Part shown: positions 1-64,000 of the stretch, piece by piece
Position numbering within the stretch: the first letter of the stretch is position 1
Layout: every line of letters begins with the position of its first letter
Origin: Nitzschia sp. pyKryTriq1
Taxonomy: Eukaryota; Bacillariophyta; Bacillariophyceae; Bacillariales; Bacillariaceae
Length of the DNA stretch: 64,000 bases
Direction of reading: 5' to 3'
Assembly: GCA_956465555.1 (NCBI GenBank)
Contig: OY101117.1
Coordinates: 3,162,001 to 3,226,000 of the forward strand
Notes under the pieces: model-generated
The model's database searches: none
What the model saw: only the letters and a program-made list of their open reading frames with translations
Told to the model about the DNA's origin: nothing
Translations under genes and position numbers: made by a program

Positions 1-1
1 T

Positions 2-796
2 GGATGTGCCTTTGGAGCATTTATCGCAAGTGGTCAAACCTGTATTGCGGGTACGCGTATTTTGGTACAGTATTCCATATACAACAAACTGCTTTCCAAG
101 TTAGTCGAAAAGACCAAGGTATTTTGTATGGGAGAGCCCATGGATATGGCGACGACTATCGGTCCCATCATCACGAAGCGACACATGAATTGGATCCATG
201 ATACCATCGAGTCTAGTATGGCGAAGGATGAAAAAATACTACAAATATTGTGTGGCGGGAAACGATTTGAAGGGTTCGAGGGCGATCTGGCTGAATTGAA
301 CGATGGAAACTACTACGAACCGACCATCATTGCTGTTTCCCCCGATATTATTTCTCAAATGACGACGCAAGAAGAAGAGTCCTCATCAATGATGACGATG
401 GCGATCCAAAGCGTCTCAGCAGTCCATCATACAAGCGACGTCTTTCAAAAGGAGCTCTTTGGGCCAGTGGTCGTTCTCGCCCCCTTTTTCGATCAAAATC
501 ACGCAACTGCGTTGGCGAACGACACAGACTTTAGCTTGGGATGTTCCATTTGGACAAAGGATCTGATTCAAGGGCATCAAATGGCGGACAAGGTGAAAGC
601 AGGAATTGTATGGATCAACGATCACCACAAGAACCACCCGAGCAGTCCGTGGGGAGGCTTGACGAAAATGTCAGGAATTGGTCGGGAAAACGGTCTTGAC
701 GCCTTTCGAGAATACACTCAGGCCAAGAGTGTCGTTATCAATTGCAACGAGTTCACAAGTGATTGGTTCCAAGACCCCAACGCCAGATACAACTAG
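2..796 (+). CDS. Aldehyde dehydrogenase family protein, C-terminal part (5' end outside window)
   Basis: The reading frame is open from base 2, so the gene starts upstream of the window. It encodes the last ~265 residues of an NAD(P)-dependent aldehyde dehydrogenase, which oxidises an aldehyde to a carboxylic acid. The catalytic cysteine is visible in the SGQTCIAGTR stretch (Cys codon at 41-43). Downstream are the E-L-F-G-P-V-V motif, the W-I-N-D segment and the P-W-G-G-x-x-x-S-G-I-G-R-E signature with the closing E-Y-T-Q, all in family order and at normal spacing. The acidic, Ser/Met-rich insertion before E-L-F-G-P (about bases 340-440) is longer than in most members. Substrate cannot be told; the WINDHHKN loop is in the position that varies between betaine-aldehyde-type and other classes. 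The first in-frame Met (base 62) is internal and not a start. Confidence 0.93.
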   Translation, partial: GCAFGAFIASGQTCIAGTRILVQYSIYNKLLSKLVEKTKVFCMGEPMDMATTIGPIITKRHMNWIHDTIESSMAKDEKILQILCGGKRFEGFEGDLAELNDGNYYEPTIIAVSPDIISQMTTQEEESSSMMTMAIQSVSAVHHTSDVFQKELFGPVVVLAPFFDQNHATALANDTDFSLGCSIWTKDLIQGHQMADKVKAGIVWINDHHKNHPSSPWGGLTKMSGIGRENGLDAFREYTQAKSVVINCNEFTSDWFQDPNARYN

Positions 797-1763
797 TGTA
801 GCACGTACCATAGAGTTAGTACTAGACGGGGTCAAAGTAGTATGGCTATTGTTGGAGGAGCTACTTCTTGTACCTGATAGTACTACAGTCCTGGAATATC
901 TCAAAGAATTGGCTGGTACCAAGAATACCAGCAAAGAAGAACAATTATAGACTCTAACTAGCTATCAAGCCTACTCTAGTAGAGAGTAGATTACCGGTAG
1001 TAGTAGCGCTCTCCTCTTGGAGTACCGGTATATCTTACGGCAGCGAAAAGGCGCTTTGTCTTACAATATTGCAGTACTGTACTGCTACAGTACCGGTACG
1101 AGTAGCTGTACTACTAGTAGTAGCAACTATCCATACCGTGGATACCCCCAACGAACAAAGGGAAGACAAGAAGTCGAACGAACACAAGTTGAGCCGATAC
1201 CGAAGAGAGACGACCGATGAATCTCATAAGATCATCGAGTCGACAACCAATATCGCAACTTCGGATTTCTAGATTAGTTGGATACCAGACAGCCAACGCC
1301 TCCTACTAGACAATGAACCAGAACTGGTGCAGATTTCTCTACTACGAAAACACGTTTGGGTAAGGGGTAAGGGTACTATTCTCGAAAGAGGACAAATTTG
1401 CTATGCAAATCGAAATCGACTAGCCAGGGACATGGGCCAGCGAAATATTCTACCATCTACTACATCATCGGTCTACAGTGCGCCATCATCTCGTACTGTA
1501 AATTCTCCCAATTTTGATGTTAAGGTGGATATGTAGCCTCAGTGCCATGGGCTGGAATTTTTGATTCCACGTGGCCAAAAAGGAATCCTCTATGATGGAA
1601 CTCTCGCAATAGCAAACCAAAAGGAAAAAGAATAATCAATAGAGATTCCATGATGAAATTTTTATATGTTATTCATGTACTAAGATAGAATAAAGTAGAA
1701 GACATAAATGGTGACCATTGGTTGAACTTTCAGCAACGCGGGATTTCATTTCTCGCGACAAAT
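797..1763. other. Intergenic, no supported gene; short-palindrome-rich
   Basis: Short open frames occur but none has recognisable protein features. The DNA is rich in overlapping short words such as TAGTAGTAG, AGTACTAG and TACCGGTA (for example 960-1110). Confidence 0.6.
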
Positions 1764-2060
1764 TTAGCGGTCGAAGTGCCCCATGTACTGCTCGTCCCGG
1801 TCGGGGTAGACCGAGCGGACGCCTGCCAAAATGCAGGGCGAAAGCTTCACGCGATTTCCGCGTCCCAGCGGTCCGAAAAGGTGCATCACAAGCTGTCGAT
1901 AAAGCAGCTTGCGAGCATGCGATCGGTCCGCTTTTTCGTCCTCGCGACGCGGCTCTTCGACCACATTGCACACAAAAGGGTAGACCTGGAGCCATTCGCA
2001 GACGACTTCACCACAGTCGTCACAGGCGAATGGCTCATCAGGCTCTGGCTCTTGCTCTGG
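1764..2060 (-). pseudogene. P2X7 intracellular-tail-like domain fragment (possible mobile-element relic)
   Basis: Reading leftwards from about 2060 to the stop at 1764-1766, the translation has a C-D-D-C-G pair, a V-C-N-V-V-E-E-P stretch, then L-L-Y-R-Q-L-V-M with L-G-R-G-N-R-V, S-P-C-I-L-A-G-V-R-S-V-Y-P and a final Q-Y-M-G-H-F. This order (Cys pair, YRQ, LG-x-x-N-R, P-C-x-x-x-x-I/V-R-x-x-F/Y-P, Y-x-G-F) matches the cytoplasmic 'ballast' domain of P2X7 and the many stand-alone proteins carrying it. No in-frame Met precedes it before a stop, so it is either a last exon (a pyrimidine-rich stretch ending in CAG lies just upstream on this strand) or a truncated copy. No other P2X part is present, so no ion-channel function is implied. 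Confidence 0.45.
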
Positions 2061-2089
2061 CTCTGGCAGGTGCAGTTGATTCAGAAGGC

Positions 2090-2685
2090 ATGCGGCGGAA
2101 AGATGTTCGAAAATTATTGAGAAAGAAGAATTCGGAAAGTGTCAAAGAGAAAAAGGCGCGGGGGAGAAAGAAGCGCGAGAAAAGGAGCAACCAACGCGCA
2201 AAACTGGTCAGGGATCAAGAGAAGTCGCTGACTCACGAACGAGGCCAAGGATCAACGGTAGCAACTGGAGGCGAGAATTTATGTGAATCTACTACCGGCA
2301 CGAGTACTAGTACTGGTACTTCTACGAGTACTGCGAGCACGGGCGCTGTCATGTGCCCTTTCTGCGGTTTGAGTGGACACAAAACAACACGTTCAAAGAA
2401 ATGCAAACGAAACAACACAGTAATTATTGGAGAAGCGTCCTCGTCGCCTGGTGAGTTGCTGTTCGAGTTATTACGGAGTTTCGATTTCCACTGCGCGCTC
2501 AACTGCTCATTTGCGATTTTATTTGTGGTACTCATACGTCGTTCAATTTGTGTACGAAACACACAGAGGGAATCCTGGACGACGCGCGCGAAGATTCTCC
2601 AGATCCACAGGACTCATCCGAATACAATTTTGGCGACGAGGATTCCGTTGAGATGAATTTGGCGACTGCTATGGAGCTCGACTGA
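2090..2685 (+). CDS. Hypothetical zinc-knuckle protein, two exons
   Basis: Exon 1 (2090-2450) runs from ATG through a very basic helix-like region (many R/K) and a Thr/Ser/Gly stretch to a zinc knuckle of the form C-P-F-C-G-L-S-G-H-K-T-x-x-S-K-K-C. A GTGAGT donor follows at 2451; a CAG acceptor ending at 2566 restores frame (phase 1) to an acidic C-terminal tail ending at the TGA at 2683-2685. The spliced product is 159 residues. The knuckle type is common in transposon-encoded and nucleic-acid-binding proteins of protists. The start is uncertain: an in-frame ATG near 2030 would add a short Ala/Leu stretch, but that overlaps the opposite-strand P2X7-like reading frame. Function unknown; the neighbourhood suggests a mobile-element origin. 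Confidence 0.4.
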
Positions 2686-3838
2686 ATTCCTCTAGGAGAC
2701 GAGGATGACTGACTCGGCATGTCGCCAAAATTTGCAACTAGTTAGAACAGACACACATACAACTTTTCGCAACAAATCTTTGGTATTAGTAGCCGGGCAT
2801 GCTACTGCTACATAGCTATCTGTGAATTTTGGTCCAGATTCACCTATTTGGATGGAGAGTGGAATGCCAATCCCATAACTAAAACTTTGGCCTGCGACCA
2901 TATTTAGCATATGGATACGAATAAAGTTGAATATTGAAAGTTTCAGCAATGTTGGATATTCATTGATGTAGAAGGGCATGATCGTCTAGCAAAATAGTTC
3001 GGACATTCTACGCGCACATGTACCAGAGTCTACGTGTGACGTCAGCTTTTGGGCTATATTAGTACCCAGGGTACATATCCACCTTAACATGATTAAGAAA
3101 TCGACTACGTCGACTAGCGAGCGTGCGAGAATCACCTCTCCAATCTCGCATACACCAGTACATACGTACTGGTACCGTGCGAACTAAGTTCGTACTGTAT
3201 TGCTATTAGTAATACTGTAGCTACTCTACTCTACCGGTAGTTGACGACTAAAAGTACCGGTACAGTACTGTACTTGTAGTATTTTGACGGCCTTTCGGGA
3301 AACTCCGAGCGCTACGTGCAGCTGGCGACAATGGCGACAGAGCAGACTCCGAGTCGAGTCGTCGGCTAAAGTTGCCTTCGTCGCTTTTGAACTTCAACAC
3401 ACATGGTAATATTTTCCGTTCGTTATGCTGGTCGCCACCAAAAGGCTATTGTTTCCAGTCGTTCTCGAGGACCCGGGAATTGAAACTTCTGTCCTTCAAT
3501 AACAAAAATGGGCTTCTTTTACTTGCTGATGAAAATCGTCCCCTTCTGTTGATTCCGATTCCGATCTTGTTGTTTTGATAATACAGTAATATGATGGTGA
3601 TGGGTGGCTGCGAAGCTTACCGTATGATAATAGCATGCAGATACAGTACTCGTAGCGAGCAGCGAGTAGACTACGGTGTTCATTTTTTACCGGCACAGTC
3701 CTCATTCATTGATCTGAATGAATCATCGTCCTCTGAGCATTGTACATAACTCCTCTTTTCGATAGACTCTCTGGCTAGTCTAGTAGACTACTGTTCGATA
3801 CGCGATACAAGTATTCGTACAAGCCAAATCTGAAGACG
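2686..3838. other. Intergenic; probable upstream region of the GH99-like gene
   Basis: No convincing gene. Contains a dense cluster of short palindromes (3160-3290, with overlapping GTACTGTAC and ACCGGT words). A 95-residue open frame on the minus strand (2692-2979) has no recognisable features. Confidence 0.55.
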
Positions 3839-6655
3839 ATGAGCGCAACAGGCTTTCTTCGTGCAACGTTGTTTCTCCTGTGGTCGTGGGGTTTCCCCGG
3901 CACTCGAGCTCAAAATATCTTCCGATATACTAACACCGCATTCAAATCGCACCCACCCAAGCCTCCAGCGGATATCACGGTCGGGGCATATTACTATCCT
4001 TGGTATTATCGCCATTTCGAAGTGGACAAAAAGGGCTTCAACGTGAGCAAAGAGGGCTATGTTCGCAGGATGCTTGTCCCTCGTCAGGAGATTCGACTCG
4101 GAGAGTACGATGATAGACAAGTTTCCGTCATTGAGCAGCACCTCGAATGGAGCCGCCAAGCGAATATAAAAGTATGGGTTTCGTCTTGGTGGGGACCCAA
4201 CACCGACACGGACGCGTTCCTAAGGGATTTGGCATTTCACGCGGTTCCCAATACCAAGTTGAACTTGGGCGACCACAAGATTGCCATTCTGTACGAGACA
4301 ACGGGAAGGATCAAAGAGTCGGAAGGATACAATGTCACGAAACGCGTTCCAGATGATTTTGAGTACATCTGCAATAATAAGAAGTATACTCAACATCCAA
4401 ACTACTACAAGATCAATGGAAGACCGGTCATTGTGATCTACCTTACCCGTCTATTGGATGGGAAGGACCTTTTGGATGACGTGATTCCGATCATTCGCGA
4501 AAAGTGCAAAGACGTTTACATCATTGGGGATCAAGTCTGGGGAAATCCGCCGACTAAAACTCTGGACTATTTGGACGCAATCACGAACTACGACGTCTAT
4601 GGAAACATGGGTCGGCCAAAATATGCAGAGCAGAGTCGTGTCGATCAGTACTACAACAGGTCGGCCCAATGGAAGAATTACGCTGCCCAACATAAAACCT
4701 TTTTTGTCCCTGCTGTTTCACCTGGTTTCAACGATCGAGGCGTTCGCTTGGAAGCCAACCATACTGCACTGTCGCGTCGCCTAGCAGCTAATTCGCAGGA
4801 GGGTACGCTCTTTGCTGCTCAGCTTGTGCAAGCAAATAAATTGTTGGATCCCGGAGCGGGCTATCTTCTGTTGGTCAACTCATTCAACGAGTGGCACGAA
4901 GATACCCAAATTGAACCATGTGATGGATTAAACTCAACACAGCCTTATGAGCTAACAGGAGGGTTGCAATATGTTGGATACGGAACGTTGTATTTGGACA
5001 TCTTGGCCACCTACACCAGTTCCAAGCTGACGCCCGTATCGACGCGCCCGATTGTGTTCACGGGTAAACCAGTTGCCAAAAAGGTCACGGTGGGGGCCTA
5101 CTACTGGTCATGGCTGACGGAAGAACATTTTGAAACGGGTCTACGAGGCCAATTGGATCCGCCACAGACGTCTACATTCTCACTATCAGCCGACCCGATC
5201 CCTGAAGATCTTCGCATCTCATGGCAGGCCAATATTCGACTATGGATCACGCCCTGGGAAAAAGAGGGACACACGTCGGACGTTGGTGCACGATCCCTTT
5301 TTAACAGTACCTATCTACGCGATTCCGGGCACAAACTTGCTCTTCATTACTATGTGAAGAATCGAGTCGATAACATCTCGGGGAAAGGAAGTAACGTCTA
5401 CAAGGATGTTAGCTACCTCTGTGGACGGTTTTTCAAGCATGCCAGTTACTATCGAACCTCTTCAGGAAACAAGCCGGTCTTGTTCATTGGTCTGACGAGA
5501 GCACTTTCCGATAGTAACTTAACCACGACTGTCAATAATATTCGGATGGCATCGACAGCCTGTGGTGAGCAACTCTATCTGGTGGGCGACCAAGTCTGGG
5601 GCCCGGCGCCTATGGCTGGCCCCTATTTTCCGTTCTCAAAGCTTGACGCGGTCATGAATCACGATGTATTTGGATACATGGACGAACCTGCAGGGTATGC
5701 AGGCTCTAGCCGACTCGACAAATACTACGAGGAGCAACGACAGTGGCGTATTGCTGCGTGGAATGAAGGCACGTCCTTCGTTCCTACGGTGATCCCGGGC
5801 TTCAATGATCGGGCTGCTCGAACCAGCAATATGGCAATGTCACGTATTTTGAATGAGGGTGGCGCAGAAGGAAGCTTCTTCAATGCGTCGTTGGACAAGG
5901 CTAAACACTTGTTGAATCCAGAACTCGACGACATGATTTTGATTCATTCCCTTAATCACTTTCAAGAGGACACCCAGATTTATCCAGTATGTGGAAAGGA
6001 CACCGATATGCCGATGACCCTAACCCAGAATCTCACATATGCGGCTTACGAAAGTCTGTATCTGGACCTCATGAAAATGCGTTTTGGCTCCTATCATGAC
6101 CCCAGCTTTCCTACTTTGTCAGTCTATGCGTGCCCAAGCCCAGCACCAAGTCTGACGCCCTCGGCATCGCCCAAACCTACCCAGTCAGCACAGCCAAGCT
6201 CTTCGCCTAGTACTCCTATTCCCTCCTTGAGTCCGAGTACGAGTCCTTCTCAAATCCCAAGTGCCGGGCCAAGCATCAACGTGTGCTTTGATAGCAGGAC
6301 CTTCGTGGCCACAGATGGAAGAACTTGTGCTACTCTCAAACAAAGCAATTGCGGTAAAACATTGGACTCGACAGGGAGGAGTGCGATCCACGCGTGCCCA
6401 ATCAAGTGCGGAAAGTGCACACCCAGACCAACTCTTCGGCCCACTCCTCCTCCTACAGAACTGAATTGTACGCCTCAACAGACATGGCAGGATAGTAAAA
6501 AGACCACCACTTGCCTTACTATCAACACTGCACTTTCGCGGGGCGGGCCTGTCGATTCATTGTGTGCGAAGGCTAATAAAACGAAAATAACGGGTTACGT
6601 CGCTTGCCCCGCAGAATGCAATGCGAACTGCCGAAAAGTCATAGTAAGAAATTAA
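3839..6655 (+). CDS. Secreted protein with two tandem GH99-like (endo-mannosidase/WbsX-type) domains
   Basis: A 938-residue, apparently intronless gene. Residues 1-25 form a secretory signal ending in T-R-A-Q. Two homologous domains follow, about 45-395 and 415-765. Each opens with V-G-A-Y-Y-(Y/W) and has a Q-A-N-I-(K/R)-(V/L)-W segment, a (V/I)-G-D-Q-V-W-G block, a D-(V/A)-x-(T/M)-N-(Y/H)-D-V-(Y/F)-G block and a P-G-F-N-D-R block. The first closes with S-F-N-E-W-H-E-D-T-Q-I-E-P, typical of GH99/WbsX-like glycoside hydrolases; the second has S-L-N-H-F-Q-E-D-T-Q-I-Y-P, losing N-E-W. Then come a Ser/Pro-rich linker and two Cys-rich modules with C-P-x-x-C-x-x-C endings. Likely acts in the secretory route or cell wall on mannose-containing glycans (inference). 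It ends 72 bp from the opposing sulfotransferase gene. Confidence 0.82.
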   Translation: MSATGFLRATLFLLWSWGFPGTRAQNIFRYTNTAFKSHPPKPPADITVGAYYYPWYYRHFEVDKKGFNVSKEGYVRRMLVPRQEIRLGEYDDRQVSVIEQHLEWSRQANIKVWVSSWWGPNTDTDAFLRDLAFHAVPNTKLNLGDHKIAILYETTGRIKESEGYNVTKRVPDDFEYICNNKKYTQHPNYYKINGRPVIVIYLTRLLDGKDLLDDVIPIIREKCKDVYIIGDQVWGNPPTKTLDYLDAITNYDVYGNMGRPKYAEQSRVDQYYNRSAQWKNYAAQHKTFFVPAVSPGFNDRGVRLEANHTALSRRLAANSQEGTLFAAQLVQANKLLDPGAGYLLLVNSFNEWHEDTQIEPCDGLNSTQPYELTGGLQYVGYGTLYLDILATYTSSKLTPVSTRPIVFTGKPVAKKVTVGAYYWSWLTEEHFETGLRGQLDPPQTSTFSLSADPIPEDLRISWQANIRLWITPWEKEGHTSDVGARSLFNSTYLRDSGHKLALHYYVKNRVDNISGKGSNVYKDVSYLCGRFFKHASYYRTSSGNKPVLFIGLTRALSDSNLTTTVNNIRMASTACGEQLYLVGDQVWGPAPMAGPYFPFSKLDAVMNHDVFGYMDEPAGYAGSSRLDKYYEEQRQWRIAAWNEGTSFVPTVIPGFNDRAARTSNMAMSRILNEGGAEGSFFNASLDKAKHLLNPELDDMILIHSLNHFQEDTQIYPVCGKDTDMPMTLTQNLTYAAYESLYLDLMKMRFGSYHDPSFPTLSVYACPSPAPSLTPSASPKPTQSAQPSSSPSTPIPSLSPSTSPSQIPSAGPSINVCFDSRTFVATDGRTCATLKQSNCGKTLDSTGRSAIHACPIKCGKCTPRPTLRPTPPPTELNCTPQQTWQDSKKTTTCLTINTALSRGGPVDSLCAKANKTKITGYVACPAECNANCRKVIVRN

Positions 6656-6727
6656 AAAATTATGGCACCTCGTGAGTCTACTACTCTATAGTAGTTTTAG
6701 CAGTCTTTCTCCGTTTAGTACTAGTGG

Positions 6728-7999
6728 CTAATCTCGATTATCGACTTCGTCATCATCGTCGTCGTGAGAAGAAGTGAAGTACCTTCGGAGCAGTGCCCAG
6801 GTCTCTTCAGAAGCAATTTCCTTGATGAGATGTTTTACTTCATGTTGAACGGAATTGTCAAAGAAAGAATCTCGATAAGTCTTTCCAGATTTGAATGGCA
6901 TAGGATCAAACTCCCGACTTTGGCCAAGGAAATCAAGAATTTGATCGACAGTTCGATTGTATGTAGTCCCGTAGTTTTCATAGTGGACGGTGAGCACCGC
7001 CAGATTTCGCTTCTTTATCAATTCCACGGCATAGTTGTGCCACTGAGTATAACGAAAAAACTCACCGTGACAAGGTACATGTAAGTAAGGGAATGGATCG
7101 TAGGGAAGTAATGATAGCGTCTCATTCGAGATCTCAACATCCTTCTTTGTCCCTGTGTGCGTCTTGTTCCAGAATATGTTATCGATTGATTCGCACCACG
7201 CCTTAACACCTTTTTTTGACTTCATAAAAGCCTCCAGCTGTTCCTGGGATAGATGGGTGAACTCTTTTATGTGTTTATTGCGAAATCCTAGATGCATTCT
7301 CGAGATTACGTTATCAAATGGGTCCCGAATCAAATGAATAGCGCTGTCAACCAATCCTTCCACTTCGTAGAGGGCGTGACGTTTATTTCGCTTTGACGAA
7401 GATTTTGTCTTGTCCTTTTTTTGATGCGTTTCTCGGCATCCATCAAGGAATGTCTCAAAAGTTCGTACAGATTCTCCCACAGATTCTTTGTCGTCGTATC
7501 CAGTACAATGTGTCTTGCAGAGGACTCTCTTCGGCGGTAGAGACAGGCCGGGATTGAGTTTCCAAGGACCCTTCTGGACATGATCACTATGCAGCTCTGT
7601 CAGGCGAATGGGCACCGGATCCCCGTATTCTTGCGGTATCTCCAAGGCATAATTGGTGGCAGTCGATGACCCACTTATTGATTGTGTGTTTGCCATTGTA
7701 TAGGACGTTCCGCTATTGGGAAAACTCATCAACCAGGTGACGCTTGGCTCGGGCGGCTGGTAAGCTTCTTCTGTTTTGTTGTTATCATGTTTCGTTTTTC
7801 CAGAGAATACGACACTACCAATTTGATCATCATGAACTCTGGCTGCAGTTTGTGTTTTCTCACCGCCGCCATACTTATGCTGGGACGAAGACAGATCCAA
7901 GCTCGGCAGCCGTGAGTCCCTGTCTATCGACACCATCAGCAACACCGCGAGTGCACCGAAGAAGCCCACTGCAGCCGACCAACACGAAGTTCTCGTCAT
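6728..7999 (-). CDS. Type II membrane sulfotransferase-like protein
   Basis: The first ATG is at 7999, giving 423 residues. A hydrophobic anchor (about residues 7-24) follows a short N-terminus, as in Golgi type II enzymes. The 5'-phosphosulfate-binding loop appears as S-F-P-N-S-G-T-S-Y, and the 3'-phosphate-binding motif as H-L-I-R-D-P-F-D-N-V-I-S-R. The C-terminal third keeps the H-Y-E-N-Y and L-D-F-L-G segments of PAPS-dependent carbohydrate sulfotransferases, which move sulfate from PAPS to a hydroxyl. The insert between the two motifs has a Lys/Ser-rich low-complexity stretch. Acceptor unknown; sulfated polysaccharides are abundant in diatoms. It is convergent with the GH99-like gene; whether both act on cell-surface glycans is only a guess from proximity. 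Confidence 0.85.
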   Translation of the reverse strand: MTRTSCWSAAVGFFGALAVLLMVSIDRDSRLPSLDLSSSQHKYGGGEKTQTAARVHDDQIGSVVFSGKTKHDNNKTEEAYQPPEPSVTWLMSFPNSGTSYTMANTQSISGSSTATNYALEIPQEYGDPVPIRLTELHSDHVQKGPWKLNPGLSLPPKRVLCKTHCTGYDDKESVGESVRTFETFLDGCRETHQKKDKTKSSSKRNKRHALYEVEGLVDSAIHLIRDPFDNVISRMHLGFRNKHIKEFTHLSQEQLEAFMKSKKGVKAWCESIDNIFWNKTHTGTKKDVEISNETLSLLPYDPFPYLHVPCHGEFFRYTQWHNYAVELIKKRNLAVLTVHYENYGTTYNRTVDQILDFLGQSREFDPMPFKSGKTYRDSFFDNSVQHEVKHLIKEIASEETWALLRRYFTSSHDDDDDEVDNRD

Positions 8000-9306
8000 T
8001 GTCGATTTTGTTACCACTTTCGTACTTGTACCATCCTTGCCAATTTCAAATTACCTCGTTACCTTGTACCATTCTTGCCAATAGTGATGGTGTAAAAATC
8101 GCCGAAAGTCCACGCTCACGCACGGCCGAAAAAGTGAGATGACCAAAAATTTTGGCGCCCAAAAAATCGAAGGAACATTATTTAACTGTATTATTTTTGC
8201 TCCTGCGGCCTGCCGGCGCGGCGAGTGGGGAGGCTGGCAGCCACGCGGGACGCAATTCGTGAACGAATTGTTGATACATGTTTTACAGGAGTAGTCTACG
8301 TATGTATACTATATTCTACCGGAACAGTACGTACAACTGCTGCTCTAGCTAGTACCGACCCGAGAGAGATCATTCATCGTAAAGCAGCGAAAAAGTGCAT
8401 TGCCTCTACTAGTCTAATTTAGCTGCTGCTTTGATGTTCGAGAGGGAAGATCATCTCTCTCCTCTCTCGTGCCGAAGCGACGACATAAGCCACGTTAGTA
8501 AAGCTAGTACTATGAACTACTACGTGCAGTGCCACCACAATAATATTGTATCCTCTTTCTCTACCCGTAGTATGCTAGTAGTCCTGCTGGTACTCTCGAG
8601 ACGACTTGGATTCTACCCATTTGGATATAGAGAGTGCATGCACAGTGCGGTACTCGTACACCCGGTCGAGTAGTACTAGTTGTAGATCTACAGTTAGTCG
8701 TCTTCTCTACCAAAGAGTACTAGCTAGTACAACGCACTCGCTCTCCAACCCCTCTGGTAGTGGAACGACTTTCTTGATCATGAGGAGGGGGACAACATTT
8801 CTAGAGAGGTGATGAACCATATGATTGTTACATACTCGGAACGTCATGATCATCGACGATCATATATATTTTGTGGTAATAATTCATTTCTAGATAGTCT
8901 TCTTACGAGTTCTTGGCTGCATACCGGTCCTCGCTCTACTGTGAGTTTCCTCTTCTCGATGAGCACGAACGCAGTCGGTCGACATCGATCACCACAAGCT
9001 GATTGTTGTTTGTTTGGCAATAAAGAAAGGAGCGGGTAAAATCCTTGACCTGAACATAGGCAAGCGGCCTTGTGGTTGCGGAGCGATATAAAACAGCAGC
9101 CACTACTTGTATTCGTAATGGAGACAACTACGTACTCTCTAGGCATCGCTCATACATTACTGTACGCACAAACTAAAAAACGATAACAGTCAGTGGGGGG
9201 CTGGCATGACACAAACATGAAAGACGAAAATACGACGTTGAGACAAGCACATGAAGATTGGCAGTGGACGCTGCTTCCTCGATTTTCAATAGATTGGCAT
9301 CTAATT
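8000..9306. other. Intergenic, no supported gene
   Basis: The first part is the promoter side of the sulfotransferase gene. The rest (8230-9150) holds clusters of TAGTAC/CTAGTA words. Short open frames lack any recognisable feature. Confidence 0.55.
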
Positions 9307-9827
9307 TTAAATCTCAGCGGCGTCAGCTTGCTTTTGAAGGAAATCCAAAAGAACGGAGAGAGCACGCGTCTCTTCTCCGAAGTCGGTGACAACGGCGCAC
9401 GAAGTTCGGACTGCCTTCTTGACCGAGCCATCGTCGTCAAGCTTGGCAAGACCGCACCAGGCGCCAAGATCCTTTCCTGCTTCGACCATCACAACATGGA
9501 CCTCACCCTCGGCGCAAAGACCCTTGATGAGCTTCTTGTACTCATCGTTCTCGCAGTCCTTGGCCAAGCAGCACAAACGGGCTGTTCGGCGATCCAAGGC
9601 CTTGGCGCATTCATGAAGACCCTTCTTGAGTCCACCATGGATCATGGCCTTTTCAAGAACCTGAACGTTGGAAGGAAGAAAAGGAAATCGGTTAGAAACG
9701 AGATGGGCTGTGGCAATCAAAAATGGGACGGGTCTGTGAAATCGCTCACCTCTTTCAAAGCGTCAAGGACGCTCATTTCAACCTCCTCCACAGGGGCAGG
9801 GGCTTCTGCAACTTCTTCGTCGGCCAT
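9307..9827 (-). CDS. RPS12: 40S ribosomal protein S12 (eS12), two exons
   Basis: Exon 1 (9827-9750) encodes 26 residues beginning M-A-D-E-E and ending A-L-K-E. A GTGAGC donor and a pyrimidine-rich CAG acceptor bound an 89-bp intron (9749-9661). Exon 2 (9660-9307) continues V-L-E-K-A-M-I-H-G-G-L-K-K-G-L-H-E and holds the family core A-R-L-C-x-L-A-x-D-C, K-K-L-I-K-G-L-C-A-E, and L-G-A-W-C-G-L-A-K-x-D. The product is 143 residues, normal for eS12, a small-subunit protein of the L7Ae-like fold. The acidic Ala/Glu/Pro N-terminus is usual for the eukaryotic family. The intron sits early in the gene, as in many ribosomal protein genes. Confidence 0.97.
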
Positions 9828-10852
9828 GGTGTCTGATTAAAGTTTTGATGAAATAAATGATGGACTAAAAGTGCCGAGACTAGTTTGACTCTCACACTAC
9901 GTTGCTAAAAGACGCAGGGTCCTCGAATGGAAACAACTCCACTTTGGATGAAAAGAGGCAAACTCCATCGGATTGTGCTTTTGGGGCTGGCGACAGCTCG
10001 TCGTTGCACGTTGCTTTCAGTACTAACGCTACAGGATAGCTGACAGGTTATGAGTCAAGTAAATGGTGGCCGCAGTAAAAAATAGATTTTAGTCCATTGA
10101 ATCGATATCTTAGTACGTAGTAGAGTACTAGCTACTCTACTAGTAGTAGGTATAATAAGTACTCGTAGTGAGTAGCGACCACGACGACTCTACCCTACTA
10201 GTATACTTTTAGTCTAAGAGTACGAAAGACGACGGAAGTCCAAGGAGTAGCAAGCACCTCTTCTTTCTATAAGCCCACAGCCAGGTACATGTTGGTCTAC
10301 TCTACCAGGTACAGAACATTGTACAAGTACTTGTACTACTTCCAAAGATGAGTTCTATCTACTAGTACTACTAGTAGAGACCAGATCTTCTAGTAGTAGA
10401 GTAGCTCTCTCCTAGTAGCTAGAGAAGGCTGACAAGCGCGCCTCACATCCTGGCGGATACAAAGAAATGCGAGAATGTTGGTTAAAACATTATATCTGGA
10501 TCCTCCCTCGAAATTGTTCAACGTAGTATTAACCTTTGGAAAAAAGGCTTGCGATGAAGACTGCGCTCTACTAGAGATCGACGTTCTCAAATCTTTTAAT
10601 GAAACCATTTCACTGCTAACACAAATAGTACTATGGTATAACAAAATTTCGTGGTCGTTCCCCAAATGGCACCTCCCGAGAAGACACTCTGCGCAAGCCA
10701 TCTTCCGACGTTTCCCAACACGATTCCACAATCAGTGAGCATAAATCACACCCGGATCTATCGATCAAGACATGCAACAAAATTGAAAAGGCCACAGTCG
10801 TTTTCTCCCTAATCGAATGGAAAACAGTACTGAACCCACGATGATCGCTTGG
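9828..10852. other. Intergenic, no supported gene
   Basis: Contains the promoter side of RPS12 and a long run of CTACTAGTAG-type words (10105-10410). The open frames near 10390-10740 are antisense to one another and show no domain. Confidence 0.55.
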
Positions 10853-12921
10853 TTAGGCCGACGTAGCATTCAAGGGATTTGGTGTCCCATGTTTATCCGA
10901 GCCGTTGGGTCCTCCGGATGATGGCGATGGTTGTGAGAGTTGCATGGTGGCCTCCTGCATAAATGCTTGTTCCTGTTCAGGATCAAACATGGCGGCAAAG
11001 TCCATATCGATGTCATCGACATTCCCACCAAGGTCGTTCCAGTTGATTCCCTCCATTGGAATGTGCCCCTCGTCTCCATAAGGTTGTGATGGTGGTGGCA
11101 TTCCCACCAATGGCGGCGGAGCCTGCAAAACCTGCCCAATGACCGACGGCTTGGTATAATTGACAGACTCGGCCACATGGCCAGCGGCCGCAAGAGCACT
11201 AGCCTGTCGTTCCCTGTCAGCCAAATCTTCCTGAACCCGTGCTCGTTGATCTGGTGGAAGATTCGCAAAGTGATAATTGTGATTGAGGCCTGAAGGACTA
11301 GGTGCCAGCAAGGGTGGAGGATTCGAGCCTCCGTTCATCAAGATGCCCAAACCTGTTTGTGGCTGCACCGACTGACTTTGTGGATGCGAAGGAGACATGG
11401 ATCGAAAATGTGCAGCTCTTTGTTCGCCCTGCCCACTGTGAAATCAAAATAGAAATGCAAGAAAGCAAGCAAGCAGATAGACAAAACACGGTCAGAACAC
11501 GACCGCTGGAAAGTGCAACAACACATCAGCAAAATAAATCCAGATGGCACGTACGTGGACATGACGGAAGGTTGTAGTAACATTGGGGCCGCCGATGATG
11601 GCCCCGCTGGTGATTCTAGTGCATACGAGGCTGGCGAGTCCCCCACGGACGACATGCCCACAGACGCTGGACTAGAAGCGCCACTTCGCCCTCCCATTGC
11701 CGGCGATGGCCGCAGCTTGGGCGAACCATTTTGTTTGGTGCGTTTCATTTGCAAACATCGTTCCGGGTGATCTCGATGGAAATTTTCATGTCGGTAAGCC
11801 CCCGCATCTGGGCCTTTTGTGACTCTTCGGAATCCATATAGGTTCAATTGTCGCTGGAAGCTGGTGAGCTTGGTGTGCCGGAAGTAACGAGGTAAAATGT
11901 CCCCTACAAATTTGTCCGCGTCTCGGACCATAAATCCGTCTCCCTTGGGCAACCATGCCACAACACTGGCATCTTCCTTTCGCAGCATTTCCATTAATTT
12001 GCGCGGGAAAGGATTGGAATGCCCTGTGCTGCTAGAACCACCAGGGCTACTCGTTGCCGATAAAGCGGGTGACACCGATGCCCCGCGTCCAGAGCTTCGT
12101 CGTCCCGAGCTACCAGAATTGTTGGTAGTGGCGGGCGACGAGGACAAATTGGCAGCCCCCGGACTTAGGGACAAACCTGGCTGGACTTTGATGACCCCAG
12201 CGGCCATGCCACCGCTCACGGGCATCAAAATGGCAGCAGGAGGAGTTCCTGCATGTGGTTGTTGATTATGTTGGGCTTCCGTCCGCGCCGTATCGAAATT
12301 ATCACGCAGAGATTGTTGGTGAACATTAGAGGAAACGACCGTGGCGGGCGGCCCTTGCTGGCCTGTTTCTTGTTGCCGCTGCTGTGCCGCAGCCCTGAAA
12401 CCAGCCAGATACATAGCCCGCAGCTGTTCCTGCTTGACGTCGACCACGGCCGGGGCAGCTGCCGCGCTCGGGTCGTTGTCATCATCGCCCTCCGTGAGAA
12501 TACTCTGCAAGGCAGCGTCCATACTGTCCTTCAACGCAGTCATATCCATCGGATCTACATTATCTGCAGCATCCAGCGATGGCAGTGACGTGGAACTGGC
12601 ACCGGACCGAGCCAAGAAAGAGGCTGGCTTTCCAGAGTGTTGTGGTTGATCGGAAAGACTCGTGGCCATGTTGGGCGTGCTACTACTAGAGCTCATGTGA
12701 TTGGATTGACCGTTGGAGGTTGCGAAGGGAGCCGCGTGTGACGATTCTTCTTCTTGCTTGATGGGCACGTTGGATGACTCCGCTGGTGCTTGCTCCGCTG
12801 CTGAAGGCGCTGATGAAGTCTCCTTGTCTTCTTGTTTCAATCCAGCCCCCAGTTGAATCCCAAAGACCATGCTTTTTGTTACTGCTTCCGACAGATTAAT
12901 CAAAGTTAATGCTTTGCCCAC
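10853..12921 (-). CDS. Heat shock transcription factor, large, two exons
   Basis: Exon 1 (12921-11555) and exon 2 (11435-10853) join across a 119-bp intron with a GTACGT donor and TTTCACAG acceptor, phase 2, giving 649 residues. The HSF DNA-binding domain lies unusually far in, at about residues 302-394. It starts N-P-F-P-R-K-L and contains W-L-P-K-G-D-G-F, the recognition helix core [14 protein letters not shown], and F-H-R-D-H-P. The first 300 residues are Ser/Ala/Gln-rich with two V/I-K-Q-E motifs that could be SUMO sites (inference). The C-terminus is Pro/Gln-rich with an acidic segment near the end that may serve as an activation domain. It should act in the nucleus on heat-shock elements or related sites. 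A clear heptad trimerisation coiled coil was not identified by eye. Confidence 0.93.
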
Positions 12922-15253
12922 TGTCAGTCACTAGAGCTCCGTGCGTGCTGTTAATATCTCGCTTTGCTTTCTCGCCTCTTCCTAGCAGGTCACCAAATTA
13001 TTTTTTAGTAATTCTCGATACGAATCAATCTGAATCACTTGATCAGGAAATCAGCGAATTGCAGGTGTTGTCTGTATGACGCTGGTCTTGATGGCAGATG
13101 AAATTGATTGATCAATGCTTGACACGCAGTGTTCCCTTGCTTGGAGATGGATTATTCAAACAAGGCGGCGATATTGATAGGCTCTTTTTTTTAGTATTGG
13201 TACTTCAATTGTTTCGGCGGACGCCCTCTCGCAATACCTCGTAATACTCTTTCGGGCGTGGCCTATCGCGTGTTGTACTCGTGGACCCGTAGATACAAGT
13301 ACTCGTACTCGTACTCGTACAGGTAGCGACGATGATCGGATGAGCGATCGATGCGGCGGGCCGGGATGTCAGAATTTTCCACTGCGACGGTCTACGTGCG
13401 GTTTGCGTGCGCTGTTGCAGCAACTTTCTCACGCACGAGATACAGCGCAGTGCAGAGGTGAAAAGTTTCGCAAAGGACTGTTTTAGCTCTTAAAATGGCT
13501 TGCCGACCAATGACCGAAACAGCAAAAAGTCTTCCTTCGAACAATGAATGAATGAATGAATCCTCGTTGAAGCTTCCGATATTGTTATTCTTTTTTTCCT
13601 CGCCAAAGTCAATCGATTGATTGATTCAGATTATGATGAATTGAAATGTTTTTCGCGGAAGCTGACTGATGGCAATGATGCAGAAAGCGGACGAAAGGAG
13701 GAACCGAGAGGAGGATGAGATTATTGGGCGCGAAAACACTGATGTGTGCGGAACCGCGGTTACAGTTGTTGTTGTTGTTGTTGTCTTTTGCTTTGCCGCT
13801 GCGCGCGCGCGGTCACTCGGTTTGGTAGAAAAAATACGGCGATCTCACGCAGAAAACTCAAACTGCCGCCAACCCCAATCAGAATTCGGAAATATCGAGA
13901 TTTACCAATCACAGCGGCTCTTTGTTCCGCGAACTTTTCGTTCAGTTAACGGCAATCTTAACGTCTCCTATGTTCGCATGCACTGCAGTCCGAACAGTCG
14001 AAAAAGCGAAGCCTTGACATTCCCAAAAAACAAAAAAAGCGTCCTACTGTATGCACCATGGGGAAAGTCGACACTCGACAACAAAACATACTTTCACTGC
14101 ATCATCATGCCTTTTGCAACCACATGTCACATCGGTGCTGGAAAGAACAGTGGGATTTACGCGGCTCTTGGTGGAAGCATGATTGATTGATTGATTGATT
14201 GATTGATTCCTTCCCAATAAAACGGGCATCATCCTAATGCATCAACATCGATGACAATTATTATTGTGTGTCTGGTAGTGCTACGGGGATTGAAAACAAC
14301 TCGTATCGTCCAGATGCATGCGGCTGGGATAACAACATCTCAGTTTTATTTTTGTCATCGCACTCTCGTTGGAGTCGTAGCTGGCTTTTCTTCATTCTAG
14401 CCTGGAGAGTGCCGTGACCCATTTTCGGAGTACGACACATACATAGAATCTTCCCGAAGAAGGAGCGAAGCAGTGGTGCAATTTCACCAAAAGCAGATTT
14501 TTAGCAGAGCGAGCTCGCGAAAAGATTATGATTATTTTATATTGTTCCATCGTTTGCTCTGCTCGTGGTGGCTGTCTCAGCTAGAGGGCAGCAGACCATG
14601 ATCACTCGACATCTGGGGGCACGTTAGTCTCGGGCGGAATATGCGGTAGAGATAGTAAAAGCAAAGAACAATAGAAGAAATACAATCAATAGTTTTAAAT
14701 ATCAAAAGTGATGCGAGCTAGAGATATGACGGCATGAATGAAAACCGCAGGCACAGCTTTACTCTCTAATACTACTACCTACTAGTCAAGTTCCCCAGAG
14801 ACGAGCTACCAAGAATAGATAGTAGAGATAGAGCCTACTGTACCATAACACCACACTCGTAGGTATGAAGGATGTTACAACATGTAAAGTACTTGTTACA
14901 ACAAGTATAATAATAGTACGAGATGGCCGCATGCATGCATGCGCGGCTTGCAGAGTCGATTCCATTGACTAATAAAGAGGTGTCAACAATCAACAACATA
15001 ACTACCAGGTACTGAGACCAAAAAATAAATGTGAACTTTTACTTGTACTGTATTAGGAGTGTGGCAGCCTTCACCTTTCTTCCATGCATTTTTATGAATT
15101 CATGAGAGGGAGACACAACAACCTCTCTCACACCTCTCACATCACACCTCTGGGAAGACACAAAACCTCGTTCATCTGCGGGTTTGTCACGCTTGTCTAT
15201 AAGTATAGTCGTCACTCATATGAAACCGAAAGATTGATTCATTCATTCATCCG
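12922..15253. other. Long intergenic region with microsatellites, no supported gene
   Basis: Holds the promoter side of the HSF gene and several short tandem repeats: GAAT at 13545-13560, GTT near 13765-13785 and ATTG at 14183-14208. A 173-residue open frame at 13669-14190 has a run of valines coded by the GTT repeat and no recognisable feature, so it is not called. From 14210 to 15250 nothing is seen beyond TAGTA-rich words and a GCATGC palindrome cluster near 14930. Confidence 0.55.
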
Positions 15254-16480
15254 ATGGCAGAATTAGTATGCACCTTCCATCCCCCCAAACTTGAATCATG
15301 GCTGTACGTGGTCGCCTGCCACGGGGCGTACTGTGTGGGCGGCGGTGTCCCGATTGGTCTGTGGGCGTATTATGTGGGACGTCGGAGACCTCGATGTTGC
15401 GTTGGGCTAGCCATGGTGGTCGCGCTATCCATTCCCCTCTATCTTCACCACTCTTATCGAGGCAGCAGCAGTGGTGAATCAATCGATCCTCTGCCGTCGC
15501 CGGTCGTCTGGGTTGGGCATTTTTTGGGAAGTACCTTTGGATTTTCTACCGCTTTCAAGCTGTGGAATGTGGCGTATCAACAATTTCCCGAAGGAGCCGA
15601 CGCTTCTCTTCAAATATTCTTGGCATGGTTTTTGATTCTACCGGAACCGCAATTTGTCAAGGGCAAGACACGAACGCTATCTAGAGATGAGATCCAGGAA
15701 CACTTGTCGGGCGTATTGTACAAGATTGTCGGGATATTTGTGTTGCTGAGCATGTTGACTACTCCTGCAACAACAACACGGGAGGTGGTGGCAGGGTCGG
15801 AAAGTAATAGTGATACTGCAAAGGCGCAGAATGGTGGGTGGTCGTCGATACTGGCATGGATTTTGCAAATCTTACCTACCAAAGGAGACAGCTTGGTGGA
15901 AGAAGCGTGGAATGGATGGCTTCATTTATGGTGGCTCTATACATGGGTCTCTTTTTGGTTAGAAGCCTCGGTCCTTGTGACCATGCCCATTACAGGCTTC
16001 CAAGCTATGGAGCCCGCGTTTCGAAATCCGCTTCTCGAATCCAGATCGTTTCAAGAAGTCTGGGGGACGCGATGGAATTTGCCGATCCAAGCTTTGCTAC
16101 AACGAACTGCCTACGTTCCTTTGCGCAAACAAGGATACAGCCGAACCATTGCCGCAGTTGGGACGTTTGTCGTATCGGGGATCCTTCACGAATACAACTT
16201 TTGGACGCACAATTTTGCGGCCTACCGTCAACCTGGCATTGCAACCTTGTTCTTCGTCGCGATGGGCTTCCTTATGTTGGTCGAGAGTAAGATCTGGGCC
16301 ATACTCGTACCAGCGCCATTGCGAGCTCTCATTCAGAAACACGTTCCGTCATTCCTGGTCTCCTTTGCGCTCATCATGTTATCCGCCATTCCCGTGGAGC
16401 GATATTTTATCAAGAGTTGGTTGGAAGCTGGTATGATCGAAGCCTCTTCCCAGCTTTTCCCTCACGTCACCTGCCGGTAG
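15254..16480 (+). CDS. MBOAT-family acyltransferase, wax-synthase-like
   Basis: A 408-residue polytopic membrane protein without visible introns. It has several hydrophobic helices, a T-R-W-N block (residues about 272-275) inside F-Q-E-V-W-G-T-R-W-N-L-P, and the catalytic-type histidine (about residue 312) in V-S-G-I-L-H-E-Y. That pairing is the hallmark of plant-type wax synthases and related MBOAT enzymes, which pass a fatty acyl group from acyl-CoA to an alcohol or sterol in the ER. The loop between about residues 170 and 215 is poorly hydrophobic and Ser/Thr-rich, probably extramembrane. Whether it makes wax esters, sterol esters or triacylglycerol cannot be told from sequence. The 3' end faces the F-box gene 134 bp away. 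Confidence 0.85.
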   Translation: MAELVCTFHPPKLESWLYVVACHGAYCVGGGVPIGLWAYYVGRRRPRCCVGLAMVVALSIPLYLHHSYRGSSSGESIDPLPSPVVWVGHFLGSTFGFSTAFKLWNVAYQQFPEGADASLQIFLAWFLILPEPQFVKGKTRTLSRDEIQEHLSGVLYKIVGIFVLLSMLTTPATTTREVVAGSESNSDTAKAQNGGWSSILAWILQILPTKGDSLVEEAWNGWLHLWWLYTWVSFWLEASVLVTMPITGFQAMEPAFRNPLLESRSFQEVWGTRWNLPIQALLQRTAYVPLRKQGYSRTIAAVGTFVVSGILHEYNFWTHNFAAYRQPGIATLFFVAMGFLMLVESKIWAILVPAPLRALIQKHVPSFLVSFALIMLSAIPVERYFIKSWLEAGMIEASSQLFPHVTCR

Positions 16481-16614
16481 TAGTAAATGTCGTTTGGTGA
16501 TTTGCCGCTAAAGAATCCAACTACGAGCACAACAAGACTTTCGCAGTCGTCGTGCTTATTTAAAATAAACAAATGCTAGCTACCGTATACGCAAGTCCAC
16601 GGTTTTCTTATACA

Positions 16615-18057
16615 TCATCCGAGATACTCATTCGAAATGGTGACCAGTGGATGCTCCACTGTCATGGGACGATTCTTGTAGCATTCATTTGCGAGAACCA
16701 TCATCCATCCTGACACGGCATCTGGTGCCGGATCTGGATGAAACCCGGGCTCTTCCTCATCCAATGTCCTACTACTAGTAATCCAAGGGGGTATCGTGAA
16801 CCAAATGTGAAAACGTTCATTGTTGGCGATAAAATGCCGCCCTTCTTCTAAAAGTTGCCACGTGGGAGAAATAGCAAAATGGGGACTTTGGAATCGCAGC
16901 AAAATCATTGGTGGAATCATCACATCCGTTTGGACTCGATCACGTCCTCGAAAGGCTGGACCGAGTGGACCGAATTGATGATATCGAGTCTCAATGACAA
17001 ACGTCTCCCGTTGTTCTCGTTGCCCCTCATCCGATCTTTCCACCAACCTCCTCTCGTTTTGCAGGCTGACAAGATCGCTCACAACCCGAGTGATTTCATC
17101 AACCACCGATGTACCCGTCGCCAAAAAGCAATAGTGGGGGTGTATGTATTCGACATTTTGTGGCTCTGTCCGACCAAGTATTCCATGAAGAGGCGACACC
17201 AATTTGTACAACGCCAATTGTTGGCGTGTCATGGGAAATGTTCTCAAAAGTGTAGAGTGTAGAAAGACCCACCGTCGATACCAGTGAACCGGGCCCTCGT
17301 CCTTGTGTAACGGATCTATTAAGTCTTGAGTCCATGTATAGTGATTCGTCTTACCCTCTACGATACCGGCTACCGAGTGAGCCATCAAGAAGTAGGCAAT
17401 CAGAACGTCACCAATATAATTTTCCAGTGTTGTAGTGACGGAAAGAGGCGCGTTGGCAGCAAAGCCACGATCAGCCAATGGAGGATGACACGCGACAGTC
17501 GAATTCGCTAGCAACCGTTCATGAATTCGATGCGCTTTGGATACCGACTGCAGCTCCTGTAGACACGCTTGGAAATTGTTGGTGGAGATTCCTTGTTCGG
17601 ATATCAGTTGTAGATCCTCTTGCTGCAAATCCAGCAAGAGCCATCGCACGTCATCATTGGAGAGATGAGACATGGGAAGGGCTCTGTACAAAGCCTGTAT
17701 TCTTTCGACGATCGAAGGCAACACATGCCATTGATTCTTGTCGCCGTTGATTGGTTGTAGGAGAACGTCGACATTCGTCTCCGTATCGATGGTCCTGCTG
17801 GACGACGACATCGACAGGGTTGGAATCTCTCGCACTGGCACTACGCGAGAAGGTTCCGAGAGCTGATACGCATGGCGGAATAAGAATTGACGAGCGCGAC
17901 GCCGCTTCAAGTGAGGCAAAATGTCTCGCAATAGCCCTTGTCGGGAAACCTGAGAGTACCGAAGACAGTCTCGCAGAGGCAAATACTCGAGCACATGATT
18001 GCGAGTATCCGGCGAAAGGGCGGCAAGAGGCGAGGCCATCATCATCATCATCATCAT
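16615..18057 (-). CDS. F-box-like protein of unknown target
   Basis: The first ATG is at 18057, within a CAT trinucleotide repeat that encodes seven consecutive Met; the last of them (18039, M-A-S-P-L) may be the working start, giving 474-480 residues. Residues about 10-55 resemble an F-box: L-S-P-D-T-R-N-H-V-L-E-Y-L-P-L-R-D-C-L-R-Y-S-Q-V-S-R. The remainder has no recognised repeat or domain but is well composed and uninterrupted, with Trp-rich segments in the C-terminal third. F-box proteins usually present substrates to SCF ubiquitin ligases; that role is inferred from the N-terminus only. Convergent with the MBOAT gene. Confidence 0.72.
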   Translation of the reverse strand: MMMMMMMASPLAALSPDTRNHVLEYLPLRDCLRYSQVSRQGLLRDILPHLKRRRARQFLFRHAYQLSEPSRVVPVREIPTLSMSSSSRTIDTETNVDVLLQPINGDKNQWHVLPSIVERIQALYRALPMSHLSNDDVRWLLLDLQQEDLQLISEQGISTNNFQACLQELQSVSKAHRIHERLLANSTVACHPPLADRGFAANAPLSVTTTLENYIGDVLIAYFLMAHSVAGIVEGKTNHYTWTQDLIDPLHKDEGPVHWYRRWVFLHSTLLRTFPMTRQQLALYKLVSPLHGILGRTEPQNVEYIHPHYCFLATGTSVVDEITRVVSDLVSLQNERRLVERSDEGQREQRETFVIETRYHQFGPLGPAFRGRDRVQTDVMIPPMILLRFQSPHFAISPTWQLLEEGRHFIANNERFHIWFTIPPWITSSRTLDEEEPGFHPDPAPDAVSGWMMVLANECYKNRPMTVEHPLVTISNEYLG

Positions 18058-18063
18058 CACCAC
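18037..18063 (+). repeat. CAT/CAC trinucleotide microsatellite at an F-box gene start
   Basis: Seven CAT units followed by CAC units overlie the first codons of the minus-strand F-box-like gene, so length changes would alter only a poly-Met leader. Confidence 0.85.
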
Positions 18064-18420
18064 CAATTGCCGGTCGCGGTCAAAAATGCTTTGCAGTATG
18101 CAGCGGGCGTAGAAGTACGATACAGCATACGAGTAAAACGCTGAATGGTCTGCAAGTGCCGTACAGTACTTGGTATTTACAGTATTACTTGGTACCGCAG
18201 GTACTGGTACAATACCGACCGGAGAGAGAGTTAAAACATTGGCTCCACCACCGCCATCGTCGTGTATGCGGCACTTTTCTTTTTAAATATTGAGTCAGTT
18301 CTTGCATTCACTCCAGTGAGTCGTAGAGTTGGATCTTCGACTAAAATGATCGCATTCTTGCCAGTGATATCTTATTTCTACAGGTACTACAGCACAACGT
18401 AGTACGTGTACTGCGTAGCA

Positions 18421-18442
18421 TGTTGTTGTTGTTGTTGTTGTT
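18421..18442 (+). repeat. TGT trinucleotide microsatellite
   Basis: About seven TGT units in the gap between the F-box-like gene and the reverse transcriptase fragment. Confidence 0.8.
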
Positions 18443-18602
18443 AACTGTCTCTAGTCCCATTGAGCGTGGTTAGAACGGGATATCAATCCCACCAGAGGCT
18501 CGCAGGCACTTAGACTAGACTACTAAGTGCGTTCTTAGACTACCTACTCTTGTTCCCCGTCGGATTCCTGGTCGGATACCACGGCCGCCTGTGCTTCTTC
18601 GT

Positions 18603-19508
18603 CTAGCTCCCGGACATCCGGCCCTTGATGGGCCCGGGAGTGCAGGTCATGGCCTCCGTCTTACTGGTGTTAGTCTTTAGTCCTACCCGCTCGAACAGAC
18701 CGGCAAGGCGCTCAATGGCGGTTTGCAGGTACGTGTGGTGGCGGGATCCTACCATGCCGTCATCGGCGTAGAAGCAGGCGATGTTCTCAGCAGGGCTGCC
18801 TCCGTCTAGGCCTGCCGTGATGAGTTCCGCCTCCCATGCTCGAATGATGGCATCGACGACGATGTTGAAGATGGTCGGGGATAATGGGTCCCCCTGCGTC
18901 AAACCCCGTGTTGCCGTAAACGGCTCTCCGTAGTAATTTGCTTGTCGGGCTGTGATTTGTTGCATAACCCAATAGTTGCGTAGTAGTCGTAGCACCTTCG
19001 GTCCCACTCCATACGCCTCCATTAGTTCCAGTGTCCTCTCTCGGTCGACCGCGTCGTAGGCCTTGCGGAGATCAAGGAAGATCTCGAAGACCGGGACTTG
19101 GTCGATTCGGGCGAGTTGCTGGAAGAGCTTGGCTTCGATGATGGCGGTCCCAGTACCTCTGGCGGTGCGGAAACCGTGGATGCTGTCGTGCCAGTGTATG
19201 CCAGCGTTCAAGCGAACCGTCAGTATCGATGCCACAACCTTCCAGACAATCTCCAGAAGGCCGAGGCCTCGTACTCCACCATCCGGTTTTGGAAGGAGGA
19301 CGCAGACTGAGTGTGCCATTCCCTGGGGGATTTCTCCCGTCAGAAAAACGTGCTGCACCAGTTGCACCAGTGGGTCCCAATGGGTCCGGTTTGGTTCCTC
19401 ATCCCTATCCGGATAAGCTTCTGCTCTCCACTGCTTGAGTTGTTCTGCCTTCATCTTTGAAGGCCCCGGGGATTTTCCACGAAGGTGTAGCCTTAGTAGT
19501 ATTGGCAA
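18603..19508 (-). mobile_element. Non-LTR-type reverse transcriptase fragment
   Basis: An open frame of ~300 codons without a proper ATG at its 5' end (the first codon is TTG), so a 5'-truncated piece. It carries reverse transcriptase blocks in order: K-S-P-G-P-S near the start, V-L-L-P-K-P-D-G-G, H-G-F-R, the D-L-R-K-A-Y-D-A-V-D block, L-T-Q-G-D-P-L-S-P, the catalytic C-F-Y-A-D-D-G, and the following L-K-T-N-T-S-K-T-E. The chain stops just after the thumb-side G-P-I-K-G-R-M-S, where related elements continue with a Cys-rich C-terminal part. No endonuclease, gag or RNase H domain is present. It is therefore a relic of a LINE-like retroposon, but its reading frame is still intact over 900 bp, implying recent arrival or low decay. 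Confidence 0.88.
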
Positions 19509-19960
19509 AAATTAAAGCTGCTACACTTGCCACGTGTAGGGCCGAACTGCGTAGCATATAGTGCTGCGTCTCCTACTCGTACATTTTTTGCTGTGACCTC
19601 TTCTCACAGAGTCGCAGTCATCACCAGGGTAAAGCTATTTCAGACTATAATAGCGGAGCAGCTTTCAGTCTGAATAGTAATAGCCGGCGGGTTCATTCTG
19701 ATCTGATAGAAGGAGCGCGTCTGTGTTCGACGGTGATTGATTTGCAAGAGGAAGAATGTATTTCTCACGCATTATTATGCATCCAGGGATGAGTTCGCAT
19801 CCATGTTATTAATGTGTCGTTTTCAGACACCCATCACAGATAATGAGAACACTATGATACACATTTGAGCGCTGCTGCAGCTCTTCGTATTTGATCATAT
19901 CGTGGTTACTGTACGAATACGATCATTGAATCATCATTCATCAAAATAAGACAAAGTAAA
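19509..19960. other. Intergenic, no gene seen
   Basis: Between the reverse transcriptase fragment and the first gene of the tandem membrane pair; nothing recognised. Confidence 0.55.
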
Positions 19961-20815
19961 ATGGAAAAAACTGCTGATACTCTCACGACGGACCTTGCAG
20001 CGGGATGGACAGATGATTTCTTTCCATCCGACAAGTATACCATTGCATTCTGGTTTGAGTGTTTTATGATTGCTTACGGGACCATTGCGTGTTTGGCTCC
20101 CGCAAAATTCCGCGTCTTCCTAGGATTCAAAACCGGATGGACCGAGACGAATCCCAAGGTCAGCATGGCTGTATTCGATTGGTTTCATCAACGCTCCTTC
20201 TTGGCGATGGTAACCCATGGGCTCTGTTGGATCCTTTTCGATTCCGTGGGGTTGAAGCCTACCGAAGTATATTCTCTCGCTGGCCTTCCGTGGATTGTCA
20301 TTTCCCTGCATTCTTTGCTCAACGAGATCCCCAAAGAGATGAACACTTCGATCAGGCCCGACGCCCAAATCCTCACGATGATGCTGGTACTCAATTTTCT
20401 ATTGTTCATTGGTTCGCCCCATCTTCTTTTGATCGAGAAGATCGTTAGCACTTTGACAATGATTGCTGGCTTGCAGCTGTACTTCGCACCAGCCTTGTCG
20501 GCCTCCGTCTACAAATTTCCTCAACACCATGCCGAGCAGCCTATCGTTGTCCAGCATATGAAATATTATGGCATTCAATTGATTGTCATGACAATCCTAG
20601 GAGGAACCGTGGTGTGGCAAGTGGGCGAGGAGGACACCGACAAGGAAGCTAGCCGTGCGGTTGTTCTCAATTCTTTGGCGGTGAGCTGGCTTGTGGATGT
20701 CATTTTGTACATCCCGATGCTCTCGAGTGCGAAGACGACGTTCACGAACATGAATCATATCTATGCGTGGATTGTGGTTACTGTAGCCGTAGCTTCGCTC
20801 CTCTTGACCTGGTAG
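19961..20815 (+). CDS. Unknown multispan membrane protein, tandem copy 1
   Basis: A 284-residue intronless gene encoding about eight hydrophobic segments and little else. Together with the next gene it defines a family: Y-(T/S)-I-A-F-W-(F/Y)-E-C near the start, G-(F/Y)-K-T-G-W-x-E-x-x-P-K-(V/I)-S-M, V-T-H-(G/A)-L-x-W, S-L-H-x-(L/I)-L-N-E-I-x-K-E, R-P-D-x-Q, S-P-H-L-L-L and A-G-L-Q-L-Y-x-A-P. I do not recognise these as any named transporter or enzyme. The conserved His, Glu, Asp and Arg next to membrane segments suggest a working site rather than a simple anchor (inference). No signal peptide precedes the first membrane segment. The start is the first ATG of the frame. Confidence 0.8.
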   Translation: MEKTADTLTTDLAAGWTDDFFPSDKYTIAFWFECFMIAYGTIACLAPAKFRVFLGFKTGWTETNPKVSMAVFDWFHQRSFLAMVTHGLCWILFDSVGLKPTEVYSLAGLPWIVISLHSLLNEIPKEMNTSIRPDAQILTMMLVLNFLLFIGSPHLLLIEKIVSTLTMIAGLQLYFAPALSASVYKFPQHHAEQPIVVQHMKYYGIQLIVMTILGGTVVWQVGEEDTDKEASRAVVLNSLAVSWLVDVILYIPMLSSAKTTFTNMNHIYAWIVVTVAVASLLLTW

Positions 20816-21696
20816 AGAACAGGAGATCAACAAAGGCTGCCGCTAGTGAGCTGGTTCAAAGTATAAGAAATGAGGAGAAGGCTCTATACTACCGGTAGTA
20901 GTAAATTCGGGTAGCGCAGCTATGTACTGTAAGATATACATGCAGAAACTTTATAGCAAGCATAAAGGTTATTACTCTTTGACAAAGTTCATCCTCCTCC
21001 TTCTGAACCAGAAACTCTCTCAGAGCAAATCCATACGGTACCGGTACGTAGACTATACTCACAACCAAAATAATAGGAGGAGAGACTTGGTTGAAAACCG
21101 ACTTTTCGACCCGATGGATCGGCTCTTACTTTCTGTTGGTCTGTTGGGTCGAACACCAGAAGAAGCAAGAAGAATCATCGAAGCACGCATCACAGAGACT
21201 ATCATACTAAAAGATATTAATATTTCTCTTGCAGATAGATACGTGTAGTACTGTAGGACAAAACAAAAAGCAAGTAGAGAAATAAAAAGGACGACGACCC
21301 GAAACAAAGCTAGCGCTCCGATGATAGTAGACGAAAACCTCTGACAAGACTATTTTAGCTGGGTGCGAATTATTGTAACGCTGCCGCTCTACTCTAGTAT
21401 TAGCTAGTCCTTTTTCTTGAGTTCCCATCACGATGAGAACCTGATGAGAACACTTCAGAAAATTAACACGAATGAATGACTGAAAAGCCTCTTGCCATCA
21501 ACTTTTCCCCGATACCAAATCAAAGAGGATCTACTCGTACCTACTACTACTACCTGTCGTAGTTTGAGCTTCACAATGATAAGAACCGTGCGTGACTTAG
21601 TAGCTCTCGCAACCATAAAATTGATATTCTTCGAAATTGTTGAAAGCAACCACAAACGCATTGAACTAAGACAGACAGCGATACCTCTCTTCAAAG
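20816..21696. other. Intergenic gap between tandem paralogues
   Basis: About 880 bp, no gene supported. A 108-residue open frame at 20922-21248 shows no features. Confidence 0.5.
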
Positions 21697-22545
21697 ATGC
21701 AGGAAGAACCTCCGACCAATATCGACACTCCACAACATTCATGGATGGACGTGATTCCTATCGATACGAAGTATAGCATTGCCTTTTGGTATGAATGTTA
21801 TATCTTCGTCTTCTCTCTGTGGGCGTTTCTGGTACCACACAAGTACCGCCAGCTCGTCGGTTACAAGACAGGATGGAATGAAATCACCCCCAAAATCAGT
21901 ATGAGTCTCTTTGACTGGTATGCCTATCGTTGCGCTTTGGCATGGGTGACCCATGCTTTGTACTGGCTGCTCTACGATGCTGTGGGAATGAAACCTACTT
22001 CAGCGTATGCGCTTGCCGGGATTCCTTTTGGTCTGGTTTCTCTCCATGCTATACTGAATGAGATACACAAAGAGAGCGGCTGCAGCAATCGACCCGATAT
22101 CCAAGTCTTGATCATGGTCGCTACAAGGCTTTTCTTACTGTACACGAACTCGCCCCATCTCTTGCTAGCTTCAAGGATCACGAATGCCTTGACAATCTTG
22201 GCCGGCTTGCAGCTCTACTTGGCTCCCTCTCTGGCTGCTTGGATTTACGGAATGCCCAGTCGCTTCGCTGAGGAAAATGTCGTTGTGTTTCATATGAACT
22301 ACTATGGGTGGAGTGTCCTCGTAATGTCTGTCCTTGGAAGTGCTTTGCTTTGGCTCGATGAGGATCTTGACAGCGCAAAGGCACGTGAGTATATGCTTTT
22401 TGCCTTGGCCGCAAGCTGGCTGTTCAGTGTTGTCAGCTACGCCCCGATGCTACCCAAGGCGCTCGTCCTTGCCACCAACACGAACTTTGCTTTTTTCATG
22501 TTGACTCTCGCTCTCGGGGTTGGAGTCGCCTTGATGTTCTTGTAG
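21697..22545 (+). CDS. Unknown multispan membrane protein, tandem copy 2
   Basis: A 282-residue intronless paralogue of the upstream gene, same strand, similar length and the same order of about eight hydrophobic segments. By eye roughly 40-45% of positions agree, with the strictest blocks being T-G-W-(T/N)-E, the F-D-W stretch, S-L-H-x-x-L-N-E-I, S-P-H-L-L-L, A-G-L-Q-L-Y and H-M-(K/N)-Y-Y-G. The N-terminal ~15 residues differ (Pro/Thr-rich here). The degree of divergence suggests an old local duplication. Function unknown. Confidence 0.8.
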   Translation: MQEEPPTNIDTPQHSWMDVIPIDTKYSIAFWYECYIFVFSLWAFLVPHKYRQLVGYKTGWNEITPKISMSLFDWYAYRCALAWVTHALYWLLYDAVGMKPTSAYALAGIPFGLVSLHAILNEIHKESGCSNRPDIQVLIMVATRLFLLYTNSPHLLLASRITNALTILAGLQLYLAPSLAAWIYGMPSRFAEENVVVFHMNYYGWSVLVMSVLGSALLWLDEDLDSAKAREYMLFALAASWLFSVVSYAPMLPKALVLATNTNFAFFMLTLALGVGVALMFL

Positions 22546-23119
22546 ATGATCCCGGGATGTGATCATGCAAACAATGCAGAAGACTTTGTACATCAGTAGA
22601 TACTTGCACACGAAGAGGGAGCAAGAGATCGTCTTGTCTGCAGGTAATTGTAGGACTGCACCAGACGGCCATTATTCATGTTGGTCGATTGTTCAAGAGA
22701 GTGAGCGAGGAGTCGGTTCGATTGGAGGATCCTCGTACACTTTTGCAATGAAACTAACTAATGTTGACAAACATCAATGCATAGCCAATCTCCCACAAAG
22801 AATAAACTCTAAACATTGCTGGTCGAGTCTAGTTTTGTCTGCCACTGCTGCTTGCACGATGTTATTGAGGAAGATTGAGACTGAGTTCCCTCCCCCCCAC
22901 AACAAGTCGTAGAGGCTCCTGCGTTCTTTGTACGTACTTTGAGGCCCCAAGGCATCTTCATCCACACGTGGAAGGGCGGTCTCCTAGCTCTTTGGGCAGT
23001 ATTCGAACAGGAATTGGGGAGCCGAGCTGGCTATTATTCGTATCAGCCTGGAGTATAAAAGAAGAATGAACCAACCAACAAAGGAATGAACCAATGAATG
23101 AATGAATCATCGTCGTTCT
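22546..23119. other. Intergenic, no gene seen
   Basis: A short GAAT/CAAT-type repeat lies at 23080-23105, next to the 3' end of the split-barrel gene. Nothing else recognised. Confidence 0.5.
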
Positions 23120-23782
23120 TTATTCGGCTGTCTTGTCGCCCACCGTCCATTTGGTCACTTGATCGTTGATATCGCAGATTCGCGCACTCGTCACGTCGAT
23201 ACAAAGAATGGCAATATCCTCACCGACGATGAACTGAGGATAATCGGGATTGTGAGAAAGGTGCATCTGGCGGTAGTGTTCTGCCTTGGCGACATCTCGT
23301 TCCACAATCCGACAGTTACCATTCAAAGTGATGGAATACAAACCAGCGCTACCACTGTCCTGGCCGAAATCATGAACGAGGAGGGCCACTCCATTTTGAT
23401 TTTGCAACATTTCGAACTTCTTCGTCTTCTTATTGGTGCTCATAATGACAACTTCCCCGTCCTCCGGGTCGTTCAAATAGGTGAATCTCATGAGACTCAG
23501 ATGGGAACTCCCCAGCTCCGAATCCACGGTCGAGAGGTAGGCGAGCCGACACTTGGAGAGCATTCCACGGACGAGTTCCGGAAATGGCGGCTTGAGCTGA
23601 GAACCGCGACGGGCCATGCTTGATAACGAGTCATTGTGAGCCTGTTCTCGGCGTTTCGCTTCGGCGATTCCTTGGAAGTGAAAGTAGACAACCGGTGCCA
23701 AGACAAAGGCTGCGGTCGCGATCCAAGAGGCTGAATGATGATTGCTGCCGCAATTTGAATGATTATTTGGTTTCGATGTCAT
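23120..23782 (-). CDS. Membrane-anchored pyridoxamine-5'-phosphate-oxidase-like (FMN split-barrel) protein
   Basis: A 220-residue protein. Residues about 18-36 are hydrophobic (a membrane anchor or uncleaved signal), then a basic linker leads to the split-barrel: C-R-L-A-Y-L-S-T-V-D, S-L-M-R-F-T-Y, V-V-I-M-S-T-N-K-K-T-K-K-F-E-M-L-Q-N-Q, V-A-L-L-V-H-D, and Y-S-I-T-L-N-G-N-C-R-I-V. The T-(N/x)-K-x-T-K-K-(F)-x-x-L strand is where family members contact the flavin phosphate. These proteins bind FMN or F420 and act as oxidoreductases of varied substrates; many are uncharacterised. It lacks the C-terminal dimerisation region of true PNPO, so vitamin B6 synthesis is not implied. The start is the first ATG. 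Confidence 0.82.
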   Translation of the reverse strand: MTSKPNNHSNCGSNHHSASWIATAAFVLAPVVYFHFQGIAEAKRREQAHNDSLSSMARRGSQLKPPFPELVRGMLSKCRLAYLSTVDSELGSSHLSLMRFTYLNDPEDGEVVIMSTNKKTKKFEMLQNQNGVALLVHDFGQDSGSAGLYSITLNGNCRIVERDVAKAEHYRQMHLSHNPDYPQFIVGEDIAILCIDVTSARICDINDQVTKWTVGDKTAE

Positions 23783-24560
23783 TGTACCAAGTACAGTGTA
23801 GTATGTTACGACCTATCTGTAGTAGCCGAGTATGGAGTTGTTAGCTTCATCAAGCTACCGGTACTTTGAACTTGTACTGAGAGAGCACAAAAACCTCCGC
23901 ATACCGCGGTAACGGTACAGTACCACGGATACCGGTATGTATCTATGGTAAACGTACAGTACTTGTACTGGTACAGGGTGTGCAGTACAGGCACAAGTAC
24001 AAGTACAGTACAAGTACGGGTATGTTGTATCTCAATCTCTCCTCGCTCTCCCCTCGCAAATCGCCGTCTGATGGAATGACGACGTGCACCAATCTTAGTC
24101 GAATGGTTCGAAATGATATTAAAACACTAAATAAGTACCTTTGAATGTCAAGTTGACTTTTGGAATTTGCCGATCCTTTTGCGAACTGCAAATGACTGCG
24201 ACTTCAACCAGGCGAAAAATTATTGCGGACCGCCCCCGCCCGCCGTTGTCGGCAGTCGGCAAGCTGTTGTTTTTTCTCATGATGATGAACATGAACATCT
24301 AGACTGACTGTGTGGAGATCATGGTGTAAGATTACCAGTATGCTGATTGCATTGCAGACATCAGCGAATAAAGAGTACCGTAGCTGTAGCGTAAATCTCT
24401 CTCTAGAGAGAGCTAATAGTAATAAAAGAAGCAGTAGTTGAGAATTCGCAGCGGAGTCTACTAAAAGTACCAGTGTCTACTACCTAGCCGCAGGTTCTCG
24501 AAGGTGATCGAAGCAGTCAGGGAGCGAAACAAACGCCCCTTCTGCTGATCAACAAACTTC
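23783..24560. other. Intergenic, palindrome-rich
   Basis: Positions 23860-24025 form one of the densest clusters of GTAC/ACCGGT words in the window. No gene supported. Confidence 0.6.
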
Positions 24561-25157
24561 TTAAGCAGAGGGGAAGAAGTCGGAGACGTTTCCGAGCTTG
24601 TCGTGGACCATAAGGGCCAACATACCCATTTGGGCGGCACGGCCTTGGTTCAACTCGATGGCACGCTTGGAAAGCTTGGTCTCCTCGTCGAAGGAGTCCC
24701 ATCCGAGGTCGAAGGCGTCGTTACGGAAGTCACCAACGAACTCTCCTCCGGTGATGTCCTTCATGACGGCAAGCTCCAAGAATCCAACGAAAAGAAGGAC
24801 TTGAAGAGCTCCGGCAACCGGGACAGCAAACGAGGCATCCCATCCGTATCCAAGATCAGAGAACTTGGTTCCATCGTAGGAGATGTCTCCGGGAAGGTAG
24901 ATACCAGCGGCGTTGACCAAGTATCCAACAACACCAAGCATACAGATACGTCCGTGCTTGATCTCGACGTATCGGAGACGGTCGAACTTCTCTTGGTCAC
25001 CATCGGCGACAAGTCCAAGAGGATCGAAGAATCCAAGAGGAGGCTGGGCACCAAGCTCGTCCTCGAAGGCCTTCAAGGAGGTGGAGGTGGTGGCTTGCTT
25101 GGCAGGAGCGAAAGCAGCGGCGGTGGCGATAAGGGAGGCAAGGACGGCGGTCTTCAT
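24561..25157 (-). CDS. Fucoxanthin-chlorophyll a/c-binding protein (Lhcf type)
   Basis: A 198-residue antenna protein of the photosystem II light-harvesting system. The chosen start (25157) gives M-K-T-A-V-L-A-S-L-I-A-T-A-A-A-F-A-P, an ER signal ending in the A-F-A-P plastid-entry motif; the open frame extends 27 codons upstream but those residues would mask the signal and likely belong to the leader. The mature part begins near F-E-D-E-L-G-A-Q-P-P-L-G-F-F-D-P-L-G-L. Helix 1 has E-I-K-H-G-R-I-C-M-L-G, helix 3 has E-L-N-Q-G-R-A-A-Q-M-G-M, both with the chlorophyll-ligating Glu and Arg that pair across the two helices. The middle helix follows A-V-P-V-A-G. Codon use is strongly biased to C-ending codons, as expected for a highly expressed gene. 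Confidence 0.97.
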   Translation of the reverse strand: MKTAVLASLIATAAAFAPAKQATTSTSLKAFEDELGAQPPLGFFDPLGLVADGDQEKFDRLRYVEIKHGRICMLGVVGYLVNAAGIYLPGDISYDGTKFSDLGYGWDASFAVPVAGALQVLLFVGFLELAVMKDITGGEFVGDFRNDAFDLGWDSFDEETKLSKRAIELNQGRAAQMGMLALMVHDKLGNVSDFFPSA

Positions 25158-26495
25158 TTTGATTGACTTGTTCAAGAATGTACTCGGACGAATTGTGAGC
25201 CTAACAAAAAACGACTTACTTCTTCTTGGCGATTGCATGCTGCTGCGGAGGAGCTTTACGATAGTTTATTCTCCTTCCTTTGTTGGATACACACTCAAGT
25301 TACGGATGGAAAGATACGGGGCCGGTTTGAGGCAACGATAGGGGAACCCGGTTGCTCGCTCCAGAATGTCTCTCAGTACTAGGAACTCGTAGGTTTCCTA
25401 CGGTGCGGCAGGAATGTGCTTGAAGATACCCACTCCGATCCCGAGCAGATGGCGTTTAGAATTTCGGTCGAATGAATCAATCACGCGTACGGTACTATGG
25501 TATGATTCGGTACGTTATACCGTACCGGTACTGTAAAAGTCCCGAGCGCGGGCGGGCGGGGAGTGGGAGGAGAGACAGCCCCCGGCGCCCGCAGTACACG
25601 TACACGTACAGTACCTGGTAGCAACCGTACTCGTACAGCACGATGTGCAGGTAGTATTACCAGTACACTTACAGTACCGTACGGTAATACGAGTACGCCG
25701 CCCACCCCGCCGCCGATAACAATTCTCGACTAGTATGAATGAAACCGTCATGAATGAGCGAAACCGTCTGCACGTCGTTTTGTGTCGGTCCGTACTGTAC
25801 CAGGTACTGTACACGTGTACGAACCTGTCGTGAATTGGATTCGCGATGTACAGAAACAGTCCCAAATGGAGATCCAATCGGATGAGTCTGCGATTCAATC
25901 GGACGGTAGTCTTGGAAGCGACGTTCCAGCGGAAACTATTGTTTACTATACATGAAGAATGAACAATACAATCCAACGATTGTGATTCCCTAAACGGAGC
26001 GAAAGACTACCATAACAGGAAAGGATGTGGGATAGAGATATAGACAGTTGGGAGCGAATATTAGTATCTTCATCGCGGAAGATATGATTAATTGGATTCG
26101 GCAGTTCCAAGACTGACCGGCGAGAGCAAAGATCCAATTCCAACAAACGGAGTTATCAAAGGTAGAATAACATTGTTATAATCTCGAGTTTGAGACGAAA
26201 GTTTACTTTACTTTACTTTACTTGAGAGAGGTTCGTGCATCGGAAGATCAGACGAACTACTAGCAATACTACACGACACGGGACTGAAGAAGTAGTCCCA
26301 CGAGTCATCAGTCAGCTGACGAAGAACAGACTACGGAGATTTCAACACGAACCGGTATCAAAAAACAGGTCGGTGGGAGCAAAAATTAATACCATATTCG
26401 TACTGTAAAGCAAGACGAGAACTGTGATTTGCCCGTTTCGTTGCAAAACTCGCACCAAAACTCAACTCTCAGACAAGGAGAGCCAAAGAGTCATA
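25158..26495. other. Intergenic, no supported gene
   Basis: The first 80 bp are the leader of the antenna gene and include a possible GTAAGT donor at about 25215 on the minus strand, so a 5'-leader intron is possible. A GC-rich stretch flanked by GTAC words lies at 25490-25700. A CTTTA repeat lies near 26205-26222. Confidence 0.55.
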
Positions 26496-29445
26496 ATGTG
26501 GTTCCTTTTTCATCAGAGTGCGGAGACATTATTGAGAGCTGGCGGCTTGCGTTCGACGACTTGGTTATTACCAACTATTGCTATTTGTTGGAAGCCTCTC
26601 GCCTCTTACTTGCAATCGATCGGTGAGCGTGTGTTAACAACCTCAATCAATCAATCAGTCAATCAGTCAATCAATCAAATTAATCTATCAAAGGAAAATC
26701 CTAAAAATGAGCCAATACGGCTATGATTATTACGACCTCCTCCGCGAATCTTTCGCATCGAGCAGCAATTTTACAGTCATCCCCTTGGTAGACAAGGATC
26801 AGCACGAGACTGAAATCTCTGGCTATCATGTCGGTCGGAATTTACACTGGCTGCCAGAGACTGACGAAATTCTGTGCCATATTCCCATCATCTTCCGTTG
26901 GAGCCAGGACCAGGATGATATCTCCAGCGAGGCGTACGGGGGGTCTGCCGCTGCTCTCTTGGCGATAAATCATTTCAATACGGGCAATAGTAGTATTGTC
27001 AACGAGCTGGAAAATATTCAGGAGAGATGCCCGATACGATTTACAACCGAGTTGATTGACTCCCGGTCCAGTGGTTCCGTGGCCATGCAATCGTTGACGA
27101 GACTTTTGACCAGAAGATCAGACGACTTTGAATCTCCTCAGCCATGCTCCCTGATTGGATCGAGTTTGAGTTCGACGACAAGATTGCTGGCCACTGTGAC
27201 TGGCGTATACGACCTACCCCACGTGACTTCTTCGGCGTCGAGTGTGGAATTGGACGATGAAATTGAATACCCTCTGTTTGCTCGGACACATCCCTCCGAT
27301 GCCAGTATGGCCCAACTGAGTATCAACTATTTATCGACCCAGCTTGGCGTGGAATATGCTGCTGTCTTGTATGTTGACAATACATTTGGAAATTCATACA
27401 ACTCGGAATTACTCAAACAGGCTTCACTCTACAACATGACTATTGTGTCGGAAGGATTCCGATCTGGAGCCACGGATGAGGAAGTCAGTGCAGCACTCGA
27501 GCGACTCAAGAAAAGTGGGTATCGCTACGTCTTGGGAGTTTTCTTTTCTGGTGACTATGAGCGCATCATGACTCGTGCTATGGAATTGGAGATTGCAGGG
27601 CCGGATACCTTTTGGATGTTCAATGGGGCACTAGCATCCATGTTTATCAACGGTCATCTCAGTGTTGAAAAAGACTCTCCACTGGCACAGGCAACATTCG
27701 GAACTGCTATACTATCGGACGAGGGAGGCCTTCCAGGGTTAGATCTTTATCATGATCGATTTTTGACGCAATGGAGGGGCATTGGGGGGAACAAGGAATT
27801 GCTAGATTACATAAATGCCAAGCAACCCAAGTCGAGCACTCTGTCATTTGACCGGACAAGCAGTTACTTCGAGTGGCTAGCTCCAAGTCATATTTCGGCG
27901 TTTAGTTATGACGCTGTTGTCGGACTCGGGCTTTCCGCGTGCAAGACGTATGAGGAAAACAAGCAGCTGAATCCGGACGCGGGAATATTTTCAGGGCAGC
28001 AGCATCATGCGGAGTTCGTTAAAACAAGATTTAACGGTGCCAGTGGGGATGTCATAATTGGACCCGACTCCTTTTCTCGAAAAGCGAACTCTACCTACCA
28101 TGTTGTCAGTAACATTCTGCCTCGCAGTGGATTGCCATCGACTAGCGCCACAAACGAGAATTTTCAAGGTCAGCCGTGGATAGTCTTTGATACCTCCACC
28201 CTATCATGGCAACGTTATGACGAAATCAATGAATTTATATACTCGGGCGGATCCGCCGTGCCACCCCAACAGATTCCAGCAGCGCAGATGGATTATTTAG
28301 AAGTTTCTCCCGCTGTTCGAGGAGTTTGCTTGACACTAGGAGGTCTAGCAATGTTCTTGTCGATTTGTTTCTATGCATACTGCTGCGTTGTCCAACGAAA
28401 CCATCGGGTAATTCGAGCCGCTCAGCCGTTGTTTTTGGGCTTGATTTGCTTGGGCTCTCTGATCTTGGCATCGTCCATCATTCCAGCTTCATTTGATGAT
28501 ACGGTTGTATCCGCAAGAGGAGCCGACGTGGCCTGTGTGGCAAAATTCTGGCTCTTTCCCATGGGATTCTGCCTCATATTCTCAGCCCTTTTCAGCAAAT
28601 TGTGGAGAATCAATAAATTGCTATCCAATGCCATTACCTTTCAACGCATCCAAGTCACTGCATTTGATGTGATGATTCCTTTGATTGTCCTAATGGGGTC
28701 CAACGTGTTGGTGTTGACGCTATGGACAATACTGGATCCGCCCTATCTGGAACGCGAGGTACTGGAAACGGATCAGTACGGAAGGCCATCCGAAACAAGG
28801 GGCTTTTGTTACTCGGATAATCAAGAGTACTTTTTGTATCCACTGGTGGCCATCAACGGTGTTGCCCTGATACTCGCTCTGTGGCAAGCGTGGATTGGAC
28901 GTGGCATCACAACCGAGTTTAGTGAATCCAAGTTCGTTGCCATGGCAACCGTTTGCATCTTTCAAGCCATATTCATGGGAGTCCCAATCATGATTATCGC
29001 TGATGACGACTCGACAGCTTACTTGTTCGTGTACACGACGATTGTGTCAGTTATTTGCTTTTCCATCCTATTATTGATATTCGTCCCGAAGATAATGGCA
29101 ATTCGCTCCAACGATCCTGCATCGGCTCCATCCGTGTCGATAACGAATTCCAGTATGAGGGTTGGTGGCAAGAAAGTCAAACTCGGCGGCTCTTCGTCAT
29201 TCAACAACACCGACACTGGCAACAACAACATTGGGCGAGTCTCCATGTCCGGAGAAGTGCAGTCTTCACAAGGCTTTGTCATCCCAGAAATGAGTCGAGG
29301 ACAAAGCAATAGTTCCGACAATAACTCGAGGGGGAGAGAATCAAAGGAATCATCATCCCAAGGGCGCCTCTCCTCTGTCGTAGAGGAAAGTGGCGAGTTG
29401 TCTACTACAAAGGACACTGGGGCTCTGCAGGTAGCAAGTCAGTAG
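26496..29445 (+). CDS. Class C G-protein-coupled receptor (GABA-B-like)
   Basis: The main open frame (ATG at 26707) encodes 912 residues: a ligand-binding Venus-flytrap domain (about 75-490), seven membrane helices (about 533-800) and a Ser/Asn-rich cytoplasmic tail (about 800-912). Visible landmarks are Y-G-G-S-A-A-A-L-L-A-I, the S-P-x-V-R-G entry to helix 1 and F-S-K-L-W-R-I-N-K after helix 3. The annotated ATG gives no signal peptide. A better model has exon 1 at 26496-26622 (M-W-F-L-F-H..., hydrophobic), a GTGAGC donor at 26623 and a TTTTACAG acceptor ending at 26776, which rejoins in frame (phase 1) at V-I-P-L-V-D. That skips the 26707 ATG and places the CAAT microsatellite in the intron. 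Ligand unknown. The 3' end faces the plastid repeat protein. Confidence 0.85.
26645..26685 (+). repeat. CAAT/CAGT tetranucleotide repeat
   Basis: About ten imperfect units (AATC, with AGTC variants) just upstream of the receptor's long open frame and inside its proposed first intron. Confidence 0.85.
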
Positions 29446-29827
29446 CACAACTCTAGACTACTTAAGCAATCAGTAACATTGACATGTTTCTATATAAAAG
29501 AGCAGATTTGCGTTGTAGCTCTTGTCTGTGATCATGTTGTAATGCAGGAGTAATCCATAAATAAAAATGAAATGGTGCTACTTTGGAGCCAACCCTTTTG
29601 CTGTCATACTTTGTCATTCTTCTTTGCTCGTAGGGTTGCGAACTCTGTGCATCATTCTATGTTCTGCTTGTCTCTTTCACACTGACTCTTTCTGTACATA
29701 TGATGATGATGCTTTCCGCATCCGAAACTACTGTAGTTTCTAGTTGCGGATCGCCTGCAATTCAAATGGCTAGAAAGAAATGATGGGAGTGTCGTCTCTT
29801 CAATCGTGCATGCTCGCATTCATTCCT
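29446..29827. other. Convergent 3' intergenic gap
   Basis: Separates two facing genes; an AATAAAAATG stretch near 29560 may be part of the receptor's 3' end processing region. Nothing else seen. Confidence 0.5.
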
Positions 29828-30862
29828 TTAGAATGAAAGATTGTCCACCTTTTCCTTGACTTCTCGAATGGGCGCGATGAAGTTGGAGTCCATCGCACTG
29901 CTCATGCTGTCCTTGGCTCCTTGAATGGGCGTAAGGAAATTGGTATCGACCGCACTAGCCACACTTTCTTTGGCTCCTTGAATCGGTGCGACTACATTCG
30001 CGTCTACGGCACTGAGCAGACTTTGCTTGGCTTCCTGGATAGGCGCCACGAAAGTAGTGTCTACCGTCCGCGAGAGTGATTCCGTCGCTTGGTGCATGGG
30101 CTGCACAATGGTGGAATCCGTGGCTTGATGAAAGGCTTCACTCCACTGGTCCACATAGGGAGCAGCCACAACAGCCACCTCGGATCTCGCCTCTTCAACA
30201 TAGGGTGCCGCAAACTCGGAAACCTCATGGGAGGCATCTTGGATCACAGGAATTGCCGCTTGCACGCCTGACACTACGGCTTTGGCAATGATCGGCACTA
30301 CCACCTGGAGTCCCTCCCAGGCTGCCACTATCAGCGTTCCGATGAGCGCCATCAATGCCGATAGCATCTTGAAGAGTTCTTTGGCAAACTCATCGCTCAA
30401 AGCACCCGCTGCAGAGGAGGCCACGTCTCCCACAGCCATGAGCAAGGTGGATGTCACAGTGTACACCACGGCGAGTCCTGCTGCAATCATGCCACCTTTG
30501 ACGACAAGTTCGACCCAGACCGGAGATGATAATTCCTCCTCACTGGTGCCACCTACTACTGATTTTGAGGTGGTGGAGGTCATCTCGTCTGAATTGTTGT
30601 TGCTGTTGTTGTTATCCGCCGAAGACGAGACGCCGAGCTTCGTGATACTGCGACCGGTACAGGTAGCACTTCTCCGGGAGCAGGTAGAGGTCGAGGATGA
30701 CGACGACGACACCATAGCATCCGCATGATGACAGCAGCGAGACGATGATGCTAGTAGAATGGGTGCTTGAAAGGCAGTGGTCGGTCGCAGGACGGCAACC
30801 ATCACGCCAAGGAGAAGCATCATCATCTCCAAAACGGAAATTCTGCTGGTATTCATCATCAT
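29828..30862 (-). CDS. Plastid-targeted protein with C-terminal 19-residue tandem repeats
   Basis: With the ATG at 30862 the product is 344 residues. The N-terminus is a Met/Leu-rich signal followed by R-P-T-T-A-F-Q-A-P, a plastid-entry motif, and then a Ser/Thr/Asn-rich stretch. A hydrophobic segment (V-V-K-G-G-M-I-A-A-G-L-A-V-V-Y) and a second one (A-L-M-A-L-I-G-T-L-I-V-A-A-W) suggest membrane association. The last ~115 residues contain five copies of a 19-residue unit of the form F-x-x-P-I-Q-x-A-K-(E/D)-S-x-x-S-A-(V/M)-D-x-N, the last incomplete; Ala/Val-rich helical segments with E-x-A-x-P-Y-V come before them. Such amphipathic periods resemble apolipoprotein- or LEA-like surface helices, which is only an analogy. 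I recognise no named family. Confidence 0.75.
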   Translation of the reverse strand: MMMNTSRISVLEMMMLLLGVMVAVLRPTTAFQAPILLASSSRCCHHADAMVSSSSSSTSTCSRRSATCTGRSITKLGVSSSADNNNSNNNSDEMTSTTSKSVVGGTSEEELSSPVWVELVVKGGMIAAGLAVVYTVTSTLLMAVGDVASSAAGALSDEFAKELFKMLSALMALIGTLIVAAWEGLQVVVPIIAKAVVSGVQAAIPVIQDASHEVSEFAAPYVEEARSEVAVVAAPYVDQWSEAFHQATDSTIVQPMHQATESLSRTVDTTFVAPIQEAKQSLLSAVDANVVAPIQGAKESVASAVDTNFLTPIQGAKDSMSSAMDSNFIAPIREVKEKVDNLSF

Positions 30863-31858
30863 TATGATCAAAAGAAGTATGTATTCACTCGTAGAATACA
30901 GACGGACGTTGACTGTTTGGAAAACTGAAATTGAGGGAGCAGTGCAAGAGCAGGCACATACAAGCAACAGCACAAAGATGTTGATGATGATATTATGATG
31001 AACGTATTGGTTCGTACCGGTACCAGGTACTGGTAGTCTTCCAGTAGTCGAGAGGATAATGAGAGTATTACTGTAGCAATGCAATGACCCAAGATCCAAT
31101 CAAAAGAAATCCTTCGAGCAAAAGACACGGGTTTTTGAAAGTTCTCATGATGCCGAACATATGCTGGTCTGTCCATCGATCACCAGCACACTACTTTCCA
31201 TCTTCATCTTTGACCTTGCTTTGACGGGCACAACAACAATGGACACAGACAAACATACTTACAGATAACATACAGTAGTTAGTGCGCCGCTGACGTAAGT
31301 GTCTGATGAATTGTGACGTGTCGGGAAGTTTTTCCGAAGATGGAACAGTGGTGGAATGCCGCAGAATACTTCCACAGAATGGAATGTCATAGAATCTCCG
31401 TCTGCGGTCCCGCGTTCACATGGACTGCCTGTCGTGTCATTCTGCTGGAAGTCTTCGCAGTGGACTGTTCTGGCGGCGGTTACTACCGGCACAGTACTAC
31501 CCTCGGTAGCAGTAGTACTGGTAGCTACTACTAGTAGTAGTAGTGCAGTAGTAGAGAACTCTATCATTAATCAGCACGTTGAACGGTATGATACAGTATC
31601 TGGAGCTGCTACAGAAAACTACTACAGCTGGTTTTGTCCTCAAGATTAGTAGTAGTAGCTACTACCGGTAGTAGAGTTGCCACTATCTCTAGTTGCTCTC
31701 GAGCGTCAAGGTAGTAGTTAAATTCGACACTGCACTCCTTTTTCGCTACGCTTTACTACGATATACTACTGAATATAGACTACTCTACTAGTAGTAGAGT
31801 AGAGCAGAGCAGAGCAGAGTAGCAAAGCAAAAGTAGCGTAGCGTGGCTGGTCTAGCAA
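30863..31858. other. Intergenic, no supported gene
   Basis: Contains ACCGGTACC words near 31015, TAGTAGTAG runs at 31510-31545 and 31640-31670, and a GAGCA repeat near 31800. Short frames on both strands at 31259-31650 are mutually antisense and featureless. Confidence 0.5.
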
Positions 31859-32856
31859 TCATGAGCATGTACACTGGCAACCTTGTAACGATCCATCATT
31901 TTGGTAGTTGTTGAAAAACCCCGTAATCGTTTCCATCGACAAGGGTTCTGTCAGCCAAGGATCCGCACCGCAATTCGGTAATCGATCATCCCTCAAGGGA
32001 GTCGGTTCAATGATAAGTTCGTGTTCGGCCATGGGTGTTGGGGCAATCGTATAATCAATTGGGAAGTTGTACCTCTGGCTGTCGAATAACGAGGAGCCAT
32101 TGTATTGCGTCGTCACGCCGCCCTCCTCCTCGGTGCAAAATGCCTCAAACAAACCCTGCCATCCCGGTGCATCATCGCACATGATATCTGTGATCGGAAC
32201 CAGAGATTTTAATGAAGAAGAACAGGGAGGAGCATTGGACTGTGTTGAGGGGGAATACTTGTTTTTTCGCATTGGAAAGTCGAGGGTTTGGGAGGTTCTT
32301 TCGAAGTGGGACAGGGGCTCTGCAATTGTTGGAAGTCGTCGTTGAGCCGCTGCCAGGACAAATGATTTAACTGGAAGCATGAATCTTTCAGGCGAACAAT
32401 AGCGACTCATAGAATCGCAAAGTGATCTGTTTCCTCGGATAAAGTATGGGTGTGCCCAGCCTCCCTTGTATGGTCCTTTTAGGATGCGCACCCAGTGCCA
32501 CATATTTCTGTATAGGAAGAACACGAGAGAAAAACATCAGAGAGAAAAACGTCACAAACAAACATCCAGAGTCAGAAACGAAAACGAAACGCAGTTTCTT
32601 CGCGAATCCAATGGACGTACAATTGGCGTTCAAATGATCGATACTTAGTTTGGCTAAGTCCAAAGCTAGGGAGAATCTTTAGAAGTCGATCGGGGTCATG
32701 CACCATGATCGCAGATCCATTTGGAACCCAACAGACAATATCGGACAGTCCCTTTTGCTCTGCGAAAGTGATGAGATCCCAGAGCTTTCCGGGGAATTGG
32801 TCAAGGGCAGAGCCTCGACCTGGAAGAGTTTTGTTTGTCTTCGGTTGCGATCCCAT
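31859..32856 (-). CDS. Heat-shock-factor-type transcription factor, tandem copy 1, two exons
   Basis: Exon 1 (32856-32621) and exon 2 (32507-31859) join across a 113-bp intron (GTACGT donor, CTATACAG acceptor, phase 2) to give 294 residues. The junction restores the recognition helix and wing: K-Y-R-S-F-E-R-Q-L followed by N-M-W-H-W-V-R-I-L. The DNA-binding domain begins with Q-F-P-G-K-L-W-D-L and includes C-W-V-P-N-G-S-A-I-M-V-H. It ends with G-G-W-A-H-P-Y-F-I-R-G-N. Compared with classic HSFs the T-S-F-V-R-Q-L-N-M-Y-G-F core is altered to Y-R-S-F-x-R-Q-L-N-M-W-H-W, a divergent HSF-like subgroup. The C-terminal half has no clear oligomerisation coil. Adjacent to a closely similar intronless copy. 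Confidence 0.9.
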
Positions 32857-33774
32857 GGCTATCGCTGCACCGTTGTGCTGTATCGTTTTCTAAATTTGTG
32901 GTGGTCTCCTGTTTTGTGAGTGGTGATTATTGCCATAGACCATACCGGTAGTACGAAGTACCGCTTCTGGTAGTAGTTGTGAGTTGCGCGAGAGTCGGCG
33001 AAGCCCGAGGAACAAAGAATTCGGATAAATACATCATATTATCCCCGTCGCTCGAAAATTCACGAAAGAAAGATGACTACTGTACTGTACCTCGACCCAT
33101 CACCACGTAGCTCGTAGTAGGGATTACACCGACCTTGTCTTTCCTGCATGCAGCTTCGAAAATGATCAGACACAAATAATGAGATGCGCCATTCTTCCTG
33201 ATGATGGGCGTGGTGGGTAAAAATAATTTGAGCTGGTTGACTTTGCCACGCGGGCTTTGTAGCAATAACAATAATAATGGAGAAGATTTTTTCGTCTGCA
33301 TTTTTTTTATAATTGGGTGGTCGATGGAGTCAGTCAGTCATCAGTTTTGCTAGACTAGCTAGTACCGGTGGTTGCGAACAGAGTTGTCCGAATCTAGTAG
33401 CTCTAGTCTGCTGGTACGACTCCAGGTAATTGGAGAACGGGAGGAGCGAAGGTATATGCATATTCGTACACATTGCTCCTCTAAGGTAGAACATTTATCA
33501 ATTGGATATGCGGTGGTTTCTAATGATTCTAACCCGCTACCATGGAGATCATCTATGATGTGGCCGGTTAACGCCCCCCGTTGAAGCCACGAGCGACACA
33601 GGTGGCTGCCTGTTCCACTGTTGTGCACCAGAGGGCTTGTATATACATCGAAGGCCAGTCCAGGACATTGTCGCAAGACGTTATTGACCGATACCCTTCC
33701 ATAGCAGTAGTACTATGTCTCTCCGTCTCCTCACGTAGAGTAGATACTTGTAGCAAGACTTGTTCCAAGAAAGA
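32857..33774. other. Intergenic between tandem HSF-like genes
   Basis: No gene supported; the left part is the promoter side of copy 1. Confidence 0.5.
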
Positions 33775-34530
33775 CTAGAAAATGGCGTCGAATGCCTCGG
33801 CGGACAGTGGCTCCAACAATTGATTCATGCCAGCATGTTCCGGTATCGGGGTGGGTTCGTACATTTGTCCCGATTGAGGAAACGATAACGGGTCGAAAGG
33901 TTCTTCAATGAAATGCAACAACTGTCTTTCAAGGAGACTTGAATCTTCATCACAGGTAGTTGTAGGAAGGGGCTCCCAGTCATCCTCGGCAACCTTCATT
34001 GGCGTTGAGCGAAGCTTGCAAGTATTCAGTGGTTCCATGCTGGGAACAATGTCATTATTTATTCTGATCAAAGGGAAGTCGATCTTTTCACTCTCCTTGA
34101 TTGGAGTAGCGCTCATGTTGGTAGTAGTTTGCATCACATTCGGAGAATTCATAAGGACCTGAAGAATGGATAATTTTGGAATACCATGTCGGCTCATGAA
34201 ACTACAAAGGACTTTGTTCCCTCGGATAAAGTACGGGTGGATCCACCCTCCCTTGAAGGGTCCGTCGAGAATGCGCTCCCAGTGCCACATGTTTAGCTGC
34301 CGTTGAAACGAGCGATACTTCGTTTGGCTGAATCCGAAATGCGGAAGGATTTGCAACAGTTTTTCAGGATCGTGTACCAAGATCGCTCTTCCATTCTGAA
34401 CCCAAGAAATAACATTGTCAAGTCCCTCCCGTTCGGTAAAGGTCATGAGATCATGAAGCTTTCCTGGAAACTGAGCGCTTGCCGCTCCGCGGGCAGGGTT
34501 TTGGAGTCCGTTTCTCGGTGCTGAGCCCAT
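33775..34530 (-). CDS. Heat-shock-factor-type transcription factor, tandem copy 2, intronless
   Basis: A single 251-residue open frame in the same orientation as copy 1 and about 0.9 kb upstream of it. The DNA-binding domain (about residues 20-115) aligns with copy 1 without gaps: Q-F-P-G-K-L-H-D-L, S-W-V-Q-N-G-R-A-I-L-V-H-D-P, K-Y-R-S-F-Q-R-Q-L-N-M-W-H-W and G-G-W-I-H-P-Y-F-I-R-G-N-K. The position matching copy 1's intron is uninterrupted here, so either copy 1 gained the intron or copy 2 lost it. The C-terminal halves differ but share an acidic, Pro-rich ending (E-P-T-P-I-P-E-H), similar to E-P-T-P-L in copy 1. Confidence 0.92.
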   Translation of the reverse strand: MGSAPRNGLQNPARGAASAQFPGKLHDLMTFTEREGLDNVISWVQNGRAILVHDPEKLLQILPHFGFSQTKYRSFQRQLNMWHWERILDGPFKGGWIHPYFIRGNKVLCSFMSRHGIPKLSILQVLMNSPNVMQTTTNMSATPIKESEKIDFPLIRINNDIVPSMEPLNTCKLRSTPMKVAEDDWEPLPTTTCDEDSSLLERQLLHFIEEPFDPLSFPQSGQMYEPTPIPEHAGMNQLLEPLSAEAFDAIF

Positions 34531-35278
34531 TGTGTCTGTGATGATTGAAGCTGGTTGGCAGTTGTTGACTGATAATCGATTGTCGGTATTTGGTCGACGA
34601 GTGTCACGGTATGTGGATATTGTGAGATGTGATCTGATGAGATGCTTTGCTTTGAGTTTTTTTTTGTGAGCTCGTCACTGACGATCTGCGATTTTTCTTC
34701 TTCATGCGCTGGCGGAAGCCGCCACCCAGGTTACCAAAATAGCCTCATATCGTGGTAGGGAACTCTTCCTCGGAACAATTTCAATACCGCAAAGATCATC
34801 TGTCTTATATACGCAACTCTTTCGTATAAATACTGGATCCCTTTAAAAATACTAATTGCCTGGTGAGTAGATGTCCGATAACAGCTTTTAGGTCCTCCGC
34901 AACTCCGCGTTATCGGTAGCGCTTCGTCTCTGCGTTCGGTCCGAGCGAGTGAGAACGCCAGCGTGGCGGCGGGTGGCGGTGTGCAAGTACACGTACCAGT
35001 ACCGGTTGTTCAACCAGTTATCCTTTGTTCAACTGTTCTCTTGTTGTTCGGAGTGCAGTTTTACAGTAGTCCGTGTGCCAGCGTGGTGCATGTTCTCTAC
35101 CACACCGGTCACCGCGTACAACCTGTATTGTAAGGCCGAAAAGGAATCGGGAATCTGGAATTTTGTGACGAGGGGCGGACGAGAGGGCACGAAGAAAAAA
35201 AGAATGATGCCAACAATAAGCGAAGCCCGCAAAAGCGAAAGGTGAAGGAGAGAAAGGAGAAGGATCAACGGAGCGACG
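34531..35278. other. Intergenic, divergent promoter region
   Basis: Lies between the divergently transcribed HSF-like copy 2 and the pyruvate-carrier fusion, so probably carries both promoters. No gene seen. Confidence 0.55.
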
Positions 35279-36434
35279 ATGGCGAGAGCCTCTTTCCCGG
35301 CCCTTTGGGCGTGGACCTTTAGACTACACTACATGATCTTGTACTGGTACACTACGAGTACCCTTGCTTTGAAGATGCTCGTGTTCTCAATCGCCTCGTC
35401 ATCGCGAGCAATCTCCAGCTCATCGCTGCGAATATCCAAGTCGGCAATTAGACGACGATGGCAATCGTCGACTCCTCCTCCAACGACCAAGGAGGTCGAG
35501 AATGGGGTTTCCAGCAAGAAATCGTTCTGGACAAACGCCGAGGTATGACTTGCGATTGCGGCTTTCCTCTTATAGAGGACTCACTCCTTGACTGGCGGAC
35601 TCATTCACTCCTGACGAGCCTCACCTTTTCCGTGTCTTTGCTCGACTAGACTTGGGGCTTCATGTCCGCAATGGCAGGATGGACAATGTCTATAGCTGCA
35701 ATTTCAGACGCGGTCAGTAAAGGACCCGAAGTGATTTCCTTGCCCATGACATCCGTCCTTGTTCTTTATTCTTCGCTTTTTCTGAGGTGGTCGTTCGCGG
35801 TGAAACCACAGAATTTGTTCCTGTACGTAGTAAGCACATTGATTGTTCGTATAGTTTGATAGAAACCGACAAGCTTCAGGCATCAGGGTACACTCACGTT
35901 TGCCATCCCATGAAACATAGAGGCGCTTGTCACTTTACAAATATCTGTGCACAACTCAACCAAGGGCGGCGGGCAATCGAATACAAACTGGAGAACAATC
36001 TGCGCAATGAAGTCGATGATACAGCTCAGAAGGTTGGGGTGGTAGTCGCTGTCATGGGAGGAGCCATTCTTGGAGGGCCAGTTGTTCAAGCAGCATTGAT
36101 TCGACAAAATCTTGGAAGAGTGTCGGCTATCGCTGCCGCCGATGCGGGACCGTTTACGATACATTTTTGGGCCCCAATGTCAAAATGGTTGCTCAGTGGC
36201 GCGTCACTCTTGGATTACAAACGGCCCACCGATAAAATTTCCATTTCTCAGTACTCATCTCTGACACTCTGTGGTCTTATACATTCATGGTACGCACTTC
36301 TCGTCACTCCAGTCAATTACATGTTATGTAGCGTCAATGTGGCGCTACTGCTGAGCAGTGGCTGGCATCTGGGTCGTAAAATCCATGCGGACTACTTCAA
36401 GAATGAAAAGATTGAAGATACAAACGCTGATTAG
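35279..36434 (+). CDS. Fused mitochondrial pyruvate carrier: MPC1-like plus MPC2-like units in one chain
   Basis: Three exons: 35279-35542 (GTATGA donor), 35650-35822 (GTACGT donor) and 35921-36434; introns 107 and 98 bp, phases 0 and 2, giving 316 residues (284 if the ATG at 35375 is used, which leaves a cleaner Ser/Arg-rich mitochondrial presequence ending R-R-R-W-Q-S-S). Residues 80-170 match MPC1: G-W-T-M-S-I-A-A-I-S-D, G-P-E-V-I-S-x-x-M-T, Y-S-x-x-F-L-R, V-K-P-Q-N, then A-C-H-F-T-N-x-x-A-Q-L-N-Q-G-R. After a hydrophobic segment (about 184-206), residues 220-305 match MPC2: A-G-P-F-T-I-H-F-W-A-P-x-x-K-W, R-P-x-D-K-I-S, Q-Y-S, G-L-I-H-S-W-Y, P-x-N-Y-x-L-x-x-V-N. The MPC1 tail and all of MPC2 share one uninterrupted exon. 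Expected to import pyruvate across the inner mitochondrial membrane. Confidence 0.88.
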
Positions 36435-36842
36435 ATCTTTGCCTAGCCTTCGAATGGAACTAGCAGAGGAAACCAGCAGTTACGTTACTGATCTTTTCTT
36501 CACTTTCACCATCGGAACAATGATGAAAGATAGGATAGCGATCAAAAAGTAGGAAAGAAGACACATGTTTTTTAAAAGTTGCTAAGTACGAAAAGTAGCG
36601 GGAAATCTTTTCGCCCATGTCACATTCAAGCAACGCTTGTATACTGTAGTATTCCTATAATTAATATAATAGTACTGACGACTGACGAGAAGTGTGGGCC
36701 TCTCATGATGAGTTTTTTACCAGCTACTGTAGCTTTTCCATCCAATTCCAACATCAAGCACCATTCAACGCAATAACAACGAACAACGAGATAACCTACC
36801 TTTGTGGCACTTCAAGTTTCAATGGTTTGATATGAATAAGGA
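36435..36842. other. Intergenic, no gene seen
   Basis: Gap between two same-strand genes; nothing recognised. Confidence 0.5.
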
Positions 36843-38111
36843 ATGATGATACATGCGCCAAATCGTCAAAGTCACAAGGAGCCGACGAGAGCGACCTCGG
36901 CTATTCTTTTTCGACGGCATGGGACAAGAATCATCATCGCTTCTATTCTCCTGGCAACGCCCGTGCTGGTACAAGTAGTCTCGGTTCCTTCAGCACTCCC
37001 GAACCATGTCTTTCCATACAACATATTCTCCGCCAGCCTTGTGATAAAGGACTCCGGGAAAAATCAGTCTCGCTGTGCCTTGGATGCGCCAGGTTCTTTT
37101 GATTTTGATCTACGGAGGTTTCGACTACAGAATGACGATCATCAGAGCACTCCTGGCGCTCCGAAAAGGAAAGCATCCACGGCAACACAAACACAACTCC
37201 CGTGCCCCTGGGTCGATTATGCCGCACGTATATTGCGAACAAAAGAAAAGTTTCTTACTACAGAAGAGAAACACGAGAAACAACGACTTATTAGCGATAA
37301 ACCTCGCAACGTCTTGTTGGTCGGGGACTCTCAGGAACGAAATATCGTGGAGCATCTGTGTAAATCTTCCAGAGATGCCGAGCTTCGCGTCGTACGTCCC
37401 CGATGGACAGACATTGGTTCACCTACCATCATACGCAGCACGACCAGCGATAAATCTGACAATTTGCTAGTTTGCACCATCGGTAACTTGACCGTCGCCA
37501 ACTTTTTTCATTTCGGGCTGATCGGTCATCATCGCTTGGCGGATAACCACGTATCCTTCAAAGACGACGAGCCCACAAAGACTGATCGAATCCAAAGGAT
37601 GCTCCCCTACTTTGTGAGAGATGCATTTGCTAGTTCACTCGACAAAATCCAACTGAATGCGATCGTTTTGAATTCCGGGCTGTGGGACCTTCTGGCTATT
37701 GCGACCCACGAAAGTTGGAGGGAGGAATTGAGCACGCTGCTATCGAACAGAAATTGGGGTGAGCAAGTCTACAATTTGACAGAAACTATACGAAACATCC
37801 TCCCAACTTCTGAGATAATTTGGAGAAACATGCCAGATGTTGTCGAAGAGAGAACCAAACATCGGGACATTATCCAGGTAGGAGCGTTGACTAATCCGTT
37901 CACTTCGAAGCATGTAGAGTGGATGAACCATGTGGGCACTGTCACTGCAAAAGACCTAGGGTTGCCTATTCTTGACTGGCGAGGATCACTTGTTCAGGGA
38001 GAATTAGAGCTATTGACTGATTGGGATGGATTCCATATTCGGAAAGCAGGCCTTGATGTGTACATCAACCGAATTCTTAATTTTATCATGGCTTCTGATG
38101 TTGGGGTGTAG
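36843..38111 (+). CDS. Type II membrane SGNH/PC-esterase-like hydrolase
   Basis: A 422-residue intronless gene with a membrane anchor at about residues 29-50 (I-I-I-A-S-I-L-L-A-T-P-V-L-V). The lumenal domain has the block I nucleophile in V-L-L-V-G-D-S-Q-E-R-N (Ser about 163), a W-D-L-L block with the preceding N-S-G (family block with Asn), W-R-N-M-P-D, and a C-terminal D-G-F-H (Asp about 395, His about 398) as the acid-base pair. This layout fits the SGNH superfamily branch that includes plant TBL/PC-esterases and NXPE-like proteins, which add or remove acyl groups on glycans in the Golgi. Which reaction it performs is unknown. The 3' end lies only 38 bp from the facing ankyrin gene. Confidence 0.75.
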   Translation: MMIHAPNRQSHKEPTRATSAILFRRHGTRIIIASILLATPVLVQVVSVPSALPNHVFPYNIFSASLVIKDSGKNQSRCALDAPGSFDFDLRRFRLQNDDHQSTPGAPKRKASTATQTQLPCPWVDYAARILRTKEKFLTTEEKHEKQRLISDKPRNVLLVGDSQERNIVEHLCKSSRDAELRVVRPRWTDIGSPTIIRSTTSDKSDNLLVCTIGNLTVANFFHFGLIGHHRLADNHVSFKDDEPTKTDRIQRMLPYFVRDAFASSLDKIQLNAIVLNSGLWDLLAIATHESWREELSTLLSNRNWGEQVYNLTETIRNILPTSEIIWRNMPDVVEERTKHRDIIQVGALTNPFTSKHVEWMNHVGTVTAKDLGLPILDWRGSLVQGELELLTDWDGFHIRKAGLDVYINRILNFIMASDVGV

Positions 38112-38149
38112 TAGTAGGTGGAATTCCTTTGGCATGCCGACAAGAAGAG

Positions 38150-39727
38150 CTAAACAACAACGACTTCACGAAGGACTTGAGGTGATGCCCTCAGAAAGAA
38201 GAATATATCCGAAAGGTGATCGAGGTCTCGTTGAAGTGGTTGGCGGCTAGTGGTGGCGAGGGTTTGCTTTCGCCGGTTCTTCTGGGTGCTGGTGGTGGAT
38301 GCTTTTGGGTCTTCGTGTACTACTTGTTGTTCCAGTGAGTGATTTGTGGGCGTAGGTACCTCGCTCGATAAAAGAGCCGCAAGCTGAAACGGAAAAAGGC
38401 ATGTCCAAGGATCTTGAATAGCGGCTGCTTCGGGAAAGAGTTTCCACAAATTATGAATTTCCTTCGCCCGACTAGGATAATTGTCAATAGCAATGTGCAA
38501 TGGAAGACGCCCAGTATTTGTGCTCGCCGTCGATACCGTCTCCGGCACTGCGTCCAGCAACGGTTTCAGCACGTCCTCCCAAGGCTTTTTCGTTTCGAGC
38601 GCTACATGTAGCGGTAAATTCCCCTCTTCGTTGGCTGTCACAGCGCTCTGCTCGTGTCGGCGAAGAATAGTCTCGGTCATCAATCGTCCCTCGAGCATAG
38701 CGGATTGTGCAAAAACATGCGTCGCATTGGACAAATAGTGTAATAGCGTGTTACCACGCTTATCTATCGCCCCAGATAAGTCTGGAATTCGAGATAGCAA
38801 GTAGGAAACCAAGGAAAGGGAATGTTTGTCACCCAAAAAGTGAGCACAGCCGAACACTGCTTGAAGCAAGCGGACGCAATACTCATGCTCGGAGTCCCCA
38901 TCGAACAACAAATCACCATCTTCCTCTACTCTATCCTCCACCATTGAAGCAATGCAGTCTCCATATTCCCCCTCCCAATCAAACTCTTCTTCCAATGGAC
39001 TAATACCGGTACCGCTTGTTGCTCCGTTGCGACTCGGGCTTTCGCTGGCGGCAAGCTCGCCCTTTTTAATTTGGAGAGCCTGGTGCGTCTGTAGCAGCAT
39101 GTACTCCAGTTCTCCCGGAATCTCCTCGTCACCACCTTCCAGATACACAAACGATAATTCTTGATTTGCGACATAAAATAGAGGGACTCGATGCCGCTTT
39201 TTGCTGGGTATCAACAGGGATTCTTTGCTAGTATCATATTGTACCAAGAGTAGAATCACATCGTCGTTGGCTTGTTGCTTGATCGCTTGTAGGATCGGTG
39301 TGTCGCCTGTTTTACTATCGACAAGGTACAGGGACTGACGAGTGGTATCGTGCATGAGCAAGCATTCCAAAATGGCGGGAGAGGCTTGACGGTCCAAGGC
39401 AATCGAAAGAGGAGAGCGAAAGGAGAAGGAAAGAGGACTTCCCGAAAGTAAATGCGGGCAGGCCTCCAAAACACACTCCAGCAAATCCACGGGGACGGGA
39501 GGAGTTAAATGGACGCTGTCACACAGGGCGTGAAGTAACGTGGTCGAATGTCGTTTCTTGCGACCGCCGCTATTACTTATGTTGCCAGTCGGCCGGTGTT
39601 CGACTATCGCACGTCGCAGCTCCACATCATCGAGTCCCAGAAACCTCGTACGAAACTTTTTCCATGCGGCATTTCGAATGTATCCATCTAACTCATTTCG
39701 GATGGCTCGGATGTTGTACTTGTTCAT
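38150..39727 (-). CDS. Ankyrin-repeat protein
   Basis: A 525-residue intronless protein. Ankyrin-like helices appear in two groups, about residues 60-180 (S-T-T-L-L-H-A-L-C; R-S-P-L-S-I-A-L-D; T-G-D-T-P-I-L-Q-A-I) and 325-430 (K-R-G-N-T-L-L-H-Y-L; E-E-G-N-L-P-L-H-V-A-L; N-T-G-R-L-P-L-H-I-A-I), separated by an acidic spacer. The N-terminus is M-N-K-Y-N-I-R-A-I-R-N-E-L. Many such proteins occur in diatom genomes with unknown partners; ankyrin stacks bind other proteins. The start ATG lies at the very edge of a 162-bp tandem duplication that covers its upstream region. Confidence 0.85.
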   Translation of the reverse strand: MNKYNIRAIRNELDGYIRNAAWKKFRTRFLGLDDVELRRAIVEHRPTGNISNSGGRKKRHSTTLLHALCDSVHLTPPVPVDLLECVLEACPHLLSGSPLSFSFRSPLSIALDRQASPAILECLLMHDTTRQSLYLVDSKTGDTPILQAIKQQANDDVILLLVQYDTSKESLLIPSKKRHRVPLFYVANQELSFVYLEGGDEEIPGELEYMLLQTHQALQIKKGELAASESPSRNGATSGTGISPLEEEFDWEGEYGDCIASMVEDRVEEDGDLLFDGDSEHEYCVRLLQAVFGCAHFLGDKHSLSLVSYLLSRIPDLSGAIDKRGNTLLHYLSNATHVFAQSAMLEGRLMTETILRRHEQSAVTANEEGNLPLHVALETKKPWEDVLKPLLDAVPETVSTASTNTGRLPLHIAIDNYPSRAKEIHNLWKLFPEAAAIQDPWTCLFPFQLAALLSSEVPTPTNHSLEQQVVHEDPKASTTSTQKNRRKQTLATTSRQPLQRDLDHLSDIFFFLRASPQVLREVVVV

Positions 39728-40049
39728 AGCACTGTCCTCTGGGTGATTGTGTTGTGCTTGTTGTGCTTGCTACCGGTATGATACAGGTAGTTTTGAACTG
39801 AAGTACAGTAGAGTGCATGTACAATCTACTCGCACCGGCGATAGCTGATAGCTGAGACAACGAGAAACGAGAGAAAAAGCTACTGTACATGCACTGTCCT
39901 CTGGGTGATTGTGTTGTGCTTGTTGTGCTTGCTACCGGTATGATACAGGTAGTTTTGAACTAAAGTACAGTAGAGTGCATGTACAATCTACTCGCACCGG
40001 CGATAGCTGATAGCTGAGACAACGAGAAACGAGAGAAAAAGCTACTGTA
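39726..40049 (+). repeat. 162-bp direct tandem duplication
   Basis: Two adjacent copies, about 39726-39887 and 39888-40049, both containing the GCACTGTCCTCTGGGTGATT start and the AAAAAGCTACTGTA end. Apart from the first few boundary bases I see a single difference (GAACTGAAG versus GAACTAAAG), so the duplication is recent. It lies directly upstream of the minus-strand ankyrin gene. Confidence 0.95.
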
Positions 40050-40387
40050 ATATTATCGCATATAGTCTTTGCCATCATGGGGGTTGAAAAGGTCGAACGG
40101 GTCGAACGTTGGTGTGCGACATCAGGTTGTTGCACTGTAGCGGTGTCTCGATCTCTCTTCATGTTCAATTCTTTGAAACGAGGGATGGAAACCGAAACCA
40201 AGAAAGAACCTACTCGTACTCATCAACGCTGACGCAGCTACACACTTTATTGTTATACCTAGATCATCATGGCAGCACTCCAGAATCCAGTCCAAAGAAG
40301 AAAACAACAAGACGAGTCCACTAGCACCACTGCGGTAGCTGGCAGCTCGTTCGTCGGCGTTACAAAGCTTCATTTTATAAAGCACTA
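40050..40387. other. Intergenic, no gene seen
   Basis: Lies between the tandem duplication and the 3' end of the D-serine dehydratase gene; nothing recognised. Confidence 0.5.
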
Positions 40388-41536
40388 CTAGTTCTTCATT
40401 CGCTCCAGATGTTCCATTTCAGTCGTCAAATATCCCTTGTACTTCAAAATGTCTGCCGTCATACAAGAGTGCACGGGCAAGACAAACAGCAAATCTCCAA
40501 CTCGGTAGTTGTGCCAAACATTTGCCGGTACGACGACTTTGCCATGCTCTTGAGAGACACCCTTCAAGTACATTCCTTCCACAATGTTCTCCCATTCCAA
40601 GCCATGAGGTGTTTTCCTCGCAACGACCCGACCAAAGATGGTCCCTTCTGGTTGTCCACCGAGTCGATCCTTAGAGAAGTGCACACCGCCCCCATACAAG
40701 ATGAGCTCATGACGTTGCGGATGCTTGGCAACAATCGGACAAGCCATTACCACCGCAATATCCTCATGCTTACATGATCCAATCGAGGCTTGCTCCAGAT
40801 CGTAAAAGACAAAATTCCCAGGGCGCATCTCGTCGAATCCTTCGAATTCCGAGGCTGGCAGAATGGAACACGAAGGGGTATCCCCCACACTCAACTGAAG
40901 ATTGGGAAATTCTGTCATGTACCGCTCTTTAAGCTGAATCAATAGACGTTTCGAATCACGATGAATCTTCAAAACTTGTTGCATTTCATGACAGTCGTAG
41001 GTGTGACCGGCATGGGTCAAGAATCCTTGAAACTGCATCACCTTGCTTTTTCGGAGCAGATCGAGTACTGGCTGTATCCGATCAAAATCTTCTGCTGGAA
41101 TCCCCGTTCGTCCATACCCAACGTCGATCTTGATCCAAACGCCTATTATTATCGAGTGTTGAAGGCGTTGCTCCAAAAACTCGACGGCGTCCACATTTTC
41201 GACGACAATATTCAGCGAAGGTATCTTGCCGGCCAAGCGATTGATGGTATCGATTTCCAAAATGTTGACAGGAAAAGCCACGGTGATATCATCCCACTCA
41301 TCACAAAAATACTCAGCCATGCTAAGACTGCTGACGGTAATTGCCTGGACACCTCCTTCTGCACGCATCCATCGGGCAATTTCGAGACACGCATGGGTCT
41401 TGCAATGGGGTCGTAATCTTGCCTTGGCTTGACGGGCCTTTTCGGCCATGCGGCGGATGTTGGCCAAGCATTTCGACTTGTCCAATACCAATGTGGGAGT
41501 CGTAATAGTCGGGACTGAAGACTGAGGAGGGGTCAT
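40388..41536 (-). CDS. D-serine dehydratase / D-threonine aldolase family enzyme
   Basis: A 382-residue fold-type III PLP enzyme. The N-terminal alanine-racemase-like barrel begins T-P-T-L-V-L-D and has the PLP lysine (about residue 46) in L-R-P-H-C-K-T-H. Next come the K-I-D-V-G-Y-G-R-T-G strand and Q-G-F-L-T-H-A-G-H. The C-terminal domain has E-L-R/M-P-G-N-F-V-F-Y-D, L-I-L-Y-G-G-G-V-H-F-S-K-D and the metal-binding pair His 356 and Cys 358 in L-P-V-H-S-C-M-T-A-D. The H-x-C pair and K-T-H set match eukaryotic zinc-dependent D-serine dehydratases, which turn D-serine into pyruvate and ammonia; D-threonine aldolase activity is the alternative. No targeting peptide is apparent, so probably cytosolic. 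Confidence 0.92.
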   Translation of the reverse strand: MTPPQSSVPTITTPTLVLDKSKCLANIRRMAEKARQAKARLRPHCKTHACLEIARWMRAEGGVQAITVSSLSMAEYFCDEWDDITVAFPVNILEIDTINRLAGKIPSLNIVVENVDAVEFLEQRLQHSIIIGVWIKIDVGYGRTGIPAEDFDRIQPVLDLLRKSKVMQFQGFLTHAGHTYDCHEMQQVLKIHRDSKRLLIQLKERYMTEFPNLQLSVGDTPSCSILPASEFEGFDEMRPGNFVFYDLEQASIGSCKHEDIAVVMACPIVAKHPQRHELILYGGGVHFSKDRLGGQPEGTIFGRVVARKTPHGLEWENIVEGMYLKGVSQEHGKVVVPANVWHNYRVGDLLFVLPVHSCMTADILKYKGYLTTEMEHLERMKN

Positions 41537-42265
41537 GGTGAATGAATTCTAGCCTGACCTCAGAATTAATAGACTCACTCCTCCTCCTCCTCCTCCTCCT
41601 CCTCTACTCGTATCGGTAGCAGATATTAGTGTGATGAAGTTTTGTTGTCTGTTACAGTTGCCCGTTAAGGCTGAAGGCTCGGGGCGACATTTGGATTTCG
41701 CACCGCCAATAGATACGGTACGGTACGTCTATGAGTACCGTACAGGTACATACTCTGGTACAGGGTATTACTCGTACTATCGGTATGCAGGAAGAGCGTG
41801 GAGCTCTGCTCTTGGTCTGTGCTGTTCAATGTTCAATCATGATGATGATGTCAGCAGAATAATCCCTTGAATCATCATCGAATCAAACCGAACCAATCGA
41901 TTTTCGCGGTCTCGGAGGGCGCGCGCTGCCGCGCCACTACGGTACAATAAGTACTCGTACTGTACCGGTACAGTACCTGGTACAGTACCTATGGTACTTG
42001 TACCCGCAGTACGCTGCTGCGGTAGTACAACGTTATAGATCTCATCGCTATCATTATGTCGTCTACTACTCTACTACCGGTACCGGTAGAGTAGTGGAAA
42101 GAGGGACGGCTTGTACTAAAGGTGCTCGATCCAACAGTAGAGTGAGTCCATGCTGGAGTACTAGTTGATAGCTACTTTTACAAGTAGAAGAAGGAGTAGG
42201 ACGATCCCTTGACCAATTCTATTCTAGTTGAAAGTTATACGTTAAGAACAATCATAGCTCATTCC
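41537..42265. other. Intergenic with CTC microsatellite and GTAC cluster
   Basis: A CTC trinucleotide repeat covers about 41577-41603, close to the start of the D-serine dehydratase gene. Positions 41940-42010 and 42060-42095 are packed with GTACCGGTAC, CAGTACCTGGTAC and related words. No gene. Confidence 0.65.
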
Positions 42266-43174
42266 TCAAGCTGCTGCAGCGACCGCCGAATCACGCAATA
42301 TCAGCCGAGATGCATTCCGGATAAAACCTTCCAACTCGCCCGTTACGTCCGGCTCGCCATTCGTCTCCATGGCCAAAAACAACGACGATAGTAGGTTCTG
42401 GAAATACTTATCAGCCCTTTTCTTCTGGTTCAGCTGCTTGTAGATTTGGCCACAGTTATTCACCAAGGCCAATATATTAACAGTATGTAGAGCGCAATCT
42501 CCGATCTTTTGTAGGTCAAAACTAAGTTGGTACAGTCGAAGTGCTACCAGCAAACGGGGTTTGCTGCTCACGAGCCTGGACTTCCTTTCTTTCATAGCTT
42601 GTAAATGATGTGAAAGAGCTAGGTTGTAGACGACCAAGATATTCAGCGAGTCTTGGTCCAACGTTTCGTCAACCGGTAGACCGGTGGAAGGGATAGGATG
42701 CCGGTAGATAAAGTCGCTGTCTTCTGACGATGATTCTTCATCAGCATCACACGTTGTAGGTGTTGAATTTTTGTTGATGATTTGTTTCCTGATTTTCGGT
42801 AAAGGGATCGAGGACGACTTTGCTCCAGAGTCCAGAGAGCTACGCCGCGAAGGTCCGTGTTGCATGTTGGTGCTTTCTTCCTTCCGAGAGCAATCCGCCT
42901 CCCCGCCCTCGTCCTCCTGAATGGCTTCTAATCTTGCCAGTCCCTCTGACAAAATGGAGATGGATTCTTCGAATCGTCCAATCTCAATCAGTAGGACAGC
43001 AAGATCGTTCATTGCAATGACAGATTCCATTTTGCGGGGTTGGAGTGTAGCTAAAAAGTTGCCTGCAAATGCAATTCTGTTGGTTGACACCTTTTGCGAT
43101 TGTTTATTGTGAGTGTCGCCGTTGTCTAAGAAAAAAGTGTTGTTGTTGTGCGACGACGCATGCAGGCAGGCCAT
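42266..43174 (-). CDS. TPR-like hypothetical protein
   Basis: A 302-residue intronless gene. One clear tetratricopeptide-like helix pair lies at about residues 53-85 (A-M-N-D-L-A-V-L-L-I-E-I-G-R-F-E-E-S-I-S). Another follows the acidic spacer at about 180-260 (V-Y-N-L-A-L-S-H-H-L-Q-A, then A-L-R-L-Y-Q-L-S-F-D-L-Q and A-L-V-N-N-C-G-Q-I-Y-K-Q-L). This spacing is typical of TPR proteins that count helper units in a superhelix. Diatoms hold many like it, of unknown function. The start is the first ATG; an alternative in-frame Met at K-M-E-S-V would shorten it by ~50 residues. Confidence 0.7.
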   Translation of the reverse strand: MACLHASSHNNNTFFLDNGDTHNKQSQKVSTNRIAFAGNFLATLQPRKMESVIAMNDLAVLLIEIGRFEESISILSEGLARLEAIQEDEGGEADCSRKEESTNMQHGPSRRSSLDSGAKSSSIPLPKIRKQIINKNSTPTTCDADEESSSEDSDFIYRHPIPSTGLPVDETLDQDSLNILVVYNLALSHHLQAMKERKSRLVSSKPRLLVALRLYQLSFDLQKIGDCALHTVNILALVNNCGQIYKQLNQKKRADKYFQNLLSSLFLAMETNGEPDVTGELEGFIRNASRLILRDSAVAAAA

Positions 43175-44565
43175 TCAGTCTACGAATACCGGTACTGTAC
43201 CGGTACCGGTACTTTCTCTCTCTAGCTACTAGTAGTAGGGCCTATTTATTACCCCGCCTCAAGCAGGTCCCCGCTGACATCTGGTAGTGTTGGATTATGC
43301 AAACTTGTACAGTACTCGTACGTACTTCGTAATAATGCTTGTTGTCTGGTATCCTTTTGTGTCTTTCGGCAGACCTTTCCGCCGCTGTCCCTAATCATAG
43401 GTGGAACTGCGTCCAACCAATGGTCGACTCATTCACTCTACCGGTAGTCTACTTTACTAGGTACCGTGCTTTTCGGTAAAAAAACCACACTGCCGGTACT
43501 GTGCCTAGTCTACTTTTTACGTACCGGTATTTATCGCGATCCATTTTGTTCCTCCGAACGATGTTATTACCTGTCCTCGAAGACACATACCGGTACAGTA
43601 CGAGTACAGTAATCGTACCGGTACTTGTACTACACGCACACGGTTCGAGAAAAAAGGGGTAGAAATTCAAAATTTTGTTCATTCGCTTGCGCTAAAAATT
43701 GTGGATGATGATGATGATTCTTCATTGCACTCTGTCCAAGATGTCAAAGAGAGACAGAGAGCCCAGCACGAGTAGTTAACAGTACTGGTACTGTACCAGT
43801 ACTTGTACAGTACTCATACTGGGTACTGATACCATACAAGGTACTGTAACAGTCTCATACTGCCTCTCTGACCACTACCAGTACTGTACTTGTATAAATA
43901 TTGTACTACGGTACTACTCGTTAGCTACTCTACTAGTAGTAGAGTAGCTCTCTCTAGAGTAGAGCAGAGTGACGGAATGTGTTTTTCCTCGTGCAGGGGT
44001 AGTAGAGAGCTCAATTCAGAGTCTAACAGGACCGCTTAGTGCACTCCTGAGGGCCGAGCGAGCATTATTGTTGGGCAAGCAAGCAGGAGTCAAAGCAAAG
44101 TCGAGTGCTTCTTGCACGGTATGGTACTCCACTTTCAGGGCCATTGCCTCTCGAATATCAACGAACACTACCGGCACCGGTAGCCGTGAACTGCAGGCAA
44201 ACTAATAGTTAGACTTGTCATGGACGTGGCTACTCACTCTCAACGGACATGATGTCAATGCACTTCGAACTATACTCTCTACGAGTACTGTAGCCAGTAA
44301 ACGAGTAGGGACCCTGCAGAGCAACAAAGAGCAGACACGTCTTGGCTCCCCTTACACAGTCCAATAGAACTATAAACAGTAAGCAAGTATGTGTGCATTC
44401 CTGGACCCCGAATTAAATTACCACGGCTACCCAGATTTCCCGGGCTTCTGATAACGAAGAATTAACATTTTTTCCCGTTTGACACGTCTGCCTACTGCAT
44501 GTGAGGGGGGAAAATCGATTCCGAGTAGCTGGCATTGACTCCTCGCCCTCGCATTCAGGCTATTA
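43175..44565. other. Long intergenic region, strongly palindrome-rich
   Basis: 43185-43215, 43485-43640 and 43775-43925 are three of the strongest GTAC/ACCGGT clusters in the window. The open frame at 43969-44205 lacks any recognisable feature. From 44210 to 44560 nothing is seen. Confidence 0.65.
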
Positions 44566-45858
44566 TTATGTATTGTCGTCGTCGGAATGATCATGATGGA
44601 GCTGGAACAATCGGACCAGATTCTGCTTTCTCGAAATGGCTCCTATCCGTGTCCTGCTAATAGCACCGAGGGTTCGAGAGTTTGGACAGATGGAAATAGC
44701 ATGAAGTGAAACAGCAGATTCATCATGAAAGGTGGACAAGAGTTTGCCATCTTGCACGCGCCATATTTTGATGGATTGGAAATCATCCACACTGGCAACT
44801 TTGGATCCGTCCTCGGAAAAGGCAATCTCATGTGGATAAGCATTCAAGAACCGTCGGCTTTGAATGTTGTTGGTCCTTCTTCGTTTGCATTCCGAAGTGG
44901 CACTCCAGATGTTGAACGATTCTGGTTGATACACCGACGCTGCGACAAAGCCACCGTTGTTGGATTCCGACAACACATTATGAAATCCGCCTCGCTTGGT
45001 TTCATAAGTGGAATCTTCTAGGTTCCAAACTCGGACACAATTGGAATTGTGATTATCGTCGTCGGACACGGCAGCTGCCAGAGTCCGGCCATCTTTTGCG
45101 ATTTCCATGGTGGAGACGCGTGACAAGGGACCCAACAGGGTCTGAACTAGACTACCCGTAGCGAGATTCCAGAATTTGATGGTTTCCGACGAATGATGGG
45201 CGGCAATGATCATGGTATCATCAGGTGAAAATCGTAGACAACTTACATTGGAGGAATGGAATTTCCGTGGCTCACCCTGAACCTCGATCATCGCTCTCGC
45301 TCTCGCACTACTTGTCTTGGACAACAACGAAGATGAGGACGACGCAGCGGCTGCTGCTGATGACATTGCTGTGCTGGTTGTCGGCGTGACGACGACGAGG
45401 TTCCAAATAAGTATGGTATGATCCGTCGATGCCGACGCCAGCAGATGATGATTATCCGACTGTTGCTGTTGTTGTCTTCCTCCAAAGACAACCGAATGAA
45501 CGGCCTCCTCTGGCCAGTGACCTTCCAGTGGCGTTTGCTCTCCCTGTTTCAAATGCCACAATCTCACTCTTCCGTCGGAACAGCCACAAGCGACCGACAT
45601 GCCCGAACTCGAGAACGCAAAACTTTTCATTCGACAGAGATGGTTCTTCGCAACTAGGCGATCGGGCCATGGTGGAAGGATGGTGTTCTTGTCATTGTTA
45701 TTGATGCTGATGTTGTTTGTGAACGATAATGATTCATGGAATGCTTTGCAAGTGGATGACAGTCGGTCAAAGGAACGCCGGTCGAGCAACGGCAGAATGT
45801 TGGTCAACAAAATGTCGGAAGGAAGTTCCACGCCATGGTAGGAACGAAGCATCATCAT
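44566..45858 (-). CDS. F-box/WD40-repeat protein
   Basis: A 430-residue intronless gene. Residues about 8-50 form an F-box (L-P-S-D-I-L-L-T-N-I-L-P-L-L-D-R-R-S-F-D-R-L-S-S-T-C-K). WD40 blades follow: V-A-C-G-C-S-D-G-R-V-R-L-W-H, L-A-S-A-S-T-D-H-T-I-L-I-W-N, S-C-L-R-F-S-P-D-D with T-I-K-F-W-N, C-V-R-V-W-N, and I-K-I-W-R-V-Q-D-G-K. Low-complexity Ala/Ser and Gln inserts sit in blade loops. The layout matches substrate receptors of SCF ubiquitin ligases, with the propeller reading the target. Target unknown. Confidence 0.88.
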   Translation of the reverse strand: MMMLRSYHGVELPSDILLTNILPLLDRRSFDRLSSTCKAFHESLSFTNNISINNNDKNTILPPWPDRLVAKNHLCRMKSFAFSSSGMSVACGCSDGRVRLWHLKQGEQTPLEGHWPEEAVHSVVFGGRQQQQQSDNHHLLASASTDHTILIWNLVVVTPTTSTAMSSAAAAASSSSSLLSKTSSARARAMIEVQGEPRKFHSSNVSCLRFSPDDTMIIAAHHSSETIKFWNLATGSLVQTLLGPLSRVSTMEIAKDGRTLAAAVSDDDNHNSNCVRVWNLEDSTYETKRGGFHNVLSESNNGGFVAASVYQPESFNIWSATSECKRRRTNNIQSRRFLNAYPHEIAFSEDGSKVASVDDFQSIKIWRVQDGKLLSTFHDESAVSLHAISICPNSRTLGAISRTRIGAISRKQNLVRLFQLHHDHSDDDNT

Positions 45859-46927
45859 GGCATCGGAATGACAAGTAGTAGAAGTAGAAGTACAAGTACG
45901 TTTATCTCAACCACTCACAATACATACCGGTACAGCAACAAACAATTGCGAATGAACGCAACGAGAAGATGGTTGAAATTGAAATTGATGAATGACGAAA
46001 GAAGAAAACAAGATCGTCGTATCTTTCAATTATTTCCATTGGCTACTGTCGAGAGAACAGAACAGAACAGAACTTTCAGTTTGAGCACTCTACGAGTACT
46101 GTAAAGGAAGTGCTGGCTAGCTGGCCTGGGATGACGTAGGTGCGATTTTGACCACTTGGATCGTATTATAATTTTCAGGTGCGCAGACCGCGCAGAGCCC
46201 ATCAGACACCATCATCATCGATCATTATTCAAGTCATCAGACAGACAGATGCGACCAATTCGATTCGATTCCAAGGTATGGGTACCAACCTACATAGTGT
46301 CTACATAGATATGTATCATAACTATTTCTTTTCATGTTCGTAAGCGAAAGAACTGCCGAACCGAACGAACTCTGTTCGTTGTTCTCCGATCCTGATTCCT
46401 TCTTCATCAAGCAAGTCGCCTCTGAGTTGGCAGCCCGAAGAAGATGGGCGAAAAGAGAAAATGCGAATGAAATAATGGAGAAGAAAGGATCGCATCGATC
46501 GGCATGCGCATGCAGGCAGGCGGCAGAGAGGAGAAAATGAGAAGCGACTCCGCCCTTTTACGGTACCAGGCAGGTGCCACTTCGCTATCAACTTTTTGAG
46601 AAGGGTCCCTTGACGACTCCTCTTCTTGGGCAACCAATTTGGTTTGAAAACTAACAGTAGAAGCTAATAGAAAGGTAGCATGTGTTGTAGCCGTAAATAG
46701 CGTGGCTAAATTAGAAAACTAGTAGTAAACTATCGACAAATCAATCGAGAGACGGATCGAGGAGATATATATGTACAAGCTCGTTTCCGTCTTCGTCAAA
46801 ATGTAAATCGAAAGCCAACTGCAGCAGGTAGTATACAAAACAGCGCAGGAGGCGAAAGAAGGTCTTTCGCTTTGTGTTGTTTCCTCTCCCAGGTAGAAAC
46901 AATATGTGCATGAGAGTGTGGGGAGGA
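45859..46927. other. Intergenic, no supported gene
   Basis: Overlapping frames on both strands at 46322-46640 have biased composition but no domain or reliable start context. Confidence 0.5.
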
Positions 46928-47281
46928 TTAACATAGCGAACCGTTCGAGCCGCGTCGTTTTTGAAACGAACCGAGCGACATAAGATCAAAAGATTCATTG
47001 GATCGAGACAAGCCTTGGCATCGTCGTTTTGAGGGCTGGGTGAATTCCTCTTCATCGTCGTCGAAGTTCCATTCGATGGAAGGGAAGGCAATAGACTCCT
47101 CCACTTGATTGGCGGCGTCCTCAAAGTCGGCCATGCCGAACGATCCGAGAGTAGATCGTGATCGCTTCATTGCGTTAGCTTGGATCATGGGCTTTTCCGT
47201 TGAGATAACATGGTTGGGAACAAATGTAAGAGCCTTTTGGAGGGCTTCAGTAGCTGGAGATTGGGGTTTGCAGGTAGACAT
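46928..47281 (-). CDS. Small unknown protein with basic and acidic clusters
   Basis: The chosen ATG (47281) gives 117 residues beginning M-S-T-C-K-P; an upstream in-frame Met would add 30 residues. Visible are a K-R-S-R-S-T-L-G-S-F-G segment, an acidic run D-D-D-E-E-E-F, a P-S-K-R-R-C basic patch that could direct nuclear import, and a closing S-L-G-S-F-Q-K-R-R-G-S stretch. The two S-L-G/T-L-G-S-F-G/Q segments resemble each other and may be phosphorylation sites (R-S-x-S, inference). No family recognised. Confidence 0.55.
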   Translation of the reverse strand: MSTCKPQSPATEALQKALTFVPNHVISTEKPMIQANAMKRSRSTLGSFGMADFEDAANQVEESIAFPSIEWNFDDDEEEFTQPSKRRCQGLSRSNESFDLMSLGSFQKRRGSNGSLC

Positions 47282-48279
47282 GGTAGTTTGTGTGTAAAAA
47301 ATTGACAAGTTGGAAATTATGGGAACAGGACGGGTGAGATCGTTGGAGATGGATCGGACTGCATGAGGCATGAGGAGGCAGATAGTAGAGCAAGATGTTC
47401 TCTGCCGAACCTAATGTCAGCAATTCGTTAAGTAATTGTCGACGACAGCGCAAAAATCCCTGAGGTGGCAGTGATTTGGAATGAGGTTGATCGCTTTCCG
47501 AATCCAAGGAACCGAAAAATACTGAGGTGGCAACAAAATAGGATCAGCAAGAGGCCTTCTTTGACTATTTGAAAGCTAAATTATTTGAAGCAAACCAGTC
47601 CTTGTTCCTCAAGGAAACAACGATCAGGGGAAGAACATTGCACCGTTCGCGTCGGTTCCCCACAGGTTCCACAATCAGAACAGTGATGCGAAGTTCGCTG
47701 GCAAACCAGGCTATCCTTCCTTTATCATAAGTCAAGAATGTTCTCTCGATTGAACTTGCAATGATCGGTCTGGGGCACAAGACACCTTGAAGAAGGGCCA
47801 TAAAAAAGAATGGTGAATAAATGGTGGTAAATGCCACTGGTCTAGTTATCTGGGACTATCTGTGCTGACGAAAAAACAAGCTAAATATTTCGCATATGCC
47901 TGGCGCTACTGATGAATGATTGTCGTGGTTTGAGAGTGGCTTGCTACTGTACATACATCATACCAGTACTTTACTGTACACGTACCGTTACAGTCTGTAG
48001 CTCAAGCCGGTTACGCACACAGGACAGGCAGGCACAGTTAGTACTTAGTACGAGTGTGCACTTCACACTAACTACCGGTATGCCTCTATGCAAGCTATCA
48101 TGAGTTACAAGAAGGAAAATCTATAGATTGGAATGCGAAGCAATAGTCCCTCTCTTGTAGAGAAGTGATAGCAAAACAATAACGCCGCTCGATATTGAAT
48201 TTTTGCAACTACTCGACAGAGCACCAGTGGTTGTCCATCAGTTCCTCCACCAGTACTAGGACAGGTACTTCTGCTACCG
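47282..48279. other. Intergenic, no supported gene
   Basis: A 90-residue frame at 47565-47837 (minus) has a hydrophobic start but no recognisable family and is left uncalled. 47945-48080 contains GTAC words. Confidence 0.5.
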
Positions 48280-49503
48280 TCAGCACGAGTTGTATGCCTC
48301 CAGGAGTGCCCCGTGTAACTCGGATGTAGCAGCTCCCAAGACACCATTGGACGTCATTTTCGCGCCTTCCGAAAAATCTAAAGGATTCCCTGATGCATCA
48401 GATATACATCCCCCTACTTCTTGTAGCACAAGTACACCCGGTGCAACATCCCATATCCAGTCTTGATGTTCGGACTTTGGGAGTCGGACGTAGAACTCGG
48501 CGTCACCCCGTGCTACAACGCCATACTTTGCTTGACTGTCCATCCGGATAGAATGAAGTATTTCGCCACTAGAATCATGACCCCCGTGAAGTACCTTTGC
48601 CATGGCTTTGCATCTGCCAACTGGATCTGCAAAGCCCTGCTCCACACCAACGCAGAATCTAGCCTTGGTAGCGTCGTTGATCGTATTCGGGTTTCCCCTT
48701 GGCAAAAGGATTGGTGGACGGCTTCCTGGGATAATTGGGAGCTGATAGCACCCCTGCCCACGCAGAGCTACGAAGATGCATCCAATGTTCGAATCATCGC
48801 TTGCCGAGGATGGAAGATTCGGGCAGGCCAGAATTCCAATGTGAGGGACGCCGTCGTTCAGCAGACCAAGCGCGACACAGTACTGCTCCTTTCGTAAGAA
48901 GCCCTTGGTTCCATCAATAGGGTCTAGGCACCATACTCGGCCTCGCTGTTTGCCATCGTTTTCGACATCAAAAAAGGTCTGGCCCAAATCTATGCATTGT
49001 TTGAGTATATTTTCATCGTCGATTCCCGACGCGTGTCGGATCAGTTTTGTTGCTTCGGGGGTCAAGTTATCACTTCTCTCCTCCGCAAGGTACAAGTCAT
49101 CTGGAAAGTTATGCTTCAGATACTTCAAAATAACTGCTTGACTTGCGAAATCGGCAACCGTCACGGGCGACTCGTCCTGTTTCGTGATTGTGTTTTCAAC
49201 GTTCTTATCCATCTGATCCTGTAATTTTGATGTGATGACACATGCTTTACGAACGGCATTCAATGCGACTTGAACTTGCGGGTCAAAATCATGCTCGTCG
49301 TTGATAGTGGGCCTTGCTGGAAGCCGTGTAGATGAATGATACCGTGCCGCGTTTACCGCCGATGATGTATCAAGGCGACAAAAGGCTAAAGCACCAGACA
49401 GGGGCGCCAAAACATCGGTCCAGTGACATCTAGCGACAGTACGTGTAGCGAGAAGAATTGAGAAATTACGCAACGACCAGGGAAATGCTAGAGGGCGCCT
49501 CAT
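48280..49503 (-). CDS. 3'(2'),5'-bisphosphate nucleotidase, SAL1/HAL2 type
   Basis: A 407-residue member of the inositol-monophosphatase superfamily. The metal-binding residues are in place: K-Q-D-E-S-P-V-T-V-A-D (about 108-118), A-E-E (140-142), D-P-I-D-G-T-K-G-F (194-202) and W-D-V-A-P-G (351-356). The longer K-x-D-x-S-P-V-T-V-A-D-F and D-P-I-D-G-T-K-G-F-L-R forms are typical of PAP phosphatases rather than inositol phosphatases; they clear 3'-phosphoadenosine 5'-phosphate left by sulfotransferases. About 65 residues precede the domain and are Arg/Ser/Ala-rich, resembling a mitochondrial presequence (inference). The gene is functionally linked in principle to PAPS-using enzymes such as the sulfotransferase at 6.7-8.0 kb, though not adjacent. 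Confidence 0.93.
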   Translation of the reverse strand: MRRPLAFPWSLRNFSILLATRTVARCHWTDVLAPLSGALAFCRLDTSSAVNAARYHSSTRLPARPTINDEHDFDPQVQVALNAVRKACVITSKLQDQMDKNVENTITKQDESPVTVADFASQAVILKYLKHNFPDDLYLAEERSDNLTPEATKLIRHASGIDDENILKQCIDLGQTFFDVENDGKQRGRVWCLDPIDGTKGFLRKEQYCVALGLLNDGVPHIGILACPNLPSSASDDSNIGCIFVALRGQGCYQLPIIPGSRPPILLPRGNPNTINDATKARFCVGVEQGFADPVGRCKAMAKVLHGGHDSSGEILHSIRMDSQAKYGVVARGDAEFYVRLPKSEHQDWIWDVAPGVLVLQEVGGCISDASGNPLDFSEGAKMTSNGVLGAATSELHGALLEAYNSC

Positions 49504-49570
49504 TATATCTTCTGCTTTGCTGAAACCACAATGACAATGCCGAAGTAGACTTTAGACGTTCAATGACAGG

Positions 49571-49615
49571 TTAAGGTGGCACACACCAGTTATTTTCCCG
49601 TGCTTTTCCCGCGAT
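49571..49615 (+). repeat. Left terminal inverted repeat of the TTAA element
   Basis: 45 bp, perfect inverted match to 51047-51091; it lies ~70 bp from the start codon of the SAL1-type gene, so the insertion sits in that gene's promoter region. Confidence 0.95.
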
Positions 49616-49814
49616 CCGAACCCCAGTAGGCTCTACGAATAATAAGTACCAGACGTAGTATTACTCGATATATCGTTACACAGCACGCTCTGACTTCCTC
49701 GGCAGCAGTTGTGAGTGCCAACAACTCGCTCTACACTCTACACTGCCCATTATCATTCTTACGGTATCACTCTGGTCTGTCTCTATTGCATATTCACTAC
49801 TACTCGTACACCCA

Positions 49815-50387
49815 ATGAGAGTACCACAAAATAACAAGAATAAGGACATCTTCCAGCTTATTGTTGGATTACCGTCCAGAGTAAAAGGCTTGTGGCTGAC
49901 CACAATGCAAATCCACCGGTACATCATTGATGGCGGTGGACCATCAACAATATCCGTACAGCAGTTGCAAGAGTCCATCCGGCGATGCAATCAGGGATCT
50001 CTTCTAGATATGAGACCATGGCAACATACAAAATACTATCTTATCAGGGACCCCGCAAAGCCAGCATTCTACCAATACAAGGATCCTTCGCAACAGATCC
50101 TTGACAACAAGTTCGTACTCCCATCAATTTCGCAAATTAGATTGACGAGCGGAAGTTTCAAGGAAGAAGCAGATAGACTACACGCCGAATGCCTCCAGCA
50201 ACTGGCAGCCATCATCCCCCATCACTGTGGTGACCACAGGAAGTGCGCCAGTGTACACTGCCGCTTCCAGCAATGTAAGCGTGCTCTTATTATGAGGAAG
50301 AAAATGTTCGGAATCGACTACAACCGAGACACGCTGTATAAAGAGTACGCAAAGCTTTCTCATCGCAACCTTCTGTGCTGCAGTTGA
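49815..50387 (+). pseudogene. Possible transposase remnant inside the TTAA element
   Basis: 190 codons from an ATG. The C-terminal half contains I-P-H-H-C-G-D-H-R-K-C-A-S-V-H-C, a His/Cys cluster of the H-x-x-G-x-H-x-x-C type seen in several DDE transposases, followed by a basic stretch. The chain is far too short for a complete transposase and the DDE catalytic set cannot be traced. It overlaps, on the opposite strand, another frame; which is real is uncertain. Confidence 0.4.
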
Positions 50388-50675
50388 AGCAGTACTGTTC
50401 GTATCCGTCTCCTGTAGATAGAAATGATACAAATCAGGGTGTTGTGAGACATATTTGATGAAGTTTCTGGCGGGCTCGTAGATATCAGACTTGAACTTGT
50501 CTGGTTTCTCTATCGCAAGCTTGAAATAATTCGCCAACGTGGACTTCAAGGCCAACTTTTGCCTTGAAATTCCATTTTTTGTTTTTTCCTCGTAGCTTTT
50601 CCCCCTGTTGGGGGCGCTGCTACCTGCTACAATATCAATATCAGCGATGCTGTCACTATCACTATCACTTTTCAT
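50178..50675 (-). CDS. Unknown 165-codon reading frame inside the TTAA element
   Basis: Begins M-K-S-D-S-D-S-D-S-I-A-D-I-D, an acidic Asp/Ser leader, then a Lys-rich central part. No family recognised. It overlaps the plus-strand frame by about 210 bp, so at most one of them is likely a protein in that stretch. Confidence 0.25.
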   Translation of the reverse strand: MKSDSDSDSIADIDIVAGSSAPNRGKSYEEKTKNGISRQKLALKSTLANYFKLAIEKPDKFKSDIYEPARNFIKYVSQHPDLYHFYLQETDTNSTASTAAQKVAMRKLCVLFIQRVSVVVDSEHFLPHNKSTLTLLEAAVYTGALPVVTTVMGDDGCQLLEAFGV

Positions 50676-51046
50676 AGTTTACTAGTAGAGAAGACATAAA
50701 AAACAAGCGTCAGAGGTGCACACACAACATAAAGCACCGCACAGCCGCACATGATATGTCGTCACACCCATGCTGTGACGACTGACTCATACTTCTAAAT
50801 AACTAGGGGGTCCCGTAGTGTACTCACACCTCAAAACGTACCTTAGAGATGTCTTATTTTGTTTACTGTTCTAAGTCTACTACAGGACCCTCTGAAAATC
50901 GCAAAATGAAGGATAGACACAACACCATTGTCGTCGTCGCGGTTGTTTTCGTGATGAATAAAAATATTCCGTCGGCGGCTCGCTGCACAAACGGCCAGAC
51001 CATGGGGTTTCCCAGTAGAATGTACGCAGGTCAACCATCACCAATT

Positions 51047-51091
51047 ATCGCGGGAAAAGCACGGGAAAATAACTGGTGTGTGCCACCTTAA
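51047..51091 (-). repeat. Right terminal inverted repeat of the TTAA element
   Basis: Exact reverse complement of the left repeat. Identity stops at the next base inward on both sides. Confidence 0.95.
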
Positions 51092-51505
51092 TGTGGTATG
51101 AGTACCGCCGGTACCGGGATGTGGTTGTGACTTGTGACATCATGCTACTAGGGCCCTGGCATTATTTTTTGGCATCTTTCTTCTTTCGATTTACCCCCGG
51201 CCGCCGCGCGCGCGCCGCCCCCGCCCCCCTGCACCCATGGTATATCCAAGGTCAGATTTACGGTCATCCAAGTTCTAATTTTACTTAACTAAAATATTGA
51301 CTCAAGACACGAAAAGACATAATAGGATGACGTCCGTCATTCAGACGTCATCATTACCGTCCGTCATCCGCACCCCCCGTAACAACCAAAATTGACTCAC
51401 TTGACCCACACACTCCATCGATTTGTGCCTTGGAAAATGGCTCTTACCCCCCCCCAAATGCACCGAAACTTTGAGTTTTTCGATCATCAAGCGGCCAACT
51501 TTTTT
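51092..51505. other. Non-genic, GC-rich and repeat-like DNA right of the element
   Basis: Includes a CCGCGCGCGCG/CCCCC stretch at 51195-51240 and the imperfect direct repeats GACGTCCGTCATTC and CCGTCCGTCATCC at 51328-51370. No gene. Confidence 0.5.
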
Positions 51506-51937
51506 CTATTTCCTCATCTCCCACTCTTCATAGACGGTGATGACACTCCCATTCTCCTTGTCACATGTATCCATGCTTGCAGTTTCGTCCTTGGGATCAG
51601 CGATTGCAATCAAGTTGTCTTGGATCATTAGATCCGAGCAGATCGACTTGACTGCAATCGCAGTCACAATTAACTTCGAGGTCGTGTTGCCAACAAGACC
51701 GAAGAAACGGTTCTCGCCATCATCCACCTTGATGGTGGTGGTGGTAGCATTCCTTTGCTCGACAATTATATTTCTCTTGCTGGCAACGTTGACAAAGTCG
51801 CCATACTCCGACGCCAAAACTTCGTAGTGTTTACGAAGCTCGGGGTGAAAGGCAATGTACACGCCACGAATTAACGAGCTCAACTCTAAACGACAGCGGT
51901 CGAACGAGCCGCTGACGCCCATCGTCTTCGTCGACAT
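51506..51937 (-). CDS. Unknown 143-codon reading frame
   Basis: The first true ATG is at 51937. Composition is balanced and soluble, with an L-R-K-H-Y-E-V-L-A-S-E-Y-G-D-F-V helix-like segment, but no family is recognised and its 5' end overlaps, on the other strand, a retroelement protease-like frame. It may be part of a decayed element. Confidence 0.28.
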   Translation of the reverse strand: MSTKTMGVSGSFDRCRLELSSLIRGVYIAFHPELRKHYEVLASEYGDFVNVASKRNIIVEQRNATTTTIKVDDGENRFFGLVGNTTSKLIVTAIAVKSICSDLMIQDNLIAIADPKDETASMDTCDKENGSVITVYEEWEMRK

Positions 51938-52151
51938 CGCGACGAAGGCAACCAAGGACTTTCGACCGCAACGTTTGAAAGCCCTTTTAGACAGTGGAGC
52001 GAGCGCAACGATCGCTTCGCATCACAAAATACATAAACTAAAAATAAAAGAACGACCCGGTACGGTCTGGACTAGCGCCGCCGGCAAATTCGAAACGACG
52101 ATGTCGAAAATACTCGATGCGAAATACAGCAAGGCCATAACATACGAATGA
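51855..52151 (+). pseudogene. Retroelement aspartic-protease-like fragment
   Basis: A 98-codon frame with L-K-A-L-L-D-S-G-A-S-A-T-I-A (the D-S-G-A active-site loop of retropepsin-type proteases) preceded by P-I-V-F-V-D-I-A-T and followed by a V-W-T-S-A-A-G-K-F strand. The rest of a polyprotein (reverse transcriptase, integrase) is missing. Likely a decayed LTR-retrotransposon piece. Confidence 0.5.
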
Positions 52152-53305
52152 TAACCCCTTACAAACGCTCGTAGATCCCAGAACATGGGGGCAAGTGCAA
52201 TACACACGGTCTACGCGACTCGTACGACCATAGTCTGCCCGTCGTCGGTAGATAATGTCCTGAAGGATCTTCCACGCTAGTGCGCGCCGTGCATGCGCAG
52301 ACGCCCTAGCCACGACCAGTCGATGACGTGGTCGGCCCGTAATGACTCGGGTGCGTGTGAGACGCGCGACGTACGACTGGCCCCCGTCCGTTGCTAAGAC
52401 TCAACAGAAACTACAAGTCTATGTACTAGACTGCAACTGCCAAACAGGCACCGAAAATAGCTCATCACATAAAATGAGATTCAAACCACATGAAATAGAT
52501 TCATCTGGTCAACCATGTGAAAGTCATGCAAGATTAATATTTCGCCAAGTCAGCGCAATATCTTTTCTCAACAATTGATTTTGAAACAAGTAGTTCCAAA
52601 ATAACCATTCATTTCTAGCTCATAATTTACACTTTCAATCATTCTTGTCGACTACCTCGTGCATAGGGCAAAATACAATTAAATTGGACGGTCTGGTGCA
52701 TGTGTTTACATAACACATCTGGAATATTTGGCGAACATTGAGAAATGAGTTGTTTTCATTGGGGCAGCTTGTATGCTTGAGGTGCGCGAGTGTTGTTGAT
52801 AAAAATCAATTAAGGAGGGTCATTTTTGGCGTTCTGTGCGTTCCGTTTGGGTGACAGACGGACAGAATAACTTGGAAGAGCGATTTTTGAACTTGGATTA
52901 GCGTGAAAATGCGCGGTTGCGCGTGGTAAAGGCAAAAACTTGGATAAGCGTATGAAGCGCCCCCCCTGGCGGCCGACCGGCGCGAATAATGGTTATCGTA
53001 TTACAGATTACACGGTATATATGTGCGGTTTGTTTGATTAAGACGACTGAAAACGAACACCTCAGTGACGTATGTGGGATCAATCCGGTAATCCATGCGA
53101 TCTTTGGCGTCGTAACGCAACTTCGCAAACTGATGAAACAGCAGTCAGCATCCCCTCCCATCAGCTACCATGACAACGCAGCCGGTCATCTGCCGTGGTG
53201 ACTGCATCATCCAACGACACAGAGCGCCTCTCCGCTTCCCATTGCAATCCAGTCGGTTGTCATAATCGCTAGCTTCCAAAAAGACAAACAAGAAATAAAG
53301 TTAAA
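52152..53305. other. Intergenic, probable transposable-element debris
   Basis: No gene supported. The right end is the promoter side of the Psb27 gene. Base composition and lack of the GTAC/ACCGGT words distinguish the first 800 bp from the window's other intergenic DNA. Confidence 0.45.
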
Positions 53306-54038
53306 ATGGTTAAAGTTCAGGTTGTCCTTACTCTCGCCACTTTGGCAGTGGCAAATGCGTTCGCACCCCAGCAAATGCCCAGCAATGTACGTGATTTGTT
53401 GTGATGTTGTCGTCCGACCGACCACCAATATTCGCCGATTGGCCTTATTTCTCCGTGGGTCGCCCACAGTTTGATGATTTTTGACGAACCACGTGTCTCA
53501 CATTTATTTCATCTCTTGTATCACTATGTTGCCGTTTGGTATTACTGCTTCCTGCATGCTAAATAATTACTTCTAGGAGGCGCAAACGGCTCGCCGTGAT
53601 TTCATCAAGACGGCGGCTGCCACTACCGCTGCCGTCGTTCTCGCTTCACCTACTGTGGCGTCGGCTGCTGTGGAAGTCCCCAATCCAGTCACCACCTATG
53701 ATTTTCCCACCGATTGGGGCCTGTCGTTCAAGTACGATGAAGATGCCGCAAAGGTTCGCGAACACATGTTTTTGGCGACGACGCTTGGAAAGGGTGCCGA
53801 CCGTATGGAAGATTTTGGAAAGAACATGAAGAAAGAGATGGTCGACTTTGTATCGTACTACCGTCGATTCCCTAAGATTGCTGGAAAACCATCTTTCAGT
53901 ACTCTCTACACCTCCATCAATGTTCTTGCTGGACATTACACCTCTTACGGATACAAATACCCGCTCCCTGAGAAGAGGCGCAAGCGTTTGTACCAAGAGT
54001 ATGCCGAGATCGAAAAGTCCCTGAAGCGTAGCCGTTAA
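53306..54038 (+). CDS. psb27: Photosystem II assembly protein Psb27, lumenal, two exons
   Basis: Exon 1 (53306-53386) encodes exactly 27 residues: an ER signal M-V-K-V-Q-V-V-L-T-L-A-T-L-A-V-A with N-A-F-A-P. A GTACGT donor and CTAG acceptor bound a 190-bp intron; exon 2 is 53577-54038. Total 180 residues. After the plastid-entry motif comes a twin-arginine lumen signal: A-R-R-D-F-I-K-T at 32-39, a hydrophobic stretch and an A-S-A cleavage site before Ala 58. The mature part ends with the Psb27 signature: V-S-Y-Y-R-R-F, I-A-G-K-P-S-F-S-T-L, N-V-L-A-G-H-Y-T-S-Y-G, P-L-P-E-K-R-R-K-R-L. Psb27 binds CP43 during photosystem II assembly and repair. The R-R-D-F-I-K motif shows use of the Tat pathway (inference). 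Confidence 0.96.
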
Positions 54039-54548
54039 GCACGAAATGATATTTGGTTGTGTTGGCTGCTTGTCGGTGTAGGGCTCTGACGAAACATGGA
54101 CGCTACTTCTTCTAGAGACTAATGCTAGTAATATATGTTTCGCACTATTGATTTCTTGTTCTATTGGCAAGGGAGTAAGCGGCTTCGAAATCTCTTAGCC
54201 TCGATCATGCAAGTGTAATGGCATGCGCGGTAGTAGTGGCAGGGCAACCATATTCGTAGTATTAGCTAGACTGTAGCTCACATCTTCTGGTTGAAGGACT
54301 GAGTACGGTAGTACTGTAGGTACGCAAGGCGGTGCTAAACCTCCGTAGGGAATCTCCCTGAAGTTCTACTACTCGATCTACGAAGAATCGATGATGATTG
54401 GTCTAGTCGAGAGATAAGTAGTACGGTATGCACGAGTACTGGTTCGGAGTAGAAGTTTGACGCTGTGCGAGATTGATTGTATTGTTTAAGCTTATGGTCT
54501 ACCCGGAGTAGTATAAAAAAAGAGAGCTCGGTATTACAAGGCAACTCT
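54039..54548. other. Convergent intergenic gap
   Basis: Between the 3' ends of Psb27 and the transporter gene. No gene. Confidence 0.5.
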
Positions 54549-55785
54549 TTACTTCCCTGATAGAGGTTGTTTCTTCCGGCCCGTATTGAGCTTTGCATAG
54601 GAATACAGAAAGCCTCCCGCCATGCTCACACAGATAAAGAACCATGTCTCTTTGGTGATGATATTGTCAAACAGGAAATATCCAAGGAACGCCACGGGAA
54701 TCTTATTTATCGATCCGATAATGGCGTAGGTAGTGGGTCCAGTGACTGACACACAGTTCAAAGAAGCAAAGTTCAAGAAGAAGCCAACAAAACCTGCAAA
54801 GAAATTCTTGATGAAATAGTCCGGAGTGTGAATCGCTGGTGTCTTGGCCAAAACGTCTAGTTGGCCCATGAAATATGCGACAGGTAGGAGGAAAAACACA
54901 CATAGAACATTGTTGTAGAACACCATCCCGAATTTGGAAAGCTTGACATTCTTCGTGGCAAACTTCATGTAAAGCACATAGCCCGAAGTAAATATGCAGT
55001 TCAAGGCCATCCAGAAAAGTCCAATCCACGATACCGTGATATCATTCCAAGCCGCAGCAATCGCACCTGTCAACATGATACCGAACGCCACCATCACCAA
55101 TGACTCCGTGGTAGACCCAAAGAAATACCAATCACCAGCGGTAGTAATGATATTGGTTACATTCTTGAAAATTGTGACCATTGGGACTGAGTTAAATTGA
55201 AGCGCTGCCATTCCCGTGAACAGCATCATGCAGAAGAAAAGGTTGACCGGCGCCCATTGCTTGGCGGTTGCGATATCAAAGCTTGGGTAATCCACCCACT
55301 TCATTTTCTTGCTAAACTCGACGCAAAGGACAGCGACGATGGCCTGAATAACAACAAGAAGAACATTCAAATCAACATCAATCAAGTGGTTGTAACTGAT
55401 GAATCAATCAAGAAAGCAGTAGTCATTAGCGATGATAGAAGTTTTCAATTGATACGCAAAACTGCGTGAAAAGCACATACCTTGAGGCCAAGCTTTTGTT
55501 TGTCAAGACCATCGAAACGCTGCAGAAACTGTACAGCGTGCACGCTGAAAGGACCTTTCCGTTAGTCACGGCCTTGAGAGACAGCCAAGAGAATGTCGAA
55601 GATTGGCTCGAGCTTGACTCGGACGAACTAGAATCTTGAGAGCCTGTGGAAAGGAGAGGTCCAAGCTCCACATCTTTGAAAGATGCAGAAGTGTTCAAGT
55701 TTCGGCAGGAGTCATCACGTCTCTGTACAGGGGCAGTGCCTCTTGGCGACTCGGAGCCGTTCTCCTTTTGGGGTGTCGTACACAT
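54549..55785 (-). CDS. Nucleotide-sugar transporter, GDP-mannose-transporter-like, two exons
   Basis: Exon 1 (55785-55481) and exon 2 (55395-54549) join across an 85-bp intron (GTATGT donor, CATCAG acceptor, phase 2) to give 383 residues. The junction restores helix 1 and 2: M-V-L-T-N-K-S-L-A-S, then S-Y-N-H-L-I-D-V. About ten membrane helices of the drug/metabolite-transporter fold follow. Substrate-site motifs resemble the GDP-mannose group: S-V-P-M-V-T-I-F-K-N-V-T-N-I (F-K-N) and G-S-I-N-K in the position of G-A-L-N-K. These proteins exchange GDP-mannose (or GDP-fucose) for GMP across the Golgi membrane. The Ser-rich 80-residue N-terminus is cytosolic. The exact sugar is not proven. Confidence 0.88.
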
Positions 55786-57071
55786 TGTTTGTTATTGTCG
55801 TTTTGTTGGATTGAGGAACGTGAACGAGAGAAGAAGTGCAACTGGCGATGCGATTGTTGAAACAGACAGTAGATTTCAAAAGGCGTCAACAAACAACAAT
55901 GATAATCAATTTATTGCGTTGTTTGAGAAATTAACTGATGGAAGAAAGAATGATTCCAAAGTTTTTCTGGTGGCAATGCAATGCTTATGATGTGTTGTGA
56001 TGAAATGAGATGAGATGAGATGATGAGAGCTCTACCCGGGTAAGACGGACCCGCTTCACGAACAAAAGAGAAGAAACACGCGAGAAGCAACTAACCCAAT
56101 AAAATTTGAATTTCCGTCCACTGTATGCCACCACGCGTTGTTTGTCGCGAGACCGTTTTTCAGTTCCACGCTTTATTTGTGGCTGTTACAAATTCGACTT
56201 GGCTCTCTCTCCGCTGTAGGCTGTCGTTGATTTCGTACCGGGCGTGGCGAGCTCGAGATCAGACGCACTCGACGAACGCAATTTCCGTTGAGAGTCACGA
56301 GTTCCACAAAGTTCGTAGCTGCTATTGTGCCCCAATATTTGGTCAACCTTCATATATGGATATCTTATATATTTACTATCGAAATTTCTATCGGCTCATC
56401 TTTCAACCACACAACGCATCACCTCATCATGTATCATCTTTATTTTAATTTTTAGTCGTTGTATTTGTAATAACGTAGTTACGGTAGATACATATATCAA
56501 TAGCTATCCAGTGGTAGAATAGAATTAGAATGTGATGTGAGAAGCGAGAGCGGCGGCGAATGAATATCGCTTAGAATAGAAAGGCACAAAGTACAGTAGT
56601 CTACAGTAAGCAAAATTAATCGACAATGCGAGCAGGCAGCATCTGTACCCGGTACTGTACTGTGGTACCGGTACGTACGTTCCGGTACCGGGATGTACTA
56701 CCGGTAGAATCATCATCATCAACCCATCATCGATCACGCACAAATAAATAAAAGAAGAATCATCATTATTATCGTAAATTCCAGCGCATCCGAAACGCAA
56801 CACGCAAGATCCGAGCGCCGGCCGGTGTGATGTGATGGCATTTTCAATATTCCGTGAGAATGAGTTGGAGCTGTTGTTGTTGTGGAGAAGCGATCGGAGA
56901 AATACTACAATTATGAAGGCTGCTGTGTTCTACCGCTACTCAGCAAAACAAATGTGGAATTTTGTTGCTGCTGATGCCAAATCAACAGACAGTCAGTTCC
57001 ATTGTTTACAACTCAGTTGAATTCACAGTATTATTTGTTGTATAGTGTAAATACGATTGGAGTGTTGTGAT
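55786..57071. other. Intergenic, no supported gene
   Basis: A GTACCGG cluster at 56645-56710 is another strong palindrome-rich stretch. Open frames at 56125-56450 and 56525-56803 show no features. GAGAT repeats occur at 56005-56030. Confidence 0.55.
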
Positions 57072-58341
57072 ATGCGAATGTTGGGTTGTAGCGGAAACAG
57101 CACAGCAGCAGATAGCTGCAATCATGGGATGATTCGATCCAACAAGAGAAGTATGAACGATCTTAAGCTGTTTGCTGAAGACGATGATGTTACCATGAGC
57201 ACGCTTGATGATTCAGAACAGTTCATGGCGCTCGATGAGCAGGGCAGTTCTTTCTTGTTTGGAGGCAACGAAACTGCCCATTGCCTTCAGCGGGAGCTCA
57301 AGAGACTGCCGATGGCGATCCAAGAGAAGGTCGGCCAAGATATGGTGGGAATAGTAGCGGACGATGGCACCACAATCACCCCAGAGAGCTTTGAGGTCTT
57401 TGAGACCGAGATTCAACAAATTCCAGAAAAGGCTGCTTACGATATGGCTGTGAAAATTTCTCCAGACTACGTCCAGAGCAATCGGTTCAGATTGATGTTT
57501 CTGAGGGCATGCCAAGGGGATGCGAAGAAGGCGGCGAAGCGGATCACTCGACATTTCAGCACAAAACTCAACCTATTTGGTTCGGAAAAACTTGTCAAAG
57601 ATATTGAGTTGTCGGACTTGGATGAGTACGATATGGAGGCGCTACAGTCGGGAGGTTTTCAAGTACTTCCCAAGCGGGATCTTGCTGGTAGAAACGTCCT
57701 GTTTGGAAGATACACTGCGATGAAATACCGTGAGATCAAAAATATGGTAAGTTCATAATACCCCGCCGAATATCATATTGCAAAGATTACTACTCTGGAA
57801 AAACCTAGTACTGACTTGTTGATTCTTCGATTAGCTACGGGCTCTATGGTACATCTGGATGTCAATGCTTGAGGACGAAGTGAATCAAGTAAAGGGAGTG
57901 GTTGCAATAGGATATGAACTCTTTCGAGTACCTCTACAGCGCTTTGATCACAATAACATTGCGGAAGACAGTGATTTTGAGATGTTTGGCGCAGAGGGAG
58001 GGTTCGATCGAGAACTCGCTCGAGAGATCATCCGTATTCCGCTGAGTGTACCAGCCAGACCTGTCGGCTACCATCTATGTTGCGACTCTCATCAGTGGGT
58101 TGGAATCCTGGAAATGATCATGGTTACCCTTTGCAAATTTGTTCGCCTCCGAATGCGGATTCACAATGGTAGTGAACAGGAGTGCAAGTACGCTCTCTTG
58201 ACTTCTGGAATGCCGGCAGAGTGTATACCTGTAGATAGTTGCGGTGACTTGGATCTCACAAATCACAACGAGTGGATTTGGGAAAGAGAACGACTGGAAG
58301 AACTCCGACGTAGTACTACAGATGTGCTGTTGGTACGGTGA
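57072..58341 (+). CDS. CRAL-TRIO-like (Sec14-like) protein, tandem copy 1, two exons
   Basis: Exon 1 57072-57746, GTAAGT donor; intron 88 bp; exon 2 57835-58341, giving 393 residues. The start is the first ATG (the frame extends 15 bases upstream without another). The N-terminal part is acidic. About residues 135-185 resemble a CRAL-TRIO N-terminal helical part: F-R-L-M-F-L-R-A-C-Q-G-D-A-K-K-A-A-K-R-I-T-R-H-F. The core follows: L-P-K-R-D-L-A-G-R-N-V-L-F-G-R and, after the splice, L-R-A-L-W-Y-I-W with V-V-A-I-G-Y. This is the usual start of the lipid-binding pocket in Sec14-like proteins. The C-terminal remainder is less conserved. Lipid transfer is a possible role; the ligand is unknown. Confidence 0.72.
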
Positions 58342-59317
58342 CGGTACTCTCTAGATTCGATGCATTTCAATCGTCCTTGGTTCTTTAACTTCTCTAGCAC
58401 TATTTTTTAGCTCTAGCTCAGGCTAGTAAGCATCACAGAAGATGCATACGTCGTTAAAGGAGAGCTCCGTAGGAGGAGTATTATTTGAGAAGTAGACCCG
58501 CGTCGTGGTGAGTAGTGAAGTACTACTAGGATGACTCGCTCCCTAAAGGGGGCAGAACCTAAATAGTGGTAGTCTACTAGTAGGGACCTCTAGAGTGAGT
58601 ATTCTGCAGAGAATCCAGAGAGATGAGGGAGGAGGAGTCCACCAAAGTCTCTAAAGTACAAGTAGTCTCTAGACGTGGAGAGAGGGGAGAGAGCGGGAGG
58701 AATCGCGGGAGGGACTGGAACGAAGTAGGACGTACTGTACCACCAGCACTCGTGGGTTTGTGATGTTATTAGACTACCGGTACCGGTACAGTACTATTCT
58801 ATGATGAAAAAGTAGTGGCGAGAGAAAAAATAGAGGACAGAACCAAAATTCGCTTCATTTTAGTGCGATGCGGTGGTGTATTCGAATAGCGCTTTCAAAT
58901 ATGCCCCTTGGAGAAGGCGGTAGAACAGACCTGGTTTCCAATCAGAAACGACCAACGCGTGCTTTCATGTCGCAGTGCGATCGATATAGCGCGATGATTG
59001 ATTACTCAAGGCCCTCTCGGGGTAGAGTGGCAACGGTACCGTAGAGTACAGGTAGTACTGTACCAGTACCAGGGTACCAGTACCGGTAGAGCTGGCGGCT
59101 CTTGTTGCAACTGTCCGTGCGTTTTGGTGGAGAAGGTTGCTCCAGGCAGATTGCAGATTGCATTTCGACTTTTGGCTATTATCACTTCATTGTGCCTGTG
59201 CCTGTACTTGGTTGTTGTAACAGTATCGGTACCGGAACTAGAGGTCATTTCTTCGACCATTCATTGGTGTTGAAAAAGGGGAAGGGTCAGTCAACTATAA
59301 GTATTTCAACAGCAACG
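58342..59317. other. Intergenic gap between tandem CRAL-TRIO-like genes
   Basis: Contains TAGTA-rich words at 58500-58620 and GTACCGGTAC/CAGTACC clusters at 58770-58800 and 59030-59090. No gene. Confidence 0.6.
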
Positions 59318-60520
59318 ATGAAGAGAATAAGGCTGTCTACTGGCAGCGAAATTTACCCGCCATCTGATGCAGCCTTCAGCAATCTGAGTGACGAGGACGA
59401 GGAACATGTTTCGGCTCGAGCTGCGTACTGCTTCGGCAGTGCGCAGGCTCCGATGTGCCTTGCTCGTGAATTGCGTAAAATGCCCACCGCTCGTCAAGAG
59501 GAGGCAACGAAAGACGTTCTCGGTATTCCGCATCCGACGGGGATTTCACCCGAAATGATCGGAGAACTGTGGGAACACATTAACGAACTAGATGAAAAGC
59601 CGGCATGGGATCTTGCTGTGCAAATGGATCGAGGTTACGCCATGTCCCCGAAGCGTGCCATGTCGTTTCTGAGATCTGTGGAAGGAAAACCGAAACAAGC
59701 TGCCAAACGCTTGGCTCGCCATTTTCAGGTCAAGCTCGACTTGTTTGGCTCGGAAAAGCTTGTCAAGGATATTGAACTGTCGGACTTTGACGAATACGAT
59801 ATGGAGGCTCTGTATTCGGGGGGCTTTCAGGTACTTCCCAAAAAGGATCGTGCCGGTCGACCCATTCTTTTTGGAAGATACACGCTCATGAAATACCGAG
59901 AGGTCAAGAACATGGTGAGTCGTCGTCAGTTGTCTTCTTGATGCTCCTCGCATCATCAGAGGGTCCAACAATACAGCTCATTGAACGTTATTTATGAATT
60001 CCTTCTCTCGACGACTGACTCACTCGTTGCTTTACTATCATAGGTCCGCGTCTTGTGGTACATGTGGAATTCGATGGTAGAGGAAGAAGCCCATCAGATT
60101 TCCGGTGTCGTCGCCGTTGGGTTCGAGAATGGAAAACTTCCACTTGAGCGCTTCGAGAACGAAGACGACTCCATGTTTGACGTTCACGCCGCCGACGGGG
60201 GTTTCGATCGTGACTTGGCTAGAGAAATCCTTAAAATACCCTTATCCGTGCCCATCCGTCCCATGGGGTACCACATTTCGAGCGACAGCACCCAATGGCA
60301 AGCCATTTTCGACATGGTGATGGTGACGATTTGCAAATTTGTCCGTATCCGCTTACGATTTCATTATGGGACACAGCAGGAGACCGCCTATGCCATGATG
60401 ACACATGGTATTCCCGTCGATTCTTTCCCCATCACACCATCGGGAGACGTCGATCTGACGGATCACTACGCTTGGATTGAACAACGGCGTGAGCTAGAAC
60501 AACAGAGGAGATTGCTGTAA
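59318..60520 (+). CDS. CRAL-TRIO-like (Sec14-like) protein, tandem copy 2, two exons
   Basis: Exon 1 59318-59914, GTGAGT donor; intron 129 bp; exon 2 60044-60520, giving 357 residues. Clear paralogue of the gene 1 kb upstream: both share D-L/N-L-F-G-S-E-K-L-V-K-D-I-E-L-S-D, E-Y-D-M-E-A-L, S-G-G-F-Q-V-L-P-K, and L-A-R-E-I with I-P-L-S-V-P. The intron is at exactly the same codon boundary (after K-N-M) and in the same phase (0). The N-terminal leaders differ completely. Codon use here is slightly more C-ending than in copy 1. Function unknown, most likely lipid binding. Confidence 0.75.
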
Positions 60521-60791
60521 CAACAAAAACAGAGTTGAGTCCGATTCATTCCGCTTGTGAGGAATACATTTTTAACGCGCATCACTGCTACCATCACCAC
60601 CATGCTAATAATAATATAATAGGAGTAATATCAGTCACCGCATGATTGAAGACTACAGTTGACCATATTCTACGTGTAAGAGGCTCCATCTTCTATGGAA
60701 TATCACCACTAGCTAAGATTGTGTTCTGTTCGGGGGCATTGCAAATGATGAAGAGTCAAGCATTGATCGACCATTAGGTTTACTATTTGAC

Positions 60792-63700
60792 CTACATGTC
60801 ACCTTTGGGTCTTCGTTTGCGAGGAGGTGTCTTCCTTGATGACGAGCGCCCACCCGACAAAGTAGGTTCCTCTACTTCGTCTTGCTGTCTTCGCTCCTTT
60901 GTCTTCCGGGCACGTTCATAGCGACTGGGAGGTACTATCGACTCCCCCACACCATTGTGCAGTGTCCAAAGCCAATTCTTGTACAAATTGAGCCTCCAGT
61001 CGCTTTCTTGTTTCACTGTGGGAGCCCAGTCGTCGCCCAGAATGCGCAAACGCAGCTCCGCCTCGCTTCGAAGCAAATCTCGAAAGGTTCCCATATCCAT
61101 CCATATGGGAGAATTCGGATCTGGGGGGTCAGGAAGTGCATCCTGTTCTCGCCTGTTTGGGATTGTGCGAGCATTGTAGATTCGTTTCGGGGACCCATCT
61201 TCATTGATTTTGTCTCGACGTGATCGTCGTCGACCCTCGGAATCGTCCTCTTCGACCTTCCTGCTACTTCGAGACCCCTTACCATCTCGCGAGTCTTCCA
61301 AGGTGCCTGCAGCCGAAGACTTGGGACGTCGAATAACGGCATCGTCTTCTTCCCTGCTTTGGCGACGTGAAGCTCTTCCGGTTCTTTTCTCATTAGACGA
61401 TAGCTGAGGTTCGTTGGATTGCTTCTCTTTCGACATGGGTCGTTTCGGATCACTAGTATTTTCCCTCGGCATCGCCTCATCGGTGATTCCATCCGTATCC
61501 ACTTGTCTGGATCGGTAGGCGGCCTTCGTAGATTCGCTTTCAACTGTCTGGCGGCGTCTTCGTGCCATCTTTTCGGCTTCCACGCGTGTTTCCGCTTCTT
61601 CCAAAGTATCCACAAATTCAATTTCCGATTTTCCGCTGCTGATGGGGTCAGCAAGCTTCCACTGGGGCGGGATTCCCATACGGGGACGGGAAATTTGATC
61701 CGCCACAATGATAGCCAATGCTTCACCCTGTAATGCTTGTATCTCCTCCACCTGGTAACCTAGACGAGTCACATTCGCCAGCGGCACCAAAACTAGAGTC
61801 TTTCCAATGTCCTTGTACAAGATTACCCGCTCATCAGCCTCGTCCTCTTGATTACCATCTTTCTTCGCTTTCATGTCCGATGGGTTGGTACTTGTTGTAG
61901 CAGTCACTGTTGGGCGTTTGTCGGCTGCAGCAGTAGGTATTCGTACCTTGTCTTGTTTTGTTTCAATGATTTTCGAATTGGATTCTCCGAGTCGGGTATT
62001 GTCCTGGTCCGGGATTTTGGGTGATTTTCCGTCGGCAGTAGGTACCTTTAGCGATGAATCTTGAGTATCATCTTCGTCCTCGTCCTTAGTAGCTGCAACT
62101 GCCGGTGACTTGATGCTGCTGTTGTTGGTAGCGGATGAGCGGGACGTCGCTTTGGAAGAAAGCTCTGCACCGCTCGTTCGCTCCGTACTAGAAGACTCGT
62201 TCCTGTCGGGCACTTCTGCTTTACTTGAAGTCGCCGGTGGTTTGATTCGAGTGACAGGAGGAAGAGTTCGTCCCACTGTCGAGGGCGTCGGTGGTGATCT
62301 CTTATTGAATGAACGTACGGGTTCTTGCTCTTGCAACTTTTGGATCCGTTCCTTGGCTTCAATCTCATTTGCTACGATTTGCACCATAGCTTGTCGTTGG
62401 TCGGAAGTACGGGTATTCGTAGGCCCCACTTTCCAGGGAGCGGGGAGACCTAGCGTGGCGCGGGGTCGTCGAATTTGGTCTTGGACGATAATAGCGACCG
62501 CATCGGGAAGCAATTCTGTGACTTCCCCTTCCAAATATCCCAAATTCGTCAACACGGATAGATTTACCATTTTCCAACCTTGTTTGGCCTCTCGGTACAA
62601 GATCGTCTTGTTGTTTGTCGATGACGATGACGACTCGTCTTTTGTACTACTTCGAGCAGTTGGGATATTGTTGGCTGATGTTGTAGCACTGATGGTGACA
62701 TTGGCAGTAGTACTTTTTGCGTTTTCTGCTGCGTTTGACTGCTGCTTTTCCAAGGAGGTTAATGGTTCCACCACACTTTGATTCTTCTTTTTGGCACTGT
62801 CGACTGCCACCCCAGCCGCACTTCTTGGAGGCGATATTCTTGTCTTGTTAGTTACGTTTGTAGTTTTTAGACTTGATGGTGATGCTGACTTTTCATCGTT
62901 CGACAAGTTCTTCGGATCGGGTGTATTGGCAGTAATAATGGTATCGGAAGGAGTTGTCGTCGAGGTATTGGTGGTGGCGGCGGCGGTGGTCGTGCTGGTG
63001 GTGGACAAGACGGTCGAGATGTTCATGGTCGAAGAAGATACAGTCGGCGCGATGGAAGATTCATTCAACCCAACAATACTGGTCGGAGCTGTCTTGATTA
63101 TTGTCGAAGAGTTGCTGACCTGTATTGTTTGGCCCCCGTTGGTATTGTTGACGATAGCAGGAGCGGTTTGATTCGTGTCGTCGATAGTAGCGGTCATGGA
63201 AATGATAGCAGGCACTTTATCATTTTGATTTGCCGAGGAGTCTTTGTCCTCGGACGGAGGCGCTTTCAAGACACTGCTGCTAGTTGTGGGAGATGTTTTT
63301 TTGTTCAAAGAAGCCGAAAAAGCAGCCTCTTGGGACTGTATTTCTGGCCTCGATGATGATTGCGGTGTGTCAGTAGTACTAGCCCCCGGATCATCCTCTG
63401 GTATTTGTTGCTGTTGTTGTTGCTGTTGCTGCTGTTGCTGCTGTTGCAGCTGCTGTTTGGACTCTAACGTTTCGGTTGTTTCTTCAATATTATTTTCAAC
63501 ATTGTTTGAAAGGTCTTCGTCGTGATCTGGCAGGGCAACCGCCGGCCATTTGGAGTAAACCTCTTCTTCTCCCAGGATATCTAGGACATACTCTTTGTAC
63601 CACTCTGGATCCACTTTTCGGATCATTTCATGCAATGCCTTTCGTTGTTGCAGCGAATAGATATTATTTTTTTTGTTCTTGTTTTTGTTTTTGGTGCTTG

Positions 63701-63995
63701 TGGTCGTGGTCGTGGTTGCCGCCGCCGACGAGGAAGAGGAAGCTTGTACCGGTAGAGCTCGTACGCTTCCATTTCTCCTATTGGCCGGTGATGCTGGAAC
63801 ATTGCTGGTTCCCCTCGTAGTACCAGTACTCGTAGCACCAAAGGGGGACGGCCGACCTACTCGATGAATGGTACAAGTACTACTACTAGCAGACGACGAC
63901 AGAAGGTATCCCCACGTACCCTGCCGTTCCCCAAGAAACGCCACGATCAGTGTCAGTATCGGTATTGTTCGAAGCAACCGAAACCAGCCGTCCAT
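60792..63995 (-). CDS. Very long low-complexity protein with two ~60-residue modules
   Basis: 1,067 residues in one uninterrupted frame from an ATG 5 bp from the window edge, with a hydrophobic secretory signal at about residues 7-22. Most of the chain is Ser/Thr/Asn-rich with a poly-Gln tract near 182-197. Ordered islands are L-H-E-M-I-R-K-V-D-P-E-W-Y-K-E-Y (about 121-136), module A (464-523), module B (724-783) and a C-terminal Trp-rich segment (about 980-1045: W-M-D-M-G-T-F-R-D-L-L and W-R-L-N-L-Y-K-N-W-L). The modules share I-L-Y-(R/K), N-(L/V)-(T/R)-x-L-G-Y, A-I-I-V-x-D-Q-I-x-R-P-R and W-K. I do not recognise the family. An upstream exon may lie beyond the window. Plastid or secretory destination is inferred. 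Confidence 0.72.
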   Translation of the reverse strand: MDGWFRLLRTIPILTLIVAFLGERQGTWGYLLSSSASSSTCTIHRVGRPSPFGATSTGTTRGTSNVPASPANRRNGSVRALPVQASSSSSAAATTTTTTSTKNKNKNKKNNIYSLQQRKALHEMIRKVDPEWYKEYVLDILGEEEVYSKWPAVALPDHDEDLSNNVENNIEETTETLESKQQLQQQQQQQQQQQQQQIPEDDPGASTTDTPQSSSRPEIQSQEAAFSASLNKKTSPTTSSSVLKAPPSEDKDSSANQNDKVPAIISMTATIDDTNQTAPAIVNNTNGGQTIQVSNSSTIIKTAPTSIVGLNESSIAPTVSSSTMNISTVLSTTSTTTAAATTNTSTTTPSDTIITANTPDPKNLSNDEKSASPSSLKTTNVTNKTRISPPRSAAGVAVDSAKKKNQSVVEPLTSLEKQQSNAAENAKSTTANVTISATTSANNIPTARSSTKDESSSSSTNNKTILYREAKQGWKMVNLSVLTNLGYLEGEVTELLPDAVAIIVQDQIRRPRATLGLPAPWKVGPTNTRTSDQRQAMVQIVANEIEAKERIQKLQEQEPVRSFNKRSPPTPSTVGRTLPPVTRIKPPATSSKAEVPDRNESSSTERTSGAELSSKATSRSSATNNSSIKSPAVAATKDEDEDDTQDSSLKVPTADGKSPKIPDQDNTRLGESNSKIIETKQDKVRIPTAAADKRPTVTATTSTNPSDMKAKKDGNQEDEADERVILYKDIGKTLVLVPLANVTRLGYQVEEIQALQGEALAIIVADQISRPRMGIPPQWKLADPISSGKSEIEFVDTLEEAETRVEAEKMARRRRQTVESESTKAAYRSRQVDTDGITDEAMPRENTSDPKRPMSKEKQSNEPQLSSNEKRTGRASRRQSREEDDAVIRRPKSSAAGTLEDSRDGKGSRSSRKVEEDDSEGRRRSRRDKINEDGSPKRIYNARTIPNRREQDALPDPPDPNSPIWMDMGTFRDLLRSEAELRLRILGDDWAPTVKQESDWRLNLYKNWLWTLHNGVGESIVPPSRYERARKTKERRQQDEVEEPTLSGGRSSSRKTPPRKRRPKGDM
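63406..63453 (+). repeat. CTG/TTG repeat coding poly-Gln on the minus strand
   Basis: About sixteen consecutive GTT/GCT-phase units; on the minus strand these are mixed CAA and CAG codons for an almost unbroken Gln run. Confidence 0.9.
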
Positions 63996-64000
63996 TCGAA

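Follow-up and report, generated by a model that had tools for sequence, protein, structure and literature searches.

Does the window, the whole 64,000-nucleotide stretch of Nitzschia sp. pyKryTriq1 DNA analysed here, encode a mitochondrial pyruvate carrier (MPC) in which MPC1 and MPC2 are joined in a single chain, and if it does, how old is the joining and what would such a carrier do? The gene in question lies on the plus strand, and its three exons (35279-35542, 35650-35822 and 35921-36434) join in frame to give 317 residues ending at 36434. Exon 1 (35279..35542) translates into an Arg/Ser-rich mitochondrial-type N terminus followed by the first residues of the MPC1 unit. Intron 1 (35543..35649; GTATGA...CTAG) was placed by its splice dinucleotides and by the ungapped alignment of relatives at the junction, and exon 2 (35650..35822), with the bulk of the MPC1 unit, was placed by an in-frame match to Pfam family PF03650 and by a match to MPC1 chains in the PDB. 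Exon 3 (35921..36434; PF03650, E 2.8e-24) follows intron 2 (35823..35920; GTACGT...ATAG) and holds the end of the MPC1 unit, the linker and the whole MPC2 unit in a single open frame, with the stop codon at 36432-36434. A preliminary description of this DNA had the exon coordinates, the order of the units, the linker and the content of exon 3 right, and both junctions proved gapless in the MPC1 part when compared with relatives. Its start at 35279 is possible; however, the starts of relatives cluster near the second Met, an ATG at 35375, so that a 284-residue protein, also with an Arg/Ser-rich N terminus, is likelier than the 317-residue version.

The spliced exon 2/exon 3 junction is crossed by the database protein P0001, a fragment of 178 amino acids that is identical to the window protein save for its first residue and reads straight across the junction, giving some independent support to intron 2. 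Its initial Met corresponds to the GTG codon of VKPQN, which suggests the product of an unspliced (prokaryote-type) gene caller run on a cDNA-like contig. The open frame together with this near-identical transcript-like relative ruled out a pseudogene.

The Pfam search showed that the whole window protein scored 161.6 bits with PF03650 (E 7.7e-48; cut-off 27 bits) in two MPC stretches, as had been expected for the spliced product, and no Pfam match other than MPC was found up to E 10, with HMMER filters dropping most very weak matches. MPC1 chains from the PDB align to residues about 51-138 only and MPC2 chains to residues 188-256 only, and because each kind of chain matches a separate half only, the halves are regarded as genuine MPC1 and MPC2. 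The MPC2 unit, delimited by its Pfam stretch and PDB match, comprises residues 189-272 of the 284-residue protein (36144..36395, plus strand). Residues involved with pyruvate and the proton are kept in both units (H84, Y62, F66 and L80 in the MPC1 unit; K49, L96 and N100 in the MPC2 unit). At the level of sequence, the two Pfam stretches and the half-specific PDB matches confirm the earlier claim of a single-chain MPC1, hydrophobic linker and MPC2.

In the assembly, which comprises 40,651,789 bases in 20 contigs, a search with PF03650 gave six exon matches at three places, namely the window, a copy on contig C1 that is identical over the gene span, and, on contig C3 near 354,000, another gene (L007), here called paralogue B. 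Paralogue B also has two MPC stretches in one chain according to Pfam and shares 52% identity with the window gene over aligned residues. Its MPC1 unit, linker and the start of its MPC2 unit lie in one uninterrupted open frame, with a single intron inside MPC2, so the joining does not depend on a splice guess. Like the PF03650 matches, those of the human MPC1 and MPC2 sequences, used as queries at E up to 10, fell on fused loci only, and no separate MPC1 or MPC2 gene was found in this exon-by-exon search, which a heavily split gene could escape.

Beyond the gene itself, both tested window ends (1001 bases each; window 200-63800) are copied on C1 at about 4301538-4360839 with 100% and 95% identity, and close to the gene the C1 copy is longer by about 1.6 kb (L008 4431-6024). 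Judged by the ends and the gene span that were compared, either a large segment was duplicated recently or two haplotypes were left unmerged. A neighbouring open frame on the minus strand (window 33775-34671) contains an HSF-type DNA-binding domain (PF00447, E 6.9e-13), and a 423-residue open frame on the plus strand (window 36840-38108) adjoins the MPC gene and gave no Pfam match up to E 10. Near the start of the window (about 1138-1200), a dispersed short repeat of ~60 bases has 39 further genome matches at 84-92% identity (40 of 107 candidates scored), and at about 63405-63457 some 50 bases recur at many genome places, some as neighbouring copies about 27 bases apart.

A protein search with the window protein returned 552 proteins, and the best 120 of these were examined. 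They have the MPC1-linker-MPC2 layout of the window gene in common; the MPC1-unit H84 and the MPC2-unit K49 are both present in 120/120, and the length is at least 244 residues in 119/120, the exception being the fragment P0001. Three fused relatives carry transcript names (P0048, P0075 and P0106), and P0048 and P0075 are marked complete. A readable organism name is attached to eight of the best 120 (Thalassiosira twice, Cylindrotheca, Detonula, Cyclotella, Striatella, Epithemia and Seminavis), all of which we take to be diatoms, two of the names being shortened. Rows like the window and paralogue B set are labelled diatom-type here, few of them carrying an organism name.

A quick tree of 122 rows grouped the window gene with P0001, P0003, P0005, P0007, P0015, P0028, P0030 and P0041 (SH-aLRT 99), apart from a main group of 113 rows that holds paralogue B. 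Paralogue B, with a branch length of 0.16 compared with 0.68 for the window gene, falls among rows like the one from Cylindrotheca, presumably a pennate diatom, which makes a pennate diatom the likeliest source of the window. A profile search with the small clade gave 678 proteins, and among the best 120 of these the scores fell from 462 to 422 bits after P0007; only P0138 of the 38 rows new in this search has the residues of the clade. P0138 was assigned by those residues, while the tree held the other eight of nine database rows and the window gene. Tree and residues together indicate that the window gene is in a rare, diverged clade with nine database rows.

The linker between the units comprises residues 137-188 of the 284-residue protein (35988..36143, plus strand). 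Conservation by segment is 0.58 for the linker, 0.82 for the MPC1 unit and 0.90 for the MPC2 unit. The hydrophobic segment reported at residues 184-206 of 317 (36033..36101, plus strand) is real by hydropathy, with a 19-residue mean of up to 1.90, coincides with a peak of the family profile in the listed diatom-type rows, and is proposed to be an extra transmembrane helix. Whether one extra crossing is needed, as the preliminary description held, depends on the units. In the human MPC both have three helices and the same orientation (PMC12007569, excerpt), in which case an odd number of linker crossings is needed, whereas no crossing is required under an older model of MPC1 with two helices; the N termini of MPC have been placed in the matrix by other studies. 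The linker would pass the inner membrane once and leave both units parallel, as in the human heterodimer. The extra crossing is less sure in chlorarachniophytes and Amoebophrya because their named linkers are weakly hydrophobic (best 19-residue means 0.65-0.98).

The spread of the fusion was examined with a non-diatom bait made of joined human, yeast and Arabidopsis subunits separated by a random spacer; 8000 candidates were scored, 767 passed and the best 120 of the 767 were examined. Unit profiles placed MPC1 first and MPC2 last in 119 of these 120, four of them with an extra match of 1 bit or less. The sole exception was P0159 from the moth Chrysodeixis includens (424 residues), with two MPC1-type units; it is probably two tandem genes joined in the gene model and was left out of the non-diatom counts. 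Readable names among the best 120 of 767 are Amoebophrya, Perkinsus, Bigelowiella (JGI label), Partenskyella (name shortened), Hondaea, Amorphochlora, Aplanochytrium, Mucochytrium, Aureoumbra, Rhizochromulina and Diplonema papillatum. The lineage was checked for Diplonema, Bigelowiella, Perkinsus and Aplanochytrium; Perkinsus is presumably also the source of C5K6B0, a described 7-TMS protein. On this basis the named fused proteins appear to span alveolates, Rhizaria, labyrinthulids, other ochrophytes and a diplonemid.

Among 119 diatom-type rows, 115 have a linker length of 56; a length of 58-60 is seen in 59 of the 116 bait-search linkers that remain after P0196, P0234 and P0270, in which the linker was not located. 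When 114 of these 116 (trimmed linkers of more than 25 residues, MPC ends removed) were compared with a profile of diatom-type linkers, they averaged 9.5 bits, and block-shuffled means never exceeded 1.04 in 100 rounds; the shuffles were made within 12 columns and do not preserve helix periodicity. All 100 of their own shuffles were beaten by 51 of the 114 linkers, and at least 95 by 78. Clear scores were obtained for Diplonema (26.7 bits), P0222 (19.5 bits; by its label a diplonemid, as we take it), Aureoumbra (17.6 bits) and Rhizochromulina (11.6 bits), the shuffled means for Diplonema and P0222 being 2.7 and 0.5. Labyrinthulid linkers beat 83-95 of 100 shuffles, which is suggestive, and those of Perkinsus/Amoebophrya and of chlorarachniophytes were not significant against the diatom-type profile, the closest, P0185, beating 93 of 100.

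Linkers were further compared between pairs of groups by our own profile comparison with 100 block shuffles, using nine groups that cover 30 of 119 diatom-type and 91 of 119 other rows; the groups were set after the full-length tree had been viewed, have at most three named members each and in two cases none, and leave out, along with other rows, P0164 and P0168, which are named Perkinsus rows whose linkers are long. The results showed that 26 of the 36 group pairs beat all 100 shuffles, among them diatom with diplonemid and chlorarachniophyte with syndinian, and that each group does so with at least three others. The other 10 pairs failed to beat all shuffles, including diatom with chlorarachniophyte (32/100 shuffles as good) and diatom with Perkinsus/dinoflagellate-type; the weakest was chlorarachniophytes with a 14-row group (46/100). 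In the full-length tree, which is unrooted, uses 10 diatom-type rows and leaves out P0168, most named groups cohere, diplonemids fall outside the ochrophytes, and the labyrinthulids, which are stramenopiles, stand beside chlorarachniophytes and not beside ochrophytes.

Because linker similarity beats all shuffles in 26 of the 36 pairs, one old fusion kept by many protists is more likely, on sequence grounds, than a diatom speciality. That MPC1 and MPC2 were instead fused several times independently, the linkers being alike merely as a small-residue helix followed by an amphipathic stretch, is a serious possibility that we nevertheless consider the less probable one. It can draw on the two separate functional subunits of Toxoplasma (PMC10100952, excerpt), on the diatom pairings that failed, on the named Perkinsus linkers of 88 and 135 residues and on the loss of helix periodicity in the shuffles, but it has to contend with the 26 successful pairs, the linker lengths and the scores of the Diplonema and P0222 linkers against a profile built from diatoms only.

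Pocket residues were taken from the human structure paper (PMC12007569, excerpt; MPC1L numbering is that of MPC1 plus 2) and counted over 277 database rows, of which 149 are diatom-type outside the rare clade, 9 belong to the rare clade and 119 are non-diatom fused proteins. H84, K49, L80, L96 and N100 are present in 277/277 rows and Y62 and F66 in 276/277, the remaining row being gapped there. Diatom-type rows outside the rare clade have G33 (148/149), M36 (148/149), W69 (149/149) and F82 (148/149). The non-diatom fused rows have N33, F69 and W82 (119/119 each) and L or I at 36 (117/119), with the proviso that these rows were ranked by likeness to the human/yeast/plant bait, which favours canonical pockets and may miss diverged non-diatom proteins. 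Separately, a Trp at human MPC2 Y85 occurs in 39 of the 119 non-diatom fused proteins (P0160-P0278), Perkinsus and Amoebophrya rows among them. All nine rare-clade rows have H82 and C78; G33 is found in seven (two gaps) and W69 in eight (one gap), and R84 is kept in eight of nine, the exception being P0001, with Trp as in the window gene. Residue counts and sequence place the Cys at human MPC2 T78 at 36270-36272, the His at W82 at 36282-36284 and the Trp at R84 at 36288-36290, all on the plus strand.

By these counts, diatom-type fused carriers have four remodelled pocket residues, namely N33G, L36M, F69W (MPC1 half) and W82F (MPC2 half), and the rare clade differs further by T78C and W82H, with R84W only in the window copy and its near-identical relative P0001. 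Thus the MPC2 half lost a Trp and the MPC1 half of the same pocket gained one along the diatom stem, a long branch (1.25) of the unrooted full-length tree. The Trp of the W82 position, replaced by His in the window gene and by Phe in paralogue B, is no requirement for membership of the Pfam family. In the human protein, H86 (MPC1L) and K49 are essential for pyruvate binding, W82A abolishes the binding of three inhibitor classes, and Ala at F71 (MPC1 F69) or at the W82 position severely affects transport, F71A leaving inhibitor binding unchanged (PMC12007569, excerpt). Because Ala at these positions has such an effect, replacement of F69 and W82 could mean a lost or shifted function; because W82A removes inhibitor binding, weak inhibition is expected in diatoms. 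In the literature searched, no paper on MPC inhibitors in diatoms was found.

The window protein is most likely a proton-coupled pyruvate carrier with an altered inhibitor response. With good confidence we regard the gene as encoding a nuclear single-chain mitochondrial pyruvate carrier with a three-helix MPC1 unit, one proposed extra helix and a three-helix MPC2 unit, whose pocket was remodelled in diatoms and further in the rare clade, which is expected to work as a carrier with weak inhibitor sensitivity, and whose fusion is more likely than not one old invention. The parallel MPC1 and MPC2 units would form one pyruvate pocket between them, through which the fused protein would import pyruvate together with a proton, and the window copy is expected to be a working monocarboxylate/proton carrier weakly sensitive to UK5099-type inhibitors. 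A broader history is put forward only tentatively: the single-chain carrier may be one ancient form that arose before stramenopiles, alveolates and Rhizaria diverged and that diplonemids also have; the separate subunits of groups such as apicomplexans may be later splits; diatoms may then have rebuilt the pocket, a Trp disappearing from the MPC2 half and another arising in the MPC1 half; and the window clade with His82 and Cys78 may represent a second carrier of diatoms whose substrate or inhibitor profile has shifted.

It is rather unlikely that the window copy has lost its preference for pyruvate through a move, either of its clade or of all diatom fused carriers, to another small monocarboxylate, with pyruvate perhaps left to paralogue B. 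The constancy of N33, F69 and W82 in 119 non-diatom rows and their change in diatom-type rows, T78C/W82H in 9/9 rare-clade database rows and the long window branch would fit such a shift, but K49, N100, H84 and Y62, through which the human protein binds the carboxylate, the keto group and the proton, are kept, and the pocket still has a Trp, elsewhere (F69W). It is less probable still that the fused carrier is a pyruvate exporter, diatoms being able to make pyruvate inside mitochondria, as the authors of the Cyclotella cryptica work proposed (PMC5124317, excerpt) and as mitochondrial pay-off glycolysis in stramenopiles (PMC11115451, excerpt) might allow; against export, proton coupling with a matrix more alkaline than the outside would favour import, and the fusion is also found in non-stramenopiles such as a diplonemid and chlorarachniophytes. 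An artefactual joining, whether through wrong exon calls or through the merging of two adjacent genes, is barely credible: one exon holds the MPC1 end, linker and MPC2, paralogue B has a like layout with a different intron, 119 of the best 120 of 552 relatives have two-unit length, transcripts among them, and P0001 crosses the exon 2/exon 3 junction, so that two neighbouring genes in place of one fused gene were ruled out.

The preferred reading, a single-chain pyruvate carrier, has counterparts in known systems, and the fusion that stood out in the preliminary description is not new, since a fused MPC gene in diatoms was reported in 2016 in a Cyclotella paper (PMC5124317, excerpt) and, in 2020, several MPC proteins were described with seven TMS arranged 3+1+3 and with halves that resemble MPC1 and MPC2 (PMC7176098, excerpt). 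Like the window gene, the fused MPC of Cyclotella cryptica has MPC1 and MPC2 in one gene (PMC5124317, excerpt). The C. cryptica protein P0143, among the best 120 of 678 in the clade-profile search, is, we infer, the published gene g13004.t1; it is of the Phe82 type, whereas the window gene has His82, Cys78 and, with P0001 only, Trp84. The 7-TMS MPC proteins of TC 2.A.105, such as C5K6B0, have a 3+1+3 order with an MPC1-like first and an MPC2-like second half, as proposed for the window protein, and their authors favour duplication of a 4-TMS unit while leaving fusion possible (PMC7176098, excerpt). Because the halves of the window protein match MPC1 and MPC2 separately, fusion is favoured over duplication. 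Each half also matches the human MPC1/MPC2 and MPC1L/MPC2 heterodimers (PDB 9mnw, 8yw6 and 9giv; PMC12007569, excerpt), with which the site of K49, H84, Y62, F66 and N100 is common, although these are two chains and the window gene encodes one, differing at N33, L36, F69, T78, W82 and R84.

The preliminary description had also compared the protein with SWEET sugar transporters, in which an extra helix links the domains (PMC12007569, excerpt). The likeness holds for the proposed 3+1+3 layout, but no SWEET or PQ-loop match was found; MPC alone was found by Pfam up to E 10 under filters that drop most very weak matches, and SWEET identity was ruled out. The window protein may be built like a SWEET and yet not be one.

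What appears to go beyond published work is the wide protist spread with similar linkers, the four diatom pocket changes, and W82H/T78C in the rare clade together with R84W in the window gene and P0001; in the open-access literature, no paper on the spread, the linker likeness or the diatom pocket was found beyond PMC5124317 and PMC7176098 (both excerpts). An MPC that is single-chain by nature would fix how the subunits pair, may, as the preliminary description proposed, lock the 1:1 stoichiometry and prevent homodimers, and could help to resolve debates on stoichiometry and topology. With F69W and W82F, and with H82 in the rare clade, the diatom pocket predicts weak action of standard inhibitors in diatoms, and the likeness of linkers across several SAR lineages and a diplonemid would make the history of the MPC a readable character.
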